In this document: positions 1 to 64,000 of the stretch, piece after piece | Numbering within the stretch: the first letter of the stretch is position 1 | Layout: every line of letters begins with the position of its first letter | NCBI GenBank assembly: GCA_000525675.1 | Contig: CP002190.1 | Span: 2,046,001-2,110,000 of the forward strand | Reading direction: 5' to 3' | Length of the DNA stretch: 64,000 bases | From: Bdellovibrio bacteriovorus W | GTDB taxonomy: Bacteria; Bdellovibrionota; Bdellovibrionia; Bdellovibrionales; Bdellovibrionaceae | Notes under the pieces: generated by a model | Database searches by the model: none | The model's input: only the letters and a program-made list of their open reading frames with translations | What the model was told of the DNA's origin: nothing | Made by a program: the position numbers and the translations under genes

Positions 1-198
1 ACCATCGTAGATATGAATAAAACAAAAACTATTTCAAACTCTTGGATCGCCAGTCGAAGTGCGTGGACGCCCTTTGATGGCATGGAAGTCAAAGGCTGGA
101 TGACTCACACCGTGGTCAACGGCAAAGTCGTGATGGAAAATGATCAAGTTATTTTACCTCATCAAGGCCAGCCCGTATTTTTTAAAGACTGCCAATGA
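1..198 (+). CDS. pyrC: dihydroorotase, C-terminal end (partial)
   Basis: Open reading frame entering from the left edge in frame with base 1; only the last 65 codons are present. The tail reads like dihydroorotases and related cyclic amidohydrolases: a TIVDMN beta strand, then SRSAWTPFDGMEVKG, which matches the family's S-x-(S/C)-x-W-(T/S)-P-F-D/E-G element, then a closing VNGKVV strand of the small beta domain. The enzyme closes carbamoyl-aspartate to dihydroorotate in pyrimidine synthesis, in the cytoplasm. Its stop overlaps the next start by 4 bp (ATGA), so the following gene is probably translationally coupled. The metal-binding half lies outside the window, so a pseudo-dihydroorotase or another amidohydrolase cannot be excluded. 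Confidence 0.8.
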   Translation, partial: TIVDMNKTKTISNSWIASRSAWTPFDGMEVKGWMTHTVVNGKVVMENDQVILPHQGQPVFFKDCQ

Positions 199-773
199 GA
201 ACACCTGAGAATAAAAAACAAGCCCTGAGCCTTTTCTTCGCTGGACTTCTTCCCGTGATCGCATTCACGGTGATTGAAGAGTATTACGGCATTCTCTATG
301 GCCTGATTGTCGGAATGATTTTCGGCCTCGGAGAAATTATTTACGAACTTATACGCTATCGTAAAGTTCAAAAGATAACTTGGATCGGTAACGGCGCCTT
401 GTTGGTTTTAGGGGGAGCCTCCCTCATTGCCTCAGACGGCATTTGGTTTAAACTTCAACCGGCCTTGATGGAGGGCGCTCTTTGCCTTGCTCTCTTAATT
501 TCCGTCTTGATCGGTAAGCCCTTGTTCTCGTATCTTGCTGAACAACAAGGCCAAAGCCTGCCGAAAATCCTTAAAGACGCAATGGTGGGGCTAACACTAA
601 GAACTTCATTTTTCTTTGCTATTCACACAGGACTTGCCATCTGGGCCGCCTTTACTTGGAGTACAAGATCTTGGGCCCTGCTAAAAGGTGTGGGCCTCAC
701 CGTGAGCTTTATCCTGTATCTTATCATCGAAGCTTTCTTTCTTCGCCGGCACATACTAAAAAATAGAGGATGA
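195..773 (+). CDS. yciB: YciB/IspZ family inner-membrane septation protein
   Basis: 192-residue polytopic membrane protein with about five or six hydrophobic segments. It carries the family signatures: an N-terminal segment followed by EEYYGILYGLIVGMIFGLGE, a central KPLFSYLAEQQGQ loop, and a second-half segment with FFAIHTGLAIWAAF and LIIEAFFLRR. Length matches the intracellular septation protein A family (about 180-210 residues), known in enterobacteria to affect cell-envelope synthesis and septation. It overlaps dihydroorotase upstream and the lipoprotein downstream by 4 bp each, so the three genes form a tightly packed operon. The role in this organism is inferred from family only. Confidence 0.8.
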   Translation: MRTPENKKQALSLFFAGLLPVIAFTVIEEYYGILYGLIVGMIFGLGEIIYELIRYRKVQKITWIGNGALLVLGGASLIASDGIWFKLQPALMEGALCLALLISVLIGKPLFSYLAEQQGQSLPKILKDAMVGLTLRTSFFFAIHTGLAIWAAFTWSTRSWALLKGVGLTVSFILYLIIEAFFLRRHILKNRG

Positions 774-1594
774 AGTATTTTATACTACTCCTGCTTTGCT
801 TGAATATGACTGCCTGCAATCGCGCCGGAGTTGTCTTTCGTTTTGCCGACACACTGATCGTATCAAAGGCCGATGACTATTTAGATCTTGATAGCTCTCA
901 ACAAGAACGCCTTAAGAAGAGTATTCGAAAAGACCTCGACAAAGTTAAAGAAAAGACTTTACCAGAGATCGCTAAGAACTTGCGCGAAATTGAAGTTGAA
1001 AGTCGAAATGAGAAAATCGACAAAGAAAAAGTTCTCGACTTAAAAAACAAATCTTATGGCGATTTATTAAATGCCGGTCAGTACTTTAAAGACACTGCCG
1101 TTGATATCTCCAACACTCTCAGCAACTCCCAATACGCACATCTAGAGAAGCAAGTCCAAACCGATATTGAAAAGAAAACCAAAGAATATAAAAAAGATGC
1201 AGCGAAACACACTGCTAAGAAATATCTCAAAGCAACAGAGTTCTGGATTGGTTCTGTCTCTAAAAACCAAAAAGAGATGATCACTGATTTTGCAAAGAAG
1301 AACCCCTACCCTTGGGAGCTGAAAGAGAAAAATCGAAAATCCTTGCTCGAAAAATTCTTAAACAGCAAAGACAATAAAACTGCTCGTGAAGAACTTTTGA
1401 CAGCTTACTTTACCGATCACACCAATGCTCAGAATCCTGAATTCAAAGTAGCCATGAATGAATACACCGCCAACTTAGAGAACTTTTATATAGATAAATT
1501 TTGGCCATCGCTGAGCGAGGATCAAAAAAAGACTTTAAGACGAAATCTCTTAAAGCGCGCGAGCGACCTCGAAGAAGTCGCTCAGAAAAAATAA
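770..1594 (+). CDS. DUF6279-like lipoprotein
   Basis: 274 residues. The N-terminus MKYFILLLLCLNMTAC is a lipoprotein signal peptide with lipobox M-T-A-C, so the mature protein is probably anchored by Cys16. The rest is charged and mostly helical, beginning with a VFRFADTLIVSKADDYLDLD stretch and repeated Lys/Glu heptads. A short 'hydrophobic-W-x-x-D-x-Y-x-D-L' style start and a helical body are typical of the DUF6279 lipoproteins. No enzyme motif is seen. It is the last gene of the pyrC-yciB operon and its stop is directly followed by the stop of the opposing enoyl-CoA hydratase, with no spacer for a separate terminator. Confidence 0.7.
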   Translation: MKYFILLLLCLNMTACNRAGVVFRFADTLIVSKADDYLDLDSSQQERLKKSIRKDLDKVKEKTLPEIAKNLREIEVESRNEKIDKEKVLDLKNKSYGDLLNAGQYFKDTAVDISNTLSNSQYAHLEKQVQTDIEKKTKEYKKDAAKHTAKKYLKATEFWIGSVSKNQKEMITDFAKKNPYPWELKEKNRKSLLEKFLNSKDNKTAREELLTAYFTDHTNAQNPEFKVAMNEYTANLENFYIDKFWPSLSEDQKKTLRRNLLKRASDLEEVAQKK

Positions 1595-2410
1595 TTAGAC
1601 GCCAGTGAAGTTTGCCTTCTTTTTTTCAAGCAAAGCCTCTACCCCGATAAAGTGATCTTGAGTTCTTTGCGCGATGCCTTGATAGCTTGCCGCCAAATCA
1701 AGGGCTTGAGCCAGATCACTTAAATAAGCATGTTTAATCGCTTTCTTAGTCATCTGCACTGCCACAGGTGCGTTGTTAGCAATCTTGTTGGCAATTGCTG
1801 AAGTTTCTATTTTTAGATTTTCAGCAGAAACAAAATAGTTCATCAGTCCCCAATGAAAAGCCTCTTGTCCCGCCACAAGATCCCCTGTGAGAGACATCTG
1901 CATAGCACGAGAATATCCAATCACTCTTTGTAACAAAAAGGCACCACCGTCTCCAGGCACCAATCCAAGCTTCACAAAGGTCTCTCCAAAGCGAGAGTTC
2001 TCACAACCAATGCGAATATCGCACATCATCGCAAGATCACACCCCGCCCCAACCGCTGCCCCATTGACCATACCAATGACAGGCTTAGAGAGTTTTTCAA
2101 AACACATTGGGATCTTTTGGATGCCATGAATATAGCGCATTCTCAATTCATTGGCTTCGCCTTCGAACATACCCTTTTTTTCGAGCATTTCTTTAACATC
2201 GCCACCAGCGCAAAACACATTACCTTTACCCGTCAAAATAATGACTCGTACACTCGAATCAAAATCGGCATGCTCCATCACCTTCGTCAATGAATCGACC
2301 ATTTCAATGGAGATGGCATTGCTAGCCTGAGGATTATTAAGCGTCACCCACAAAAGATGATCATTTTTTTGAACTTCGAGATGCTGAAACTCTTGAGAAT
2401 AAAAAGACAT
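1595..2410 (-). CDS. enoyl-CoA hydratase/isomerase family protein
   Basis: 271 residues, full length for the crotonase fold. It contains the oxyanion-hole elements: NPQASNAIS near residue 30, VFCAGGDVKEM near 66-76, and the second loop MVNGAAVGAGCDLAMMCDI near 115-133. Glu in the RFGETFVKLGLVPGDGG stretch lies where catalytic acids of hydratases lie. It acts on CoA thioesters in the cytoplasm; the substrate (fatty acyl, branched-chain, or phenylacetate-type) cannot be decided. It ends tail to tail with the lipoprotein, no spacer. The start ATG at 2410 has an AGGAG-like site just upstream on the minus strand (GGAGTGAAGAC). Confidence 0.82.
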   Translation of the reverse strand: MSFYSQEFQHLEVQKNDHLLWVTLNNPQASNAISIEMVDSLTKVMEHADFDSSVRVIILTGKGNVFCAGGDVKEMLEKKGMFEGEANELRMRYIHGIQKIPMCFEKLSKPVIGMVNGAAVGAGCDLAMMCDIRIGCENSRFGETFVKLGLVPGDGGAFLLQRVIGYSRAMQMSLTGDLVAGQEAFHWGLMNYFVSAENLKIETSAIANKIANNAPVAVQMTKKAIKHAYLSDLAQALDLAASYQGIAQRTQDHFIGVEALLEKKKANFTGV

Positions 2411-2560
2411 GTCTTCACTCCTAAAGACAACATTCTATGTCTATCCAAATACAATTGTGAAGAACGTTTGTACGAATAAAGACTTACCTTATCCATGCTC
2501 GAAGGACAGCCTATATAAATGCTGAAACTTTGTTAGTAATAAATGATAGATAATATACAA
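2411..2560. other. AT-rich spacer upstream of the structured element
   Basis: No open reading frame of note. On the minus strand this should hold the promoter of the enoyl-CoA hydratase gene. On the plus strand a loose sigma-70-like pair, TTGTTA at 2530-2535 and TATACA at 2554-2559 (18-bp spacing), points into the structured element at 2561. The match is modest and the call is tentative. Confidence 0.25.
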
Positions 2561-2778
2561 GATTTGTGGGGCTTACTTCGCAAGGCCGTAGTCGAAGGTG
2601 GCCTTTGCGGGGGTCTGGACAAAAATAGCAGGAAGCTATTTTTGCGCGCTAGCCCCGTAGGGGTTGAGGGCAGGAGCCCGAAACATCACCCGAACCGATG
2701 CCGCAGGCAGCGGCCGCAATGAGCTAGGATGGCGTGCCGCCGAAGCGCTAGGGACTTGCGAAGTAAGCTCCGCAAATC
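2561..2778 (+). other. GC-rich palindromic element, possible structured RNA
   Basis: A 218-bp GC-rich block between two minus-strand genes. Its ends form a 24-bp stem: 2561-2584 pairs with 2755-2778. Fourteen bp plus six bp are perfect Watson-Crick, and the four in between pair as G-U or G-C only when read as plus-strand RNA. Inside are a perfect 9-bp hairpin (AAAAATAGC/GCTATTTTT, 2630-2652), GGGC-AGGA-GCCC, GCCGC-AGGCA-GCGGC and GGCG-TGC-CGCC. The G-U compatibility favours a plus-strand RNA over a mere DNA palindrome. I do not recognise a named family. It could instead be a dispersed extragenic repeat; target-site duplications are not obvious. It lies 18 bp past the protease stop. Confidence 0.55.
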
Positions 2779-2796
2779 CCCCGTGTTTAGCAATCT

Positions 2797-4323
2797 CTAT
2801 TTACAGAATGGTAGATCAGGCTGGAACTGGCAGGCAATCTGACAAATCAATGGATCAAATGGACACTCCATTGGTGGGTTTCCAGGATTACCTGGGTTGC
2901 CCGGATTTCCGGGATTGCTGCTTGCTGCGCCGACGTGAATATTCAAAGAAGAAGCAGTTTTACCATCAGCGTCTGTGACAGTAAGAACAGTTGAACCATT
3001 AGCAACTGCTGTCAGCGTTCCAGCTTCAGAAACCGTCGCCACAGAAGCATTGCTGCTTGCAAATTTAAAGGGTGCTTTACCATGAAGAACTGAAAACGCA
3101 ATTGTTTCATTGGCTTTCAAAGTTGCAGCCGCTGGTACGACAGTCATTTTTTTGCTCATCACAGCTTCAACTGCTTCGTAAGCATCAATACGACAATTAC
3201 ATGCGGTTTCAATTGAAACCTTAGCACCTGTAGTTTGCAGGATCGCACGCACTTGAGCTCCCGTTAAAGTTGGATCTTGAGCTAACATCAAAGCCACAAG
3301 ACCTGACACCAACGGAGTTGCCATTGAGGTTCCAGAAAGATTTCCGTATTTATTGCTTGGCAGAGTGCTCATGATGTTCTCACCCGGAGCAGAAACGTGA
3401 ACCGTTGCTGTTCCGTAGTTAGACCACGATGGTTTAGCATCTGCTGGACCCGAAGCTGCTACAGTGATTGAATTCGGGAAACCATTGTTTGCCGGATACA
3501 TCTCTGTCTTATCATTGTTTTTTCCATCATTCGCCGCTGCGGCAATAAAAATAACACCGCGATCATCTGCACGTTTAACAGCTTCAACAAGTGGAGCTGC
3601 TGCTGTTCTTGAAACAGCGGCCCCCCAAGAAGCAGAAATCACGTGAGCACCTTTTTCAATCGCATAGTCGATAGACTTAATAGCGTTATTAAGGTCACCC
3701 GATCCATCAGCACCTAGGAATCTCAAAGGCATGATTGAGACTTCAGGCGATAAACCCACAATCCCACCATCTACTAAACCCGTTGCACCGATGACTCCAG
3801 CACAATGAGTTCCATGACCTGGGTTTTGGAAACCTGTTTGATCCATTGGATCGTTGTCGTTATCTTTAAAGTCATATCCCGCAATCATATTCGGCGCTAA
3901 AGCCGCATGACGATAATCTACACCTGTGTCGATCACTGCCACCACAACATTGCGATTGCCGCGATTACCAGTGCGTCCCCAAGCTTTTTCGGCTTGAACT
4001 TTCGCCATTGCCCACTGCTCTTTGAGAGCTGCTGCATCGACCGGCGCTGTGAATGCATGAATTTTGAAGTTTGGAACAACGTACTCAACCCCTGGCTGAG
4101 ACAATAGAGACGCTAATGTACGACCTTCATGTTGCTTATTGATGTCAACCATCACAAGACTTGCAGTTGGATTGTGATCCATCATCTGCATAGTAGAAAC
4201 ACGAGACATTGTCGTCGCAGTTAACATATTTAACGTACGAGTGTCTTTATATTTAACAAGGTATTCACCCGCAAAAGCCTGTGAACCAAAGAGCAAAGCT
4301 CCTATTAGTAATGCACGTTTCAT
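2797..4323 (-). CDS. secreted subtilisin-like serine protease (S8) with Ig-like tail
   Basis: 508 residues. Signal peptide MKRALLIGALLFGSQAFA, then an I9-like prodomain region (about 20-100). The catalytic triad is complete: Asp132 in VIDTGVDYRH, His170 in GHGTHCAG, Ser333 in SGTSMATPLVSG, with oxyanion Asn265 in AAAANDG. Residues about 393-465 look like a bacterial Ig-like group 2 domain (TLKANETIAFSV, SSNASVATVSEAGTLTAVANG). Then comes a four-fold Gly-Asn-Pro spacer and a Cys-rich end with five cysteines. Probably exported and self-processed; the tail may anchor or target it. Secreted proteases are expected in predators that digest prey, but a specific role is inference. Start has SD GGAGGGG. 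Confidence 0.9.
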   Translation of the reverse strand: MKRALLIGALLFGSQAFAGEYLVKYKDTRTLNMLTATTMSRVSTMQMMDHNPTASLVMVDINKQHEGRTLASLLSQPGVEYVVPNFKIHAFTAPVDAAALKEQWAMAKVQAEKAWGRTGNRGNRNVVVAVIDTGVDYRHAALAPNMIAGYDFKDNDNDPMDQTGFQNPGHGTHCAGVIGATGLVDGGIVGLSPEVSIMPLRFLGADGSGDLNNAIKSIDYAIEKGAHVISASWGAAVSRTAAAPLVEAVKRADDRGVIFIAAAANDGKNNDKTEMYPANNGFPNSITVAASGPADAKPSWSNYGTATVHVSAPGENIMSTLPSNKYGNLSGTSMATPLVSGLVALMLAQDPTLTGAQVRAILQTTGAKVSIETACNCRIDAYEAVEAVMSKKMTVVPAAATLKANETIAFSVLHGKAPFKFASSNASVATVSEAGTLTAVANGSTVLTVTDADGKTASSLNIHVGAASSNPGNPGNPGNPGNPPMECPFDPLICQIACQFQPDLPFCK

Positions 4324-4494
4324 ATTTCCCCTCCGTGGTGCTCAAATCATATTCAGATTTATTTTAGGTTGGATACTGAATTCTTAAATGAAGTGAAATT
4401 CCATGACACATGCCATCGGATGTTGAACCTCGCCCCTGTCTTTTCAACACTTGTGAGGTCTATTACTTGAGAATCATCACAGACAAGGATCTTC
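4324..4494. other. divergent promoter region, protease / uppP
   Basis: 171 bp between a minus-strand protease and plus-strand uppP. It must hold both promoters. No strong sigma-70 pair or operator stands out by eye. The uppP start at 4495 is preceded by AAGGATCTTC, giving a usable ribosome-binding site. Confidence 0.3.
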
Positions 4495-5268
4495 ATGAGT
4501 TTACTACATGCTATCATTTTAGGAATTATCGAAGGGGTGACAGAGTTTCTGCCCATTTCGTCAACAGGCCACATGATCATTGCAAGTGCGATGATGGGTA
4601 TCGAAGATAATGATTTCACCAAAGCCTTCGAAGTCATTATTCAGTTTGGCGCGATCTTATCTGTTTTAGTTTTATACTGGAGACGTTTTTTACCGAACTG
4701 GGTTTTTTACAAAAAACTTTTTGTAGCCTTCCTTCCGACAGCCATCATTGGCTTTATCGTGAAGGACTTTGTCGATCAACTCTTAGGAAGTGTGGATGTC
4801 GTTGCTGCCTCCCTCATCATTGGTGGGATCATTCTTATTTGGTCTGATAAAATTTTCGCGCACCTCACTGAAAACGGACGCAAAACCTCAGACCTTACCT
4901 ATCTTGATTCGATCAAGCTCGGTCTTTTTCAATCTATTGCCATGATCCCAGGTGTTTCAAGGTCTGCAGCAACAATCATGGGAGGAATGACTTTAGGAAT
5001 GAATAAAAAAGAGGCGGCCGAATTTTCATTCTTCCTTGCTGTTCCGACAATGGCTGCAGCCACCGCCTATAAGCTACTAAAAATTTATAAAACCATCGAA
5101 CCTAACGAGATCGGTCTTCTGGCTGTCGGTTGTTTTGTTGGTTTTATTGTGGCCATGGTTGCTATAAAGTTCTTCATCGGTGTGGTTTCAAAGTATGGAT
5201 TTAAATTCTTTGGTTACTATCGTATCTTAGTCGGCGCTATTATTCTTTTCTATACGAACTTTCGATAA
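4495..5268 (+). CDS. uppP: undecaprenyl-diphosphatase (BacA/UppP)
   Basis: 257-residue polytopic membrane protein. Both signature motifs are present: EGVTEFLPISSTGHMI near residues 14-29, with the Glu-rich (E/Q)xxxE site, and PGVSRSAATIMGG near 153-165. The enzyme removes the terminal phosphate from undecaprenyl diphosphate on the outer face of the inner membrane, recycling the lipid carrier for peptidoglycan and other glycans; overexpression gives bacitracin resistance in other bacteria. It stands alone, divergent from the protease, and is closed by a strong bidirectional terminator. Confidence 0.95.
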   Translation: MSLLHAIILGIIEGVTEFLPISSTGHMIIASAMMGIEDNDFTKAFEVIIQFGAILSVLVLYWRRFLPNWVFYKKLFVAFLPTAIIGFIVKDFVDQLLGSVDVVAASLIIGGIILIWSDKIFAHLTENGRKTSDLTYLDSIKLGLFQSIAMIPGVSRSAATIMGGMTLGMNKKEAAEFSFFLAVPTMAAATAYKLLKIYKTIEPNEIGLLAVGCFVGFIVAMVAIKFFIGVVSKYGFKFFGYYRILVGAIILFYTNFR

Positions 5269-5314
5269 TGGCTTTTTGGATGTCACTTCAATCTTAAACC
5301 GATCATCGTCCAAA

Positions 5315-5351
5315 TAAAAAAGCCCGAGACTGACTTCTCGGGCTTTTTTTT
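5315..5351. terminator. bidirectional Rho-independent terminator
   Basis: Stem AGCCCGAGA/TCTCGGGCT with a short loop, A-run before and eight Ts after. Serves uppP (plus) and the coiled-coil gene (minus). Confidence 0.9.
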
Positions 5352-5373
5352 ATTTAAAACCGATTTATAAAAA

Positions 5374-6582
5374 TTATCTCTTCTTGGTCGCTTTTTCGAT
5401 CGCTGCAGACTCTGCGCGAATCTTTGCTGCCTCAAGCTTCATTCTCTCCGTATCAGCAATCGCCTTTGCAGTTTCGACACGGATTTTTAGTTCTTCCGCT
5501 TTACTTTTGGCAGCGGCAGCTTGCTTTTCAAGTGCCTCACGCTCAGCTTTTGCTTTTTCAGCGTCCACTCTCAGGCGATTAAGCTCTGCTTCTGAACGCG
5601 TAATCTCAGATTCACTGTCGGCGATCACCTTCTTAGCACGGTTGATTTCGGAAGTCGCATCCGCCTGCGTTCCTCTCAAAGTGTTACGATTTTTCTCCAG
5701 TTCTTGACGGGCCTTTGCGGCAGCTTGTTTTGCTTTTTCTTCTTGAGAGCGAATGTCGTTCACTTTTTTGCGTTCGACTTCGGCTTGTTGAGTTGCCTCT
5801 TTAGCCTGAGCAAGAGCTGTCTTTAACTCTTCATTTACTTTTTCAGTCATAGCCTTAGACTGCTGCTCTTGATTTTTTAGACGCGCAATTTCTGCTTCCG
5901 CTCGCGCCTTGTCGGCTTGCGCTTTGGCGATTTCTTGTTTTGACTTCGCGTCCTTTGCATTGGCCTCGGCGACTGCTTTTTCAGTCAGAAGCTTAGTCTT
6001 AGCAAGGGCTTGTTCAGCTTTTTGTGTTTCAAGCTTTGCTTTTTCAGCTTCTTTCACAGCTTGATTTCCCGCATCCACTGCTTGATTAGCCTTTTTCTCT
6101 TGCTCTTTAGCTTCATCGGCAATCGTTTTTAATTTTGCCTCAGCATCTTTTCTTTTAGCCAAAGCCTCTTCACGAAGCTTTCCTGCGGCCGCAGTTTTTT
6201 CCTGAGCAGCTTTAATGCGCCCTTGAGAAGCCAACTGTTCTTTTTCTGCAGAAGCTGTCTGGCGCTCATGATCTGCAGCTTCCATTTTCATCTTAGCGAT
6301 TTCTTTTTCAGATTCGGCCTGCGCCTTTTTAGCTTCAGCCTCAAGACTTCTGGCTTTATTCAACGCCAGTTGAGCTTCCGCGCGGATCTTATCGCGACGC
6401 TTGCGCTCTTCATCGGCGCGTCGGCGGGCTTCTGCCGCCTCAGCCCTTGCAGCCTCCGCATCCGCATTCGCCTCTTCGGCCTCAATCTGAGTATCAGATT
6501 GGGCATGTGCTGACATTGGAACTGCTGCAGTACCTGCGATGAGTGCCAAGATTAGAAGTGTGCTCAAAGTATATTTATGCAT
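5374..6582 (-). CDS. secreted Ala/Glu/Lys-rich coiled-coil protein
   Basis: 402 residues. A signal peptide of about 28 residues ends in SAHAQ. Nearly all the rest is Ala, Glu, Lys, Arg and Gln in uninterrupted heptads, predicting one long alpha-helical coiled coil in the periplasm or beyond. No transmembrane segment or globular domain follows. Such low-complexity helices occur in TolA domain II and in Bdellovibrio-type filament proteins, but composition alone cannot identify function. Start ATG at 6582 has SD AAGGAGA. The 5' side holds an odd terminator (6648-6692) that must be passed by any transcript starting farther upstream. Confidence 0.75.
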   Translation of the reverse strand: MHKYTLSTLLILALIAGTAAVPMSAHAQSDTQIEAEEANADAEAARAEAAEARRRADEERKRRDKIRAEAQLALNKARSLEAEAKKAQAESEKEIAKMKMEAADHERQTASAEKEQLASQGRIKAAQEKTAAAGKLREEALAKRKDAEAKLKTIADEAKEQEKKANQAVDAGNQAVKEAEKAKLETQKAEQALAKTKLLTEKAVAEANAKDAKSKQEIAKAQADKARAEAEIARLKNQEQQSKAMTEKVNEELKTALAQAKEATQQAEVERKKVNDIRSQEEKAKQAAAKARQELEKNRNTLRGTQADATSEINRAKKVIADSESEITRSEAELNRLRVDAEKAKAEREALEKQAAAAKSKAEELKIRVETAKAIADTERMKLEAAKIRAESAAIEKATKKR

Positions 6583-6984
6583 GAGGGTCTCCTTACGCTG
6601 TTTTCTCGTGCTTGATGAAGCAAAGACAGGTTAATGGAGATTTGGGCAAAAAAAAAGCGACCAGGATTATTGGGGGGGGAGGTCCTGGCCGCCATGGGGG
6701 GGGGTATCCTTAACTAGAGCAACCTCGGTGCCAAGGCTGGTATCTGTCTAAAAGCGATAAAATACACCTAGAGTTCAAAACTTCTGTCGAGCTTTTAGAC
6801 AGAACCGACAATTGCGGGCCTCATTCTAAGTCATCTTCATTTTTTAATCTGAAATGAACTCTGTGAGTTTTGGCGGAAAAATTATTTAATAATTTTCTAG
6901 AATCGTCTCATTCTGGCGCCAGTTGAAAAGAAACTCGCGTCTCTGGACTAGACACATCTCGCAGTGACTATCTATGATTTAGTC
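6583..6984. other. 402-bp intergenic region with hairpins and G-tracts
   Basis: Between divergent genes. It contains two long G-runs on the plus strand, G8 at 6672-6679 and G9 at 6696-6704. It also has a 13-bp perfect inverted repeat (TCTGTCTAAAAGC at 6743-6755 with its complement at 6791-6803), a competing shorter hairpin within the right arm (TCTGTC/GACAGA on the minus strand), and an AT-rich near-palindrome at about 6876-6898. No open reading frame longer than a few codons was found. The minus-strand terminator at its left end implies a minus-strand RNA starting inside this region. Confidence 0.6.
6648..6692 (-). terminator. minus-strand Rho-independent terminator, orphan or attenuator
   Basis: Read on the minus strand: stem GCGGCCAGGA (6692-6683), a C-rich loop, complementary arm TCCTGGTCGC (6666-6657) with one G-U pair, then nine Ts. 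It is a textbook terminator, but no minus-strand gene lies upstream; the next gene to the right is on the plus strand. Either it ends a small RNA or attenuates the coiled-coil gene. Confidence 0.75.
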
Positions 6985-7770
6985 ATGCAAAGACGTCATT
7001 TCCTTGTCGCGGCAGTATTGTCTGTTTTTTTAACAGCCTCCCCTGCTAAAGCACTCCACATCGTTATTGATCCTGGTCACGGGGGCACCGACAATGGAGC
7101 CGTCTATGGCAAAACAAAAGAATCCGATCTTGTTCTTTTGGTTTCGCAAAAGCTCAAAATCCTTTTAGAAAAAAACTCCGACTTCAAAGTCTCACTTACA
7201 CGCATCAACGACGTTGGACTTTCACTTCCAGCTCGAGTGAAATTCGCGGAAGAAAAAAGAGCTGATCTGTTTGTAAGCATGCACGCTAACGCGGCCTTAG
7301 ACTCTCGGGCTCGTGGTATTGAGTTTTTCTTTCAAAACAGTCTTCCACCCGATGAAGAAAGTCTTTTCTTAGCCAGCCAAGAAAATCAAATCAGTGCCGA
7401 TTCTTCAGACCTTTACCAAATATCAGGTGGTGATGATCTATCTCGCGCTGGAGACGTTGCTGCTATCATCGAAGACTTAAAGCGACAACATCGTATGCAC
7501 GAAAGCCTTCGCTTTAGCTATACGCTGACACGCTCTTGGAATGAAGCCCCGCGCTCGACTTCAGTCACCATCAAACAGGCTCCTTTCTATGTGATTTCAA
7601 AAACAAGTATGCCTGCGGTTTTAGTTGAAATTGGTTTCCTATCCAACCCACAAGAATTGCGTCAACTTACCAACAACCAGTATCAGCAAGACATTGCACA
7701 GAAAATCTACTCAGCCCTAGTGTCTTACAAAGAAAAGATAGACAAGCACACGACTCAAACATTAAATTAG
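6985..7770 (+). CDS. amiC: N-acetylmuramoyl-L-alanine amidase (Amidase_3)
   Basis: Zinc amidase that cuts the bond between N-acetylmuramic acid and the stem peptide. The domain starts IVIDPGHGGTDNGAVYG (zinc His in DPGHGG), continues with Glu in TKESDLVL, the second zinc His in FVSMHANAA, and the catalytic Glu in VLVEIGFLSN. About 261 residues, a single catalytic domain after a signal peptide MQRRHFLVAAVLSVFLTA. I chose ATG 6985 because it gives this clean signal peptide; an in-frame GTG at 6964 would add seven residues, and neither has a good SD. A plausible wall-remodelling enzyme in the periplasm. RNase PH follows 26 bp later. Confidence 0.88.
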   Translation: MQRRHFLVAAVLSVFLTASPAKALHIVIDPGHGGTDNGAVYGKTKESDLVLLVSQKLKILLEKNSDFKVSLTRINDVGLSLPARVKFAEEKRADLFVSMHANAALDSRARGIEFFFQNSLPPDEESLFLASQENQISADSSDLYQISGGDDLSRAGDVAAIIEDLKRQHRMHESLRFSYTLTRSWNEAPRSTSVTIKQAPFYVISKTSMPAVLVEIGFLSNPQELRQLTNNQYQQDIAQKIYSALVSYKEKIDKHTTQTLN

Positions 7771-7796
7771 GGCCTTGCACTTTCAGGAGGTCCCCT

Positions 7797-8528
7797 ATGC
7801 GCGCTGATGGCCGCCAATTCGATCAACTTCGATCTATTAAAATCACCCCTCATGTTTCAGAATACGCAGAAGGTTCTTGTATCGTTGAGTTTGGAAAAAC
7901 AAAAGTTCTCTGCACAGCAACTTACGAGGCGAAAGCCCCTTCTTGGTTGGTTGGAACTGGCGCTGGCTGGATCACAGCAGAGTATGGCATGCTGCCACGC
8001 TCAACCCACTCTCGCATCAAACGTGAAAAATCAATGAACGGTGGAAGAACACAAGAGATCTCTCGCCTAATTGGTCGCTCTTTGCGTGCTGCTGTGGATT
8101 TAAAACTTCTTTCCGAAAAACAAATCATCATCGACTGCGACGTTCTGAATGCCGACGGTGGCACTCGCACAGCTGCAATCACAGGTGGTTATGTAGCTTT
8201 GGCTCTGGCAGTTAAAAAACTTTTAGCTGTGAGTGAGCTTAAAGCAAATCCACTTATTAACTACGTTTCTGCTGTGAGCGTGGGTTTACATAATGATCAA
8301 ATTCTTTTAGATCTTAACTATGATGAAGACTCTTCCATCAGCACTGATATGAACTTTGTTATGACCGATAAGGGAACATTCGTTGAAGTTCAAGGCACTG
8401 CCGAACATCACCCGTTCACCAAACAACAGATGCTGAATATGATGGAAACAGCAGAGCGCGCTTGCCGTGAGTTATTCATTCACCAAGCTGCGATTGTTGG
8501 CGAAACTCACCGCATCGCTGGTCAATAA
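7797..8528 (+). CDS. rph: ribonuclease PH
   Basis: 243 residues, normal for the family. The N-terminus MRADGRQFDQLRSIKI matches the R-x-D-G-R signature, followed by AEGSCIVEFGKTKVLCTA, the GWITAEYGMLPRSTHSR block, and the phosphate-binding SRLIGRSLRAAVD. It removes nucleotides from tRNA 3' ends by phosphorolysis in the cytoplasm. A strong SD (AGGAGG) sits just upstream. Twelve bp separate it from rdgB, so rph-rdgB is an operon, a pairing common in many bacteria, probably joined with the upstream amidase. Confidence 0.96.
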   Translation: MRADGRQFDQLRSIKITPHVSEYAEGSCIVEFGKTKVLCTATYEAKAPSWLVGTGAGWITAEYGMLPRSTHSRIKREKSMNGGRTQEISRLIGRSLRAAVDLKLLSEKQIIIDCDVLNADGGTRTAAITGGYVALALAVKKLLAVSELKANPLINYVSAVSVGLHNDQILLDLNYDEDSSISTDMNFVMTDKGTFVEVQGTAEHHPFTKQQMLNMMETAERACRELFIHQAAIVGETHRIAGQ

Positions 8529-8540
8529 AAAGGAGTTCCT

Positions 8541-9137
8541 ATGGAAATCTGGATTGCTACAGGCAATAAAGGTAAACTCACAGAATACAAAATTCTTCTT
8601 AATAGCCTTGGTGAAGTAAATCTTCACCACCAAGGTGAACTCTCTGCTTTCACTCCCCGCCCTGAAGACGGAAAAACTTTTGAAGACAATGCCCGCATTA
8701 AAGCTCGCAGTTTAAGAGCCGTAAAAAATAACGTGTGGGTTATCGGGGAAGATTCCGGTTTAGTTGTTGAGGGATTAAACGGTTTACCAGGTATTCACTC
8801 TGCTCGTTATGCTGGCCCTAAAGCCTCTGACAGTGAAAACGTCTCTAAACTTTTAAAAATGACAGCTCTTAAGCCAATGCCTAATCGCAATGCGAGCTTT
8901 GTTTGCTCTACGATCGTTTATACGCCTACCGGTGAAGAATGGGTTTTCACAGGAGAACTTAAAGGCACTCTTGCAACAAAACCAGCGGGCGTTCATGGTT
9001 TTGGATATGATCCTGTGTTTATCCCGGAAGGTGAAACTCAGACTCTGGCAGAGCTTGGGAGTGGCTATAAAACACAACACTCTCACCGTGCTCGCGCCAT
9101 GAAGGCGTTCATAGAGAAACTTTCTAGCACAATGTAA
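8541..9137 (+). CDS. rdgB: XTP/dITP pyrophosphatase (HAM1/RdgB)
   Basis: 198 residues. Family motifs in order: IATGNKGKLTEYK at the N-terminus (nucleotide/phosphate), FEDNARIKA, GEDSGLVVEGLNGLPGIHSARYAG (metal Asp and purine pocket), and GFGYDPVF near the C-terminus. It hydrolyses dITP, XTP and ITP to monophosphates, keeping deaminated purines out of DNA. Preceded by SD AAAGGAG and followed by a clear terminator, so it is the last gene of the rph operon. Confidence 0.95.
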   Translation: MEIWIATGNKGKLTEYKILLNSLGEVNLHHQGELSAFTPRPEDGKTFEDNARIKARSLRAVKNNVWVIGEDSGLVVEGLNGLPGIHSARYAGPKASDSENVSKLLKMTALKPMPNRNASFVCSTIVYTPTGEEWVFTGELKGTLATKPAGVHGFGYDPVFIPEGETQTLAELGSGYKTQHSHRARAMKAFIEKLSSTM

Positions 9138-9146
9138 AAACAAGAA

Positions 9147-9173
9147 GAGCGACTGCCTAAGTCGCTCTTTTTA
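9147..9173 (+). terminator. Rho-independent terminator after rdgB
   Basis: Stem GAGCGAC/GTCGCTC (9147-9153 with 9161-9167) followed by a T-rich run. Confidence 0.88.
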
Positions 9174-9329
9174 ATTGGTCCCCTTAGTAGAAACTCTAGT
9201 TTCACTCTCAAATTTCAATTCACTTTCATTCCACAGATCACTTCGTTTTCAGAGACCGTCTTACACTTGTGACAGATCAAATATGCGTTTAAGACTTAAA
9301 TGTACATTTCTTGAGCGAAAGGATCATTT

Positions 9330-10109
9330 ATGTCTTCTGAAAATCGCGAACTCAAAACAATCATGCATCCCACTAAAATGCGCGAGCTTAGAGTTAAAAA
9401 TATTCAGTCACTCTCTCCGACTTTAAAACGCATCACTTTCACGGGCGAAGAGCTTAAAGACTTTGTCAGCCTTTCGCCCGATGACCACGTTAAAATCTTT
9501 TTCCCCTACCCTGGCGAAGAAAAAGCAGTCCTTCCCACTTTCACTAAAGATGGCCCTGTCGTGGAAGGAGATCGTAAACCCCTTATGCGCGACTACACTC
9601 CCCGTCGTTACGACAACAATCTTTTAGAATTGGACATCGACTTTGTTTTACATGGAGAAGGTGTGGGCTCCCAATGGGCTGACTCTGCACAAATTGGTAA
9701 AACTTTAAATATTGCAGGTCCTCGAGGGTCACGCATTGTCCCCTACGCCTTTGATTGGTACCTCATGATTGGTGATGAATGCGCTATTCCCTCTTTTGCA
9801 AGAAGGATCACCGAGCTTCCTGAAAATGCCAAAGGACTCATCTTTATTGAAGTAGCTTCCGAGGAACAAATTGTTGAGCTGCCTCAACATTCTCACTTTG
9901 AAGTGAAATGGGTTCTGCGCAAGGACCTTCCTGCTGGAAGCACGCAACCCCTTAAAGAAGCTCTGATGAAAACAGCCTTCCCAACGGGGGATTTTTTCAG
10001 TTGGGTTTCCTGCGAGAAGGCCTGTGCGATGGAACTTAAGGATTTTTTGATCACCGTGCGTGGTGCTGAAGAATCTTGGGTAAAGGCCACTGGTTATTGG
10101 AGTTTATAG
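9330..10109 (+). CDS. siderophore-interacting protein (FAD ferric reductase family)
   Basis: 259 residues. The N-terminal FAD-binding part shows LKRITFTGEELKDF, then the family hallmark MRDYTPRRYD (R-x-Y-(T/S)-x-R for the flavin), and HGEGVGSQWADSAQIG with NIAGPRGS. The second part has YLMIGDECAIPSFARRI, the NAD(P)H-side G-D-E/D-T/C-A-x-P-A/S motif. The end lacks the frequent Lys/Arg-rich tail but keeps the WxxxxGYW close. It is thought to release iron from ferric siderophores in the cytoplasm using NAD(P)H. SD GAAAGGA precedes ATG 9330. Alone between terminators; no siderophore genes nearby. Confidence 0.85.
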   Translation: MSSENRELKTIMHPTKMRELRVKNIQSLSPTLKRITFTGEELKDFVSLSPDDHVKIFFPYPGEEKAVLPTFTKDGPVVEGDRKPLMRDYTPRRYDNNLLELDIDFVLHGEGVGSQWADSAQIGKTLNIAGPRGSRIVPYAFDWYLMIGDECAIPSFARRITELPENAKGLIFIEVASEEQIVELPQHSHFEVKWVLRKDLPAGSTQPLKEALMKTAFPTGDFFSWVSCEKACAMELKDFLITVRGAEESWVKATGYWSL

Positions 10110-10119
10110 TTTCTATTTT

Positions 10120-10241
10120 TTGGCACCTTGCTTGCTCTATGGAGACTGAGCTTTCAGTGAGGTGCTAAAAGTAAATCTAGCGGGTTTTAAACCCGTTGGC
10201 CCTGTACTTTTTTCACTCCTGAAGCCTGCTTAAACAGGAGT
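10120..10241 (+). promoter_or_regulatory. three consecutive hairpins; the last occludes an SD
   Basis: Stem 1: TTGGCACCT (10120-10128) with AGGTGCTAA (10160-10168), nine pairs as RNA, enclosing CTGA/TCAG. Stem 2: AAAAGTA (10167-10173) with TACTTTT, enclosing CGGGTTT/AAACCCG and ending in six Ts; this may terminate the upstream flavoprotein gene. Stem 3: ACTCCTG (10215-10221) with CAGGAGT (10235-10241), which covers the AGGAG ribosome-binding site of the gene at 10246. Stems 1 and 2 share two bases. Confidence 0.5.
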
Positions 10242-10245
10242 ACGT

Positions 10246-10662
10246 ATGAAGTTTAGCTTTCGCCAGTTCATTCTATTTACGGTGATCTTTTTTGGAACTC
10301 TGATCTTTTTCAAATCAGAGGCTTTTGCCAAAGACTCCTGCTCTTGCATCGCCAATCCGATGACCAAGCAATATCAAAACTATTCCAAGCACTTCTGGGG
10401 CAATCACCGTGCTTGGAGCTGCGTTTATACATGCTACGTTCCTGGCGAAGGAAAAATCGAAGTCGAGGGCTTTCACGAAAAGTACTACTTCAGCCAAAAA
10501 GATAATGGCTCTGAGGGAATCTGCGCTGGCATCCCACTCGATTACGTTTATAACAACTATGTAGGCTGGTACATTTATATGCCCAAAGAGCCTCGCCACT
10601 TCGACCCTCTGCGATCTAATTCAAAAAATCTCAAAGCTTGGGCCAAAGAGACTTGCCGCTAA
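10246..10662 (+). CDS. secreted Cys-containing protein, function unknown
   Basis: 138 residues with a signal peptide ending near KSEAFA, leaving about 110 residues. The mature part has six cysteines (DSCSC, WSCVYTC, GICAG, ETCR), which suggests disulfides in the periplasm or outside, and many Tyr/Trp residues. No family recognised. The SD CAGGAG lies five nucleotides before ATG 10246 and is within a 7-bp stem (10215-10241), so translation may be controlled by leader structure. Single gene between the flavoprotein and prs. Confidence 0.65.
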   Translation: MKFSFRQFILFTVIFFGTLIFFKSEAFAKDSCSCIANPMTKQYQNYSKHFWGNHRAWSCVYTCYVPGEGKIEVEGFHEKYYFSQKDNGSEGICAGIPLDYVYNNYVGWYIYMPKEPRHFDPLRSNSKNLKAWAKETCR

Positions 10663-10793
10663 GAACTTGTCTTGCTAAGTTTTTCGCAGCTATTTGAAAG
10701 CTAACAGATTGCTCAGGCGGTTAGGAGCCGACAAGACGGCGAACTGACCCTTTGGCAATTTGAACGCACTTTTAACTCAGGAGACTACGAGTG

Positions 10794-11738
10794 ATGAAGG
10801 GCCTAAAAATCTTTACAGCCAATGCCAATCCAGGACTTGCACAAAAAGTTGCAGAAGCCGCTGGAGTCGAATTAGGGTTTTGCGAAGTCAGCCACTTCGC
10901 AGACGGAGAGATCCAAGTCGAAATTCATGAAAGTGTTCGCGGACAGCATGTCTTTGTGATCCAAAGCACCTGCCCCCCAGTGAACCAAAACTATATGGAG
11001 CTTTTCGTCATGCTCGACGCCCTGAGAAGAGCATCCGCAGCCTCCATCACAGCGGTGATCCCGTATTTTGGGTATGCCCGCCAAGACCGCAAGGTGGCCC
11101 CGCGCGCCCCTATATCTGCTAAACTGATGGCAGACCTAACTACCACCGCTGGCGCTGACCGCGTGGTTTCCATTGACCTTCACGCTGCCCAAATTCAAGG
11201 CTTCTTTAACGTTCCAGTGGATCACTTATTCGCCATTCCTACCCTAGCCCGCGCTTGGAGAGAGCATTACGGCGAGGGCGAAGAGTTTGTCGCAGTGAGT
11301 CCAGATGCTGGCGGAGTGGAAAGAACACGAGCTTTTGCTAAAAGAATTGAAGCCTCTATCGCAATTATTGATAAGCGCCGTTCTGGCCCAAATGAAGCCA
11401 AAGCGCTCCACCTCATTGGGGATGTCACTGGCAAAACCGCAGTTATCGTCGATGACATGATTGATACGGCTGGCACTCTTACACAAGCAGTTGACAGTCT
11501 TATTAAAAATGGTGCAAAAAGGGTGATCGCCGTGGCGACCCATCCGGTTTTATCTGGACCTGCCATCCGTCGATTGAAGGAAAGCCCTATTGATAAAGTA
11601 TGGGTCACCGACACAATCCCGCTCAGTGATGAAGCTAAAGAATGTGGAAAAATCGAAGTGATTTCAGTGGCTGCTGTTCTCGCAGAAGCTATTAAACGAA
11701 TTCACGGCAATGATTCTGTCAGCAGTCTTTTTGACTAA
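10794..11738 (+). CDS. prs: ribose-phosphate pyrophosphokinase
   Basis: 314 residues. Contains the class I PRPP synthetase landmarks: IFTANANPGLAQKVAEA, the flexible-loop region YFGYARQDRK, HAAQIQGFF, and the PRPP-binding loop VIVDDMIDTAGT. Makes PRPP from ribose 5-phosphate and ATP for nucleotide, His and NAD synthesis. ATG 10794 is preferred to the adjacent GTG 10791 because the SD AGGAG ends about ten bases before it; both are possible. The 130-bp leader contains GCCG-ACAAGA-CGGC and a CTTGTC/GACAAG pairing of unknown meaning. Gene order prs, rplY, pth, ychF is a well-known bacterial cluster. Confidence 0.96.
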   Translation: MKGLKIFTANANPGLAQKVAEAAGVELGFCEVSHFADGEIQVEIHESVRGQHVFVIQSTCPPVNQNYMELFVMLDALRRASAASITAVIPYFGYARQDRKVAPRAPISAKLMADLTTTAGADRVVSIDLHAAQIQGFFNVPVDHLFAIPTLARAWREHYGEGEEFVAVSPDAGGVERTRAFAKRIEASIAIIDKRRSGPNEAKALHLIGDVTGKTAVIVDDMIDTAGTLTQAVDSLIKNGAKRVIAVATHPVLSGPAIRRLKESPIDKVWVTDTIPLSDEAKECGKIEVISVAAVLAEAIKRIHGNDSVSSLFD

Positions 11739-11826
11739 AGACAGTTTTGATTAAATAAACAACTCTCTTTCCATAGTGGAGGGAGAATTTAAACTCAATC
11801 CTCTATTGGACTAGAAGGAATACAAA

Positions 11827-12450
11827 ATGAAAAATAGAATCGACCTAACAGTTGAAACTCGTGAAACTGGTAAACACCACAGCCGTTCACTTCGCTCAAA
11901 CCGCCAAGTACCTGCAGTTATCTACGGTGCTGTAAATGAGCCGATCAACGTTTCTGTTCTTGAAAAAGACATCGTGAAGTACAACACTCGTGCTTACGAG
12001 AATGCTCTTTACAACCTAAAAGGCACTGGCACTAAAGCTGATGGTATCGTTGTTCTTCTTAAAGACGTAGACGTTCACCCTCTTTCTCGCCGTCCACAAC
12101 ACGTTGACTTCTTTGCTCTTGATCTTTCAAAAGCAGTTCGCGTTGACGTTGAAGTTCGCCTAGAAGGTAAATCAATCGGTGTATCTGAAGGCGGTCTATT
12201 GAATATCGTTCTTCGCTCAGTTGAAGTTGAGTGTTTACCAACTGAAATTCCTGAGTTCCTAGTAGCTGACATCACTGACCTTAACATCGGTGACGCTCTT
12301 CACGTATCTGATCTTAAAGTAACTGGTTCAGTGAAAATGATCACTGGAAACGACCAAACTATCGCGGTTGTTTCTGAGCAAGCTGAAGAAGCTACTCCAG
12401 TTGCAGCAGCGGCTCCGGCAGCAGCAGCAGCTCCAGCGAAAAAGAAGTAA
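11827..12450 (+). CDS. rplY: 50S ribosomal protein L25 (CTC form)
   Basis: 207 residues, the long CTC version: an L25 domain (about 1-92; QVPAVIYGAVNEPINVSV, DVHPLSRRPQHVDF) that binds 5S rRNA, and a C-terminal TL5-like beta domain (about 100-190; GLLNIVLRSVEVECLPTEIP). It ends in a low-complexity Ala/Pro tail and KKK. SD AGAAGGAA precedes the ATG. Codon use is strongly biased, as expected for a highly expressed ribosomal gene. Own terminator downstream. Confidence 0.96.
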   Translation: MKNRIDLTVETRETGKHHSRSLRSNRQVPAVIYGAVNEPINVSVLEKDIVKYNTRAYENALYNLKGTGTKADGIVVLLKDVDVHPLSRRPQHVDFFALDLSKAVRVDVEVRLEGKSIGVSEGGLLNIVLRSVEVECLPTEIPEFLVADITDLNIGDALHVSDLKVTGSVKMITGNDQTIAVVSEQAEEATPVAAAAPAAAAAPAKKK

Positions 12451-12487
12451 TTTGAGGACATCCTCAAAGAATCTTGATAGTTCTTTA

Positions 12488-12518
12488 AAGGGGCTGATTT
12501 ATTTCAGTCCCTTTTTTT
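12488..12518 (+). terminator. Rho-independent terminator after rplY
   Basis: Stem AAGGGGCTGA/TCAGTCCCTT (one G-U) followed by seven Ts. Confidence 0.88.
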
Positions 12519-12582
12519 ATTTCAGAAATCTAGCTTTAGAGGAATTAATGCCTCTGTTCTGACTTTACGGAGACTTTGCCTT

Positions 12583-13146
12583 ATGTGGTTGATCGTCGGC
12601 CTTGGAAATCCAGGGAATCAATACAAACTGACAAGACATAATATCGGCTTTATGGCCATTGACTACTTCTTAGAGGGTTTAGGCAATCCTCCCGTAAAAA
12701 ACCAATTCAAAGCCGAAGTGAGCCAAGTGAATTGGAAGGGTCATCAACTTGTATTCTGCAAGCCTCAGACATTTATGAATCTCTCTGGTGAGTCTGTTCA
12801 ACCGCTCATGGGCTTTTACAAAATCCCTCTGGAGCATCTCATTGTTCTCCATGACGACATTGATCAGCCTTTCAACCAAATGAAAATTCATAAAAACCGT
12901 GGGCACGGTGGGCATAATGGCATTAAGAGCATCACCAACCTCATGGGAACCATGGACTACACGCGCCTAAAGCTGGGTGTCGGCCGTCCTGAAAATCCCA
13001 ATATTCCAGTGGCCGACTTCGTTTTGGGGAAATTCACCAATGAAGAGTTCGCTACTATGCCCGATTTCTTAAATCGCGGCTTAGACGCTGTCGAGAGCAT
13101 CATTCTTGATGGAGTCCAAAAAGCTTCGACAAAATTCAACGCTTAA
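12583..13146 (+). CDS. pth: peptidyl-tRNA hydrolase
   Basis: 187 residues. The start LIVGLGNPGNQYKLTRHNIGF holds the conserved Asn9 and catalytic His19; then KPQTFMNLSGESV, the LHDDID acid near residue 92, and GHGGHNGIKSI. It releases peptides from peptidyl-tRNAs that have dropped off ribosomes. Lies 3' of rplY and 41 bp before ychF, the usual neighbourhood. Confidence 0.96.
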   Translation: MWLIVGLGNPGNQYKLTRHNIGFMAIDYFLEGLGNPPVKNQFKAEVSQVNWKGHQLVFCKPQTFMNLSGESVQPLMGFYKIPLEHLIVLHDDIDQPFNQMKIHKNRGHGGHNGIKSITNLMGTMDYTRLKLGVGRPENPNIPVADFVLGKFTNEEFATMPDFLNRGLDAVESIILDGVQKASTKFNA

Positions 13147-13186
13147 GCTAGTGTGCTGTCATATTAGTTTTATAAAGGGGTCTTAA

Positions 13187-14287
13187 ATGGCACTACAAGT
13201 AGGTATTGTCGGCTTACCAAACGTCGGCAAAAGTACACTGTTCAACGCTCTGACTTCAGCAAAAGCTGAGGCTGCTAACTACCCGTTCTGTACAATCGAT
13301 CCGAACGTGGGCGTTGTAACAGTTCCAGATCCTCGCATGGATAAAATCACTTCATTTATCAAACCTCAAAAAGTAATCCCAACAACAATGGAGTTCGTGG
13401 ATATCGCGGGGATCGTTAAAGGCGCTTCTCAAGGTGAAGGCCTTGGTAACCAGTTCCTTTCGCACATTCGCCAAACAGACGCTATCGTTCACGTTGTTCG
13501 TTGTTTTGATGATCCAAATATCATCCACGTTGCTGGATCTGTTGATCCGCTTCGTGACATTGAGATCATCAACACAGAGCTTTTGTTGGCGGATCTTGAT
13601 TCTGTTGAAAAGAAATACCAACGCATTGAAAAAGTGGCGCGTAATACAACAGACAAAAAAATCAAAATGGAAGCTGAAGTTCTAAAAAAAGCAAAAGACG
13701 TTTTGGGCGAAGGTCTTCCTGCACGTTCACTGAATCTTGACGAAAACGAAATGCCATTCCTTCGTGATATGCACCTATTGACGTCAAAGCCTGTGCTTTA
13801 TGCAATGAACGTTTCTGATTCAGATTTTGCTGATGGTGGAAATGCTTGGACTCAAGCTGTTGAAAAACGTGCCGCAGAAGAAAACAATAAAACCATCATG
13901 ATCTGCTCAGCGATGGAAGCCGAAATTTCCCTTCTGCCACCTGAAGAGCGCAAAGAGTTCCTAGAGGCGATGAACGCTGAGGAGCCAGGTTTAAACCGTT
14001 TGATTCGTGAAGCGTACACTCTTTTGGGACTGCAAACGTACTTCACTGCTGGAGAAAAAGAAGTGCGTGCGTGGACTATTCGCACGGGCACTAAAGCTCC
14101 TCAAGCAGCAGGTGTGATCCATACAGATTTTGAAAAAGGATTTATTCGCGCTGAGACTTATCACTGTGAAGACCTGTTCAATTTGAAATCTGAACAAGCT
14201 GTTAAAGAGGCTGGAAAATACCGCCTTGAGGGCAAGGAATACATCGTTAAAGACGGCGATGTTCTCTTCTTCCGCTTTAACGTTTAA
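13187..14287 (+). CDS. ychF: redox-regulated ATPase YchF (Obg-like)
   Basis: 366 residues. The P-loop is GLPNVGKSTLFNAL near residue 8, the switch region reads NYPFCTIDPNVGVV, G3 is DIAGIVKGASQGEGLGN, and the base-recognition motif is MNVSDSD instead of the NKxD of GTPases, in keeping with the ATP preference of YchF. A coiled-coil insert (about 128-200) and a C-terminal TGS-like domain (about 280-366; VRAWTIRTGTKAPQAAGVIH) follow. Binds ribosomes and is linked to stress translation in other bacteria. Ends at a terminator. Confidence 0.96.
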   Translation: MALQVGIVGLPNVGKSTLFNALTSAKAEAANYPFCTIDPNVGVVTVPDPRMDKITSFIKPQKVIPTTMEFVDIAGIVKGASQGEGLGNQFLSHIRQTDAIVHVVRCFDDPNIIHVAGSVDPLRDIEIINTELLLADLDSVEKKYQRIEKVARNTTDKKIKMEAEVLKKAKDVLGEGLPARSLNLDENEMPFLRDMHLLTSKPVLYAMNVSDSDFADGGNAWTQAVEKRAAEENNKTIMICSAMEAEISLLPPEERKEFLEAMNAEEPGLNRLIREAYTLLGLQTYFTAGEKEVRAWTIRTGTKAPQAAGVIHTDFEKGFIRAETYHCEDLFNLKSEQAVKEAGKYRLEGKEYIVKDGDVLFFRFNV

Positions 14288-14324
14288 ACTGAAAAGTTTA
14301 CATTTTTTCTTTGTGAAGACACAA

Positions 14325-14360
14325 AATAAGGAGGCTCAAAGCCTCCTTATTTATTTTTTA
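14325..14360. terminator. Rho-independent terminator after ychF
   Basis: Stem AATAAGGAGGC/GCCTCCTTATT with loop TCAAA, then a T-rich run. Confidence 0.9.
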
Positions 14361-14450
14361 GAGTCCGCATTTTTAGTTGGTTATCAACTACTTCCCCAAA
14401 CCTCATCGCCTTTGATCTGAAACTCTTCTCGGTCTATTTATTCGGGCACT

Positions 14451-16073
14451 ATGAAAAGAAGAGATTTCCTAAAAAATTCCGCGCTCCTGACAGCTGTTTC
14501 TTCCCTGCCTTTAAAGTCCTTAGCTCAAGGAACTAAGTGGGCAGCAACAAAACTTCATGATGACATGCCGATTGCTAAAATTGAGAACTCTCAGTTTAAC
14601 AGCGTGGATTTTAATGGCGATGATATTGATCGCCCCCACGATCTTCTTTGGAATATAGATGGATACATCGCTAAAAAAGGTGGCGAGCCTTCAGTCACAG
14701 AAGATCTTGATGTAGCCATTATCGGTGGCGGTATGTCGGGATTGATTTCGGCACACTACTTAGGAAATAAAAAAATTGCTGTCTTTGAGGGTGACCGCCG
14801 ATTCGGTGGAAATTCTAAGGGTGAACAATATAAAGACTCTACCTACAGCATTGGTGCGGCTTATATCTGTGAGCCTGAAAAAGACTCTGCTATTGAAAGT
14901 CTTTTAAGCGATATCAACGTCCTTCGCCATGGACGCCTTGAAGATGGCGCTGACACTTCGGTTTTTCATCAAGGGCGCATTCACAAACACTTCTGGGCTG
15001 GAGCCACGGCGCCGAGTGCTAAAGCTCAATACGCTAAAATATTTCAACGCCTCAACGAAATCTACAACGATTCTGATTGGGATTGGCAAGGTGACTTTGC
15101 AAAGTCCATCGACAACCTCAGTTTTGAACAGTGGTTGCAAAAAGAATTTGGCGATGTCCATGAACACATCAAAGAGTACTTTCAACTTTATGGCTGGAGT
15201 TCTTTCTGTGGCTCGATCAGCGAGATCTCGGCTTTTCAATTCTTAGGTTTTATTGCCGCGGAAACTGAAAACATTATGGCCTTCCCTGGTGGAAATTCTT
15301 TTATTACTCAAGGCTTAGTGCGCTCTTTGCGCCAACGCCATGGTCACAGTGCTTTGCGCTCAGGAGCATTTGTACTGAGAGTGGAAGCTCAGAGTGACTC
15401 TGTGACGGTACTTTATGAAAACAATGTGGGTGAACTTGTAAAGGTTCGTGCAAAGCATGCGATTATGGCTTGTCAAAAATTTGTGGCTCGCCGATTACTT
15501 CCACAAATGTCAGAAGTTCAAGGAAATGCGATCCACTTCCTCCCTTACCGTGCTTACCTCGTAGGAAATGCGATCCTTAAGAAAAACTTCCAAAGCCCCA
15601 GCTATGAACTTTTCCAAATCAAAGGGAAGATGCCAAAGGACCCCACTGCAATGAATCGTGGAGATCGCACGTTTACGGATATCTGCTTTGGTTCATGGGC
15701 GGAAAAAGATCAAAACGAACACAGTGTACTCAGTCTTTACCACGGGATTCCTTACGATGGCGCTCGACAATTTCTTTTCAGCCCGATGTCGCATGATAAG
15801 TATCGTGAGAAGTATGAGACTGAACTTAAAACGATTCTTCCAGGCTTGGGAATTTCTGAGAGTGATTTATTAGGGCTTCGCCTCACTCGTTGGGGACACT
15901 CGCTACCACTATCACAAAAAGGGCTTCTAGCTTCTGGACAAGCCGCTCTGGCCAGTGAAAGCATCTTAGGGCGCATTCACTTTGCCAACCAAGATAACTG
16001 GATGAACCCGTGCTTTGAAACAGCTCAAGAAGTGGCAGAAGCTGCGACCTCTCTGATTTTAGAAAATATTTAA
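14451..16073 (+). CDS. Tat-exported FAD-dependent oxidoreductase (amine-oxidase fold)
   Basis: 540 residues. The N-terminus MKRRDFLKNSALLTAVSS carries a twin-arginine motif (RRDFLK) and a hydrophobic stretch ending SLAQG, so the folded protein is probably moved to the periplasm with its cofactor. Residues about 85-130 form the dinucleotide fold: DVAIIGGGMSGLISAHYLG, the Glu of VFEGDRRFGGNSKG, typical of NAD(P)-binding Rossmann-like flavin amine oxidases. The C-terminal part has WGHSLPLSQKG and IHFANQDNWMNPCFETA, which fits the second FAD contact. Substrate unknown. Single gene between two terminators. Confidence 0.8.
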   Translation: MKRRDFLKNSALLTAVSSLPLKSLAQGTKWAATKLHDDMPIAKIENSQFNSVDFNGDDIDRPHDLLWNIDGYIAKKGGEPSVTEDLDVAIIGGGMSGLISAHYLGNKKIAVFEGDRRFGGNSKGEQYKDSTYSIGAAYICEPEKDSAIESLLSDINVLRHGRLEDGADTSVFHQGRIHKHFWAGATAPSAKAQYAKIFQRLNEIYNDSDWDWQGDFAKSIDNLSFEQWLQKEFGDVHEHIKEYFQLYGWSSFCGSISEISAFQFLGFIAAETENIMAFPGGNSFITQGLVRSLRQRHGHSALRSGAFVLRVEAQSDSVTVLYENNVGELVKVRAKHAIMACQKFVARRLLPQMSEVQGNAIHFLPYRAYLVGNAILKKNFQSPSYELFQIKGKMPKDPTAMNRGDRTFTDICFGSWAEKDQNEHSVLSLYHGIPYDGARQFLFSPMSHDKYREKYETELKTILPGLGISESDLLGLRLTRWGHSLPLSQKGLLASGQAALASESILGRIHFANQDNWMNPCFETAQEVAEAATSLILENI

Positions 16074-16094
16074 TCTGACCGTGATACAGAACTA

Positions 16095-16134
16095 AGAACC
16101 CACTTTTAAATCTAAAAGTGGGTTCTCTTATTTT
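16095..16134. terminator. Rho-independent terminator
   Basis: Fourteen-bp perfect stem AGAACCCACTTTTA/TAAAAGTGGGTTCT with a 4-nt loop, followed by CTTATTTT. Ends the flavoprotein gene. Confidence 0.88.
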
Positions 16135-16208
16135 AAACTTATCAGAACACCCGTCCTACAAATCTAGCGGACGCCATTTTACCTGGAACGACTTTAAAAC
16201 TAGGTCCT

Positions 16209-16251
16209 TAAAATGCAAAAGGAGACTTACGCCTTCGCAGAGTCTCCTTTT
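16209..16251 (+). promoter_or_regulatory. possible -10 and 5' hairpin of a small-peptide transcript
   Basis: TAAAAT at 16209-16214 could be a -10 box; a weak TGGAAC lies 19 bp upstream. A start near 16220 would put an 11-bp perfect stem at the 5' end: AAAAGGAGACT (16217-16227) with AGTCTCCTTTT (16241-16251). Read on the minus strand the same stem is followed by TTTTGCATTTT and could end an antisense RNA. Confidence 0.4.
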
Positions 16252-16265
16252 GGATGGAACTTGTC

Positions 16266-16287
16266 CGACTTCCTAAAAAGGAGGTCG
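16266..16287 (+). promoter_or_regulatory. hairpin that sequesters the SD of the 32-aa ORF
   Basis: CGACTTCCT (16266-16274), loop AAAA, AGGAGGTCG (16279-16287). All nine positions pair, one as G-U. The 3' arm is the complete SD AGGAGG, five bases before the ATG at 16290. Opening this stem would be needed for efficient initiation. Confidence 0.7.
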
Positions 16288-16289
16288 AT

Positions 16290-16388
16290 ATGATAACCAC
16301 ACAGTTGTCTATTCGGCAGATTCTAGAAATTGTTAAGCTTCTTTTAGAAATAATAGCGGCTTTATTCGATTTAGTTCGAAGTTTATAG
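16290..16388 (+). CDS. 32-residue amphipathic/hydrophobic peptide, TisB-like candidate
   Basis: Thirty-two codons, MITTQLSIRQILEI at the start and ALFDLVRSL at the end. The middle is almost only Ile, Leu, Val and Ala with single Lys, Glu, Asp and Arg spaced to give one charged face, so a short membrane-active helix is predicted. Size and pattern resemble type I toxins such as TisB, but I claim no homology. An ideal SD lies in a 9-bp hairpin; a stronger hairpin precedes it. It sits in a 480-bp gap between convergent genes; the rest of the gap (16389-16556) shows no ORF and no clear terminator. Could be fortuitous; the SD and its occlusion argue otherwise. Confidence 0.5.
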   Translation: MITTQLSIRQILEIVKLLLEIIAALFDLVRSL

Positions 16389-16556
16389 ATATCTAAACTC
16401 CGGCACGTTTCTGAGTTCAACTTAGGACCAGGGAAGGGACTTTAAATCCCCTCGGACTTATGTTCCAGCGACTTTGCGGAGGCACCCACTTAAATAAACC
16501 ACCGTAGAAGAAAGCAGGATTGTACTTAAAAGGCATTGCATTTCTCACCCAAAAAT

Positions 16557-17372
16557 CTACTTCGTGCGCCTGAAGTCATCAACGAGCACTTGAATGCTCC
16601 AAACGGTCAAAAATAAAATCAATGAAGGATAAAGCAATAGGTGCGGAAAACTTGAAAGAGTCTTCCATCCTTCGCGCACTAAGATGCCCCAGCTTGTATC
16701 CGGCGGATGAATGCCTAAACCGATGAAGCTCATGAAACTTTCGTACAAAATATTTGTTGGCACTTGCATGGCCATCATAATCAACACAGTCCCTGCAATG
16801 TGCGGAAGAATATGCTTTAAGAGTATATGACTTTGCTTGCCGCCAAGAGCAATTGCCGCCTCTACGAAGGGTCTGCGTTTAAGCTCTAAAACCATTCCGC
16901 GACTAACACGCGCAAGACTCATCCAATGAGTTGCAGAGATGCCCAAGCACAGACTTAAGAGTGCCTTCATAAAATCATTTTCAATGGGAAGGGTTGCATT
17001 CAAAGTTAGGCACAATACCGAAACTAAAATGAAACTCGGTATCGCCATAAGAATGTCACAAAGGCGCATCAAAACCTTATCAGTATTCCCTTCATACCAA
17101 CCTGATAAAACTCCGTAGGTCACTCCAAAGGCCACAGATATAAACGAAGCAATCAAACCCACCAATAGAGAAACTCTTCCACCTGCAAGCACGCGAGCAA
17201 AAAGATCGCGCCCCAAGGAGTCCGTTCCAAACCAAAAGCGAGATTGGGAGCCCTCTAAAATATGTTCAATATTTTGTTCTAAACCTGAGCCTGCAAAGAG
17301 CGGATAGAAAATCACTGCTAGCAAGAGAAGCCCCAGATAAGTCATAGCGAGATAAGAGGATCGTTTTTTCAT
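16557..17372 (-). CDS. ABC transporter permease, OppC/DppC family
   Basis: 271 residues, about six membrane segments. Starts with the short N-terminal helix typical of OppC-type permeases, then SRFWFGTDSLGRDLFARVLAG, a hallmark of the family, and the EAA loop EAAIALGGKQSHILLKHILP that contacts the ATPase. Works as a heterodimer with the OppB-type permease, whose 3' end overlaps this start by 4 bp. Imports peptides or nickel-like solutes in known relatives. No ATPase or solute-binding protein gene is adjacent, so those parts must come from elsewhere. Confidence 0.88.
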   Translation of the reverse strand: MKKRSSYLAMTYLGLLLLAVIFYPLFAGSGLEQNIEHILEGSQSRFWFGTDSLGRDLFARVLAGGRVSLLVGLIASFISVAFGVTYGVLSGWYEGNTDKVLMRLCDILMAIPSFILVSVLCLTLNATLPIENDFMKALLSLCLGISATHWMSLARVSRGMVLELKRRPFVEAAIALGGKQSHILLKHILPHIAGTVLIMMAMQVPTNILYESFMSFIGLGIHPPDTSWGILVREGWKTLSSFPHLLLYPSLILFLTVWSIQVLVDDFRRTK

Positions 17373-18301
17373 GCTTCCTCTCGCAATCTTGGATCGACGA
17401 TCCTCAACAACAAATCTATGAAAAGATTTACTACGATCAACATAAATCCATAAAACAGAGTCAGTCCCATAATCAATGTATAGTCGCGATCATTCAAAGC
17501 CGAAATGAACTCTGTCCCCAACCCCGGAACCGCAAATAAAACTTCCACTAAAAAAGATCCTGACAAGAGAGAAACGGTCAATGGCCCTAAGTAACTCAAA
17601 AAAGGAATCATAGAATTCTTTAGAACATGGCGGCTTAAAATCCCCCACTCACTCACACCTTTAGCTTTTGCTGTGCGCACATAGTCTAAATGATAGTTGT
17701 CATTCATGGAGTTTTTTAAAAGACGAACTAAACTAGCAAGAGGGCGAAGACTCAGTGTCAGCACTGGTAATATATAATGCCAAGGTGTTGCCAACAGAGC
17801 TATCGGCAAAAGGTTCCAGTGAAAGCCAAATAAGTAAATCAAAAGTGGTCCCCAAAACAAACTGGGCAAAGATAAAAGGCACAAGATCATTTGATCTAAA
17901 AGGGTCTCTATCGCACTTCCGCGAAAACGCATAGACAGCACAGAGATCAGCAATGCCCCGAAGATGATAATACCTAAAGCGATAGAGTTTAATTTCAGAG
18001 TATTACCAAGACCTGAGGAAATAATCTCTGCCACCGATCGATCTGGTCGTAACATTGAAACGCCTAAATCGCCTTGAGCAAGATTTCCCAAATAGGTGAC
18101 AGCTTGAGAGTACCAAGGGGCCTCGGTCTGCCAGTGCTGAGTCAGCTCTGCCTTAACAACCGAATTCAATGTCATCTCATCGTCAAAAGGCCCTCCAGGG
18201 AGGGCCTTTAATAAAGCAAATGTGAGGAGCGAAAGAGTCAGCAGAGAAACTCCGACTTCAAGGAGCTTTCGCGCCAGAAAAACTAAATAGTCATGCCTCA
18301 A
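17369..18301 (-). CDS. ABC transporter permease, OppB/DppB family
   Basis: 310 residues, six predicted membrane segments. Family signs: an N-terminal helix ending LLKALPGGPFDDE, the periplasmic region with LAQGDLGVSM, and the EAA loop YVRTAKAKGVSEWGILSRHVLKN. Partner of the downstream OppC-type permease. Its ATG overlaps the stop of the transglycosylase by 4 bp, so expression is coupled to a wall-cutting enzyme; import of murein or prey-derived peptides is a reasonable inference, not shown. Confidence 0.88.
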   Translation of the reverse strand: MRHDYLVFLARKLLEVGVSLLTLSLLTFALLKALPGGPFDDEMTLNSVVKAELTQHWQTEAPWYSQAVTYLGNLAQGDLGVSMLRPDRSVAEIISSGLGNTLKLNSIALGIIIFGALLISVLSMRFRGSAIETLLDQMILCLLSLPSLFWGPLLIYLFGFHWNLLPIALLATPWHYILPVLTLSLRPLASLVRLLKNSMNDNYHLDYVRTAKAKGVSEWGILSRHVLKNSMIPFLSYLGPLTVSLLSGSFLVEVLFAVPGLGTEFISALNDRDYTLIMGLTLFYGFMLIVVNLFIDLLLRIVDPRLREEA

Positions 18302-20676
18302 ATGTCGTCCCAGTTCTCTTTGCCCACCATCTCTGCCGGAATTTTCACCGGAACAGAGTTCGCAAGATAAGGAAAGATGTCTTTCTTGTCGCCGTACAAC
18401 TGAGCATAGATATGTGCATTGGAAACCACGCGCTTCACATAGTTGCGAGTTTCCAAAAACGGAATATGCTCGATAAATTCATCTGTGTCTAAATTTCCAA
18501 AGCTCACAAGCCAGTTTTTAACTCTGTGTGGCCCAGCGTTGTAACCGGCTGCTACCAATGGAAGAGTATCGTCAAAGCGATCCATTAAGCGCTTCAGATA
18601 ACGAGAACCGATTTTAACAGATGTTTCTGGTTCTAAAAGCTGAGTCGCTTGAAAGTTTTTTTCCTTCAACATCGTTGAAACCTTATGCCCTGTGAATGGC
18701 ATCACTTGCATGAGACCCAGCGCACCGACCGGAGAAATAGCATCGCGGCGATAATTTGTCTCTGCACGCATAATTCCCCAAACAAGTTCTTCAGGCACTT
18801 TAAAGCTTTTCGAATACTTCTCAACATGGTCAGAATAAGCGCGAGGATATGCAAATTCCCAAAGATAGCGAATGCCATTCATTCCATGTGCAGCTCTTTG
18901 CGCACCAAAGTTAATTTGCGCAATATAAGAAGAACGATTGAAGTTTCCAGCCGTGTGATATTCCGACATCAACGTTCTTAGATGATCGCGGTTAGAAGTT
19001 TTTCTTTCGATATCGTAAAGATCCCAACGAGCCCAATCGTACTCACCGAGAATCATCATATCGCGTGCGCGTTCAAATCTTTTCACAAGAACAGGATTTG
19101 AAAATGTACCTGTCTTACCAGTGATCTCTTCAATAGCAACGTCGATGGTTTTTAAATCTGGATTATCAACGATTCCACCTTCAGCCTCTTCACTCTCCCC
19201 TTTTTCATCATCTGCAGAATATTGAGTGAGAAGAATAGAATCTTCAGTTTCAGAATCATCTCCACGATACATGTACTCTTCTTGAGCCGAAGGCATCAAA
19301 AACTCACTGGCAGAAAATCTGGAGATCACACGGGGTTGTGTTGGCAAGCTCGATTGCGCAAGTTTTGGAACTTTGACTTCGTCCATTTTTTTCAAACGAG
19401 CAGAAGCTGCGATCGAATAATAACCCATCAAAGTATCTTTGCTTAAGTTCTCTAACAAAGGACGTGCTTGATCGGTTTTGCCCTGACGGAAAAGACTCAT
19501 TGCTGTCCAGTAGTTTAAACGATCTTGCGGAATGGACTTCCACGCACGCGGAGACTTTCTTTTTGCCACCGACATTTGCGCAAAAGCCTTATAGGAACCT
19601 TGATAGTCACCCTTAAGGTATTTCAACCAAGCCAAGTGCCATTGAGAGTCTCGATTTAATCCAGAGTTTGGATAAGCTTTCATGAATTCCTGAAAGCGAC
19701 GAGCCGCCCCATCGTAGTCTTGGAACTGATAGCTTAGGAACGCCGACTGGTAGAGTGCTTGTCGGCCGGTCTTAGATTTAGGACTTAGCTTATACGCTGA
19801 ATAGTACGATCCAACAGCTGCTTGCACATCCCCTGCACGAGCCGTGGCTGAAGCAAAGAGAATGAGGAAATCAAAGTTCTTTTTATAAGTTTCGTAATAA
19901 GGCTTTAGGAGTTCCACTGCTTTGTGAATCTCCCCTTCTTGCATATAGAACTGCGCCTGCAATCTGTCAGCGGCGTACTTATCTGTTTTTGCAAGTTTCG
20001 CCTTTAATTGGTTGATCTCACCTTGAGCTTTTCCATCAAGTCCGGCGAAAAGCAAATGACGAACACGCGTTCTAAAGTTATCCGTTGAAGAACGGCAACC
20101 CACTTGTTTATCCTGAAACTTATTCTCAGCAAGGTCTGGGCCCCAATCTTTGATCGCCTCATAAGCTGGGTATCTTTCATAAAGTTTTAAAAGCCACTTA
20201 CACATCTGTGCTGAGCGCCCTAATCCTTTTTCGGCTGCTGCTAAGTTATAAATGATGTCTGGGTAGTCTTCTGTATTGCGCGTGCGCCTTTCGAGTTTTG
20301 CAAAGTGAGTGCTTGCAAGCTTGAAGTTGTTTTTCTCCAAAGCCACCTTGCCCTGCATATTAGAAGCTTCGATCGACATCTTGATGTTAGGAGAAAGTGC
20401 GAGGAGTTTTTTTAATTCCCCGTCAGCTTCTTCTAATTTTTTGGTTTTCATGTAGGACTGCGCCAAATAATAATGCGCGTATTCCTCAAGATTCGTCTTT
20501 TCTTTTAAAACTTCATTCAACCCAGTGATCGCGTCATCAAACTTGTCAGCACGATAAGCCGTTAAAGCAGACTTGAAACGATCCAAGTGAATATTAGTGG
20601 GTTGAGCCATCGCGACAGGTCCGATCATTGGAACCACCGCAGTAAAAAGAACCATGCACTTAAGTGCTTTCTTCAT
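18298..20676 (-). CDS. TPR-rich lytic murein transglycosylase (Slt-like)
   Basis: About 792 residues. Signal peptide MKKALKCMVLFTA...PVAMA; ATG 20676 is chosen because it gives this signal peptide and has SD AAGGA; an in-frame ATG at 20700 would add eight residues. Residues about 30-420 are tetratricopeptide-like helical repeats (DKFDDAITGLNEVLKE, YAHYYLAQSYMKTKKLEEAD). After a polar acidic linker (about 460-510) comes the SLT domain: WGIMRAETNYRRDA with catalytic Glu639, GALGLMQVMPFTG, and VAAGYNAGPHRVKNWL. Cleaves glycan strands to 1,6-anhydromuramic ends in the periplasm. The order slt-oppB-oppC is unusual. Confidence 0.9.
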   Translation of the reverse strand: MKKALKCMVLFTAVVPMIGPVAMAQPTNIHLDRFKSALTAYRADKFDDAITGLNEVLKEKTNLEEYAHYYLAQSYMKTKKLEEADGELKKLLALSPNIKMSIEASNMQGKVALEKNNFKLASTHFAKLERRTRNTEDYPDIIYNLAAAEKGLGRSAQMCKWLLKLYERYPAYEAIKDWGPDLAENKFQDKQVGCRSSTDNFRTRVRHLLFAGLDGKAQGEINQLKAKLAKTDKYAADRLQAQFYMQEGEIHKAVELLKPYYETYKKNFDFLILFASATARAGDVQAAVGSYYSAYKLSPKSKTGRQALYQSAFLSYQFQDYDGAARRFQEFMKAYPNSGLNRDSQWHLAWLKYLKGDYQGSYKAFAQMSVAKRKSPRAWKSIPQDRLNYWTAMSLFRQGKTDQARPLLENLSKDTLMGYYSIAASARLKKMDEVKVPKLAQSSLPTQPRVISRFSASEFLMPSAQEEYMYRGDDSETEDSILLTQYSADDEKGESEEAEGGIVDNPDLKTIDVAIEEITGKTGTFSNPVLVKRFERARDMMILGEYDWARWDLYDIERKTSNRDHLRTLMSEYHTAGNFNRSSYIAQINFGAQRAAHGMNGIRYLWEFAYPRAYSDHVEKYSKSFKVPEELVWGIMRAETNYRRDAISPVGALGLMQVMPFTGHKVSTMLKEKNFQATQLLEPETSVKIGSRYLKRLMDRFDDTLPLVAAGYNAGPHRVKNWLVSFGNLDTDEFIEHIPFLETRNYVKRVVSNAHIYAQLYGDKKDIFPYLANSVPVKIPAEMVGKENWDDI

Positions 20677-20722
20677 ATGTACAATCCTTGTAACTCTCAT
20701 CCAATAATGATACCGAATAATA

Positions 20723-22114
20723 ATGGCAAAATCGAAGACGAAAACGATCTATACCTGTCAAAATTGTGGAGCCCAACGGCCTCGTTGGGAAGGAAAATGC
20801 TCTGACTGCGGCGCGTGGAACTCCTACGTTGAGGAAATCCAGATGCCCGAGGTTAAAACTCGAGGATGGTCCACTGGGACTGGCGAGAAAGGGAGCGGTA
20901 ATTTCAAACCCGTCTCTCTCGACCAAAGCCTTGAGGAAGTAAAGCTTGACCGCTTTGACACTGGCTATGAAGAGTTGAACCGAGTTCTGGGCGGTGGCTT
21001 AGCCCGCGGGAGTTTTGTCCTTCTCGGCGGCTCCCCTGGGGTCGGCAAATCCACTTTGCTTCTGCAAATGGCAGGAGGACTTGCCAAGAACAAACACCGA
21101 GTTTTATATATTTCCGGCGAGGAAAGTGTTTCTCAAACCGGCTCGCGCGCGCATCGCTTGGGCATTCGTTCTCCGCTGATTGAGATCGCTTGTGAAAGTA
21201 ATCTGCACGCCATCATGGAGCAAGCCCGCGCTACTCAGCCCGACATTCTTGTCGTCGATTCTATTCAAACGATGTATCTTCCCGATCTGCAAGCAGCACC
21301 GGGTTCAGTTTCTCAGGTCCGCGAATGCGCAGGGCATTTAATGGGCCTTGCCAAGCAAGATAACATCACAGTGATTCTAATTGGTCACGTGACTAAAGAT
21401 GGAAACATCGCTGGCCCCAAAGTTTTAGAGCACATGGTGGACTGTGTTTTGTCCTTTGATGGAGATGCCTCTTATAACTTTAGACTTCTACGCTCTTTAA
21501 AGAACCGCTTCGGTGCGGCCCACGAACTTGGTGTTTTTCAAATGAACACCAAGGGATTAGAAGAGGTTGCGAACCCTTCAGAGCTTTTCCTCGAAGAGCG
21601 CGGAGATCAACTTATCGGATCTGCGGTTTTTGCCTCTATGGAAGGCACAAGGCCATTACTTTGTGAAGTTCAAGCTTTGACCCTATCAAGCCCGATGGCC
21701 ATGCCGCGAAGAACTTCTCTGGGAATCGACGTCAATCGTCTGCATCTCTTAACAGCGGTTCTAGATCGTCATTTAGATGTGCGCCTCCAGCACAATGATA
21801 TTTTCATCAATGTGGTGGGTGGCTTAAAACTTATCGAACCCGCTGCGGACTTAGCTGTGGCTGCGGCGATCCTATCAACCCAAAGAAACTCGGATCTAGA
21901 TGCGAAGACGTGCTTTTTCGGAGAGATTGGCCTCACTGGAGAGGTTCGCGGTGTTTCATTTGTAGAAAACAGAATCCGCGAAGGAGACAAACTAGGCTTC
22001 CAGCACTTCGTCATCCCCTTCTCAAACAAGAAACATCTTTCTGAGATCAAATTGTCTAAAGATAAGAAAATTTCTTTTGTACGAAACGTCAAAGATTTGA
22101 GTAAGATAATATAA
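20723..22114 (+). CDS. radA: DNA repair protein RadA
   Basis: 463 residues. N-terminal four-Cys zinc finger (YTCQNCGAQRPRWEGKCSDC), RecA-like core with Walker A GGSPGVGKSTLLLQ, Walker B ILVVDSIQT, the RadA-specific SLKNRFGAAHELG, and a C-terminal Lon-protease-like domain (SLGIDVNRLHLLTAVL, GEIGLTGEVRGV). Helps branch migration and recombination intermediates. Divergent from the transglycosylase with a 46-bp spacer, so the two promoters overlap. Confidence 0.97.
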   Translation: MAKSKTKTIYTCQNCGAQRPRWEGKCSDCGAWNSYVEEIQMPEVKTRGWSTGTGEKGSGNFKPVSLDQSLEEVKLDRFDTGYEELNRVLGGGLARGSFVLLGGSPGVGKSTLLLQMAGGLAKNKHRVLYISGEESVSQTGSRAHRLGIRSPLIEIACESNLHAIMEQARATQPDILVVDSIQTMYLPDLQAAPGSVSQVRECAGHLMGLAKQDNITVILIGHVTKDGNIAGPKVLEHMVDCVLSFDGDASYNFRLLRSLKNRFGAAHELGVFQMNTKGLEEVANPSELFLEERGDQLIGSAVFASMEGTRPLLCEVQALTLSSPMAMPRRTSLGIDVNRLHLLTAVLDRHLDVRLQHNDIFINVVGGLKLIEPAADLAVAAAILSTQRNSDLDAKTCFFGEIGLTGEVRGVSFVENRIREGDKLGFQHFVIPFSNKKHLSEIKLSKDKKISFVRNVKDLSKII

Positions 22115-22132
22115 ACAAGAGGTCGTTATATT

Positions 22133-22534
22133 ATGTCTGAAAACGCATTGGCCAGTATTGAAACAGAGTCTTATAAAGCAGGCGATTTCATTTTCTTTGA
22201 AGGTGATATCGAGCACCACTTCTATATCGTGCAAACTGGTGTCGTAAATATTTTTACTAAAGACGCCATGGGAAAGAAAATTCCCATTGCTGATATCGTC
22301 GATGGCGAATCCTTTGGCGAGTTTGCTTTGATCTCCAAAAGTCCGCGCTCGGCCTCTGCTCAAGCAGTTACCGATGTGGAACTTATTAAGGTTTCTGAAG
22401 ATGGCTTTAAAGAGCTGCTTTCAGACCTGCCTACTTGGGCCGAGTGCATGCTGACTTCGTTTGTCGATCGCCTGCGCAATACGACTGAGAAAATTCGCGA
22501 CCTCGAAAAAGAAAAAAATCTAAAAGATAAATAA
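22133..22534 (+). CDS. cyclic nucleotide-binding domain protein
   Basis: 133 residues, a single cNMP-binding beta-roll with no HTH or output domain. Visible elements: YKAGDFIFFEGDIEHHFYIV at the start, VVNIFTKDAMGKKIP, and the phosphate-binding cassette GESFGEFALISKSPRSASA. It keeps FGE and an R-S-A arginine, so ligand binding is plausible. The C-terminal helix is Lys/Glu rich. Nineteen bp after radA, followed by a terminator; may act as a small regulator or partner subunit. Confidence 0.85.
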   Translation: MSENALASIETESYKAGDFIFFEGDIEHHFYIVQTGVVNIFTKDAMGKKIPIADIVDGESFGEFALISKSPRSASAQAVTDVELIKVSEDGFKELLSDLPTWAECMLTSFVDRLRNTTEKIRDLEKEKNLKDK

Positions 22535-22540
22535 AACAAA

Positions 22541-22585
22541 AAAAGGCGAAACTGTGACTTTTCCACTCCCAGCTTCGCCCTTTTG
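22541..22585. terminator. Rho-independent terminator, possibly bidirectional
   Basis: AAAAGGCGAA pairs with TTCGCCCTTTT around a long loop, with A- and T-runs outside. Lies between the cNMP protein (plus) and PilZ gene (minus). Confidence 0.7.
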
Positions 22586-22614
22586 TATTCTTTCTCGGTT
22601 CCTAGTTACCAGCC

Positions 22615-23298
22615 CTACTCGCCAGAGTACTTAAGATAAAACTCTCGTTGCAAATCCATCATCAACATCAAAAGCCTCGATTCCATTCCGGGGTCCACGT
22701 TCAGAATTTGCACTCCCATGACTTGATTTTGCTTTTCATTCTTCATAACAAACCGAACTTCGACTTGAAGTTCCAAGGCACGCCGCGATCCCAACTTAAG
22801 CATTCCTTTGATGGGATCGCCGATTTTCAAATCGGGGAATTCTCCTTGAATCTCTGCACGAAAACCACCTGCGCTGATATCTTTTAAAGAACTGGCTTGA
22901 AAGTAAGCCTTTGAATCAAAAGACGTGATCGTGAACTCTGCAAGATAGCCCTCTGGAATATCGACTCGCGTATTGGAGCGCCTTTGTAGTTGAAAAAGTT
23001 CTTGGTTGGTATTGATGACAACCCAACCGAGTTCAACTTTTAATTCTGTCTGTAAAAAATAGCGATGTTCCTCATAGACAAACTGAACCATCACCTTGTG
23101 ATGTCCTTCGATCACTTTAGAGTCTTGAGTATGATGACAGAGCAAGACCTCGTCTTTTTCTGTTTGCTTAGCAATCAGATGAAAGATCTGCTCATTGGAC
23201 TTTACGAGAACTTGTATATTCTTTTGTGCAAGCTCTCGAAAAATGGCCTTCCTCTGAGAAAGCGCCACTTTCTTAAATATCATCTGCTCTTGTGCCAT
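22615..23298 (-). CDS. PilZ-domain protein (c-di-GMP binding candidate)
   Basis: 227 residues. A YcgR-N-like beta domain (about 10-105) precedes a PilZ domain. The PilZ signature is complete: QRRSNTRVDIP near residue 108 (R-x-x-x-R) and LKDISAGGFRAEI near 140 (D-x-S-x-x-G). This architecture binds c-di-GMP in YcgR and relatives and often tunes motility or envelope processes. The ATG directly follows the glpK stop (TAA-ATG), so the two are co-transcribed and translationally linked. Confidence 0.9.
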   Translation of the reverse strand: MAQEQMIFKKVALSQRKAIFRELAQKNIQVLVKSNEQIFHLIAKQTEKDEVLLCHHTQDSKVIEGHHKVMVQFVYEEHRYFLQTELKVELGWVVINTNQELFQLQRRSNTRVDIPEGYLAEFTITSFDSKAYFQASSLKDISAGGFRAEIQGEFPDLKIGDPIKGMLKLGSRRALELQVEVRFVMKNEKQNQVMGVQILNVDPGMESRLLMLMMDLQREFYLKYSGE

Positions 23299-24780
23299 TT
23301 ACGCTTTCCCTACAGCTTCTTGCCAGCTCTTCATTCTTAACTTTCTTTGAGCCGGTTTCATCTTCACGCCAAACTGTTTGTTCTGCTTCCACGTGCGACG
23401 AATGTCTTTAAGATCCTTCCAAATCCCTACTCCAAGACCCGCCATGAAAGCCGCCCCTAGAGCCGTGGTTTCTAAGTTCTTAGGTCTTTGAACATGAACG
23501 CCGCAGTAGTCAGCTTGAAGCTGCATCAACAGATCATTGGCTGCAGCACCACCATCGACTTTGATCGTTTTAATTTTGCGACTGGCATCCTTTGCCATCA
23601 CAGAAATAATATCCGCGTTCTGCAATGCCATGGCCTCCAAAGTCGCTCTCGCAATATGCGCTTTCGTTGTGCCACGAGTAAGACCTGTGATAACACCACG
23701 AGCATCAGGGCGCCAGTGAGGGGCCCCTAGGCCCGTTAGAGCTGGTACAAACTCAACTCCATCTGTATCACTCACTTTTTTTGCGAGAGCTTCGACCTCG
23801 TCAGAGCTTTGAATCAAACCCAATCCATCCCTTAACCACTGTACAGCAGCTCCGCATACAAAGGCTCCGCCCTCTAGGGCATAGGTGAAATCATCATCTT
23901 TTAATTTCCACGCCACCGTCGTTAGTAAGTTCGATTTTGATTTCACGCGCTTTGTGCCCGTGTTGAGCAAGATAAAGCTTCCCGTGCCAAAAGTACATTT
24001 CACTTCACCGATATCAAAACATGCTTGTCCAAAAAGGGCTGCCTGCTGATCGCCGATCATTCCAGTGATTGGAATTCCATCAGGCATAAAGCCAAGACCT
24101 TGCGTAAAGCCAAAATCGGCATTGCTAGGACAAATCTCTGGAAGAATATTTTCAGGAACCTGAAAGAGTTTTAAAAGCTCATCATCCCACCAGCCTGTTT
24201 CGATATTCATCAGCATAGTGCGTGAAGCATTCGAGACATCAGTTTTATGTTCAGCACCGCCTGTTAAATTCCAAAGCAAGAAACTGTCTACGGTGCCTGC
24301 AAGGATTTTTCCTTGGCGCGCTTTGGTCCTTGCTTGAGGAGTGTTTTGCAAGAGCCATTGAATTTTGGTCGCCGAAAAGTACGGATCTAAAACCAAACCG
24401 GTTTTATTTTGAATGAACTTTTCTTTTTTATTCTTACGCAATTTTTCACACAGTGTTTGCGTGCGACGGCATTGCCAAACGATGGCATTGTTAATTGCCT
24501 TCCCTGTTTTTCGATCCCAAAGCATCACCGTTTCTCTTTGGTTCGTAATACCAATCGTGCGTATTTGGGAGCCTTTGATTTTCGCTTTTTCTAGAGCTAA
24601 GCGCATTGAGCGTTGAGTTGAGTACCAGATGTCAGCTGGATCGTGCTCAACCCAACCTGGTTTCGGAAAAATCTGTTTGAATGTTTCACGAGCTTCAGCT
24701 ACAAGACCTCCGGCTTGATTAATAATGCATGTTCTTGAGCTGGTTGTTCCTTGATCTATGGCCATGATAAAACTAGACAT
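23299..24780 (-). CDS. glpK: glycerol kinase
   Basis: About 493 residues. FGGY kinase signs: MAIDQGTTSSRTCI at the N-terminus, NQRETVMLWDRKTGKA, the VGTFG-like KCTFGTGSFILLNTG, ALEGGAFVCGAAVQWLRD, and the ATP-site KVDGGAAANDLLMQ, TTALGAAFMAGL. Phosphorylates glycerol to glycerol 3-phosphate. ATG 24780 is chosen because a GAGGAG site lies just before it; an in-frame ATG at 24816 would add 12 unrelated residues. Divergent from an acyltransferase that uses glycerol-phosphate lipids, so the pair may link glycerol use to membrane lipid synthesis. Confidence 0.95.
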   Translation of the reverse strand: MSSFIMAIDQGTTSSRTCIINQAGGLVAEARETFKQIFPKPGWVEHDPADIWYSTQRSMRLALEKAKIKGSQIRTIGITNQRETVMLWDRKTGKAINNAIVWQCRRTQTLCEKLRKNKKEKFIQNKTGLVLDPYFSATKIQWLLQNTPQARTKARQGKILAGTVDSFLLWNLTGGAEHKTDVSNASRTMLMNIETGWWDDELLKLFQVPENILPEICPSNADFGFTQGLGFMPDGIPITGMIGDQQAALFGQACFDIGEVKCTFGTGSFILLNTGTKRVKSKSNLLTTVAWKLKDDDFTYALEGGAFVCGAAVQWLRDGLGLIQSSDEVEALAKKVSDTDGVEFVPALTGLGAPHWRPDARGVITGLTRGTTKAHIARATLEAMALQNADIISVMAKDASRKIKTIKVDGGAAANDLLMQLQADYCGVHVQRPKNLETTALGAAFMAGLGVGIWKDLKDIRRTWKQNKQFGVKMKPAQRKLRMKSWQEAVGKA

Positions 24781-24821
24781 AAACTCCTCATTCAATTCAA
24801 ATTGGGCGATATACATTAATA

Positions 24822-25592
24822 ATGAAGAACTTCTTTAAGAAACCCAACGAAAAAGTTTTCGGTCTAAAGAACCTTGATCGAGACACTCTAATTTTTAGAG
24901 TTCTTCCGCGTTTCTTACTTGAAATTCTTCGTAAGTATTTCCGCCTTGAAATTGAAGGTGCCGAGAATATCCCTCGCCGCGGCCCCGTTGTCATTGCTCC
25001 CAATCACTCCGGCTACTCTGGATTTGATGCCTTTTTACTCGGCCATGTTATTCAAAACGAAGCAAAGCGTGTCCCGCGTGTTTTAACTCATCATTTTTGG
25101 TTCTTAACAGATACGACCGCAATACCTGCGACGAAAATGGGATTTACAGAAGCAACCTATGAAAATGGTGTGAATGCCTTAAAAAAGGGAAATGCTATTG
25201 TGCTTTTTCCTGAGGGCGAACAAGGAAACTTCAAGGCCACGACAAAACGATATCAGCTTCAAGAGTTTAAACGCGGCTTTGTGCGCATGGCCCTTGAATG
25301 CCAAGCCCCGATCGTACCAGCAATAATTTTAGGTGCAGAAGAAACCCATATCAACTTGAAGAAGTTGAAGTTCACCAAGTTCTTGAAGGGCTCGGTGATT
25401 CCCCTTCCACTGAATGTGATACCGCTACCTGCGAAGTGGCGCATTCGCTTTTTAGAGCCTATATATCTGCCCTACAAACCATCAGCGATCAAAGACTCTG
25501 AATTAATGAATGAGATTGCCCAAGATATCCAGGAACGCATGCAAAAAGCTATTAAAGAAGAATTAGAAAAAAGAGGAAATCCATTTATTTAG
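24822..25592 (+). CDS. lysophospholipid/1-acylglycerol-phosphate acyltransferase family
   Basis: 256 residues. The LPLAT core is clear: VVIAPNHSGYSGFDAFLLG (acceptor His, with Asp seven residues later rather than the usual five), KMGFTEATYENGVNALKKG, the LFPEGEQGNF motif, and a hydrophobic VPAIILGAEETH strand. Soluble or membrane-bound enzyme transferring acyl chains to lysophosphatidic acid or a related acceptor at the inner membrane. Substrate not decided. Divergent from glpK. Confidence 0.82.
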   Translation: MKNFFKKPNEKVFGLKNLDRDTLIFRVLPRFLLEILRKYFRLEIEGAENIPRRGPVVIAPNHSGYSGFDAFLLGHVIQNEAKRVPRVLTHHFWFLTDTTAIPATKMGFTEATYENGVNALKKGNAIVLFPEGEQGNFKATTKRYQLQEFKRGFVRMALECQAPIVPAIILGAEETHINLKKLKFTKFLKGSVIPLPLNVIPLPAKWRIRFLEPIYLPYKPSAIKDSELMNEIAQDIQERMQKAIKEELEKRGNPFI

Positions 25593-25618
25593 ATTTCCTA
25601 AATAAGCTCAGTATAAAT

Positions 25619-25798
25619 TTACTTTTTATCAGGAACGTCATCACCGATGACTTGTAGGATTTGATGCCACTTCGCCACGACAATCCCCGGCTCGTCCGCA
25701 TTACGACTAGCTAGCTGACTCATGATCAAAGCACCTATGGTAACTGCGAAAGTGAGGAGTAAAACATACTCCACCACAATCTGACCGCGTCTATTCAT
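25619..25798 (-). CDS. small class-III/Flp-TadE-like pilin
   Basis: 59 residues, too short for many gene callers. The N-terminus MNRRGQIVVEYVLLLTFAV has a basic leader, Gly before Gln, Glu five residues after the Gly, and a hydrophobic helix, the pattern cut by type IVb or archaeal-type prepilin peptidases (G-Q-x-x-x-E-Y-x-L-L). The remaining 30 residues are soluble (ADEPGIVVAKWHQ). It starts 9 bp after the stop of the 143-residue gene, so both are one operon. A pilin or TadE-like minor subunit is likely; no Tad machinery is visible in the window. Confidence 0.72.
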   Translation of the reverse strand: MNRRGQIVVEYVLLLTFAVTIGALIMSQLASRNADEPGIVVAKWHQILQVIGDDVPDKK

Positions 25799-25807
25799 AT
25801 GTAGATT

Positions 25808-26239
25808 TTAACACAAATCCAAGGCAGGAGTAGAAATCTTCTCAATCTCTGGACGCCAGTGATCCATTGTGATCTGAAGAGTATCGATAACTAGCTCTAG
25901 ATCGCTGTCCTCTACTGGACCACGAACTCCTAGAACCATATCTTGATTCCACTTCTCAACTTTAAGGTTGGCCCCCATCAAAGTGGACTCAAAAGAAAGA
26001 TCAAAAGCTTCTACCGTTGGGTAAAGCATCACTAAGATGTTGGCGCCGCTGGCTTTCGCAAGTTCTTTAGCTTTCACCATTTGCGATTCTAACTTTTGCT
26101 GAATCATGAAATAAAGCTTCAAGGCAATAGCCTCATGCACTTGTGCGAAGTAAATACGAACGGGGCCATCAAAGATAGCGCTATTGAAAGCTGGATTAAA
26201 ATACTTCGACTGCATAAGTGTACTATATGATGATCTCAT
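25808..26239 (-). CDS. conserved-looking protein of unknown function, 143 aa
   Basis: No signal peptide or membrane segment. The body alternates helix and strand (LYFMIQQKLESQMVKAKELA, ILVMLYPTVEAFDLSF) and ends in TPALDLC. No family recognised. Its SD is part of a seven-G run (26247-26253 on the minus strand) followed by AGACATC and ATG. Directly upstream of the tiny pilin-like gene in the same operon, so a role with that protein is possible. Downstream of it on the same strand, no other gene before 25592. Confidence 0.65.
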   Translation of the reverse strand: MRSSYSTLMQSKYFNPAFNSAIFDGPVRIYFAQVHEAIALKLYFMIQQKLESQMVKAKELAKASGANILVMLYPTVEAFDLSFESTLMGANLKVEKWNQDMVLGVRGPVEDSDLELVIDTLQITMDHWRPEIEKISTPALDLC

Positions 26240-26339
26240 GATGTCTCCCCCCCAGAAAACGACTCAGCTCAAGACTAGGAAGAAACATCGCCATATTTCA
26301 AAGTATTTTTTAAGAATCTTAAATTTATAACGCTAAGAG

Positions 26340-27581
26340 CTATTTAAGACTCGAAAAAACCTTCTTCCCCCCTATGAAAACGTCCCCTCTTAGAGACTCC
26401 CCAACGGAGTAAAATAAAGTCTTCCAACTGGACTCAGTGCTTAAAACATCAGCAGACTTACCCACTTCGATAGAGCCCACCTGTGACTGAAGGTTTAGAG
26501 CATAGGAGGCCCCCACCGTATAAGCTGCAATCACCTCTGGCAGGGTCATTTTCATCTCTAACCGCGCCAAGAGACCGACCAAATTCAAATTCTGAGTTGG
26601 AGAACTGCCCGGATTAAAATCCGTCGCTAACGCAACTCTAGCTCCTGCCTCAATCAATCCGCGCGCGTCTGGATACTTAGTCTTCATGTAAAGATCTGCG
26701 GTCGGCAAAAGCACCGCCGTTGATTCCGACTTCGCTAAGGCCGAAATTTCTTTTTTTGAAATTTGCAGCAGATGATCCCCAGAAAGCGCTCCGAGCTTCA
26801 CCACCACATCAGTCCCCCCACTTAAAGAAAGCTGATCGGCGTGCGCTAAAATATCAAAGCCTAGCTCTTGCGCAGCTCTGAGGTATTGCTCAGATGCCTT
26901 CGCGGGGAAGAAACCATTTTCAATAAAGACATCCACTCGCTCTGCGAGTTTCTTCTTCTTAACAACAGGCAAAACTTTTTCTGCTAGATATTTCAAATAT
27001 TCTTCATAGCTCTTAAACTCAGGAGGCAAAGCATGAGCCCCCAAAAAAGTATTCAGAATACGGGCTTTCTTGAGTCCTCTCGAAGCTTCGAGCATTTTGA
27101 GCTCATCTTTGAGATTCAGCGCATACCCAGATTTACACTCAATCGTCGCAACCCCTTGCGCGAGGAAATTATCAACGCGACGTTGGCCTTCAGATATCAA
27201 GTCCGCTAACTTTGCTTGGCGTGTGTTCCGCATAGTTGAAACAATCCCACCGCCCTGTCGCGCAATCTCTTGGTAACTCACTCCTTGATTGCGCATTTCA
27301 AATTCAGCGGCACGATGACCCGCATGAATAAGATGCGTATGGCACTCTACAAAGGCTGGCAAAACCGTTAAGCCTTTGCGATCAATCTCTTTGGTCTTTT
27401 CTTTTGCAAGGGACTTCGGAAGTTTACTATGAGGACCCACCCATCGGATTTGTCCCTTTGCCATGACAATACTGGCGTTTTTAAGAATCGAAAGATCAGA
27501 CTCTTGAATATGACGACCGCCTTTAGCAGCAGCCCCCTCAAGAGTTAGCAATTCAGAGATATTTTTTAAGATTGTTACCAT
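26340..27581 (-). CDS. hutI: imidazolonepropionase
   Basis: 413 residues, typical length. Amidohydrolase-fold marks: VECHTHLIHAGHRAAEFEMR (metal HxH and substrate Arg), ECKSGYALNLKDELKMLE, ILAHADQLSLSGG, ATDFNPGSSPTQNL with the metal Asp. Opens imidazolone propionate to formimino-glutamate, the third step of histidine breakdown. The other hut genes in this window, hutU and hutH, lie 18 kb away. The start codon lies inside a 14-bp perfect inverted repeat (27575-27608) and has no good SD, so regulated initiation is possible. Confidence 0.94.
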   Translation of the reverse strand: MVTILKNISELLTLEGAAAKGGRHIQESDLSILKNASIVMAKGQIRWVGPHSKLPKSLAKEKTKEIDRKGLTVLPAFVECHTHLIHAGHRAAEFEMRNQGVSYQEIARQGGGIVSTMRNTRQAKLADLISEGQRRVDNFLAQGVATIECKSGYALNLKDELKMLEASRGLKKARILNTFLGAHALPPEFKSYEEYLKYLAEKVLPVVKKKKLAERVDVFIENGFFPAKASEQYLRAAQELGFDILAHADQLSLSGGTDVVVKLGALSGDHLLQISKKEISALAKSESTAVLLPTADLYMKTKYPDARGLIEAGARVALATDFNPGSSPTQNLNLVGLLARLEMKMTLPEVIAAYTVGASYALNLQSQVGSIEVGKSADVLSTESSWKTLFYSVGESLRGDVFIGGKKVFSSLK

Positions 27582-27608
27582 GGCCTATTGAAACATAGGC
27601 CATGGTAA
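27575..27608. promoter_or_regulatory. 14-bp perfect inverted repeat over the hutI start codon
   Basis: TTACCATGGCCTAT (27575-27588), 6-nt spacer, and its exact complement at 27595-27608. On the minus-strand RNA the hutI AUG at 27581 is in the 3' arm. No T-run follows on either strand, so a terminator is unlikely. It could be a repressor operator or an RNA stem that hides the start. Confidence 0.65.
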
Positions 27609-27635
27609 ATTTGAATTCAATTTTCAGATGACAAA

Positions 27636-28793
27636 CTATTTCGGCGTTCCTGGAGCAAACCACACGTCAATCACATCGCCCTTTTTCTCTTTGCCTTTTT
27701 CAACATAGATAAAAGTAGCTTTCTCTCGGAACTCCGCGCGGTCTCCGACAGCTCTGATAGTGCTTGCATCGTATTTCAAAGAAATCGACTTAATGCGTGA
27801 CTTCAGAGGAACCAGTTCACTTTTCTGGCTGACTCCGTCACCATTTTTATCAAACCAAAGAAGAAGCTTATCAAAGTCTTTATCCTTGGCATCAATAACA
27901 CCATCACCATTTGAGTCATACTTTCTTAAAGACTCAAACCCGTTAGCGTAGCGCTCCCCTTCGTTTCCGAAGAGTTCTGATTCCTTCGAAATCTTTCCAT
28001 CTCCGTCATGATCCATAACGATGAAAGCCCCTGCAGATCCTTTTTCTGGCCACTTTGTACGACCTGAAGGATTGAGCGGGAAATCAACGTCAGCAGTAAA
28101 TGACGGTCTCTTATCGTCAAAGAAAACCATCAGCGGAGAGTAATAACCTCCACAAAACCCGTTTTCCCCTGGGAAAAACGCAGACACGCTGTACTGCTTT
28201 CCATCTTTGGAGGCACTTGAGTACACACTCGCACTCAGTGGACCGTTAGTCCCCATGTACTCGCGAACCCCCGCATTTGAATTTAGAATTTGATCGAAAC
28301 TATAAGATTGTAACTTCACGTCGAAGTCGTCTGAGATCTCACCGTTCTCATCAACTGTTGTCGTGAAACTAATTGGAACGTTGATACGAACGCTATTTCC
28401 GGCATAGGAAGCTGTTAATGCGCCTTCAATATTACCTGAAGAAATCGCCTGCACATCCGTCGAACCACTGTTTAAAACAACATTGGCCGGATACTTCACA
28501 GAGTAAGACCTCATCACACCTTTATCATTAAGAACAAAGCGCAAATGCACCGTCGAAGTCGGCGCAAGCGGATTGCTGACGGAGCGAAGATTCGTTCCAA
28601 AGCAAGTGTTTGAAATGTTAATAGTAATACCCTCTTGCCCTGTGCGGGCCGCTTGCCCAGAGAGTACAACCGCTTGAAAACCAGCACTGCTGCCAGCTCC
28701 CGAGTTGACTGCGGCTGGCTGTTGGGTCTGCGCCATGGCAGAAAACCCCGTAAACAGCAAAGGCGCACAGAATATCTTCATGACTGGTTTCAT
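27636..28793 (-). CDS. secreted EF-hand protein
   Basis: 385 residues with signal peptide ending SAMAQ. Residues about 50-245 are beta-rich without a recognised family. The C-terminal third holds three EF-hand-type loops: DHDGDGKISKES (about 261-272), DSNGDGVIDAKD (293-304) and DKNGDGVSQKSE (315-326), all with the Asp/Asn ladder and conserved Gly. Calcium binding is therefore likely. Last gene of the pseudopilin operon (38 bp gap), which suggests a job at the pilus tip or on the cell surface. Confidence 0.8.
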   Translation of the reverse strand: MKPVMKIFCAPLLFTGFSAMAQTQQPAAVNSGAGSSAGFQAVVLSGQAARTGQEGITINISNTCFGTNLRSVSNPLAPTSTVHLRFVLNDKGVMRSYSVKYPANVVLNSGSTDVQAISSGNIEGALTASYAGNSVRINVPISFTTTVDENGEISDDFDVKLQSYSFDQILNSNAGVREYMGTNGPLSASVYSSASKDGKQYSVSAFFPGENGFCGGYYSPLMVFFDDKRPSFTADVDFPLNPSGRTKWPEKGSAGAFIVMDHDGDGKISKESELFGNEGERYANGFESLRKYDSNGDGVIDAKDKDFDKLLLWFDKNGDGVSQKSELVPLKSRIKSISLKYDASTIRAVGDRAEFREKATFIYVEKGKEKKGDVIDVWFAPGTPK

Positions 28794-28831
28794 ATTTCCC
28801 CCTAAAAAAATTCCCCAAAATTCCCCAAAGA

Positions 28832-29785
28832 CTATTTATTTCTTTCAATACCGTAGTAAATAACCCCGTCATGAACGGAGTTTCGAGAAAACACAACTCT
28901 TTGAACTTTCGCCGCAAAAAGCTGTCCCGATGAAAACTTTTGCCCATCAAAAGTTGAGCGATACAAATTAAAATGACTACCAATGCTGTCTTTATCTAAA
29001 TAATACTTTACGACCGAGACTGCCTTCAAGCGCACAATTGCTGCTGCTCCCCCAAGTGGCGGTAAATCGCGAAGAAATCCATCTTCACTGTTTACTGTCT
29101 CATTGGGATACAAAGGATGATTTCTATTGATAAAGTTCGGCAATGCCAAAGGTGTCAATCGCGACTCCCCTGTGGCCGTGACGATCCCCACAAAAATCGG
29201 AGATCTTGCTGGACGACTATAATCAGGCCCTGAAGCCGTCATCTGCCGAACCATGGCCGGAGTATCAAGCATTAACATAACTCCTGGAGTCCAAAAGCGC
29301 GGGTTCACCTTTGTAATTTCATTATTGCGATTCAAAGAAACGAATGTAAGATCCGACGCAATATTGGGATTTGCGGGAGGATTACCAATATTATAAGCCA
29401 GCCCCGGAGTGTACATAACTGTCGCCCCAAGGCGCTCATTGGTAATCATAAATGTGAACTCACGCTTTCCATTCACATCTAAGGTATAAGTCCTCTTCCC
29501 CGTGTTCATGGTCGCCATTGTTCTGTCATAGACGAAATCAAAGAAGGGATAACCTAAATCATCGCGTACAAGGACATTATTAAATGAAGGTTCCGAATAT
29601 TTCAGATCCCTTAGAATCATTCTCTCGGCGATAATATTATCGACTTTGTCTTCAATTTCATTGGTAATCTGATTTTTAGTCTTAGCCGTGAAAACAAAGA
29701 ATGCCGCGGACACCATACCCAGAATTCCCAGCAAGGCAATTCCGACAACCAATTCTGCTAAAGTAAAACCTTTTTGATTCTTCAT
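28832..29785 (-). CDS. minor pseudopilin with N-terminal methylation motif (PilW-like)
   Basis: 317 residues. The N-terminus KGFTLAELVVGIALLGILGM is a canonical prepilin peptidase site with Phe1 and Glu5 followed by the hydrophobic assembly helix. The rest is beta-rich and large for a pilin (GKRTYTLDVNGKREFTF). Its ATG overlaps the 165-residue pilin's stop (4 bp). Likely a minor pilin that helps start or cap a type IV or type II-like pseudopilus. Confidence 0.85.
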   Translation of the reverse strand: MKNQKGFTLAELVVGIALLGILGMVSAAFFVFTAKTKNQITNEIEDKVDNIIAERMILRDLKYSEPSFNNVLVRDDLGYPFFDFVYDRTMATMNTGKRTYTLDVNGKREFTFMITNERLGATVMYTPGLAYNIGNPPANPNIASDLTFVSLNRNNEITKVNPRFWTPGVMLMLDTPAMVRQMTASGPDYSRPARSPIFVGIVTATGESRLTPLALPNFINRNHPLYPNETVNSEDGFLRDLPPLGGAAAIVRLKAVSVVKYYLDKDSIGSHFNLYRSTFDGQKFSSGQLFAAKVQRVVFSRNSVHDGVIYYGIERNK

Positions 29786-30279
29786 TGCGAGTTCACCACG
29801 AATTGATAATCTACGTAACCAAATTGAGTTTCACTGCTAACAGCTCCACTTTGTTGAGACCAGTCCTTATGACTCAATCTCACCGTCACAAGATAGAGAC
29901 CTTTTAAATCAGGATACGCCTGAATTACAAAGCCGTATCTACCAGGGCAGCCCGGGCAAGTTTCTTTTGTTTCGATACTGCCATTGCCCCAGGCCATCGG
30001 TAACTTATCCAAGGCCAAGGCCGCAGCTCTTTCCTCATCGGTTGGAGAGTAATTGATCTGATACATCCTGACGTTTGGTCGAATGTTTTCAATGACGTCA
30101 TTAATTTGCTTGTAAAGTGCATCCTTGGTTCCCGAGTCACGAGCCACTTTACGCATCGTCATCGTACCTGAAATAAAGAAAGACCCTACGAGCGTCAACA
30201 TCGCAAGCCCTAATAAAGACTCTAGGATCGTCAATCCTCGGTTGTTTTTAAGTGGTGAAAATACTTTCTGCTTCATCAT
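29782..30279 (-). CDS. minor pseudopilin (PilV-like)
   Basis: 165 residues. Prepilin site NNRGLTILESLLGLAMLTLVG, with Leu1 and Glu5. The globular part is short and has a Cys pair (TCPGCPG). One base overlaps the stop of the 931-residue gene, and it overlaps the next pilin by 4 bp, so the three are translated in tandem. Likely a minor pilin of the same complex. Confidence 0.85.
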   Translation of the reverse strand: MMKQKVFSPLKNNRGLTILESLLGLAMLTLVGSFFISGTMTMRKVARDSGTKDALYKQINDVIENIRPNVRMYQINYSPTDEERAAALALDKLPMAWGNGSIETKETCPGCPGRYGFVIQAYPDLKGLYLVTVRLSHKDWSQQSGAVSSETQFGYVDYQFVVNSQ

Positions 30280-33074
30280 TAAATTCCCGACTCTCTAGCG
30301 ACTTCAAGAACATAAAAACGCACCATACGATTCTTACACCGAGTTGCCGTATCCGTTGGTCTCACCAGACCACAATCTGGATCTACCGCTGTCCATCTGA
30401 AAGGATCAGCCTTTGCACGCAGTGAAATCGAATTACACTTATACATATTTGCTACGTCCATCATAGCTGGATAAGGATGCCAAATCGGGAAGCGATTAAG
30501 GCTCTCGCAACTGCGTCCATCGGCAGCTTTAAGAACCGTGGCATTGCGAAGTTCATAAGTGGCCATTGGATGATAAATGGTACTCCACCGAATTCCTGCA
30601 GTATAAGCAGTCGGAGAAATATCCACGCCATTAGAAACAATAAAGGTGCCGATGATTCTGAGTGGGTTTGAACGCGACTTAATAATCAATCGCTCACAGG
30701 TATAAAATCCCGTCACAAAGTTTGCCGAAGCTTCGACAATACAGTCTTTGGCTAAAGAAATAACTCTGAACGTGGAGCTCCCTCCCCCTCCAGGAATACG
30801 ATAGGAGTTCTGATCGTCAAAGATGATATTTTTGCGATCTGATTCCTTATTCGTAAAAGACCATGAATGTCGCGAGTTTCTTGCAAATGACTGACTCCAG
30901 TCAGTACCTTGGAAGGCCACTCCATCTTGATGCTGACAGTCTCTATCATAGTCCGTGTAAGGATTTTGTGAGGGCAAAGAGCCCTTCCCCTTAAAGGTCG
31001 TTCGCCCCCATTTATCTGTTTCGTAGTGTGATAGCTGACTCAAAGAATCGATAGCTGAACCACGGCGAGTGAACTTCAAAATACCTTCTAATTGACCCTT
31101 ATTCCAATCGTCTGAAGAACGTAAGTTTTTCTTATTTGCAAACGAAACGTCATAGGCACTTAATTTCAACTCAACATCTGCATAGTTTAGTTTGTTATCA
31201 TAGAGAAATTCTGGGTTCTCGAAGCGTACAGTTAAATCTCTAAACGAGCGATTATAGCCTTCATCCTTTGGATTATCTGGGTTGCGCACACGCCCAATAG
31301 AAATATGAATTTTCGGCTGTACGTTCTCGGCTCTCTGAATTCGATCCAGTTCCTTATTGGCATCTGCAACTTTACGTTCAGCGCTGTCTAGTTTATCTTT
31401 TTCATTGCGTAAATTCGAACGAGCTGTGCGTAGATCCGCCTCTTTACGATCTAAAGCACGATCAAGCTCTCTAATTTTAGAGGAGTCTTGCGGTCGCTTG
31501 TCTTTTTCTCTGCGTAAGTCAGAATTTAAATCTGATATATCACTCGTCAAAGATGAAATCTCTTTTTCATATCCCGAAATTCGATCCTGACTAATACGTG
31601 CGTCGGCCTCAGCATTTTGCTTATTTTTGGTAGCGGCATTTTTAATTGCCTCCAGATTCACTGTGGGTTCTAGAGTCACCGTTCCATTATCAGGCAAATC
31701 ACCCGCAACAACCATATTGCCAATTTTTATTTCGTATCCAGCAACAGGTCCACCATGATCCTTCCCAAAGGCCCAATCAAGTTTGTCCCCCAGAGACGTC
31801 AAAAGCTTGGGCACGGCGGGCTCTACGCCTTGCGGATTAAATCTATTCATGGAAGTCAGACCCAAACGATAAACGTAAGACCGAGCTTGGGATTTTAATT
31901 GCTCTCCACGCAGGTCCGCCTTCTCAGTGCGCTTAAGATCATACTTTGAAAGATTGTTCTCGATACAATATTCCATGAACTTCGGATCCAAAGTACCGTT
32001 ACCGGCAGAAATTCCTGACAGGTAATCCAATCCCAGATCGCGTGCGCCATCGACTTCAATGCCCTTCTGAAATCCACCCATCTGACGAACATCAGACCAA
32101 AACTGATCAGCGTTCTTCCCTGCTGTTCTAGGGCGAAATTCTCTGACCACTCCATCAAGATCTTTACGCTGAACGACACCAGAACCAAGAATCAATTTAT
32201 CTTCAAACGTGACTGGTGTATAGACGGTGTCATTATCTTTATTATCGGCCTCTACAGTACTGGCCTCTGGCAAATAAACATTTCCATTTACAAAAACTGG
32301 ACTCTCAAAAATTAAACCTGGATAGCGAAGGCGCTCTCTGCGTGAATTAAACTGCAACATTGCCACATCACCAAGAGACACACCGGCCCCCGATTTTGAA
32401 TCCAATCGCAAATCCCCAGGGACGAGTAAAGCAAAACTTCCCACTTCGCGTGGATAAACGCCGACATAGGAAGTCGTTAAGAGTCTACTACTCCCGACTT
32501 CAATTACCTTTCCAGCAGCATCCAAGAGAGATACTTCAACTTTTAAATAAACTTCTTTTCCATATTCCGGAATAATTGCGCGGCGGTCGCGCTCTATGCG
32601 GATCCCCACAGATGACACTCTATAATTTTTTAACTCACCGACCATTTTGTAAACGGGATGAAGTGCACTGAAAGATCCTAGGCCGATGTTCATTTCGATT
32701 TTATCAAGAAGTGCTTTTTCCGGATTACTAATTCCCATTGCTCTTAAGTAATCAATCGTCTCATGCTTCATCAAAAGACGTTCGATGGATCGTGGATGAG
32801 AGAGAATTTGCATTGTCGTAGCATTGCCCGAGCCAGCACATGGCTCTGACATAAACCCTTCTGAAAAACACCAACGCTGCTTAATTCCAAATAGAGTGTA
32901 GTCCACCATCGAGTGCAAAGCTAAACGTGCTGAAATAATGGAAGAGGTTTTCGTCACCTGCTCACGATGCTTGATCACCTGAGGAGACAAAAAGTAAAGC
33001 ATTGTACCGACAACACCTACTGCGATAAGTGCTTGAATAAAAGCACTACCCTTATTGTTAAAAAGTGGTCTCAT
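30279..33074 (-). CDS. very large GspK/PilX-like pseudopilin with internal coiled coil
   Basis: 931 residues. The N-terminus NNKGSAFIQALIAVGVVG looks like a prepilin helix but has Gln instead of Glu at +5; loss of Glu5 is the mark of tip subunits such as GspK. After a long beta-rich domain, residues about 480-605 form an Arg/Lys/Asp/Glu coiled coil (DISDLNSDLRREKDKRP, AERKVADANKELDRIQ), followed by another beta-rich half with several Cys. Far larger than usual GspK (about 320). First gene of the pilin operon; SD GGAGATTTT before ATG. Confidence 0.75.
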   Translation of the reverse strand: MRPLFNNKGSAFIQALIAVGVVGTMLYFLSPQVIKHREQVTKTSSIISARLALHSMVDYTLFGIKQRWCFSEGFMSEPCAGSGNATTMQILSHPRSIERLLMKHETIDYLRAMGISNPEKALLDKIEMNIGLGSFSALHPVYKMVGELKNYRVSSVGIRIERDRRAIIPEYGKEVYLKVEVSLLDAAGKVIEVGSSRLLTTSYVGVYPREVGSFALLVPGDLRLDSKSGAGVSLGDVAMLQFNSRRERLRYPGLIFESPVFVNGNVYLPEASTVEADNKDNDTVYTPVTFEDKLILGSGVVQRKDLDGVVREFRPRTAGKNADQFWSDVRQMGGFQKGIEVDGARDLGLDYLSGISAGNGTLDPKFMEYCIENNLSKYDLKRTEKADLRGEQLKSQARSYVYRLGLTSMNRFNPQGVEPAVPKLLTSLGDKLDWAFGKDHGGPVAGYEIKIGNMVVAGDLPDNGTVTLEPTVNLEAIKNAATKNKQNAEADARISQDRISGYEKEISSLTSDISDLNSDLRREKDKRPQDSSKIRELDRALDRKEADLRTARSNLRNEKDKLDSAERKVADANKELDRIQRAENVQPKIHISIGRVRNPDNPKDEGYNRSFRDLTVRFENPEFLYDNKLNYADVELKLSAYDVSFANKKNLRSSDDWNKGQLEGILKFTRRGSAIDSLSQLSHYETDKWGRTTFKGKGSLPSQNPYTDYDRDCQHQDGVAFQGTDWSQSFARNSRHSWSFTNKESDRKNIIFDDQNSYRIPGGGGSSTFRVISLAKDCIVEASANFVTGFYTCERLIIKSRSNPLRIIGTFIVSNGVDISPTAYTAGIRWSTIYHPMATYELRNATVLKAADGRSCESLNRFPIWHPYPAMMDVANMYKCNSISLRAKADPFRWTAVDPDCGLVRPTDTATRCKNRMVRFYVLEVARESGI

Positions 33075-33381
33075 GATTAAAAATCTCCAGTCTTTCTATC
33101 GACAAAACTGCTGATTTTCTTAAGGATTTATCCTTCACAGACCTAGAAACAATAATATGTTTTCAACATAGACGCGTCTCAATTTAAAACAGAAATTCCT
33201 TCTTAACTGCAATAGGAGCGAGTCCCAGTGCAAAGACTCCGATCAGATGAACGCTTATGTAACATTAAATTTTTATCATGAGACCAATGCTCGGAACATT
33301 CTCACTAGACTAAGAGGGAGTAATGTCGAAAAAAAACCACGGGAGCCTTCCGTGGTTTTTTAATGAATCAAAGTCTTTCTT
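33075..33381. other. 307-bp divergent/convergent spacer
   Basis: On the minus strand it must hold the promoter of the pseudopilin operon; I see no clear sigma-70, sigma-28 or sigma-54 element by eye. Right end: the gpmA terminator (33329-33361). Nothing else is supported. Confidence 0.4.
33329..33361 (-). terminator. Rho-independent terminator of gpmA
   Basis: Stem AAAAAACCACGG/CCGTGGTTTTTT with loop GAGCCTT; A-run at left gives a T-run on the minus strand. Confidence 0.88.
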
Positions 33382-34128
33382 CTATTTTGCTTTTCCTTGA
33401 TTTGCGACACTTTCAATGGCTGCCTTCACCTCGTCGGCGTCACCGATGAACTCTTTGTCGAGCACTTTGAAGTTTTCGTCGAGTTTGTAAAGCAATGGAA
33501 TTCCTGTCGGCATATTCACTCCCATGATTTCATCTGGAGTCATGGCCTCAAGATGTTGCATCAAAGCTCGGATTGAATTCCCATGAGCAACGATAAGAAC
33601 ATTTTTGCCTGATTTTATAGCAGGGACTAGAGTTTCATTCCAAAGCGGAAGGAATCTAGCAACTGTGTCCTTCAAGGACTCACAGTTAGGCAACTCAGCC
33701 ACTGGAACATCTTTGTATCTAGGATCGTGGGATGGATGACGAGGATCGTTCACGTCCATTGCCGGAGGAGGAGTGTCGTAGCTTCTACGCCACACTTTAA
33801 CCTGCTCTTCGCCATGACGAGCTGCAGTCTCAGCCTTATTTAGACCTTGCAGAGCGCCATAATGTCTTTCGTTCAAGCGCCAGTTTTTGTGGACTGGAAG
33901 CCACACTAGATCCATTTCGTCTAAAATAAAATTTAATGTATGAATAGCGCGTTTTAACAAGCTCGTATAGGCAACGTCGAAGACAAACCCTCTGTCTTTA
34001 AGAGCTTCCCCCCCCTTAATAGCCTCAGCTTGACCTTTTTCTGAGAGATCAACGTCCTGCCATCCTGTGAAGCGATTCTCTTTATTCCACTCGCTCTCAC
34101 CGTGTCGCACTAGCACTAAATTATACAT
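33382..34128 (-). CDS. gpmA: 2,3-bisphosphoglycerate-dependent phosphoglycerate mutase
   Basis: 248 residues, the dPGM size. Motifs: [18 protein letters not shown] with phospho-acceptor His8, [16 protein letters not shown] with the catalytic Glu, and [13 protein letters not shown] with the second His. Interconverts 3- and 2-phosphoglycerate. Stands alone between its terminator and the divergent sucA promoter region. Confidence 0.95.
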
Positions 34129-34291
34129 AGCTTAATCTCCTTCAATTTATCCCTAAAAAGAGCTATCATGGGCGGGCTTTCTTTAATATTAAAAGCTTTC
34201 GATATTGCCACGCATTAAGACGTGTCAAACTCGAAAGATTTTGAAAGGTTAGCATCGTAAATTTAGTCGTTCAATTAACATGAGGATCATC
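34129..34291. other. divergent promoter region, gpmA / sucA
   Basis: 163 bp. It holds promoters for both genes. No convincing -35/-10 pair is visible by eye. The SD GAGGA at 34282-34286 fixes GTG 34292 as the probable sucA start. Confidence 0.3.
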
Positions 34292-37000
34292 GTGAATAAC
34301 ACAGGTATCAATCGCGCAAATTTAGAGTACATCGAGCAACTTTACTCTGATTTCAGATCACACCCCGACACTCTAAGTTTGGAGTGGAAAAGTTTTTTTG
34401 AAGGAATGGAGTTTGCCCAAGAAGGTAAATTCGGAATGTCTGACAAGGAACTTGCGGTTTATCAGTTGATCCAAGCCTATCGCGACCACGGCCACCTTCA
34501 AGCAAATCTCAACCCACTTTACGCTCCTCAAAAAAATGAGATGCTGGCATTGAGTCGTTTTGGTCTTTCTGAAAAAGATTTATCTAGCACATTTCAAATT
34601 GGGTCGTTGATTGGTTTAGCAAACTCTTCGCTCAAAGAGATCATCGCCCAACTTGAAAAAAACTATTGCGGCACTATAGCCCTGCAAGCAGCGGATGCGA
34701 CACCGGCAGAAATCAAATGGCTTCAGTCTGAGTTTGAAAAAGTAACTCCTAAACTTTCGCTTGATGACAAGAAAGCAGTTCTGCAAAGCCTAACTAAAGC
34801 TGAATCTCTAGAGCGTTTCCTTCACACGCGTTACGTAGGCGCAAAACGCTTCTCTGTCGAGGGTGCTGACTCTTTCATTCCGATGATGGAACACTTGGCC
34901 CAAAGAAGTACTGATGAACAAGTTGAAGAAATCTTTATCGGCATGGCTCACCGTGGCCGTGTAAACTTACTTGTTAATTTCTGTGGCAAAGGCGAAGAGT
35001 ACATCTTTGGTGATTTCAACGGACCTCTTCAGCGTGAAGCGCCTATTGCAAACTTTGATGGCGACGTTAAGTATCACTTGGGTTATGTCGCTGAAAAGAA
35101 ATCTAAGGCTGGTGTTTGCAGAATCAATCTTGCCTACAACCCTTCACATCTTGAAACTGTAAATGCTATTGCTGTCGGCATGGCGCGCGCTTCTCAAGAT
35201 CGCCTGAACAAGCCAGATGCACGTAAACGTGTTCTTCCTGTACTCGTTCACGGAGATGCTGCCTTTGCTGGCCAAGGCATCGTTCAGGAAGTTTTACAAC
35301 TTGCAGGCGTGGCTCCACACACCGTGGGCGGAACAATCCATATCATTCTGGATAACCAAGTTGGCTTTACAACAAATGGTTTTGACACCCGTTCGACTCG
35401 CTATGCGTCCGACACTGCGAAGATGACGTTCACTCCGGTGCTTCATGCAAATGGTGACGATGCTGAAAGCTGCGTTCGCGCGATGGATATCGCTCTTCGC
35501 TACCGACAGCAATTCAACAAAGACGTTGTTATTAATTTAATTTGCTATCGCAAATATGGCCATAACGAGGGCGACGAACCTGCATTCACACAACCACAGA
35601 TGTATGAAATCATTAAGACCCACAAAACTGTGCGTGATCTTTATGGCCAACAACTTGTTGCTGAAGGCAGCATGACTCAAGCACAAGTCGATGAGTTCTA
35701 TACAAATGCGATGAACCGCCTGCAGACGATCTTCGAAGAAACCAAAAAGAATCCTCCTAAACTTAAGAACTTCAAGTTTGAAGGACCTTGGAAGGGGCTT
35801 CGTGCAGCCGTTGACGCTGATTTCGAAAAAACCGCAGATACGAAATTCCCTATCGAGAAATTAAAAAAGATCGGCGAACTTATTGGTTCTTACCCGGCAG
35901 ACTTCACTCCCCACCCGAAATTAAAGCGCCTCTTAGAGTCGCGTAAAAACATGGGTGCCGGCAGCGAAATGATCGACTGGGGTATGGGAGAGTTGCTTGC
36001 TTACGGAAGTCTTCTTTCTGAAGGAACAAACGTACGCATGACAGGTGAAGACTGCGTACGCGGTACTTTCACACATAGACATGCTGGAATGTATGACTTC
36101 ACCAATGGCAAAGCTTTCTTCCCATTGGATGCTGTCAACCCTGACGCTAAATTCCTCATCGCAGAAAGTATTTTATCTGAGTACGGCGTTGTTGGTTTTG
36201 AATATGGTTTCTCTGTTCAGGATCCTCGCTCCCTCGTGATGTGGGAAGCGCAATTCGGGGATTTCGTGAACGGCGCTCAAATCGTTCTCGATCAATACCT
36301 AGCGGCTGGCGAAGCGAAGTGGCAGCAAATGAGTGGTTTGGTTCTACTTCTTCCTCATGGATATGAAGGCCAAGGCCCAGAGCACTCTTCCGCTCGTATG
36401 GAAAGATTCCTTCAGTCTTCTGCTCAAAACAATATGCAAGTGTGCAACCTGACAACTCCTGCGCAGATCTATCATGTTCTTCGCCGCCAGATGCACCGTG
36501 ATTTCCGCAAACCTTTGGTGATCATGTCGCCTAAGTCTTTGCTACGTCACCCAAAAGCAGTTTCTTCTTTAGATGAGTTAGCAAATGGCTCGTTCCAAGA
36601 AGTCATCAAAGACACTGTGAACCCAGCCAACGTAGACACTGTCGTCTTTGTTTCTGGAAAGCTTTATTATGAATTATTAGAAGCCCGTGAAACTACGAAA
36701 AAAGAAAACGTAGCACTGGTTCGCCTTGAGCAGCTTTATCCGTTCCCTGCTCGTCAGGTTACTGAAGTTCTTAAATCCTATCCGAAAGCAAAAACTTTGG
36801 TATGGGCACAGGAAGAACCCAAGAACATGGGCGCTTTCCAAAATGTTTACTTTAAATTTGCAGATGTTGTCGCAAAAGCTGGGTTGAAACTTGCATTTGA
36901 ATACGCAGGCCGTCCAGAGCGTTCTTCTCCGGCAACAGGTTTCAACCATCAGCATAAAGAAGAACAAGCTGAAATTATTAAATCAATCTTTGGTGCGTAA
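34292..37000 (+). CDS. sucA: 2-oxoglutarate dehydrogenase E1 component
   Basis: About 902 residues. N-terminal 2-oxoglutarate-binding-like segment NLEYIEQLYSDFRSHPD, then MAHRGRVNLLVNF, the thiamine-pyrophosphate signature GDAAFAGQGIVQE and ICYRKYGHNEGDEP, and the C-terminal transketolase parts (SEYGVVGFEYG, LLLPHGYEGQGPEHSSAR). Decarboxylates 2-oxoglutarate and hands succinyl to E2. GTG 34292 is preferred since SD GAGGA lies five bases before it; ATG 34280 has none. First gene of sucA-sucB-lpd. Confidence 0.96.
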   Translation: MNNTGINRANLEYIEQLYSDFRSHPDTLSLEWKSFFEGMEFAQEGKFGMSDKELAVYQLIQAYRDHGHLQANLNPLYAPQKNEMLALSRFGLSEKDLSSTFQIGSLIGLANSSLKEIIAQLEKNYCGTIALQAADATPAEIKWLQSEFEKVTPKLSLDDKKAVLQSLTKAESLERFLHTRYVGAKRFSVEGADSFIPMMEHLAQRSTDEQVEEIFIGMAHRGRVNLLVNFCGKGEEYIFGDFNGPLQREAPIANFDGDVKYHLGYVAEKKSKAGVCRINLAYNPSHLETVNAIAVGMARASQDRLNKPDARKRVLPVLVHGDAAFAGQGIVQEVLQLAGVAPHTVGGTIHIILDNQVGFTTNGFDTRSTRYASDTAKMTFTPVLHANGDDAESCVRAMDIALRYRQQFNKDVVINLICYRKYGHNEGDEPAFTQPQMYEIIKTHKTVRDLYGQQLVAEGSMTQAQVDEFYTNAMNRLQTIFEETKKNPPKLKNFKFEGPWKGLRAAVDADFEKTADTKFPIEKLKKIGELIGSYPADFTPHPKLKRLLESRKNMGAGSEMIDWGMGELLAYGSLLSEGTNVRMTGEDCVRGTFTHRHAGMYDFTNGKAFFPLDAVNPDAKFLIAESILSEYGVVGFEYGFSVQDPRSLVMWEAQFGDFVNGAQIVLDQYLAAGEAKWQQMSGLVLLLPHGYEGQGPEHSSARMERFLQSSAQNNMQVCNLTTPAQIYHVLRRQMHRDFRKPLVIMSPKSLLRHPKAVSSLDELANGSFQEVIKDTVNPANVDTVVFVSGKLYYELLEARETTKKENVALVRLEQLYPFPARQVTEVLKSYPKAKTLVWAQEEPKNMGAFQNVYFKFADVVAKAGLKLAFEYAGRPERSSPATGFNHQHKEEQAEIIKSIFGA

Positions 37001-37034
37001 TAACGTTAGAACACGTTAGAAAAGGAAAAACATC

Positions 37035-38288
37035 ATGAAACAAGAGATCAAAGTTCCCGCGGTTGGCGAATCGATCACAGAAGCAACAATTGGCAATTGG
37101 TTAAAAAAATCGGGCGAATTTGTTAAACGTGACGAAGTTCTTATGTTGCTTGAAACAGATAAAGCCAGCGTTGAAGTCGTTGCTGAAAACGACGGTGTTC
37201 TAACTATTCTCCCTGGTAACGAAGACGGTGCTGTGGTGCAAATCGGTGCGACGATTGCAACTCTTGATACTTCAGCGACGGCCCCTGCGGCGACAGCTAC
37301 ACCGGCAGCTCAACCTGCGGCGACTCCTGCAGCAGCGTCTCCGCATGCGGCTTCAACTAAAGATGCCTCTGGTCACCTCTCCCCTGCAGTGCAAAGAATC
37401 GTCACAGAAAAGAACCTAGATCCATCAACAGTTCAAGGAACTGGCAAAGACGGTCGCCTTACTAAAGGTGATGTCCTTGAAGCACAACCGGGTGCTCCAG
37501 CAAAAGCAGCGGCTGCACCAGCCCCTGCCGCTAAAGCTCCAACAGCAGCTGCAACAAATGCAATGGCTGCTCGTGGTCCGTCGAAACAAGGCGATAAAAA
37601 CCTTGTGCCAATGACAACAATCCGTAAGCGTATTGCTGAGAAATTAAAAGAAGCTCAAAACACAGCAGCACTTTTAACGACATTCAATGAGATTGATATG
37701 TCCAAAGTGATGGAGCTTCGTGGAAAATATAAAGATAAATTTAAAGAGAGATATGGAATCAATCTAGGCTTCAACGCTTTCTTCGTTAAAGCGGCTGTAG
37801 AAGCTCTTAAAGAGTTCCCTGCTGTAAATGCTTTAATCACTGGCAACGACATTCAATACCACAACTACTATAACATCGGCATCGCTGTTTCTACAGAGAA
37901 GGGCCTGATGGTTCCTGTTGTGAAAGATGCTGACTTGCTATCTATGGCTGGCGTTGAAATGGCTATTCGTGATTTGGCTCTTAAAGGTCGCGATGGGAAA
38001 ATTTCTCCAAACGATTTAAGTGGTGGAACTTTCTCAATCACAAATGGCGGAGTCTTTGGTTCCCTTCTATCAACTCCAATCCTCAATTACCCTCAATCGG
38101 CTATCTTAGGTCTGCATAAGATTCAAGATCGACCAATGGCAATTGATGGCAAAGTCGAGATTCGTCCAATGATGTATGTGGCATTGACATATGACCATAG
38201 AATTATTGACGGCAAAGAAGCAGTTAGCTTCCTTGTGAAAATCAAAGAGTTGGTTGAAGACCCAGAAAGACTTCTTCTAGAAGTTTAA
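37035..38288 (+). CDS. sucB: 2-oxoglutarate dehydrogenase E2, dihydrolipoyl succinyltransferase
   Basis: 417 residues. Lipoyl domain (1-77) with the modified Lys43 in [10 protein letters not shown], an Ala/Pro linker, a peripheral-subunit-binding domain (about 112-148; [16 protein letters not shown]), a second Ala/Pro linker, and the catalytic domain (about 190-417) ending [13 protein letters not shown] with the catalytic His and Asp. Single lipoyl domain as in succinyltransferases. Core of the complex, 34 bp after sucA. Confidence 0.96.
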
Positions 38289-38343
38289 TTGTCTCAACGG
38301 CTTTAGTTTTTTTGAGTTTATTTTAGATAAAGGTTTTAAAAAA

Positions 38344-39753
38344 ATGTCAGACAATCAATTTGATCTTATTGTTATCGGTTCTGGTCCTGGTGGTTATGTA
38401 GGTGCTATTCGTGGTGCCCAATTAGGACTTAAAACAGCGATTATCGAAAAAGACAAAACCTACGGTGGTACTTGCTTGAACGTAGGTTGCATCCCTTCTA
38501 AAGCACTTTTAGAAAGTTCAGAAAACTTTGTAGCTGCTCAAAAAGACTTTGCAGCTCACGGAGTAAAAATTTCTAAAGTAGAACTTGATCTGAACACTAT
38601 GATGTCTCGCAAAGACAAGGTGGTGCAGCAAAATACTGAGGGCATCGCCTTCCTATTCAAGAAAAATAAAATCACTCCTTTTGCTGGAACAGGAAAAATT
38701 TTAGGAACAGGCAAAGTCGAAGTGAAAGATGCAGCAGGAAAAACTCAAGTTCTCAATGCTAAGCACATCATGATTGCGACGGGCTCTGCACCTGTTGAAT
38801 TGCCATTTTTAAAGTTTGATGAAGATAAAATCGTTTCCAATACAGGTGCACTTGCCTTGAAAAAAGTCCCTGCAACGATGGTTGTCGTTGGTGGCGGAGT
38901 CATTGGCCTTGAGTTGGGTTCTGTATGGGCACGCTTAGGCTCACAAGTTACAGTGATTGAATACGCAAACCGTCTTGGCGGTGCCATGGATCAAGACTGC
39001 ATGAATGTTCTGCGCAAGAACTTAGAAAAAGAAGGTATGAAGTTCATGCTTTCAACAAAGGTCACTGCCTCTAAAGTTGCAGCTGATGGCGTAGAAATCA
39101 CCTATGAGTCTTTAACTGATGGTAAAACGGCAACGACGAAGGCCGAAACTGTGCTTGTTGCTACTGGTAGAAAACCTTACACAGATGGTCTTGGTTGTGA
39201 AGAAGCTGGCATCCAAAGAGATCCTCAAGGTCGCATCGTGGTGGATAAGAAATATCAAACTTCAATCCCAGGTGTTTACGCTATCGGCGACGTCATTGCG
39301 GGCCCAATGCTTGCGCATAAAGCTGAAGAAGAAGGCGTTGCTGTGGCAGAACTTCTTTCTGGTCACGCAGGTCATGTCAATTACGACACAGTTCCAGGCG
39401 TAATCTATACTCATCCAGAAATTTCATCTGTGGGTATCACTGAAGAAATGGCTAAAGAGCAAGGTTTAGAAATCAATGTGGGTAAATTCCCATTTATGGC
39501 CAATGGCCGTGCGCGCGCTAAAGGATTTATTGAAGGATTTGTTAAAATTATCGCAGATAAAAAAACAGATCGTATCCTAGGCGCTCACATGGTGGGCCCA
39601 GGTGTTTCTGAGTTGATCCATGAAGTTGTTGTTTGTATGGAGTTTGGTGGAAGCAGTGAAGATCTTGCTAGATCTTTCCATGCGCATCCAACTCTAAGCG
39701 AGGTGGTTCGCGAAGCAGCACTTGCTGTAGAAAAAAGACAACGTCAAATGTAA
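38344..39753 (+). CDS. lpdA: dihydrolipoyl dehydrogenase (E3)
   Basis: 469 residues. FAD site LIVIGSGPGGYVGAI, redox disulfide GGTCLNVGCIPSK (Cys44, Cys49), NAD site VVGGGVIGLELGSVWARLG, FAD-associated YAIGDVIAGPMLAHKAEEEG, and the C-terminal HAHPTLSE with the catalytic His. Re-oxidises the lipoyl arm of E2 with NAD. Last of the suc operon; probably also serves other lipoyl complexes. Followed by a strong terminator. Confidence 0.97.
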   Translation: MSDNQFDLIVIGSGPGGYVGAIRGAQLGLKTAIIEKDKTYGGTCLNVGCIPSKALLESSENFVAAQKDFAAHGVKISKVELDLNTMMSRKDKVVQQNTEGIAFLFKKNKITPFAGTGKILGTGKVEVKDAAGKTQVLNAKHIMIATGSAPVELPFLKFDEDKIVSNTGALALKKVPATMVVVGGGVIGLELGSVWARLGSQVTVIEYANRLGGAMDQDCMNVLRKNLEKEGMKFMLSTKVTASKVAADGVEITYESLTDGKTATTKAETVLVATGRKPYTDGLGCEEAGIQRDPQGRIVVDKKYQTSIPGVYAIGDVIAGPMLAHKAEEEGVAVAELLSGHAGHVNYDTVPGVIYTHPEISSVGITEEMAKEQGLEINVGKFPFMANGRARAKGFIEGFVKIIADKKTDRILGAHMVGPGVSELIHEVVVCMEFGGSSEDLARSFHAHPTLSEVVREAALAVEKRQRQM

Positions 39754-39759
39754 GAATCC

Positions 39760-39788
39760 AAAAAGCCCCTTCCCAGGGGCTTTTTTTT
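39760..39788. terminator. bidirectional Rho-independent terminator
   Basis: Stem AAGCCCCT/AGGGGCTT, A-run left and eight Ts right. Ends lpdA and the opposing small secreted-protein gene, whose stop it touches. Confidence 0.9.
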
Positions 39789-40191
39789 ACCGACAGAGTT
39801 TCTCCAAAACATCCCACCCATAGAGAACAGAAGGATCTTCCGGAGCTTCCTCCGCCATAGGCTCAAACTCTTCAAGATATTCATTTCGATATTTCTCACA
39901 GTCTTTCACATTAAATCCGCGAGCTTTAGGCAAGGCTTCTAAAACGGCGACCAGTAACTGCACTCTCCCCTGTTCGGCCTTGCTCACCGCAGGCTGCGCC
40001 TCTTGATAACTTTGAATCTCTAAAAGCGTCTTTTGAATTTCTTGAAACTTCTCTAAGCGTGCTGAAGTTTCTGAGAGCTTCACTTGCAGACTGAGAAGTT
40101 CCTTTTCTAAGATAGGAGAAACGTGCGGTGGAACTGCCCCAAGAGCAGTACTGCTCACAAAGATCAAACACGAAACGAAGATCTTCCCCAT
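39787..40191 (-). CDS. small secreted helical protein, function unknown
   Basis: 134 residues with signal peptide ending ALGA. Mature part starts with a Leu/Glu coiled-coil stretch (EKELLSLQVKLSETSARLEK) and ends with two Cys (DCEKYR, EKLCR) that could form a disulfide. No family recognised. SD AAGGAG lies seven bases before ATG. Single gene. Confidence 0.65.
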   Translation of the reverse strand: MGKIFVSCLIFVSSTALGAVPPHVSPILEKELLSLQVKLSETSARLEKFQEIQKTLLEIQSYQEAQPAVSKAEQGRVQLLVAVLEALPKARGFNVKDCEKYRNEYLEEFEPMAEEAPEDPSVLYGWDVLEKLCR

Positions 40192-40376
40192 GGCCTTTCT
40201 CCTTTAGTTACTCAGCCTAGTGAAGCAAGGACCAACTTCCCAGATCAGATAGAGGTTTTTGAAATATCACACGTCTTAACCTTCAACTCTTTGCGATTTA
40301 AAATGATTCCCGCTCTATCCCCTGTGGTTATACTGTCATTTTAAAGGATTTTAAAACTCGCTCCGATAAGTACGTT

Positions 40377-40634
40377 ATGCGCGTGACCTTTTTAATTTCC
40401 ATTTTATTTCTATTTGTCTCTTGCTCAGAGGCTGTGCCAGAAGTTCACTTTCTTCGTGCACCCAAGGTCTTACGCGAAAGCCCTATGCCTCTGCGGACAG
40501 AGGACGCTTTGAAAAGTTCTGTTACAAATCTTGATTACAAACTTGAAATAAGTATCTCCAAAGAAGACCAATCCTCTGAACTCGTTTCTTCCCGCGGCTT
40601 CCGTCTCATTTTTAATCAAGAAAGTGAAAACTAA
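40377..40634 (+). CDS. small lipoprotein, function unknown
   Basis: 85 residues. MRVTFLISILFLFVSC is a short lipoprotein signal with V-S-C at the lipobox (Cys16). The mature 69 residues are polar, with a possible strand LDYKLEISISKED. No family recognised. TATACT at 40329-40334 could be a -10 box, but no good -35 accompanies it. Followed at 52 bp by the fibre-like gene, possibly the same transcript. Confidence 0.6.
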   Translation: MRVTFLISILFLFVSCSEAVPEVHFLRAPKVLRESPMPLRTEDALKSSVTNLDYKLEISISKEDQSSELVSSRGFRLIFNQESEN

Positions 40635-40686
40635 TTTTAATTTATTCGTAAAGAGCCTAGGCAGTTTTACCGATAATTAAGTCAGG

Positions 40687-42357
40687 ATGAAATTTTCAAT
40701 CAAGCTAGCGGTAATTCTTTTTGTATGGCCTTCTTTGCTCTTTGCAGATGGCTATAATATCTCTGGTAGAGTCATTCGCCCAGATGGAAAGCCGTTAACA
40801 GAATCCAATATCACCTTCATGATTGAGGTTCTCCTTGCAAGCTCCCCTCAATGTGTCGTCAAAAGAGAGAACTTTAATAACGTCGATCTCAGCCATACTC
40901 TAGGCAAGTTTCATTTTATTCTAGGGACAGGTCAGTCAGATTCCAGCACTTCGCTTAAAGATGTCTTCAACAACAGCAAGCCACAAACGTGCTTAACACA
41001 AACAGGTGGCACTGGAACCCCGACAACTCAGCAACCGAGTGCCGACGAAAAACGACTAATACGAATTCGATTTTATGATGGAAGAGAGTGGCAATCCTTT
41101 GCAGCGCAAGAGCTTAAGGAAGTTCCCTATGCTTCTTTAGCTCAAGAAGCAAAAACAGCAAGCTCGCTCAACGGATACAATGCCCATAACTTTTTAAGAG
41201 CCCCCAGTGGTTTTCCAGAGATCAACGAAAGCCAAGTGCAAAATCTTTTATCATTCTTAGATACGACTGCCGGAGATTATCTGAAAAATGAAACCGACCC
41301 GACGGTGAAAAGTTTTGCAAAAAATAATCTACCCACGTGCTCTACAAATCAGGTTTTAGCTTCTGAAAACGGAAACTTTAAATGTCTGTCTGTTTTAACT
41401 AGCAGCCCTCTACCGACCGCGACTGAAGGACAGTTTCTACAGTTCTATCAGGGCAACTGGGCAGCTCGCGGTATCACAAGCTCCCATATCTCGGACTGGG
41501 GAACTGCAACAGGTGGATTCATTAAGAAAACGGACATCCCCTCTTGTACTGCAAATCAGCTTTTAACATTTCAAACGCCCAGTGGTACTTGGACGTGTGT
41601 AAATCTGAGCCTGACTCTTGCGGGAGACGTAGAGGGGGCTCTGTCGTCGACAAAGGTCAAAGCTCTTCAGGGCGTAGCTATCAGTGCGACAACTCCTGCT
41701 GCTAGCCAAGTTCTTACCTATATTAGTGGCGAGTGGAAACCGGCAGCAGTCCCCAGCGCTCTTACCACTATCACCTCGGCCAATAGCTATCTCTCAGCCA
41801 CCCTCTATCCGACTTCAGCCACTCTCACCGTGAACGTCGGAACAGCGGCGGGAACTGTGGCCGCCGGAAATGATGCTCGATTCTCTGATTCGCGCCTTCC
41901 GACAGGTGCTGCTGGAGGAGATTTCACGGGAACCTATCCCAATCCTACGATCTCCAAGATTCAAGGGGTCCCCGTCAGCATGGGCTCTCCTCAAGAAGGA
42001 GACTCTTTGGTATTTACTTCAGGCGCATGGAAGCCTGCAAAACCATGTCCCACAGGTTTTACGAAAGTTACGACAAAGGGACCTCCCCTTTGCGTGAATA
42101 ATTTAAATACATCTTATAAACCCGTCCCCGGTCACAATGCCTGCGCTAGTCTTGGGGCACGCCTTTGTACAAAATCCGAGTTACGCCAAATTTGTGATAG
42201 CCAAATCATTGGAAATTTCGCGCAGACATGGGGTGAAGAGAACCTCGGCGGAACTGTCGCTGATACCAGCAGCTGTAGCTCGTCCACCATTTCAGTCACA
42301 TTTAACTTAGCTGTTTCCGAACTTCACAACGTGATTTGCTGTGCTCCAAGTCGCTAA
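40687..42357 (+). CDS. secreted fibre/adhesin-like protein with TYPNP repeat
   Basis: 556 residues. Signal peptide ends LLFADG. Residues 22-150 resemble a carboxypeptidase-regulatory-like beta sandwich (GYNISGRVIRPDGKPLTESN). The middle has fibre-type repeats; GGDFTGTYPNPTISKI near 415-430 is a motif common in phage tail fibres and in fibrous Bdellovibrio surface proteins, and VPYASLAQEAKTASSLNG resembles tail-fibre/adhesin triple-helix segments. The last 95 residues form a Cys-rich globular domain (GARLCTKSELRQICDSQ). Probably a trimeric fibre with a terminal binding head; target unknown. Confidence 0.7.
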   Translation: MKFSIKLAVILFVWPSLLFADGYNISGRVIRPDGKPLTESNITFMIEVLLASSPQCVVKRENFNNVDLSHTLGKFHFILGTGQSDSSTSLKDVFNNSKPQTCLTQTGGTGTPTTQQPSADEKRLIRIRFYDGREWQSFAAQELKEVPYASLAQEAKTASSLNGYNAHNFLRAPSGFPEINESQVQNLLSFLDTTAGDYLKNETDPTVKSFAKNNLPTCSTNQVLASENGNFKCLSVLTSSPLPTATEGQFLQFYQGNWAARGITSSHISDWGTATGGFIKKTDIPSCTANQLLTFQTPSGTWTCVNLSLTLAGDVEGALSSTKVKALQGVAISATTPAASQVLTYISGEWKPAAVPSALTTITSANSYLSATLYPTSATLTVNVGTAAGTVAAGNDARFSDSRLPTGAAGGDFTGTYPNPTISKIQGVPVSMGSPQEGDSLVFTSGAWKPAKPCPTGFTKVTTKGPPLCVNNLNTSYKPVPGHNACASLGARLCTKSELRQICDSQIIGNFAQTWGEENLGGTVADTSSCSSSTISVTFNLAVSELHNVICCAPSR

Positions 42358-42577
42358 GAAAATCTGCTATTTCATTAGGCTCCCCGATGCTTGATTTAGT
42401 GAAGACACCTCACCTTTAAACCCTTGTCCACATTGACTTTCATCGCCTAACGCGCTGCTCACTTTTACATTCCGCACAATTCACCCATCGTTTTGATTCG
42501 CAGTCCAATATTTGGTTGATCCTTTCACGCGGTGAATATAACCCTTGCAGTGATTTCAACTGTACAGGGAGTGCGTG

Positions 42578-43888
42578 ATGTTCCGTTTTTTAGTTCTGTT
42601 TGCGACGATCATTCTTAGTCAAGGTGTGGCAAATGCCACTGTTTGGGATGACGTCAACACTTGGTCTCCAGAGTGGGAAGCTCGTTATTCGGAGTGGGTT
42701 TATAACGAATGGCAAGCCGACTTTTTCTCGCGCAAGACTTTACCAAATGGTCAAAGCAATCCTTATTACGGCTTAAGAGCTGACTGCGCTGATACAGTTT
42801 ACTCAATGAGAATTATTTTCTCTTTTGAAAACAAACTTCCGTTCGTCATCAAAGATCCAACAGCCTCTAACAGAACTATCACCAATAAAATGGCGCGCTG
42901 GAAAGGCCAAGACGAGCGTTCACGCATTCGCAATTTCCTAGTGTATATTTATAACGTAGCCAGCACAGCCTCTCTACCTGCAGATACTTATCCTGTAGCT
43001 TTAAACAGAGCGGCAGTAAAGTCTGGCGGAATGATGACAACGACTCAAAAAAACCATCACTCTTGGACTATCAAACAAATTCTTCCAATTGGGGTTCCTC
43101 ACTTTGTTTATAACTCTGTCGTTGGTGCCAACTCTTCTTCTGAGTTGAAAGAAAGAAAATCTTGGCCAAATCCAGGTTGGGTTTTTGAAGGCAATTTCTC
43201 TGCTAGCAGCCATGCTGGATTCAAATACTGGAAACCAGCTGCTTACGTCTTACGCCCAGCTTGGGAAGTTCCAGGCTATAGTGAAGAGCAATACAAAATT
43301 CCACTCGGAAAATGGAACAGCACCGTTCAAAAGAAACTTGCTCTCCGCACAGAGACTGACGATCAAATGATTCAACGTCTTTTAGCAACAGTCTGCGAAG
43401 GCCTTGCTGGCCGCGTTCCTGCCGTCAACGATGCTCTTAATTACTCAAAAAGTAACTTGAAGTGCATGGACTACCCTGTTTATGACACTTACTCGACGCC
43501 AAACCGTGATCGCCGCGTGTTTGACGACTTCTTAGATTTAAGAAGAGCATACCGTGAGCTATTGGATGTAAATGGCGGAAACGAACTGAGCCCGCTTCTT
43601 AAAGGTCAATTGGATAAGATCTTCCCTGCTATCAACTCTTCAGCACAGGTTGAAACACAGAGAATGCCAGTGTCTAACATTGATAGCTTCTCAACATGCA
43701 CAACAAGCTATGCTCCACAAAAGGCTATGGACTTAGCGGAGTTCAAACGTCGTTTATTTGCGGGTTTAATCTCCAACAATCCTCACGATGCCCTTGAGTA
43801 CAGATGGGGTGAGTTACGTGGTCCGTCGCAGCGTGCAAAGCTCTGCCGTTCATGGGACCATTGGAGTCCTAATCTAACAGCAGAATAG
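42578..43888 (+). CDS. secreted protein with Cys/His peptidase-like motifs, unknown
   Basis: About 436 residues. Signal peptide ends VANAT. YGLRADCADTVYSMRIIF (near residue 66) recalls the D-C-(S/A) nucleophile of NlpC/P60- or transglutaminase-like cysteine enzymes, and KNHHSWTIKQIL (near 152) supplies a possible His. This is a pattern reading only, not a family match. The second half is helical with further Cys. ATG 42578 is chosen: the AGGGAG SD is about six bases upstream, and the nearby GTG 42575 would add one residue. Four bases before the next gene, so an operon pair. Confidence 0.55.
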   Translation: MFRFLVLFATIILSQGVANATVWDDVNTWSPEWEARYSEWVYNEWQADFFSRKTLPNGQSNPYYGLRADCADTVYSMRIIFSFENKLPFVIKDPTASNRTITNKMARWKGQDERSRIRNFLVYIYNVASTASLPADTYPVALNRAAVKSGGMMTTTQKNHHSWTIKQILPIGVPHFVYNSVVGANSSSELKERKSWPNPGWVFEGNFSASSHAGFKYWKPAAYVLRPAWEVPGYSEEQYKIPLGKWNSTVQKKLALRTETDDQMIQRLLATVCEGLAGRVPAVNDALNYSKSNLKCMDYPVYDTYSTPNRDRRVFDDFLDLRRAYRELLDVNGGNELSPLLKGQLDKIFPAINSSAQVETQRMPVSNIDSFSTCTTSYAPQKAMDLAEFKRRLFAGLISNNPHDALEYRWGELRGPSQRAKLCRSWDHWSPNLTAE

Positions 43889-43892
43889 GGCT

Positions 43893-44585
43893 ATGAACTC
43901 GATTAAATTTAAAACTTGGCTTCTTTGGGCTGCGGTACTTTTCATCCTCAGCCTCCTAGCCGACTACTACTTCCTTCATATTTTATTCCACGAAAAAAAC
44001 AATGCAGCGAGCGCGACCATTTCAGAGGGCGCTCGTGAAGCCAATGACGAAGAAGAAGAAGATGATTCGTTCTTGGGCGAAGGCAACACTTCAGAATCTG
44101 AACAATCCGACTCCAATGTAAATAGTTTTTTAGAGTCTCTAAAAGGCTGTGCGCCTGAGATTGCTGCTCAAGGCATTGGTACTCCAGAAGCTCTGGTGGA
44201 GTATCTCCAGAAAAGTGTCGGTGTCGCTAATCAAGATGTCTTTGTTGAGAACTTTCATATCACATTGCCAGATGGCTCCAATCGCCGTGTGCACGTAATC
44301 ATGGACGACAACACCAACAGCACTCAAAAAAAAGAGATTCGTTTCTTCAAGCTAGATGCTGAAGGTTATCCTGATCGCCTTCCATTGAAAAACTCAGACA
44401 CCCTTGAGAGTCTTTTAGCTTTAGGGACACTGACTCGTCACGAGTCGAAGTCTCTGGTTACCTTGAAGGACGACACTTTTTTAGAAGTTGAAATGCATGA
44501 CAACAAGGTCTTTGAATTTCAATACAACAACCAAGGTCGTATTCTTTCTTGCAGATACACAGATTGCGTCTGCCCGAACCCTTAA
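43893..44585 (+). CDS. membrane-anchored protein with acidic linker, unknown
   Basis: 230 residues. One N-terminal membrane helix (TWLLWAAVLFILSLLADYYF), then a very acidic linker (EEEEDD) and a beta-rich C-terminal domain (FHITLPDGSNRRVHVIMDDN, FEFQYNNQGRILSCRYTDC) with two or three Cys. Probably anchored in the inner membrane with the domain in the periplasm. No family recognised. Partner of the preceding secreted Cys/His protein. Confidence 0.65.
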   Translation: MNSIKFKTWLLWAAVLFILSLLADYYFLHILFHEKNNAASATISEGAREANDEEEEDDSFLGEGNTSESEQSDSNVNSFLESLKGCAPEIAAQGIGTPEALVEYLQKSVGVANQDVFVENFHITLPDGSNRRVHVIMDDNTNSTQKKEIRFFKLDAEGYPDRLPLKNSDTLESLLALGTLTRHESKSLVTLKDDTFLEVEMHDNKVFEFQYNNQGRILSCRYTDCVCPNP

Positions 44586-44634
44586 CAAGCTCATGGCTTG
44601 GTTCTTTTAAAGAGCTTTCCGTCCCGTTGTCTCT

Positions 44635-44686
44635 TCGCACATGACAGAGTTGAAACGCATGTGCGAGCTATCAGCATGCTTATACT
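44635..44686 (+). promoter_or_regulatory. putative promoter with 9-bp inverted repeat
   Basis: TCGCACATG (44635-44643) and CATGTGCGA (44658-44666) are a perfect inverted repeat 14 bp apart. TATACT at 44681-44686 fits a -10 box, which would put the right arm over the -35 region. Looks like an operator for the H1-like gene at 44728. Confidence 0.45.
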
Positions 44687-44727
44687 GTGCAAGAGCGAGA
44701 CAATAACTACTAACAAAGGGGTTAGTT

Positions 44728-45189
44728 ATGCTACGGAAGGCACATGCCAGAAAAACAACGAAAAAGAAAACGGCTCGGAAGGCGACAAGCTCTGCTCGTT
44801 CAAAAGCAGCGGCGTCTTCGCGTCCAAAAAGAAAAGTAATCGCGCGCTCTGCGAGTGCTTCTTCTCCATCAAAATCTGCAAGCTCCCGCAAAAAATCGAC
44901 GAGCTCAAGATCTACTACTAGGACAGGAACTTCCACAAGTGCCAGTCCCAGAAGATCCACGTCGAGCGCTAGCTCTTCCACTCACAGAAGAAAATCGCCC
45001 AGCATGGCAGCAGTGGCCAGCTCTTCAGAAAATGGAATGGCCAGAAAAGCAAGCCCTCGTAAATCATCCACGTCCTCCGCACGTTCTCACTCTGGACATA
45101 AGAGTGCCACGGCAAGACGAGGCATGATGGCTTCTCGGGCCAACACTCAACGACGGGCCCAAAGCACTCGACGTACAGCGCCTCATTGA
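44728..45189 (+). CDS. histone-H1-like basic Ser/Lys/Arg/Ala protein
   Basis: 153 residues, almost only Ser, Arg, Lys, Ala, Thr and Pro. Begins MLRKAHARKTTKKKTARKAT and has SPRKS- and SPSKS-like units akin to eukaryotic H1 tails and chlamydial Hc proteins. No folded domain is expected; it should bind DNA and help compact the nucleoid. An SD-like AAAGGGG sits before ATG and a strong terminator follows, and the antisense frame has no such signals, so the frame is convincing. Homology to any named histone is not claimed. Confidence 0.75.
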   Translation: MLRKAHARKTTKKKTARKATSSARSKAAASSRPKRKVIARSASASSPSKSASSRKKSTSSRSTTRTGTSTSASPRRSTSSASSSTHRRKSPSMAAVASSSENGMARKASPRKSSTSSARSHSGHKSATARRGMMASRANTQRRAQSTRRTAPH

Positions 45190-45213
45190 TTTTTTTGAGG
45201 TTTATCTCGAAAA

Positions 45214-45254
45214 TAAAAAAGGCTCTTTCTCTATGAAGAAAGAGCCTTTTTTTG
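45214..45254. terminator. bidirectional Rho-independent terminator
   Basis: Stem AAAAAAGGCTCTTTCT with its near-complete complement, A- and T-runs on either side. A second stem, AAGAAGGTG/CACCTTCTT, at about 45285-45317 lies nearer hutU. Confidence 0.85.
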
Positions 45255-45330
45255 TTTTTTATTTATGCAAGAAGCATCACTGCAAGAAGGTGCTTTCTTA
45301 AGTCTCACACCTTCTTCTGAACTCTGGTAA

Positions 45331-46980
45331 CTAGTCTAACCAAAGACTGTTCACACCGCGCTCTTTAGCCACATCTTTTGCTAATTCATAACCAGCATCC
45401 ACGTGTCTAAAAACACCCATCGCTGGATCTGCCGTCAAAACTCTTTCAAGTCTTTTTGCTGCAGCATCCGTTCCATCAGCAACAATCACTTGCCCCGCAT
45501 GTTGACTGAAGCCCATTCCGACTCCTCCACCATGATGCAAGCTCACCCAAGTGGCGCCACAAGCTGTGTTTACAAGTGCGTTTAATAGAGGCCAGTCACT
45601 GACTGCATCAGAACCATCTAACATCGCTTCTGTTTCACGATTTGGAGAAGCTACAGAGCCACAGTCTAAGTGATCACGTCCAATAACGATCGGAGCTTTT
45701 ACTTTGCCTTCAGCAACAAGCTTATTGAACATCAAGCCTGCTTGCACTCTTTCACCGTACTCTAACCAACAGATACGAGCTGGAAGACCTTGGAAAGCAA
45801 TTCTTTCTTCAGCCATATCCAACCAACGTAAAAGATCTTTCTTATGAGGGAAAAGTTCTCTCATGGCCTGATCTGTGACTTTGATATCGTTTGGATCGCC
45901 CGATAAAGCTACCCATCTGAATGGACCACTTCCCTTACAGAATAGAGGACGAATAAACGCTGGAACAAATCCTGGATAATCAAAAGCGTTTTCAACACCT
46001 GCTTCTTGAGCACGCGCGCGCAAGTTATTGCCATAGTCGAATGTCACGGCTCCGCGATCTTTCATCGCAAGCATTCCACGCACGTGTTTTGCCATAGAAT
46101 CATAAGCCGCTTTTAAGTAAGCTGTTTGATCTTTTTCGCGGAAAGTTTTTGCAGTCTCTACAGTGTAGCCTTCAGGAATATAACCCACCAATGGATCATG
46201 GGCAGAAGTTTGATCTGTCAAAAGATCAGGGATAAAGTTCTTTTCCATCAATTGATGAATCACTGTCGCCATATTGCCCAATAGTGCAATCGACTTCGCT
46301 TCACCAGCTTCTGCATATTTTTTAATTCTCGCAATCGCATCATCTAAATCATCAGCGACTTCATCAACGTACTTTGTTTCTAAACGCTTTTGAATGCGAG
46401 TTGGATCAATCTCAACAGCAAGAACACAAGCTCCTGCAAATACGCCTGCTAACGGTTGAGCTCCGCCCATCCCACCAAGGCCCGCTGTCAAAATAGTGCG
46501 ACCCTTTAAGCTTCCGCCAAAATGTTGGCGACCCGCCTCTACGAAAGATTCGTAGGTGCCTTGGATGATCCCTTGAGTTCCGATGTAAATCCATGAACCC
46601 GCTGTCATCTGGCCATACATCATCAAACCTTTTTTATCGAGCTCGTTGAAGTGCTCCCATGTAGACCATTTAGGAACAAGGTTTGAGTTTGCAAGAAGAA
46701 CTCGTGGTGCATCTTCATGGGTTCTTAGAATGCCAATCGGCTTTCCAGATTGAATAAGAAGTGTTTCATCATTTTCCAAATCCTTAAGAGCTGCCAATAT
46801 TTTGTCGAAGCTCTCCCAGTTACGAGCGGCTTTTCCGATACCACCGTATACGACTAAATCTTCTGGGCGTTCAGCCACCTCCGGATCCAAGTTGTTTTGG
46901 ATCATGCGGTAAGCCGCTTCTTGTTGCCAGCCCTTACAAACCATTTTGCTCCCTGTTGGAGCTTTCACTACTCGAGACAT
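45331..46980 (-). CDS. hutU: urocanate hydratase
   Basis: About 549 residues. NAD-dependent urocanase; recognisable blocks: [13 protein letters not shown], the dinucleotide site [34 protein letters not shown], and [17 protein letters not shown] near the C-terminus. Adds water to urocanate, second step of histidine breakdown. ATG 46980 is chosen; GGGAGG lies right before it, and the upstream frame would need a TTG. Expressed after hutH, 67 bp apart. Confidence 0.96.
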
Positions 46981-47047
46981 CGTCCCTCCCAAGAAAGGTG
47001 CATCAAATCTATCATGAAAATCGATGCATAAATTTAAATTAACTCAG

Positions 47048-48583
47048 TTACCACTCAAGTTCGCCCACGGAACCCACCACAGCTTTATAAAGCTCGCCTG
47101 AGTTCATCATTTCGCGAATCGCATTGATGTCGTTAGCAAAAACACGGTCTTCTTTCGCGTAAGGAACTTTGCTGCGGATATAGGTAAACGCTGCCTTCAC
47201 GCCCGCTGCTGGCTCCAAAGGCTCGATCATATTCAAAGCCTGGCATGCCGATAGAAGTTCCATCGCTACAACGTTCTCAGCATTTCTTAGAATCTGAGCA
47301 AACTTTCTCGCTGCGATAGTTCCCATCGAAACGTGGTCCTCTTTTTCAGCTGAGGTTGGAATAGAGTCCACACTCGCAGGATGCGCCAATACTTTATTTT
47401 CACTAACTAAAGAGGCCGCTGCCACCTGAACAATCATGTGGCCTGAATTCAGACCACCATTTGGAGTCAAGAACGGCGGCAACTCACTCATTTGAGTCGA
47501 GATCATTTTCGAAATACGACATTCAGAAATACTTGCTTGAGATGAAATTGCGATACCGGCAAAATCCATCGCATGAGCCACAGGCATTCCGTGGAAATTA
47601 CCACATGATAAAACTTTATTATCATCAGCAAACACAAGTGGATTATCCGTAGATGAGTTCGCCTCTGTCTCTAGAACTTTAGCAACATAGCGAAGAGCAT
47701 CTTTAGCGGCCCCATGCACAGCAGGCATACAACGCAAGCTGTAAGCATCTTGAACGCGCGTGTCGTCTGTCAAATGGCTCTCACCGATCGGACTCATTTC
47801 GCCCATAAGCTTCATCAGATTGCGCGCTGTCTTAGCTTCGCCCGGATGAGGGCGAGCTGCTGAAATCAACGGATCAAAGGCTTTACGCGAGCCTCTGAGA
47901 CCTTCGAGAGACATTGCGCCAGCTAGGTCTGCCATCCACAACAAGCGACGAGCTTCCCATACCGAAAGCAAGCCAATCGACGTCATCACTTGGCAACCAT
48001 TGATCAAAGACAGACCTTCTTTTGCTTTCAACTCAAGAGGTGCCACATTTTTTGCTTTTAACAAGTCACTCACAGGAACGATTTTTCCATCAGCTCCCCA
48101 TGCCTGACCTTCACCGATCAACGTCAACGCCAAATGAGAAAGCGGCGCAAGGTCACCACTGGCTCCAACAGAGCCTTGTGATGGAACAACTGGAATGATG
48201 TCGTTATTCAGAAAATTTAAAATCGTCTCGACAACAATCGGACGAATTCCACTATGCCCTTTTGCAAGAGCATTGGCTCTGAGAACCATCATGGCGCGCG
48301 TTTCAGTTTTTGTGAAAGGTGTACCAACCCCTACGCAATGAGAACGGATGAGATTTTTTTGTAGTTGTTCAATCTCAGCATCAGAAATACGTACCGATGA
48401 AAAAGCACCGAATCCTGTGTTCACGCCATACATCACTTCACCGCTGGAGATGCGACCTTCGATATAGTCTCTAGATTTTTGCATATTTGCACGGCCCGTA
48501 GCTGATAACTCAGCTTTCAAAGACGGATTGTGGGCAATTTCATAGAGATTTTCGAGCGTGATATTTTCACCAGTGATTTGCAT
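47048..48583 (-). CDS. hutH: histidine ammonia-lyase
   Basis: 511 residues. Contains the Ala141-Ser142-Gly143 triad in SQGSVGASGDLAPLSH that self-cyclises to the MIO cofactor, and VNTGFGAFS, GVGTPFTKTETRAMM and STDNPLVF. Deaminates histidine to urocanate, first step of the pathway. SD GAGGAG is nine bases before ATG, directly downstream of a hairpin arm (48599-48651). The first gene of hutH-hutU. Confidence 0.96.
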   Translation of the reverse strand: MQITGENITLENLYEIAHNPSLKAELSATGRANMQKSRDYIEGRISSGEVMYGVNTGFGAFSSVRISDAEIEQLQKNLIRSHCVGVGTPFTKTETRAMMVLRANALAKGHSGIRPIVVETILNFLNNDIIPVVPSQGSVGASGDLAPLSHLALTLIGEGQAWGADGKIVPVSDLLKAKNVAPLELKAKEGLSLINGCQVMTSIGLLSVWEARRLLWMADLAGAMSLEGLRGSRKAFDPLISAARPHPGEAKTARNLMKLMGEMSPIGESHLTDDTRVQDAYSLRCMPAVHGAAKDALRYVAKVLETEANSSTDNPLVFADDNKVLSCGNFHGMPVAHAMDFAGIAISSQASISECRISKMISTQMSELPPFLTPNGGLNSGHMIVQVAAASLVSENKVLAHPASVDSIPTSAEKEDHVSMGTIAARKFAQILRNAENVVAMELLSACQALNMIEPLEPAAGVKAAFTYIRSKVPYAKEDRVFANDINAIREMMNSGELYKAVVGSVGELEW

Positions 48584-48888
48584 AATTTTAGTCTCCTCAA
48601 AGGCCCGAATCCTAGCCTATTCAAGGGATTTTAGGAATGAAGAAGGCCTTTGGGGACTCTGCATTAAAGACTTTGCCCTAGATGGGTTTGCTTTATTTTT
48701 AAGCAGCCCCTGCCTTTTACAGCTAGGCCCGTTTATCCCTCTGAGTCCCTCTAAAATAAGTCGCGTTTCCGCCTTCTTTTGGAACGCTCTCAGGTAAAAA
48801 AATTCTTTTAGATGGAGCTTCTACCGAGGTGCTTCTAAGCTCTTAGACAGGGGTAATTTCTTTCTGATTTGAATGTAGTAGGAATTAA
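48584..48888. other. 305-bp divergent spacer with hairpin next to hutH SD
   Basis: AAAGGCC (48599-48605) pairs with GGCCTTT (48645-48651), and TCCTA (48610-48614) with TAGGA (48632-48636) inside it. On the minus strand the stem ends just before the hutH SD. Promoters for hutH and the beta-helix gene should be here, but none stands out. No ORF of note. Confidence 0.45.
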
Positions 48889-50253
48889 ATGAAGTTAAAG
48901 TCTAAAATGCCATTTTGGGGCACAGCTCTTGCGCTGCCGTTATTTTTCACAAACCTCTCTATGGCGACCGTGCCCGTGTGTGATAGCGCCAAAATGCAAG
49001 AAGTCTTAGAACCCGCAACAGAACAAAAACCCACCGTAGCCATTCGCTGCAACCTCACGCTTAAAAGTTCCGACGTCGTTAGCAAACGTTTGATTATTCA
49101 GTCTTCGAAAGCTTCGAATGTCACCGTTGATTGTCAGAATGCTTTGATTAATGGTGGCTCCCTCAACCGCGGCAAAGACATCATCGCCATCTCTTCATCC
49201 GCAGTGAAAGACACTGCTGGAAACATTTCTAAGTGGGATCGCCCCGAAAATGTGACCATCAAAAACTGCCGAGTCACTGGAGCTATCCGCATCTCAGGCA
49301 TGGCAACCAATGGCGAAGGTGTGCATTTAAGAGATTCTTCTCGTTCGGAAGGTCACACGGCCCGTTCCCAAGCAGCAGCACCCAAAAATATAAAATTTTC
49401 GAACATGAAAATTTTCGGAGAAAATCGTATTCCCTTTTATGTTTCTCCAGGAGTCACTTATTTAACACTCGAGGACTCGGAAATTGCGGGAACCTCTAGC
49501 AGTGTTGCTATTTATCTTGATGCCGAGTCTGCTCACAACACCATTCGCAATAATTATATTCACACCAGCACCGAGAAGCGCGAGCTTCTGGCAATCGATG
49601 GATCGGCGTTTAATACCATCACGGGGAATCGTTTCTCGGCTTTAAATCATGGCGGAATTTATCTCTATAGAAACTGCGGTGAAGGCGGAACTGTTCGCCA
49701 CCAGACACCTTCTCACAACCAGATTATCAATAACTCTTTTTATTATGATCGATACTCCGGCAGTAATCCCGCTGTCTTCGTGGCATCTAGAAATGGCAAT
49801 CGCATCTATTGCAGCGCTGACAACGGATACCCCTTTGGAAGCAGTGCCGACAATCGCGATTTTGCGCGCTACAACGTCATCGTTTACAATCAATTCGTGA
49901 AACTCTCTCCAGAGAAAATGATTCGTCAGAATGACAATCCTAATTTTCTTTATGAGAACATCACAGTGGACTCCGTTATCGATCGTAAAAGTGCTTGTTA
50001 TAAACCCAATGGCTACCCAAATGATATTCTTCAGCACGGGAAGTCCATTGAGTCCGTGCTCTCAAACGGTCAACCTATTTGTGATGGGCAAAGATATGAA
50101 TGTAATGATGGGGTGATCGTAGCGTCCCCTATTAGTTGTCCAGGATCTCGCAGACCTCAGTCAGAACTTCCCGATTGTGCGTCCCCCACAAATAGCACAG
50201 GCAGTGTCTTCTCAATTCTTACAGACAGACTACCTAAACTATTTTGCCACTAA
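48889..50253 (+). CDS. secreted right-handed beta-helix protein
   Basis: 454 residues with signal peptide ending LSMAT. The middle has repeated coils with Asn/Ile/Val ladders (NIKFSNMKIFGENRIPFYVS, HNTIRNNYIHTSTEKRELLA, HNQIINNSFYYD), typical of NosD/pectate-lyase-like parallel beta-helices, often sugar-binding or sugar-cutting. Two Cys pairs at the C-terminus suggest disulfides. No catalytic residues assigned. Stop overlaps the opposing gene's stop by 4 bp. Confidence 0.75.
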   Translation: MKLKSKMPFWGTALALPLFFTNLSMATVPVCDSAKMQEVLEPATEQKPTVAIRCNLTLKSSDVVSKRLIIQSSKASNVTVDCQNALINGGSLNRGKDIIAISSSAVKDTAGNISKWDRPENVTIKNCRVTGAIRISGMATNGEGVHLRDSSRSEGHTARSQAAAPKNIKFSNMKIFGENRIPFYVSPGVTYLTLEDSEIAGTSSSVAIYLDAESAHNTIRNNYIHTSTEKRELLAIDGSAFNTITGNRFSALNHGGIYLYRNCGEGGTVRHQTPSHNQIINNSFYYDRYSGSNPAVFVASRNGNRIYCSADNGYPFGSSADNRDFARYNVIVYNQFVKLSPEKMIRQNDNPNFLYENITVDSVIDRKSACYKPNGYPNDILQHGKSIESVLSNGQPICDGQRYECNDGVIVASPISCPGSRRPQSELPDCASPTNSTGSVFSILTDRLPKLFCH

Positions 50254-50891
50254 CGAACTCTAAACTTTAACGACAATAACCACGCGGTGGTTGCAGAGTT
50301 GGTCAAAGGCTGCATCAAACTCTGACTCACCAACATATTTGGTAAAAACTGCCATTGAAGATCTAAGGTTGCATAATTTTTTAGATCACTCTTATAGTCA
50401 AACTGGTAGGTAACACCAGGGTTCTTAGGCACAGGCAGTTCGTAAGAATCATAGAACGACTTCACTCCGAGCCCTACTCTCACAGAGCGCTCCGTTAAGT
50501 AATAGGCTCCAGCTCCGAGCGAGTAATTCAAATAATTGGTGTCAGCGAAGGAGTACTGCAAGTTAGAATCATCCGAAGACGCGCGCAGACCTAAAATTGA
50601 AACTCCGGCACTTCCGTAAAGAACCCAGCGCCCCGAGCGTTTTTCTAAGTCATAACCAATATGAAAGCCGCTACTAACGGCTGCAACTTCGGTCTTATTG
50701 CCTTGAGAAGAACTCAAGCTCACTTCATGCGGAAGTGAGATCACACCGACTCCAAATCGATGGAAGTAACTGCTTGGAGCTGGTCGCTTAGCTCTGGCAG
50801 CGACTTTATTCTGCGCGAAACTTGGCACAGACAAGAAAGTCATACCCAGAAAGACTAAAGAGATAAATGAAGCTGTGTTAAATAATACCAT
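50250..50891 (-). CDS. outer-membrane beta-barrel-like protein
   Basis: 213 residues. Signal peptide ends SFAQ; the rest alternates hydrophobic/aromatic strands and polar turns (VLYGSAGVSILGLRAS, LNYSLGAGAYYL, RVGLGVKSFYD) and ends in a strand LLSLKFRVR, a barrel-like close. No specific family. Start overlaps the preceding gene by 37 bp in another frame, which is longer than usual but the signal peptide begins at this ATG and downstream ATGs would lose it. Co-transcribed with the CxxCH barrel gene. Confidence 0.68.
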   Translation of the reverse strand: MVLFNTASFISLVFLGMTFLSVPSFAQNKVAARAKRPAPSSYFHRFGVGVISLPHEVSLSSSQGNKTEVAAVSSGFHIGYDLEKRSGRWVLYGSAGVSILGLRASSDDSNLQYSFADTNYLNYSLGAGAYYLTERSVRVGLGVKSFYDSYELPVPKNPGVTYQFDYKSDLKNYATLDLQWQFLPNMLVSQSLMQPLTNSATTAWLLSLKFRVR

Positions 50892-52027
50892 TGGTCTTTC
50901 TCAACTGTAGGAGTATTTAAAATTTTAGTTTGGCGAATCGCTGCTCGAAGTTCAATTCGTTGAATTGGGAACCACAAAAATCCGAGAGTCCAACGAAGAT
51001 TCTCCTGCAAAGACTCTACGTCTTGCTTTGTATATTCCCCTGTGCTTTCAAAAAACAATCCACGCGTAATCTTAAGGTGTCCTTGAGTCCAAGCGTAGAT
51101 AGAAGATCTTGTCGCCGTTGTCTCTGAAGTCAGGTAACCAAGTTCTCCTAAGAATGAACTTCCACTGCCAAAGCCTTTTTTAGCATGGGCCGCAACGATT
51201 GTTGTTTTCGTATCTGAGTTGCCTTCATGTAAGAGTTCTCCTCCGACAGCTAACATATCTCCAAGATCGTATTCATACATCAAACTCCCACCTGGCTTTT
51301 GCTTATCACCATGGGCTTGAAGATTGCCCGCCCAGAGATGTAAAAACGAATCACTTGAAGACTGAGCCCGATGCAACAACAATCCGTGCACCTGATCGTT
51401 CTGCCCCAATCCAATCGGAGCCCGATTGTTCGCCGTATGATCTGGATTACGAATTCCGAATGTCTTATCAAGCATCCCAACATAAGCGCTGTACTCTTTG
51501 CTGTGACGATAGCGCACATAATACTCGCGCGAGAAAAGATACTGATCAGAGGTCCACAAAGTGTTTGGATCAATAGCGCGAGCCGACTCTGTATAACCAA
51601 AAGTTCCCACTAAACTGTAGGTTTGTTTTTTGTCGAGAAAGAACGCCACGTTCAAGTCATTTTGCATGTTGTAATAACGACTTGCTGATTGGCTAGATCC
51701 TGGAGAGCGTACTGTCGTCAATGAACGATACTTTAAACCTAATCTCATCCACCATGGGAATTGCTTCTTGCCTAAGAAGTTAGAGTACTGCCCCAACGTC
51801 TCTTCATCCGCGGTGATCCATGGAACTCGTCCTGCAATTTCCGTTGCAAAAACAGCACGCCCATAATCAGTTAACATTCCGCCGCCAGCACTGCTCACAT
51901 GGCAAACCTGACAGTTGCGATAACCATAGCCAATAAAGTCAGCATAAGCCTCTGCTTTTGTCGTTAAGAGAGAAAGCCCCAGCAACATCAGCGTGCATTT
52001 CGTAAGTAATAAAACCGCACTTTTCAT
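50855..52027 (-). CDS. outer-membrane-type protein with N-terminal haem motif
   Basis: 390 residues. Signal peptide ends AEAYA; the mature N-terminus has one CQVCH (Cys39, Cys42, His43), a c-type haem site, in a G-Y-G-Y-R-N context. The remaining 300 residues are aromatic strands with alternating hydrophobicity, like a porin or channel (YYVRYRHSKEYSAYVGMLD, HLKITRGLFFESTGEYT), ending in Leu. A haem-plug barrel would fit electron transfer across the outer membrane, but one haem site is too little to claim a conduit. First gene of its operon. Confidence 0.65.
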   Translation of the reverse strand: MKSAVLLLTKCTLMLLGLSLLTTKAEAYADFIGYGYRNCQVCHVSSAGGGMLTDYGRAVFATEIAGRVPWITADEETLGQYSNFLGKKQFPWWMRLGLKYRSLTTVRSPGSSQSASRYYNMQNDLNVAFFLDKKQTYSLVGTFGYTESARAIDPNTLWTSDQYLFSREYYVRYRHSKEYSAYVGMLDKTFGIRNPDHTANNRAPIGLGQNDQVHGLLLHRAQSSSDSFLHLWAGNLQAHGDKQKPGGSLMYEYDLGDMLAVGGELLHEGNSDTKTTIVAAHAKKGFGSGSSFLGELGYLTSETTATRSSIYAWTQGHLKITRGLFFESTGEYTKQDVESLQENLRWTLGFLWFPIQRIELRAAIRQTKILNTPTVEKDQWYYLTQLHLSL

Positions 52028-52148
52028 CGAAAAAACCCGTTCATTTATCGTATAAGTGTCTCACGAAAATACGTCCATTTGTTCGGCGTATCAGTTAGAA
52101 GCACTCAACTTTTCTATAAGCGTATTCAAGCCCATAGTGGGAAATCTT

Positions 52149-52175
52149 TCAACAAAAACCCATGCTTTCCGATAA
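52149..52175 (+). promoter_or_regulatory. candidate sigma-28 (FliA) promoter
   Basis: TCAA at 52149-52152 and TCCGATAA at 52168-52175 are 15 bp apart, the sigma-28 spacing; the -10 differs from GCCGATAA by one base, the -35 from TAAA by one. A start near 52183 would give a short leader before ATG 52198. On the other strand, TACGATAA (52045-52052) before the divergent gene is a weaker match. Confidence 0.4.
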
Positions 52176-52197
52176 GATTGGTGGTTCAGGGGGATGA

Positions 52198-53892
52198 ATG
52201 AGATCTGCAAAATACGCTTTCGTATTTCTGCTTCTATTTGCTGTTTCGGGGGAAGCACAAGTAAGAATGTCAGAAATTGAAATCTTCAATCGTTGTTACA
52301 ATCGATTCGTGAAGAAACCTTTACCCGTTTCCGGAAACAGCAAAGGCTTTGTTCTTGGAGATGCTGTGAGAAAAGGGCAAAAGAAAGGCGCTCAGGCTTG
52401 CTCGGAGCTTTTAGCTTACGCGGATTTCAACTCATCAGGTGTCCTTGCCAATAAAGACGCTGATGAAGCTCGTCGCGTTATTGAGACCTTCCATGGCCTT
52501 CATATTTCATTCTTTAGTACTCCGGCTATGACAACATTTACGAACCTCGCAAATATGACAATCCTTCTCAAGGACATTGACGAACCAGCGCTGTACTTTA
52601 CACAAGCATTGTTTGCCAACAAAGATCCATCTACCGTACTCACTGCCAATCGTTCTCTACGCTCAGTGAGAGAGTCCAACTATGTTGCAGATTCAAACTA
52701 TGCAACGCGCTCGATCGCCACGTTTCATTCAGCAAGCTATCCTGCCGCATTTGATCCCCGTGGACTCTTAGTCTGGGATCACAACACCGCGACTAGAGAT
52801 GCGCGCCGCGCTTCTGACCTTATTTATATTCGCGATGTCGCTTATAAAAACCAATTGATCGAAGCAGGCGATGACGCTGCTAAGAAAAACGAAGTTACTA
52901 ATGCCATCAATGGCGCGGCCAATACTACCAGAAATCTTATGACTCAAAACATTGATGATAATAGATTCATTGGCCATGGTGCCCTGTTGGGAGTCGCTGT
53001 GCAAGAGCCACTCATGGCTCCGATTCAACCTATCCGCACCAGTATTGCAGCCAATGGCCAAACAGCGGCTATCACCGCGAACTACCAGAATCATGATCTG
53101 CATTGGCATATGGGCGGAGGCGTCCTGGGCTCGCAAATGTATATGCTTAAAACAACGAACTTGGGAGTGAATTCCATCATCGGCAACACATCCGCCAATG
53201 ATCCTTATACAAATTCCCCACGCCGATTTACTTCTAAAATTTTTGAAGATCTTCTCTGCCACACTCTACCCACACTGACAGAAGCCGACGTACGCGCCGA
53301 TGTGGATGCAAAGTCCGCCCATGGTTTTAAACAAGCAGCTTCTTGTATGCGCTGTCACTCTACCTTTGATCCCATCAATGGAGTGTACCGAAATATCCTT
53401 GTGGGCCAAACAGGCAACCCTCTCAACAACGAAGCGCGCTTCAAACCAGCTCGCGAACGTGGCTCCCCTATTTTGACTCTAGTAAAAATGGAAAGCACGA
53501 CAAAAAATATTTATGCTCTCCAAACACCAAATGCACCTTTGCGTTTTCGTGATCACACCAACAATTATGTGAACACGACTGTCAATTCTGTCGCGGAGCT
53601 TGGTAGCACACTTGCTAAGAATGGTGACTTCTATCGCTGCGTTGCTAAGCGCTACTATCACTTTCTAACGGGAGTGAATGTGAATTTGACGTCGTCAGAT
53701 TCCGACATTTCTGTGACAGCTAAAAAGCACAAAGACTTCGTCTACCTTTTAGGTCGCGTTCTTCAAGGAAGCCTTACAGGAAGTGAAAAGACTTCTTATC
53801 AAAGCAAACAAAAGAGTCTTAAAGGCATGATCGATCTTATCATTAACTCCGAAACATTCAGCCGCCGCGACTTGGGCACCCTGGAGGACTAA
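52198..53892 (+). CDS. secreted CxxCH haem protein, DUF1588-like C-terminus
   Basis: 564 residues, signal peptide ending GEAQ. Residues 383-387 are CMRCH, followed by STFDPINGVYRN; the combination C-x-x-C-H then D-P-(I/x)-G resembles the DUF1588/DUF1592 cytochrome-like proteins found in planctomycetes and myxobacteria, often paired with a Tat-exported DUF1501/DUF1552 protein, exactly as here. An earlier QACSELLAYAD segment is echoed in the lipoprotein at 55501. Probably periplasmic, one haem; reaction unknown. Starts a five-gene operon. Confidence 0.65.
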   Translation: MRSAKYAFVFLLLFAVSGEAQVRMSEIEIFNRCYNRFVKKPLPVSGNSKGFVLGDAVRKGQKKGAQACSELLAYADFNSSGVLANKDADEARRVIETFHGLHISFFSTPAMTTFTNLANMTILLKDIDEPALYFTQALFANKDPSTVLTANRSLRSVRESNYVADSNYATRSIATFHSASYPAAFDPRGLLVWDHNTATRDARRASDLIYIRDVAYKNQLIEAGDDAAKKNEVTNAINGAANTTRNLMTQNIDDNRFIGHGALLGVAVQEPLMAPIQPIRTSIAANGQTAAITANYQNHDLHWHMGGGVLGSQMYMLKTTNLGVNSIIGNTSANDPYTNSPRRFTSKIFEDLLCHTLPTLTEADVRADVDAKSAHGFKQAASCMRCHSTFDPINGVYRNILVGQTGNPLNNEARFKPARERGSPILTLVKMESTTKNIYALQTPNAPLRFRDHTNNYVNTTVNSVAELGSTLAKNGDFYRCVAKRYYHFLTGVNVNLTSSDSDISVTAKKHKDFVYLLGRVLQGSLTGSEKTSYQSKQKSLKGMIDLIINSETFSRRDLGTLED

Positions 53893-53894
53893 CC

Positions 53895-55511
53895 ATGAGC
53901 TCCAATAGACGTAAATTCCTAAAAGACAGTGCCAAGATCTTAACTTTGGCGGGCCTAAGCAACACGATGGCTAATGCTGTTGTACAATCCATTGCAAAGT
54001 CTGCCTTTGCAAGCTCTGCTACCAGCATGGGCTCTAATAAAAAGTATATCTATCTTTCTTTGGATGGGGCTCCACCACGTTGGTTTTTTGACATTCCATT
54101 AACACCCAACGGAACTTCCGATCACTATCCAAGCAATAACATTATTGGAAATTACATCGCAAAAGATGGAGCCAACGTATCTGTAATCAACCGTCCTTGG
54201 AAAGATCCATACTCTGGATTGCATTTACCTCCTGTATGGGGATCTAATCCAACCACTTCAGATGGTCGATTTACAAATCTGGCTAACAGCCTTTACTTCT
54301 TTAGAGGCGTTGATATGGAAATCGACAACCATGAAGTCACCCGCCTGCGCAATCAAGCTCCGACAATTGGAGGATTGAGTATTGCCGGGATGTTTGCACC
54401 TGAAACGAACAATCCGCTTCCTGCGGTTGTCTCGGGCTCTATTGGAGATTCTTTCAAAGCAGAAAGAATCGTCTCCCCGATCACGGTGACCCATTCCAAT
54501 GTGGCTGCTACCAATAACTCTATTGTCACCGCGATGAACTATGTCTCTGGCGCAAAGCCTATCGTAGATGCTCATATGCGCCAACAACTTCGCTACTTTG
54601 ACGATTACGCAAAAGCCAATGGATTTGCAAAATATGGCGTTAAAGAAGCCAAAGACAAAGCAGACGCTATGATCGTTGAAGGCGTCACTAAGTTCACCAG
54701 CCAGTGGACGACGGTTTACAACAAATACAATGCATTGATTAAAGAGGCTCTCACCAATAGCAAAAACCGCGATAAGTTCGTGGCTGCTCAAACCATTCGC
54801 AATCCCAGCTTAGATAATCCCGGCGACAAGCGAATGAGTTTCACGGCAACTGGAGGAGTTTCTGCGAACTCTACAATAACGAACCTGCAAAGTTCTTTGC
54901 AGTCCAACAGCACTATTCCACAATTAGCAGCAATTTTTGCCTGCTTAGAGATTCTTATCGCTAATAATATTACTAGCATTTGTATTTTCTCGTTGTCAGG
55001 AAATCTGCTAACGGGCGTCCACCGCACAGACTCTGGAACTACTTTCAACCTACCAGCGGATCAGCATTTTATCGGGACACTCTTATCTACTTACACGACT
55101 TCGCATTTTTACCGTGGACTAGCAATTTGCTTAGACGAGTTGGCATTTTCACTAAATGCAGCGGGCGTATGGAGAGACACTCTTATTCAGTTTGGCTCTG
55201 AGTTTGGCCGTTACCCTCGTGAAGACATGAGCGGCGCCGATCACCAGACTTCAGCCGGTTCTGCGCTGCTCATCTCGGGCTCTTTCAATGAAACTCGTGT
55301 TGTCGGTAATCTCATTCAGACTAAAAATGCGGGCTACAATGGATTTACAGGTCGTGGTACGGGAATTAAAAACCTCGATGGTGATCAACTACGCGTGAAT
55401 GACGTTGTCAAAACAGTCAGTCACTTCTTTGATGTGCGCCCAGTCACTGAGAATGGTCAGAGTTTACTTTTATTAAAACAAAGCCAACTGGAGAAGAAAA
55501 ATGTTGCCTAA
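53895..55511 (+). CDS. Tat-exported DUF1501/DUF1552-like protein
   Basis: 538 residues. The N-terminus SSNRRKFLKDSAKILTLAG is a twin-arginine signal (RRKFLK). The body begins YIYLSLDGAPPRWFFD and has QFGSEFGRYPREDMSGADHQ near the C-terminus, the F-G-R-x-P-R and D-H signature of DUF1501 proteins, a branch of the alkaline-phosphatase/sulfatase fold. Most metal ligands cannot be assigned. Two bases after the haem protein; its last codons overlap the next gene by 11 bp. Function of the family is unknown. Confidence 0.7.
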   Translation: MSSNRRKFLKDSAKILTLAGLSNTMANAVVQSIAKSAFASSATSMGSNKKYIYLSLDGAPPRWFFDIPLTPNGTSDHYPSNNIIGNYIAKDGANVSVINRPWKDPYSGLHLPPVWGSNPTTSDGRFTNLANSLYFFRGVDMEIDNHEVTRLRNQAPTIGGLSIAGMFAPETNNPLPAVVSGSIGDSFKAERIVSPITVTHSNVAATNNSIVTAMNYVSGAKPIVDAHMRQQLRYFDDYAKANGFAKYGVKEAKDKADAMIVEGVTKFTSQWTTVYNKYNALIKEALTNSKNRDKFVAAQTIRNPSLDNPGDKRMSFTATGGVSANSTITNLQSSLQSNSTIPQLAAIFACLEILIANNITSICIFSLSGNLLTGVHRTDSGTTFNLPADQHFIGTLLSTYTTSHFYRGLAICLDELAFSLNAAGVWRDTLIQFGSEFGRYPREDMSGADHQTSAGSALLISGSFNETRVVGNLIQTKNAGYNGFTGRGTGIKNLDGDQLRVNDVVKTVSHFFDVRPVTENGQSLLLLKQSQLEKKNVA

Positions 55512-56226
55512 GAAAGTTATTAGAACCTTCACATTGATCTCCTCTTTTCTTGCAGTTGGTGCTGGCTTTCAAAACTGTGCCGAGCATGGAGCTTTTGTCG
55601 TTGCTGACGAAACGTCCTTTAGTTCGATGGCTTCCTCAGATGAATCGAACTATGCAGACCAACTAAGCCATTCAGGAGTGAACCACGTTCCTCCAATGGC
55701 GAAGGAAGCAGATCTTGATTACAGCCCTGTGGTTATGGACCGAATCAGTATCTTTAATTTCTTCGAAGATGTTTTCGGCCCTGTGGCTAAGACTTTACCT
55801 GCGATTAAATCGATTGCACGCGATCCAAATATTTTTGGAGGTGGATGTTCGTTTTATCGCCAGTCAACGACTTCCCCTGCTGACCTTACAACCTATTGCT
55901 CCAACACGAATGGCGCACTTTCTGTAAAACCGCTCATGGGTGTCACAGTATTAAGGCAGGGCCGTATTAACCAAGCCTGTCACGAACTCACTACCAACGC
56001 GACAACAATGGCCTACATCCTTGCGCGCATTGATAGTAAAAATAAGATTCCACCGGCATCGATTGAGAATCTTACCCATTTATTCACTCTCTTCTACCGC
56101 GCGAAGCCCGCTCCGCACACTTCTCTCTATGAAGCCATTGCTGCGAATATGGGAGCAGAAACCTTAGATGGCTGGAGAAGAGCTGTCTATGGAATTTGCG
56201 TTTCTGGATACTGGCAGGAGCTTTAA
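55501..56226 (+). CDS. FQNC-type lipoprotein, unknown function
   Basis: 241 residues. The leader KVIRTFTLISSFLAVGAG is followed by FQNCAEHG. The Cys is well placed for lipid anchoring, but Asn at -1 departs from the usual Gly/Ala/Ser. The mature part has QACHELTTN and, about 40 residues later, LTHLFTLFYR, matching in spacing the QACSELLAY...FHGLHISFF of the haem protein at 52198, so the two may share a domain. No haem motif of its own. Overlaps both neighbours. Confidence 0.65.
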   Translation: MLPKKVIRTFTLISSFLAVGAGFQNCAEHGAFVVADETSFSSMASSDESNYADQLSHSGVNHVPPMAKEADLDYSPVVMDRISIFNFFEDVFGPVAKTLPAIKSIARDPNIFGGGCSFYRQSTTSPADLTTYCSNTNGALSVKPLMGVTVLRQGRINQACHELTTNATTMAYILARIDSKNKIPPASIENLTHLFTLFYRAKPAPHTSLYEAIAANMGAETLDGWRRAVYGICVSGYWQEL

Positions 56227-56825
56227 TGTTTAAGAAAATGCTTTTGGCTACATCTTTGATTTTTTCGACTTGGACAATTCCAAGCCAGGCAAGTTCTTTT
56301 AAAATTGAGGCGCTGGTTGATAGCGAAAGCCTACGCACGCACCTTGCCATCCCCTTCGCAGTCCGTGATACACCGAACACCGTGAAGGTAAACTCTGTTC
56401 AAGTGGTCAATGGAGCTTCTTGCCGAACTATGATCGACCCCTTTAAAGAAGACAATTTTTTTGTTAAATGTCTTGAAGAGGGCGGTGTAGTTCTGTCCGT
56501 AACATACACCATTAATGGTGTTGTGCGCTCCACGAAATATGGCCCCTTCCCCGTCGTGAAGATTTCACAAACGGGAAAAGTCATTGATACCAATGACAAA
56601 GGACCGTCTCCGGAGCTTCTCAAAGGACAAGAACTATGGAGCAAGAGTTACGGCAACTACCAGAGCTGTGCAAGTTGCCACGGCTCTGCAAGCAGTAAAT
56701 CTCACTCTATCAGCCTTGGATCTTTAAACTCAGCCTACACGAGCACTAGGATGAAAACCGATGCTATCCCCTTAAGCGCTGAAGAGAAAAATGCAATTAT
56801 CCTCTATGTAAAGTCAAGAAAGTAA
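56226..56825 (+). CDS. small c-type cytochrome
   Basis: 199 residues. Signal peptide MFKKMLLATSLIFSTWTIPS ends near SQAS; the ATG is chosen since it overlaps the previous stop (TAATG) and gives this signal peptide, unlike the ATG 30 bp upstream. An N-terminal beta domain (about 25-120) is followed by a class-I-like cytochrome end: GQELWSKSYGNYQSCASCHG, haem binding at CASCH, and the closing helix SAEEKNAIILYVKSRK. A Met ligand may be MKTDAIPLS. Periplasmic electron carrier, partner unknown. Confidence 0.8.
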   Translation: MFKKMLLATSLIFSTWTIPSQASSFKIEALVDSESLRTHLAIPFAVRDTPNTVKVNSVQVVNGASCRTMIDPFKEDNFFVKCLEEGGVVLSVTYTINGVVRSTKYGPFPVVKISQTGKVIDTNDKGPSPELLKGQELWSKSYGNYQSCASCHGSASSKSHSISLGSLNSAYTSTRMKTDAIPLSAEEKNAIILYVKSRK

Positions 56826-56838
56826 GGACGGGATATTT

Positions 56839-57309
56839 ATGAAGAAAGCATTTCATCTCTTTACCCTAATTCTCGGCTCATTTCTTTTAATTATAAGCTT
56901 TCAGAACTGTGCCCAAGAAGGCCTGAATTATCAGGACAGCCTTTACCAAGAAAACTTAACCTTCTTCAACTATAATTATCAACCAGATACTCCATTCTAC
57001 TTTGATCTAAAAGTCATTGAAGTGGAGAAAGAAGGTGATCTACCCATATATCAAATCGTGGGAATCATTAGTAAGTCGGACCCCTTTGACACTTCAACTC
57101 TCAAATGGGAGATCAAAATGATAGATGATGTTGGAGATCCTACCGTAACAGTTTTTGGTGATAGTTTTCAAAACGGTTCTTTGGTAAATATTGGTGGAGA
57201 CGGCGTCGGAGTCGTGGGGAAGGTAGGTCGAAAATATATCGAGCTCAATGTGCGCGTTACTCATGATAACAAAGAGTATCAACACAAAGTACCTCTACAT
57301 AATCTCTAA
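56839..57309 (+). CDS. FQNC-type lipoprotein, 156 aa, unknown function
   Basis: Leader KAFHLFTLILGSFLLIIS then FQNCAQEG, with the same FQNCA signature as the lipoprotein two genes upstream. The mature part is a small beta-rich domain (FYFDLKVIEVEKEGDLPIYQ, VTVFGDSFQNGSLVNIGGDG) with an Ig-like look. No family recognised. Last of the five-gene operon, closed by a strong terminator. Confidence 0.65.
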   Translation: MKKAFHLFTLILGSFLLIISFQNCAQEGLNYQDSLYQENLTFFNYNYQPDTPFYFDLKVIEVEKEGDLPIYQIVGIISKSDPFDTSTLKWEIKMIDDVGDPTVTVFGDSFQNGSLVNIGGDGVGVVGKVGRKYIELNVRVTHDNKEYQHKVPLHNL

Positions 57310-57327
57310 CAATTGCGCGTTACACAC

Positions 57328-57361
57328 AAAAAAAGCGAGTCCTTTGGGACTCGCTTTTTTT
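57328..57361. terminator. bidirectional Rho-independent terminator
   Basis: Stem AAAGCGAGTCC/GGACTCGCTTT, loop TTT-like, runs of A and T outside. Ends the operon at 57309 and the barrel gene at 57382. Confidence 0.92.
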
Positions 57362-57381
57362 ATTCATATTATGAATTTAAA

Positions 57382-57906
57382 TTAGAAACTTAACGGCAAT
57401 GAAACTGAAACAACATAAGAATCGTTTTTCAACTCGCCAGTCGCACCCGCTGGAAGGTCGTCGAACTTCTCATTTAAGTATTCAAAGTTCAAAGATACAA
57501 ACGGAAGACCCGTAAAGCCCACACCGATTTTATAGTTGTGACCTTTGGCCGTGCCATTATCAAATTTCATTTCATTACTTAGACCGTAGCCTGCCCACGC
57601 TCTTAGAAGAATCGGAAGATCCACGCCTACCACCGCAGAAAGTGTTGTACGCTTTGCATCTGAATTTGCAAGCCCCTCTGGCTTAAACTCCCCGCTCACA
57701 CCGAAAGTTCCATCTAATGCTGCCCACAACATCAATGGCGATTTATAACCTAAGCGAAGACCCATTTGCGAACCTGTTAGATCACCCTTTGCCGCATCTT
57801 TTGTTTTACCAAATTCATATCCTAAGTACGGCTCAACCATAAGGTCTGCTTTTGCAACACCTGTAAACCCAAGAACAAGAGCTAATACTGCTACTATTTT
57901 TTTCAT
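57382..57906 (-). CDS. small outer-membrane beta-barrel protein
   Basis: 174 residues. Signal peptide MKKIVAVLALVLGFTGVAKA, then about eight amphipathic strands (VEPYLGYEFGKTKD, MGLRLGYKSPLMLWAALDG, LNFEYLNEKFDDL) and a C-terminal VVSVSLPLSF with Phe last, the barrel-assembly signal. Resembles the eight-stranded OmpA/OmpX/opacity class in size and layout, without a periplasmic domain. Likely abundant, judging by promoter and SD (TAGGAGAA). Confidence 0.78.
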   Translation of the reverse strand: MKKIVAVLALVLGFTGVAKADLMVEPYLGYEFGKTKDAAKGDLTGSQMGLRLGYKSPLMLWAALDGTFGVSGEFKPEGLANSDAKRTTLSAVVGVDLPILLRAWAGYGLSNEMKFDNGTAKGHNYKIGVGFTGLPFVSLNFEYLNEKFDDLPAGATGELKNDSYVVSVSLPLSF

Positions 57907-57945
57907 AATATTCTCCTAAATTCGTCGATTGATTCGAACACTCTA

Positions 57946-57974
57946 ATTTTGAATTTACGTCTACGGAGGGTCAA
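57946..57974 (-). promoter_or_regulatory. candidate sigma-70 promoter of the barrel gene
   Basis: On the minus strand TTGACC (57974-57969), 17 bp, CAAAAT (57951-57946). The -35 is one base from consensus, the -10 two. The start codon is 40 bp downstream. Confidence 0.5.
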
Positions 57975-58250
57975 CGGATTCAGAGAGGCTTGGGGCTTTA
58001 GGTCCGTGTGAATTAGGAAGTTAGTCTAGAAGATTTCAGGACAGATAAAAAAGAAAGCCCGTCCCTGGGCTTTTGACATCATCGAGGAGGTTAATCATTA
58101 ACCCTCACCTCTTAAAATAATCTTTTACCCAGACAATGGAATTCACAAGGACGGATCTAAGACTTGTTGAAATAACAGATCTTAAATATCTTACATAAAA
58201 ATCAGGATTCATTTGCATCCCGACACTGAAATATATTTTTTTGTTTTATT
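57975..58250. other. spacer upstream of barrel gene and downstream of rpe
   Basis: Contains the rpe terminator and a palindrome, GGTTAAT-C-ATTAACC at 58089-58103 with GAGG/CCTC outside it. No open reading frame seen. Confidence 0.5.
58044..58073 (-). terminator. Rho-independent terminator of the rpe operon
   Basis: On the minus strand: AAAGCCC, loop AGGGAC, GGGCTTT, then TCTTTTTT. It lies about 180 bp after the rpe stop, giving a long 3' end. Confidence 0.75.
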
Positions 58251-58886
58251 TTACTTTAATGCAGCAATGGCGCTGGCGTAGTCTCTGCCAAACACAAAAC
58301 TTCCAGCCACAAAAACATCTGCTTCATGGCAGATTTTTGCCGTTTCGTCGTTGATGCCGCCGTCGACTTCAATCAAACACTTTAGATTTTCTTGCTGAAT
58401 GACTTCACGAAGTTTTGAAATCTTAGCAACTTGATCGTGCATAAAAGACTGACCACCAAATCCTGGCTCGACAGTCATGACTAAGACCAAGTCGCAAAGT
58501 GATAACAGAGGAAGCACTTTTTCTATACTTGTCCCAGGTCTTAATGTGATTCCGGGCTTGGCACCGAGCTCACGAATTCTGCGCAAGACGGCGTCGGGAT
58601 CTTTTGTCGACTCTACATGAATCGTCAGGTAATCACTCCCCGCCTTGATAAATTCCTCGATGTATCTTTCAGGCTCTTCAATCATCAAGTGAACATCTAA
58701 AGGCAATGGGGAAACTTTTTTTAGGGATTTTACAACAGGGATTCCAATCGTGATGTTGGGAACAAATCGCCCATCCATCACATCCACATGAATCCAATCC
58801 GCACCCGCTTCTGAAACAGCTTTCACTTCTTTTTCAAGATTGGCAAAATCCGCTGACAAAATAGAAGGTGCGACAAGTTTAGACAC
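58251..58886 (-). CDS. rpe: ribulose-phosphate 3-epimerase
   Basis: 211 residues. TIM-barrel marks: APSILSADFANLEKEV at the N-terminus, WIHVDVMDGRFVPNIT with metal Asp, LDVHLMIEEPERYI, VMTVEPGFGGQSF, IEVDGGINDETA. Converts ribulose to xylulose 5-phosphate in the pentose phosphate pathway. Overlaps fmt by 8 bp. Confidence 0.95.
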   Translation of the reverse strand: MSKLVAPSILSADFANLEKEVKAVSEAGADWIHVDVMDGRFVPNITIGIPVVKSLKKVSPLPLDVHLMIEEPERYIEEFIKAGSDYLTIHVESTKDPDAVLRRIRELGAKPGITLRPGTSIEKVLPLLSLCDLVLVMTVEPGFGGQSFMHDQVAKISKLREVIQQENLKCLIEVDGGINDETAKICHEADVFVAGSFVFGRDYASAIAALK

Positions 58887-59823
58887 CGAGCTGTTCCCCT
58901 GTTTGAAGTTGATAACCTGTTAAAAAATCTTTAGCCATCATCTTAGACTTTGATTCTGGCTGAATCTCGTAAATTTCGAGAGCCCCTTCACCACAACCTA
59001 CTGTGAAATGATCTGCACTGATCGATAAAACTTTTCCGGGAGTTCCTTTAAGATCTCCATTAGCACGCACACGGTGAAGTTTTAATTTCTTACCTTTGTG
59101 CAGAGTAAATGTACCTGGGCCATACAGAAACCCTCGCGCCTTGCCACTAATGAGGCTTGCCGAAAGATTCCAATCAATCAACGACTCGGTTTTATCGATT
59201 TTAGGAGCCACGGTCACAAGAGATTCATCTTGAGGAATCGGAGCTAAGTTTCCACGAACATAGTCCATCAACTCCACGTGCAAGAGATCAGCGCCTAAGT
59301 CAGCAAGCTGATCATGCAACTCCAAAGCGGTGATTGTATCGTTCAAAGGAACGCGACGAATCCCAATGATATCACCTGCATCTAACTGCTTCACCATCTT
59401 TTGCAAAGTAACGCCGGTTTCCGCATCGCCTGCCTCAATGGCTCTTTGAATCGGAGCAGCTCCACGCCAGCGCGGCAAGATAGATCCGTGAACGTTCACG
59501 CAACCGTATCTAAAAGAATCTAAAAAACTTTGCGTGAGGATTTGCCCAAAGGCGACTACGACTGCTACTTCTGCTTTCCAGCTCAGAATTGTTTCCACCG
59601 CCGCAGCGTCCTTGCGTAAGGACTCTGGCGTGATCACAGGAAGTCCGTGCTTTTCTGCAAGAACTTTCACTGGGCTTGGAGTTAATTGAAGTTTTCTGCC
59701 GGATGGCCTGTCGGGCTGGGTCACCACTCCGACGATTTCGTAGTGATCATCTGCAAGAAGTCTCTCTAAAGAGACCACTGCAAACTCTGGAGTTCCTAAA
59801 AAACAGACTCGGACTTTACTCAC
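58879..59823 (-). CDS. fmt: methionyl-tRNA formyltransferase
   Basis: 314 residues. Formyl-transferase domain with VCFLGTPEFAVVSLERL, VNVHGSILPRWRGAAPIQRAI (catalytic Asn/His region, SLLPRWRGAAP type), and QLDAGDIIG; C-terminal tRNA-binding OB-like domain follows. Formylates initiator Met-tRNA; the partner deformylase lies directly upstream, overlapping by 4 bp. Confidence 0.96.
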   Translation of the reverse strand: MSKVRVCFLGTPEFAVVSLERLLADDHYEIVGVVTQPDRPSGRKLQLTPSPVKVLAEKHGLPVITPESLRKDAAAVETILSWKAEVAVVVAFGQILTQSFLDSFRYGCVNVHGSILPRWRGAAPIQRAIEAGDAETGVTLQKMVKQLDAGDIIGIRRVPLNDTITALELHDQLADLGADLLHVELMDYVRGNLAPIPQDESLVTVAPKIDKTESLIDWNLSASLISGKARGFLYGPGTFTLHKGKKLKLHRVRANGDLKGTPGKVLSISADHFTVGCGEGALEIYEIQPESKSKMMAKDFLTGYQLQTGEQLGV

Positions 59824-60419
59824 ACTTCACACTTTTCTTCATCTGATGTTTTATCGCCGTCTTTTTCTTTAACTGGATAACCATATTTCTTGATCTGATT
59901 TTTAATCTTATTGCTTTTCACAAAGCTTAAGTGATCCACAAACAGAGTTCCCTCTAAGTGATCCAATTCGTGCTGCATGCAGATCGCTAAGAGACCATCG
60001 GTTTTCACAATGTACTCTTTGCCATTCACATCAAACGCTTTCATTTCAATGTAATTGTAGCGCTCAACTGTTTCGTAATATCCAGGGATCGAAAGACAAC
60101 CTTCGTCAAACGTCGTCTTCCCCTCGCCTTTGATAATTTCTGGATTGATCAAAATCAACGGCTGAGGAACAGACTTTTCAAGCTCAGACATTTCATCATA
60201 TTTATAGCGACGACCGTCCTCATCTTTAGGACGCGTATCGATCACCACCATACGCTGCAAAACACCCACTTGTGGAGCTGCTAGCCCAATTCCATTCGCG
60301 TCGTACATCGTTTCGATCATGTCATCGGCAAGTTTTTTAATTTCAGGCCCAAAATTCTCTACAGGCGTGGAAACTTCACGCAAACGAGGATCTGGAAAAG
60401 TAAGAATTTTCATCACCAT
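59820..60419 (-). CDS. def: peptide deformylase
   Basis: 199 residues. Three metal/active-site motifs: NGIGLAAPQVG (GxGxAAxQ), DEGCLSIPG (EGCLS) with metal Cys, and QHELDHLEG (HExxH) with both metal His and catalytic Glu. Removes formyl from nascent proteins. ATG 60419 is chosen since the GGAGG SD lies six bases before it; the longer reading to 60443 has no SD. C-terminal charged tail KEKDGDKTSDEE is an oddity. Operon lptG-def-fmt-rpe. Confidence 0.96.
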   Translation of the reverse strand: MVMKILTFPDPRLREVSTPVENFGPEIKKLADDMIETMYDANGIGLAAPQVGVLQRMVVIDTRPKDEDGRRYKYDEMSELEKSVPQPLILINPEIIKGEGKTTFDEGCLSIPGYYETVERYNYIEMKAFDVNGKEYIVKTDGLLAICMQHELDHLEGTLFVDHLSFVKSNKIKNQIKKYGYPVKEKDGDKTSDEEKCEV

Positions 60420-60447
60420 AAGGGACCTCCAAGAAGGCCCCATTATA

Positions 60448-61527
60448 TCAGCGTTTCGACCGTTTGAGAAGGAACAAGGCCAAGCCCAACATCACTATAT
60501 TGGGAATCCAGGCTGCCATGACTGGCGGAAGGCTTCCGTGCTGCCCAAGGGTGATTCCGGAAGAATAAAATACATAGTACGCAAAAACCAAGGCAAGACA
60601 GATTCCCAGATTCATCATCGTCCCGCCAGAGCGAGCTCTGCCAACGCTGAAGGGGATGCCTAAAAGACACATGACCATGCCCGCAAACGCGAAACTGATC
60701 TTTGAATGGTAATCCACCTCATAGGCGACAGTATCGAGCCCCGCGTCTTTATTGCGTTTAATAAAGCGCTGAAGCTCATCTTGAGTCATCATATCGGCCG
60801 TTTGCCCCGCACTTTGCAGGTCCTTGGAGTCCTCAGCCATTACAATACTTTTTGTCTTAAACTGACTGGTCAGAGGAAAACTCGAATCCTTACTGAACAA
60901 GGTTACCGTGCCATTTTCTAAAACCCATTGGGAACCCTTGATGAGAACCTGCTGGGCCGTCATCATCTGCACCAAATCCCAATCATTGCTAAAGAAGTAC
61001 ATGGTCAACCCTTGGGCACCATCACCTTTCGCATTGAGGGTTTTGATATTAAAAATAGCATTTTTAGAGCGATACCAGATTCTATCGGTCTTCACCGTTG
61101 AAAAACGATGGGGCTCTTTCTTAAGATCGTAATAATAAATATAATTCTTCTGTTTGATGGCTTGAGGCATGAGCTTATCTGCTGACCAATAACCAAGCAC
61201 AGAAATTAATAAAACCCACAACAGTACTGGCGTTGCGATCCTGAAAAGACTCATTCCCGAGGCAAATAACGCAACGAGTTCATTCGCCTTATTCATGTTC
61301 GAAAGAGTCAAAATAGTGCCCAAGAGACACGCTACCGGGAGCAACTTAGAAATGATCTCTGGAAAAGAATACAAATAGTAATTTAAGAGGGCCGTAGGAG
61401 CGACATTGCTAAAGCTTGTCATCGTGGATAGAGCGTCCACAGCCGTAAAGAGCGTTAAAAAAACCAAAAGGCCACCTAAGAAGTAACCCCAAAATAACCA
61501 TGATGTATATCGATCGATTCTGTTCAC
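60448..61527 (-). CDS. lptG: LptF/LptG family LPS export permease
   Basis: 359 residues. YjgP/YjgQ pattern: membrane helices near residues 10-110 (SWLFWGYFLGGLLVFLTLF, ELVALFASGMSLFRI) and 275-355, with a periplasmic beta-jellyroll-like domain between (IWYRSKNAIFNIKTLNAK). Works with LptB and the other permease to move lipopolysaccharide from the inner membrane. G versus F cannot be settled from one protein. First gene of the operon with def, fmt and rpe. Confidence 0.85.
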   Translation of the reverse strand: MNRIDRYTSWLFWGYFLGGLLVFLTLFTAVDALSTMTSFSNVAPTALLNYYLYSFPEIISKLLPVACLLGTILTLSNMNKANELVALFASGMSLFRIATPVLLWVLLISVLGYWSADKLMPQAIKQKNYIYYYDLKKEPHRFSTVKTDRIWYRSKNAIFNIKTLNAKGDGAQGLTMYFFSNDWDLVQMMTAQQVLIKGSQWVLENGTVTLFSKDSSFPLTSQFKTKSIVMAEDSKDLQSAGQTADMMTQDELQRFIKRNKDAGLDTVAYEVDYHSKISFAFAGMVMCLLGIPFSVGRARSGGTMMNLGICLALVFAYYVFYSSGITLGQHGSLPPVMAAWIPNIVMLGLALFLLKRSKR

Positions 61528-61576
61528 GCCTAAATGTTACCTTGACTAGAATTGAAATTCCTATTTTACTTTGAGT

Positions 61577-62653
61577 ATGGCTTTACGCGTCTTGCTAGCA
61601 GATGAGAGTTCCACAATTAAAAAAGTAATGCAACTGGCATTGGCTGACTTCGCTGTCGAAGTGAAGGCCGTCCCTGTGGGATTGGATGTCTTGTCTGTTG
61701 CCAAAACTTTTAGGCCCGACATTGTCTTTGCAGATGTTCTTCTGACAAAGCGCTCTGGCTACGAAGTTTGTGCTGACTTAAAATCGGACCCAGAAACAGC
61801 AATGATTCCAGTCGTTCTTATGTGGAGCGGCTTTATGGAAATCGACGAAGAAAAAGCCCAACAAGCCAAAGTCGATCGCCGTCTTGAAAAGCCTTTCGAT
61901 GCAGAGCATCTTCGTTCTTTAGTGACGGACTTGGTTTCAAAAACTCAAAGCAATCCTTTAAAAGATTTCTTAAACTTCCCAGAAATGCCTGACTTTGAAG
62001 AGCCAGCTCCAGCGCAAAGCATGGACTCCCCTTCTGAGGACTCTGTGCACGCATTGCAGACGGAAGAAATCGACAATGTTTTTGCAATTCCTGAATCCCA
62101 TGATGAAATCTTAGACATTCCTTCAGATGAAGAGTTCGCCGCAGTTCCACTTACAGAGCCACGCGATGAGTTCCAAGACGAGGCGGATGAAGGCGGATGG
62201 GCCCATCAAGATCTGACAAAATTTAAAATTCAACTTCCTGAAGAGGAAGAAAATGATTTTGCTTCTAAGTTCGTAATTCCACAGGATGATGAGCTTTCTA
62301 ACGTTCAGATTGAAGTCGCAGGCGACTTTGAAGAGATCAGTTTTGTAAAGCAAGAACCTGTCACAAAAACGAGTGGCTTTATGGAGCGCGTGGAGCGTTC
62401 TGTGAAAGATCAGATGCTTGAGACCTTACACAAAAAGCCTCAAACGACTGCTAATCCAGAGACTGTGTCTAATGCTAAGCCCAATACACAATCCAAGATA
62501 GACTTAAACAGCAATATGATGGAAAACGTAGTTCGAGAAGAAGCTCGCGCTGTGATTGAAGCCATCTGCTGGAAGGTAATCCCTGAGATTGCCGAAAGAG
62601 TGATTCGCGAAGAAATCAGCAAAATTATGCGCGAGACTGAAAAATCCATTTAG
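61577..62653 (+). CDS. response-regulator receiver protein with long acidic linker
   Basis: About 358 residues. N-terminal receiver (1-125): LLADESSTIKKVMQLAL with the acidic pair, phospho-acceptor Asp in DIVFADVLLTKRSGYEVC, and the Lys in RRLEKPFDAEHLRSLV. An acidic, low-complexity linker (about 135-280) follows, and a conserved-looking C-terminal helix, EEARAVIEAICWKVIPEIAE. ATG 61577 is used; the TTG just upstream is unlikely. Typical of delta-proteobacterial motility or polarity proteins; output is unknown. SD is weak. Confidence 0.82.
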   Translation: MALRVLLADESSTIKKVMQLALADFAVEVKAVPVGLDVLSVAKTFRPDIVFADVLLTKRSGYEVCADLKSDPETAMIPVVLMWSGFMEIDEEKAQQAKVDRRLEKPFDAEHLRSLVTDLVSKTQSNPLKDFLNFPEMPDFEEPAPAQSMDSPSEDSVHALQTEEIDNVFAIPESHDEILDIPSDEEFAAVPLTEPRDEFQDEADEGGWAHQDLTKFKIQLPEEEENDFASKFVIPQDDELSNVQIEVAGDFEEISFVKQEPVTKTSGFMERVERSVKDQMLETLHKKPQTTANPETVSNAKPNTQSKIDLNSNMMENVVREEARAVIEAICWKVIPEIAERVIREEISKIMRETEKSI

Positions 62654-62702
62654 TACGGTCTTCCAGATTCCGTGCTAACGGAATAACGAGGAAGGTCGAC
62701 TG

Positions 62703-63527
62703 ATGGAATTACTTGAACTCATCCGCGCTGCTATCAAAGAAGACATGCCCCAAGGCGACGTCACTACAGAATCTTTAGCCTTAAAACCTCGAATAGGTCG
62801 CGCCCGCCTCAAAGCCAAGGAAGACATTATCCTTTCTGGCGCAATGGCCTTTGAGCAATCCCTGCAAGTTCTCGAGCCAACTGCAAAAGTAAAATGGCAC
62901 TTTGAAGAGGGCGATAAAATCCTCAATGGTCAAATCATCTGCACGATCGAAGGCGATCTTGTGCAAATTCTTAAAGCTGAGCGCGTGGCACTTAACTTTT
63001 TAGGCCACCTTTCTGGAATTGCGACTCACACTCGCCGATTCGTCGATGCTATTGCTGGAACGAATACGAAAATCTTAGATACTCGTAAAACGACTCCTGC
63101 GTTTCGCTCTTTAGAAAAGAAAGCCGTCATTCACGGTGGTGGAGTGAATCATCGCTTGAACCTAAGCACTGCGATTTTAATTAAAGACAATCACATCTCT
63201 GTGATGGGTGGAATCAAAAACGCGATCGAGCGCGTGCGCGAACATAGCGATCTGCCGATTGAAATCGAAGCCAGAAACCTCGACGAAGTTAAAGAGGCCG
63301 TCAGCTTGAATGCTCAAAGACTGCTTCTTGATAATATGGATAATGAGACTTTGAAAAAAGCTCTGGAACTTATCCCTGCTGGTATCGAAACAGAAGCCAG
63401 TGGCAATATGAACCTTGAGCGCGTGCGCTCGGTGGCGGAAATCGGTGTGAACTTTATTTCTGTCGGTGCTCTGACTCACTCCGCGCCATGCGCTGACGTC
63501 AGTCTTGTTTTCCAGTGGGAGGAGTAA
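62703..63527 (+). CDS. nadC: nicotinate-nucleotide pyrophosphorylase (carboxylating)
   Basis: 274 residues. QPRTase marks: EDMPQGDVTTESL, the KAERVALNFLGHLSGIATHTR block, DTRKTTPAFRSLEKKAV with the phosphoribosyl-binding Arg/Lys, and IEIEARNLDEV and SVGALTHSAPCADVSL near the C-terminus. Joins quinolinate with PRPP to make nicotinate mononucleotide. Its stop is immediately followed by the birA GTG, so the two are coupled. Confidence 0.96.
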   Translation: MELLELIRAAIKEDMPQGDVTTESLALKPRIGRARLKAKEDIILSGAMAFEQSLQVLEPTAKVKWHFEEGDKILNGQIICTIEGDLVQILKAERVALNFLGHLSGIATHTRRFVDAIAGTNTKILDTRKTTPAFRSLEKKAVIHGGGVNHRLNLSTAILIKDNHISVMGGIKNAIERVREHSDLPIEIEARNLDEVKEAVSLNAQRLLLDNMDNETLKKALELIPAGIETEASGNMNLERVRSVAEIGVNFISVGALTHSAPCADVSLVFQWEE

Positions 63528-64000
63528 GTGTCAGATTCTCCTCTTAACGATATTCGCATAGGACAAGTCACTTCGCAGTGGGCGGAAAATCATCAGATTT
63601 TCACTCAATACAAGGCGGAACTTAAAAGTACCAACAGCCTCGCTAAAGACGAGGCCTTTGAAGAGAATCTTTTGCAAGAGTCCTTCTGTCTTTACGTAAC
63701 CGACTTACAAACAGCAGGTAGAGGTCGTGGCAATAAGACCTGGGTCACCGAGTCCTCTGGTGGCGCCCTTTTATCCTCATGGTCCTTCATGATGGATGAG
63801 AATCCTCTACCAACGACAACTTGCCTCATTGGGTTAGCCCTTTATCGCGCCTGTGTAACAACGTGGCCTTTTTTGGATTGGAACTTAAAAGCTCCAAATG
63901 ACATTTACATTGGCAATAAAAAGATCGCAGGTATCTTACTTGAAACGGTGATTCAAGGAGACGACATCCGCATGATCGCGGGGATCGGCATGAATATCAC
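63528..64000 (+). CDS. birA: biotin--[acetyl-CoA-carboxylase] ligase (partial)
   Basis: Starts GTG at 63528 right after the nadC stop, with GGGAGGAGTAA as a strong SD, and runs off the right edge after 157 codons. Catalytic-domain signs: STNSLAKDEA, the biotinyl-AMP loop TDLQTAGRGRGNKTW, and APNDIYIGNKKIAGILLET. The usual KWPND reads KAPND here. There is no N-terminal helix-turn-helix, so it is the ligase-only type and should not repress. It attaches biotin to the carboxyl carrier protein. Confidence 0.9.
   Translation, partial: MSDSPLNDIRIGQVTSQWAENHQIFTQYKAELKSTNSLAKDEAFEENLLQESFCLYVTDLQTAGRGRGNKTWVTESSGGALLSSWSFMMDENPLPTTTCLIGLALYRACVTTWPFLDWNLKAPNDIYIGNKKIAGILLETVIQGDDIRMIAGIGMNI

Follow-up and report, generated by a model that had tools for sequence, protein, structure and literature searches.

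A 32-codon open reading frame (ORF) that lies between two convergent genes of Bdellovibrio bacteriovorus W, preceded by a Shine-Dalgarno (SD) sequence folded into a hairpin, raises the question of whether it is a chance arrangement or a genetic element with its own mode of control. The window (the whole stretch of DNA analyzed) comprises 64,000 nucleotides of contig CP002190.1 (positions 2,046,001–2,110,000, forward strand). The ORF runs on its plus strand from an ATG at 16290–16292 to a stop codon at 16386–16388, and the flanking genes occupy 14451–16073 (plus) and 16557–17372 (minus). The SD sequence is contained in a 9-bp hairpin (16266–16274 with 16279–16287, loop AAAA), and an upstream stem of 11–12 bp is formed by 16216–16227 and 16241–16252. 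A strong two-way terminator is located at 16094–16127, between the element and the gene at 14451–16073. A sequence-only reading had described the ORF between convergent genes, both hairpins, and a T-rich run following the upstream stem on the minus strand, all of which are present at this locus, and had proposed type I toxin–antitoxin logic. The latter gains support from comparison of related copies, in which peptide conservation, hairpins, strand asymmetry of the stem, and a minus-strand motif are consistent with the view that the element is probably a chromosomal, multi-copy type I toxin–antitoxin locus of a new, order-confined family. Its features are as follows.

16203–16216, plus: predicted sigma54-type promoter, GG (16203–16204), 10 nt, GC (16215–16216); from family conservation
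16210–16252, minus: predicted antisense terminator, a 12-bp stem (16241–16252/16216–16227) followed by TTTTGCATTTT; from covariation and AC:GU bias
16210–16303, minus: predicted antisense antitoxin RNA of about 94 nt; from the candidate promoter and terminator
16228–16487, plus: predicted toxin mRNA of about 260 nt, both ends approximate; from the promoter position and the edge of the end-pairing strand
16231–16244, plus: 5′ strand of the 5′–3′ long-distance pairing (GCCTTCGCAGAGTC); from the swap test and GU:AC asymmetry
16256–16274, plus: switch strand, pairing with the SD sequence (via 16266–16274) or with the 3′ tail (16452–16466); covaries with both
16279–16284, plus: SD sequence AGGAGG, 3′ arm of the SD hairpin; from sequence, covariation, and folding
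16290–16388, plus: predicted toxin-like peptide ORF, 32 aa (MITTQLSIRQILEIVKLLLEIIAALFDLVRSL); from family conservation and codon comparison
16292–16309, plus: start-codon hairpin, GATAAC (16292–16297) with GTTGTC (16304–16309); from covariation
16310–16337, minus: candidate FliA-like promoter, CTTAA (16337–16333), 16 nt, GCCGAATA (16317–16310); from the motif and codon usage
16452–16466, plus: 3′ UTR segment able to pair with the switch strand; from covariation, and present in the full-length minimum-energy fold
16470–16483, plus: 3′ strand of the 5′–3′ long-distance pairing (GACTTTGCGGAGGC); from the swap test and GU:AC asymmetry

A Multi-Copy Family in the Order Bdellovibrionales

The element is one copy of a unit of about 280 bp that recurs with the same order of parts. 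The window genome has four copies, the others being located at 942676 (+), 1227348 (−), and 557338 (−): a DNA search of the genome with the surrounding 350 bp identifies two further loci (72–75% identical), and the fourth copy was added by a covariance model of the 5′ part of eleven relatives. Of the 141 genomes of the order, 31 contain matches to this first model. A second one, based on 52 copies and run on 369 genomes of the phylum, gives 143 matches in 44 genomes (up to eight per genome), all within Bdellovibrionales, and none in the 228 phylum genomes outside this order, which double as a control for false positives. Because the same order of parts is found at three other loci of its own genome and in 44 of the 369 phylum genomes, the element is more than a chance arrangement. 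On this comparison, it is a member of a previously unrecognized family of about 140 copies that is confined to the order as far as searched. Of sixteen further copies that were held out and retrieved with the 5′ model alone, all but a few decayed ones have a peptide of the same family.

Distribution within the order is uneven. One same-genus genome, G006, which we take to be that of the commonly studied strain B. bacteriovorus HD100, has no match. A locus in another genome (L128, G016:C10:125800–132500) has three intact copies within about 4 kb, separated from each other by unrelated genes, and at L127 a further stem similar to the antisense terminator lies downstream of the copy, after the 3′ tail, and is possibly a remnant copy. 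In an exact-pattern scan of GTDB contigs, L040 is the sole one of 61 matches recognized as a true copy, and its sequence is that of the same-genus genome G010; the other matches that were printed are apparently chance matches inside genes. No phage or plasmid copies were found by tblastn with one family peptide, and no viral contigs matched one DNA pattern.

Copies are intergenic: in none of 73 does a single long open frame span the element, and 30 of the 73 lie between convergent genes, more than in any other setting. This setting, together with the opposite orientation of the next gene in the window and the lack of any Rfam match, makes it barely credible that the short ORF following a structured RNA is a leader peptide or part of a riboswitch controlling a downstream gene.

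The encoded peptide is 30–43 aa long in most copies (32 aa in the window) and has a polar N-terminus, a core resembling [FILY]RR[IVF]L..[IAT]K, and a tail rich in Leu and Ile. Over 23 independent pairs of copies, pN is 0.175 and pS 0.376, with pN lower than pS in 22 pairs, and differences at the first, second, and third codon positions number 186, 97, and 255, respectively, most falling at the third. The peptide is under purifying selection, as judged from these codon comparisons. After residue 10, 62% of residues are Ile, Leu, Val, Met, or Phe; the net charge averages +5.7, and the mean hydrophobic moment exceeds that of shuffled sequences by a z value of 2.0, which is consistent with an amphipathic helix. 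The conserved hydrophobic peptide anticipated by the sequence-only reading is therefore borne out by family conservation and the 22 of 23 pairs, and a small, mostly hydrophobic peptide of less than about 60 aa under selection is one of the features of type I toxin–antitoxin systems as a kind. No match was found in Pfam, NCBIfam (none above the cut-off), or PHROG.

The conserved RR[IVF]L core reflects selection at the protein level, which is expected equally of a useful protein, and the product might instead be a non-toxic small membrane protein made under stress and regulated through the folding of its RNA and by an antisense RNA. We consider this unlikely: the element is patchy in distribution, multi-copy, and frequently decayed (16 of 80 copies were set aside as truncated, altered, or incomplete), and an mRNA kept inert by folding, combined with antisense RNA, is a known means of controlling peptides that harm the cell. 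A toxic peptide remains the preferred reading.

Pairing Between the Ends of the Plus-Strand RNA

The plus-strand transcript is predicted to start about 12 nt past the GC of the promoter motif and to end just beyond the end-pairing tail. Its two ends are complementary, a property that the sequence-only reading had overlooked, as it had the sigma54-type promoter and the existence of a multi-copy family across the order. In swap tests on the 64 intact copies, the duplex between the 5′ end and 3′ tail of the same copy averages −25.4 kcal/mol, compared with −16.9 kcal/mol when tails are exchanged, and the helix has a mean length of 13.4 bp. In the held-out copies, the corresponding values are −21.4 (own) and −14.9 (exchanged). 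The two strands change together, from the GCCTTCGCAGAG type to the GGGTTTCCCCATC type, and non-Watson–Crick pairs are 82 GU and 6 AC, as against 301 GU and 223 AC in swapped controls. This excess of GU over AC indicates that selection for end pairing acts on the plus-strand RNA. End pairing also forms in 57 of 64 full-length minimum-energy ensembles computed from the predicted start. Long-distance 5′–3′ pairing, which characterizes hok/Sok-like and aapA/IsoA-like systems, is a property of this family. A separate candidate, pairing of a 5′ GGTCC with a 3′ GGACC, was rejected in that it has no covariation.

Complementary ends, multiple intergenic copies, and frequent location between convergent genes are also features of miniature transposable elements, for which the complementarity would represent terminal inverted repeats. 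The repeats, however, vary among the copies of one genome and yet remain complementary, and their mismatches are GU rather than AC, a preference that a DNA repeat would not show. The conserved unit extends 28 nt past the 5′ repeat, and the ORF is under purifying selection; a transposable element is therefore very improbable.

Local hairpins in the same RNA are supported by similar tests. The switch strand gives −14.6 kcal/mol with its own SD sequence and −11.8 kcal/mol with swapped ones, and −18.0 and −14.6 kcal/mol, respectively, with own and swapped 3′ tails. Because it covaries with both partners, the 5′ arm of the SD hairpin is regarded as a switch strand. The start-codon hairpin averages −8.0 kcal/mol within the 64 copies and −5.8 kcal/mol when arms are swapped. 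SD locking, as proposed previously, is thus upheld by covariation of the SD and start-codon hairpins. In folds of 3′-trimmed mRNA, the SD sequence and the switch strand remain paired, and folding therefore gives no account of how a trimmed mRNA would become translatable.

These structures suggest the following course of expression. Transcription from a sigma54-type promoter would yield the ~260-nt mRNA, whose product would be a short membrane-type peptide that is amphipathic and carries a net positive charge. The 3′ end, once synthesized, would anneal to the extreme 5′ end as well as to the 5′ arm of the SD hairpin, leaving the mRNA inert and in need of 3′ trimming for translation, as in hok and aapA.

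A conserved 3′ UTR motif resembling CTCCAACGTGT (in the window CTCCGGCACGTTT, 16396–16408) follows the stop codon in most copies, and in plus-RNA folds it is slightly less paired than average. Two roles for this motif were rejected: as a −35 box it has no −10 element at a fixed distance, and as a general anti-SD sequence it pairs only in the folds of some copies and is without covariation in the swap test.

Candidate Antisense RNA and Putative Promoters for Alternative Sigma Factors

The arms of the upstream stem covary (−18.7 kcal/mol own, −9.8 kcal/mol swapped), and the stem can fold in either strand (−18.7 kcal/mol plus, −20.2 kcal/mol minus). Read in the plus sense, its non-Watson–Crick pairs are 36 AC and 9 GU (190 and 156 in controls), and positions 15–23 have no GU at all. 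AC in the plus sense corresponds to GU in the minus RNA, so that this excess indicates that the stem acts in minus-strand RNA. The case for an antisense terminator is strong, if not conclusive, as part of the bias may be imposed by the promoter, which constrains the 5′ arm. Beyond the stem, the minus strand continues with TTTTGCATTTTT, which is broken solely by the GC that the sigma54 site requires.

The stem straddles the predicted mRNA start site, and its substitution pattern favors the minus RNA. The earlier view that it lies at the 5′ end of the mRNA is probably wrong. A related alternative holds that the stem is a hok-like metastable hairpin at the 5′ end of an mRNA whose promoter is located further upstream, with no antisense RNA. 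Folding in both strands and the ability to compete with end pairing, as in hok, would suit such a hairpin. The bias of stem substitutions toward the minus RNA (with the same reservation about the 5′ arm), the lack of a conserved promoter upstream of the GG, and the start of the end-pairing strand at the predicted sigma54 start all argue against it, and we regard it as rather improbable, somewhat more so than a non-toxic product. An antisense terminator is the reading followed below.

Within the ORF, the minus strand carries a motif, TTTA[G/A]-N16-[CT]CGA[AT][TA]A, at a fixed position across the family. The experimentally mapped FliA consensus of Bdellovibrio is TTAAG-N16-CCGATA (PMC3627812). 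The 16-nt spacing and the CGA match in nearly all copies, whereas exact CCGATA is found in 10 of 64, most having CCGAAT. The first conserved Arg of the peptide is encoded by CGG or CGA in 52 of 58 copies, whereas the next Arg uses them in 4 of 34 and they make up 15.5% of the Arg codons of flanking genes. This difference indicates that these rare codons are forced by the minus-strand motif. The motif is also kept in 18 of 19 copies that have no upstream CGA, its possible pairing partner in the mRNA. A gene for FliA is present in the window genome, and FliA may be the factor that uses this conserved motif. A sigma70-type antisense promoter was rejected, as the best minus-strand scores are no higher than those of shuffled sequences.

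The strand asymmetry of the stem and the promoter-like signal inside the ORF support the antisense RNA ending at the upstream stem that had been predicted earlier. This RNA of about 94 nt would start in the ORF at the FliA(sigma28)-like promoter, would be complementary to the start codon, SD sequence, and 5′ end of the mRNA, all of which its predicted extent spans, and would terminate at the stem overlapping the toxin promoter; this RNA would silence the toxin mRNA.

The putative plus-strand promoter is identified by its position and conservation. GG-N10-GC is the −24/−12 layout of sigma54 promoters. Of 80 copies, 71 have this exact form, and alternative spacers from 6 to 14 are found in none. 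Conservation starts abruptly at the GG (96–97%), continues through ten variable or A-rich positions to the GC (94–96%), and no fixed position is found across copies upstream of the GG. The motif thus has the elements of a sigma54-dependent promoter at −24/−12, and the start predicted from it, about 12 nt after the C, coincides with the edge of the end-pairing strand (element positions 25–29). The window genome has one RpoN gene, but because RpoN is nearly universal in the order (99 of 103 good genomes), its presence tests the assignment only weakly. From the conserved motif, we infer use by sigma54. The FliA assignment is less certain than that of sigma54 because most copies have GCCGAATA rather than GCCGATAA as the antisense −10 element.

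Across copies, the region upstream of the sigma54 motif yielded no general activator site, and shared sites were rejected after a weak TCCGAAA enrichment proved to come largely from one genome. Copies of G043 (L158, L159, and L161) share direct repeats (TTCGGAT ... TTCGGACA) located some 65 and 45 nt upstream of the GG; these are possible sigma54-activator sites of that genome and are not general.

In Bdellovibrio, FliA has been reported to regulate the attack phase globally. If sigma54 polymerase makes the toxin mRNA and FliA directs the antitoxin RNA, the toxin/antitoxin balance might track the predator life cycle, a tentative proposal that we think falls slightly short of evenly balanced.

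Relation to Known Type I Systems

The closest likeness in working is to aapA/IsoA of Helicobacter pylori, which has a short membrane peptide, co-transcriptional SD-sequestering hairpins, 5′–3′ long-distance pairing, an antisense RNA (predicted here), and multi-copy chromosomal loci (PMC6733600). In the working model for aapA3, hairpins mask the SD sequence during transcription, the full-length RNA is closed 5′–3′ and inert, and 3′ truncation activates it (PMC6733600). Unlike that system, the element belongs to a different phylum, has sigma54-type and FliA-like promoter motifs, and has a predicted antisense terminator overlapping the toxin promoter; no sequence relation was detected, the peptide having been compared with family libraries only.

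With hok/Sok of plasmid R1 and enterobacterial chromosomes, the element shares 5′–3′ pairing of an inert full-length mRNA, an antisense RNA near the 5′ region (predicted here), and multiple copies, whereas it has no Hok/Sok homology and no visible overlapping mok-like frame, and its predicted antisense RNA covers the SD sequence and start codon directly. No Rfam match, including hok/Sok, was obtained at the gathering threshold or at E values up to 5. As there is no Rfam match and the peptide has no family, the element appears to be convergent in working and a member of neither hok/Sok nor aapA/IsoA.

The E. coli tisB/IstR-1 system is similar in that TisB (29 aa) has regularly spaced charges on a hydrophobic helix face, that an inhibitory structure occupies the 5′ UTR, and that toxin transcription is under alternative regulation, which is SOS in tisB (PMC8309996). 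It differs in that tisB is under SOS/LexA control and uses a standby site, and IstR-1 is divergent rather than cis-antisense over the start codon; there is no sequence relation.

In the open-access literature searched, no type I toxin–antitoxin system has been described for Bdellovibrio or its order, although other papers may hold one. HD100 (the presumed identity of G006) apparently does not have the element, which may be why transcriptomes of this strain missed the family. If the proposed reading is true, this family of about 140 copies would represent a further origin, separate from the hok and aapA lineages, of inert-mRNA control through end pairing; it would also provide a sequence-level case of a toxin and its antitoxin placed under two alternative sigma factors.
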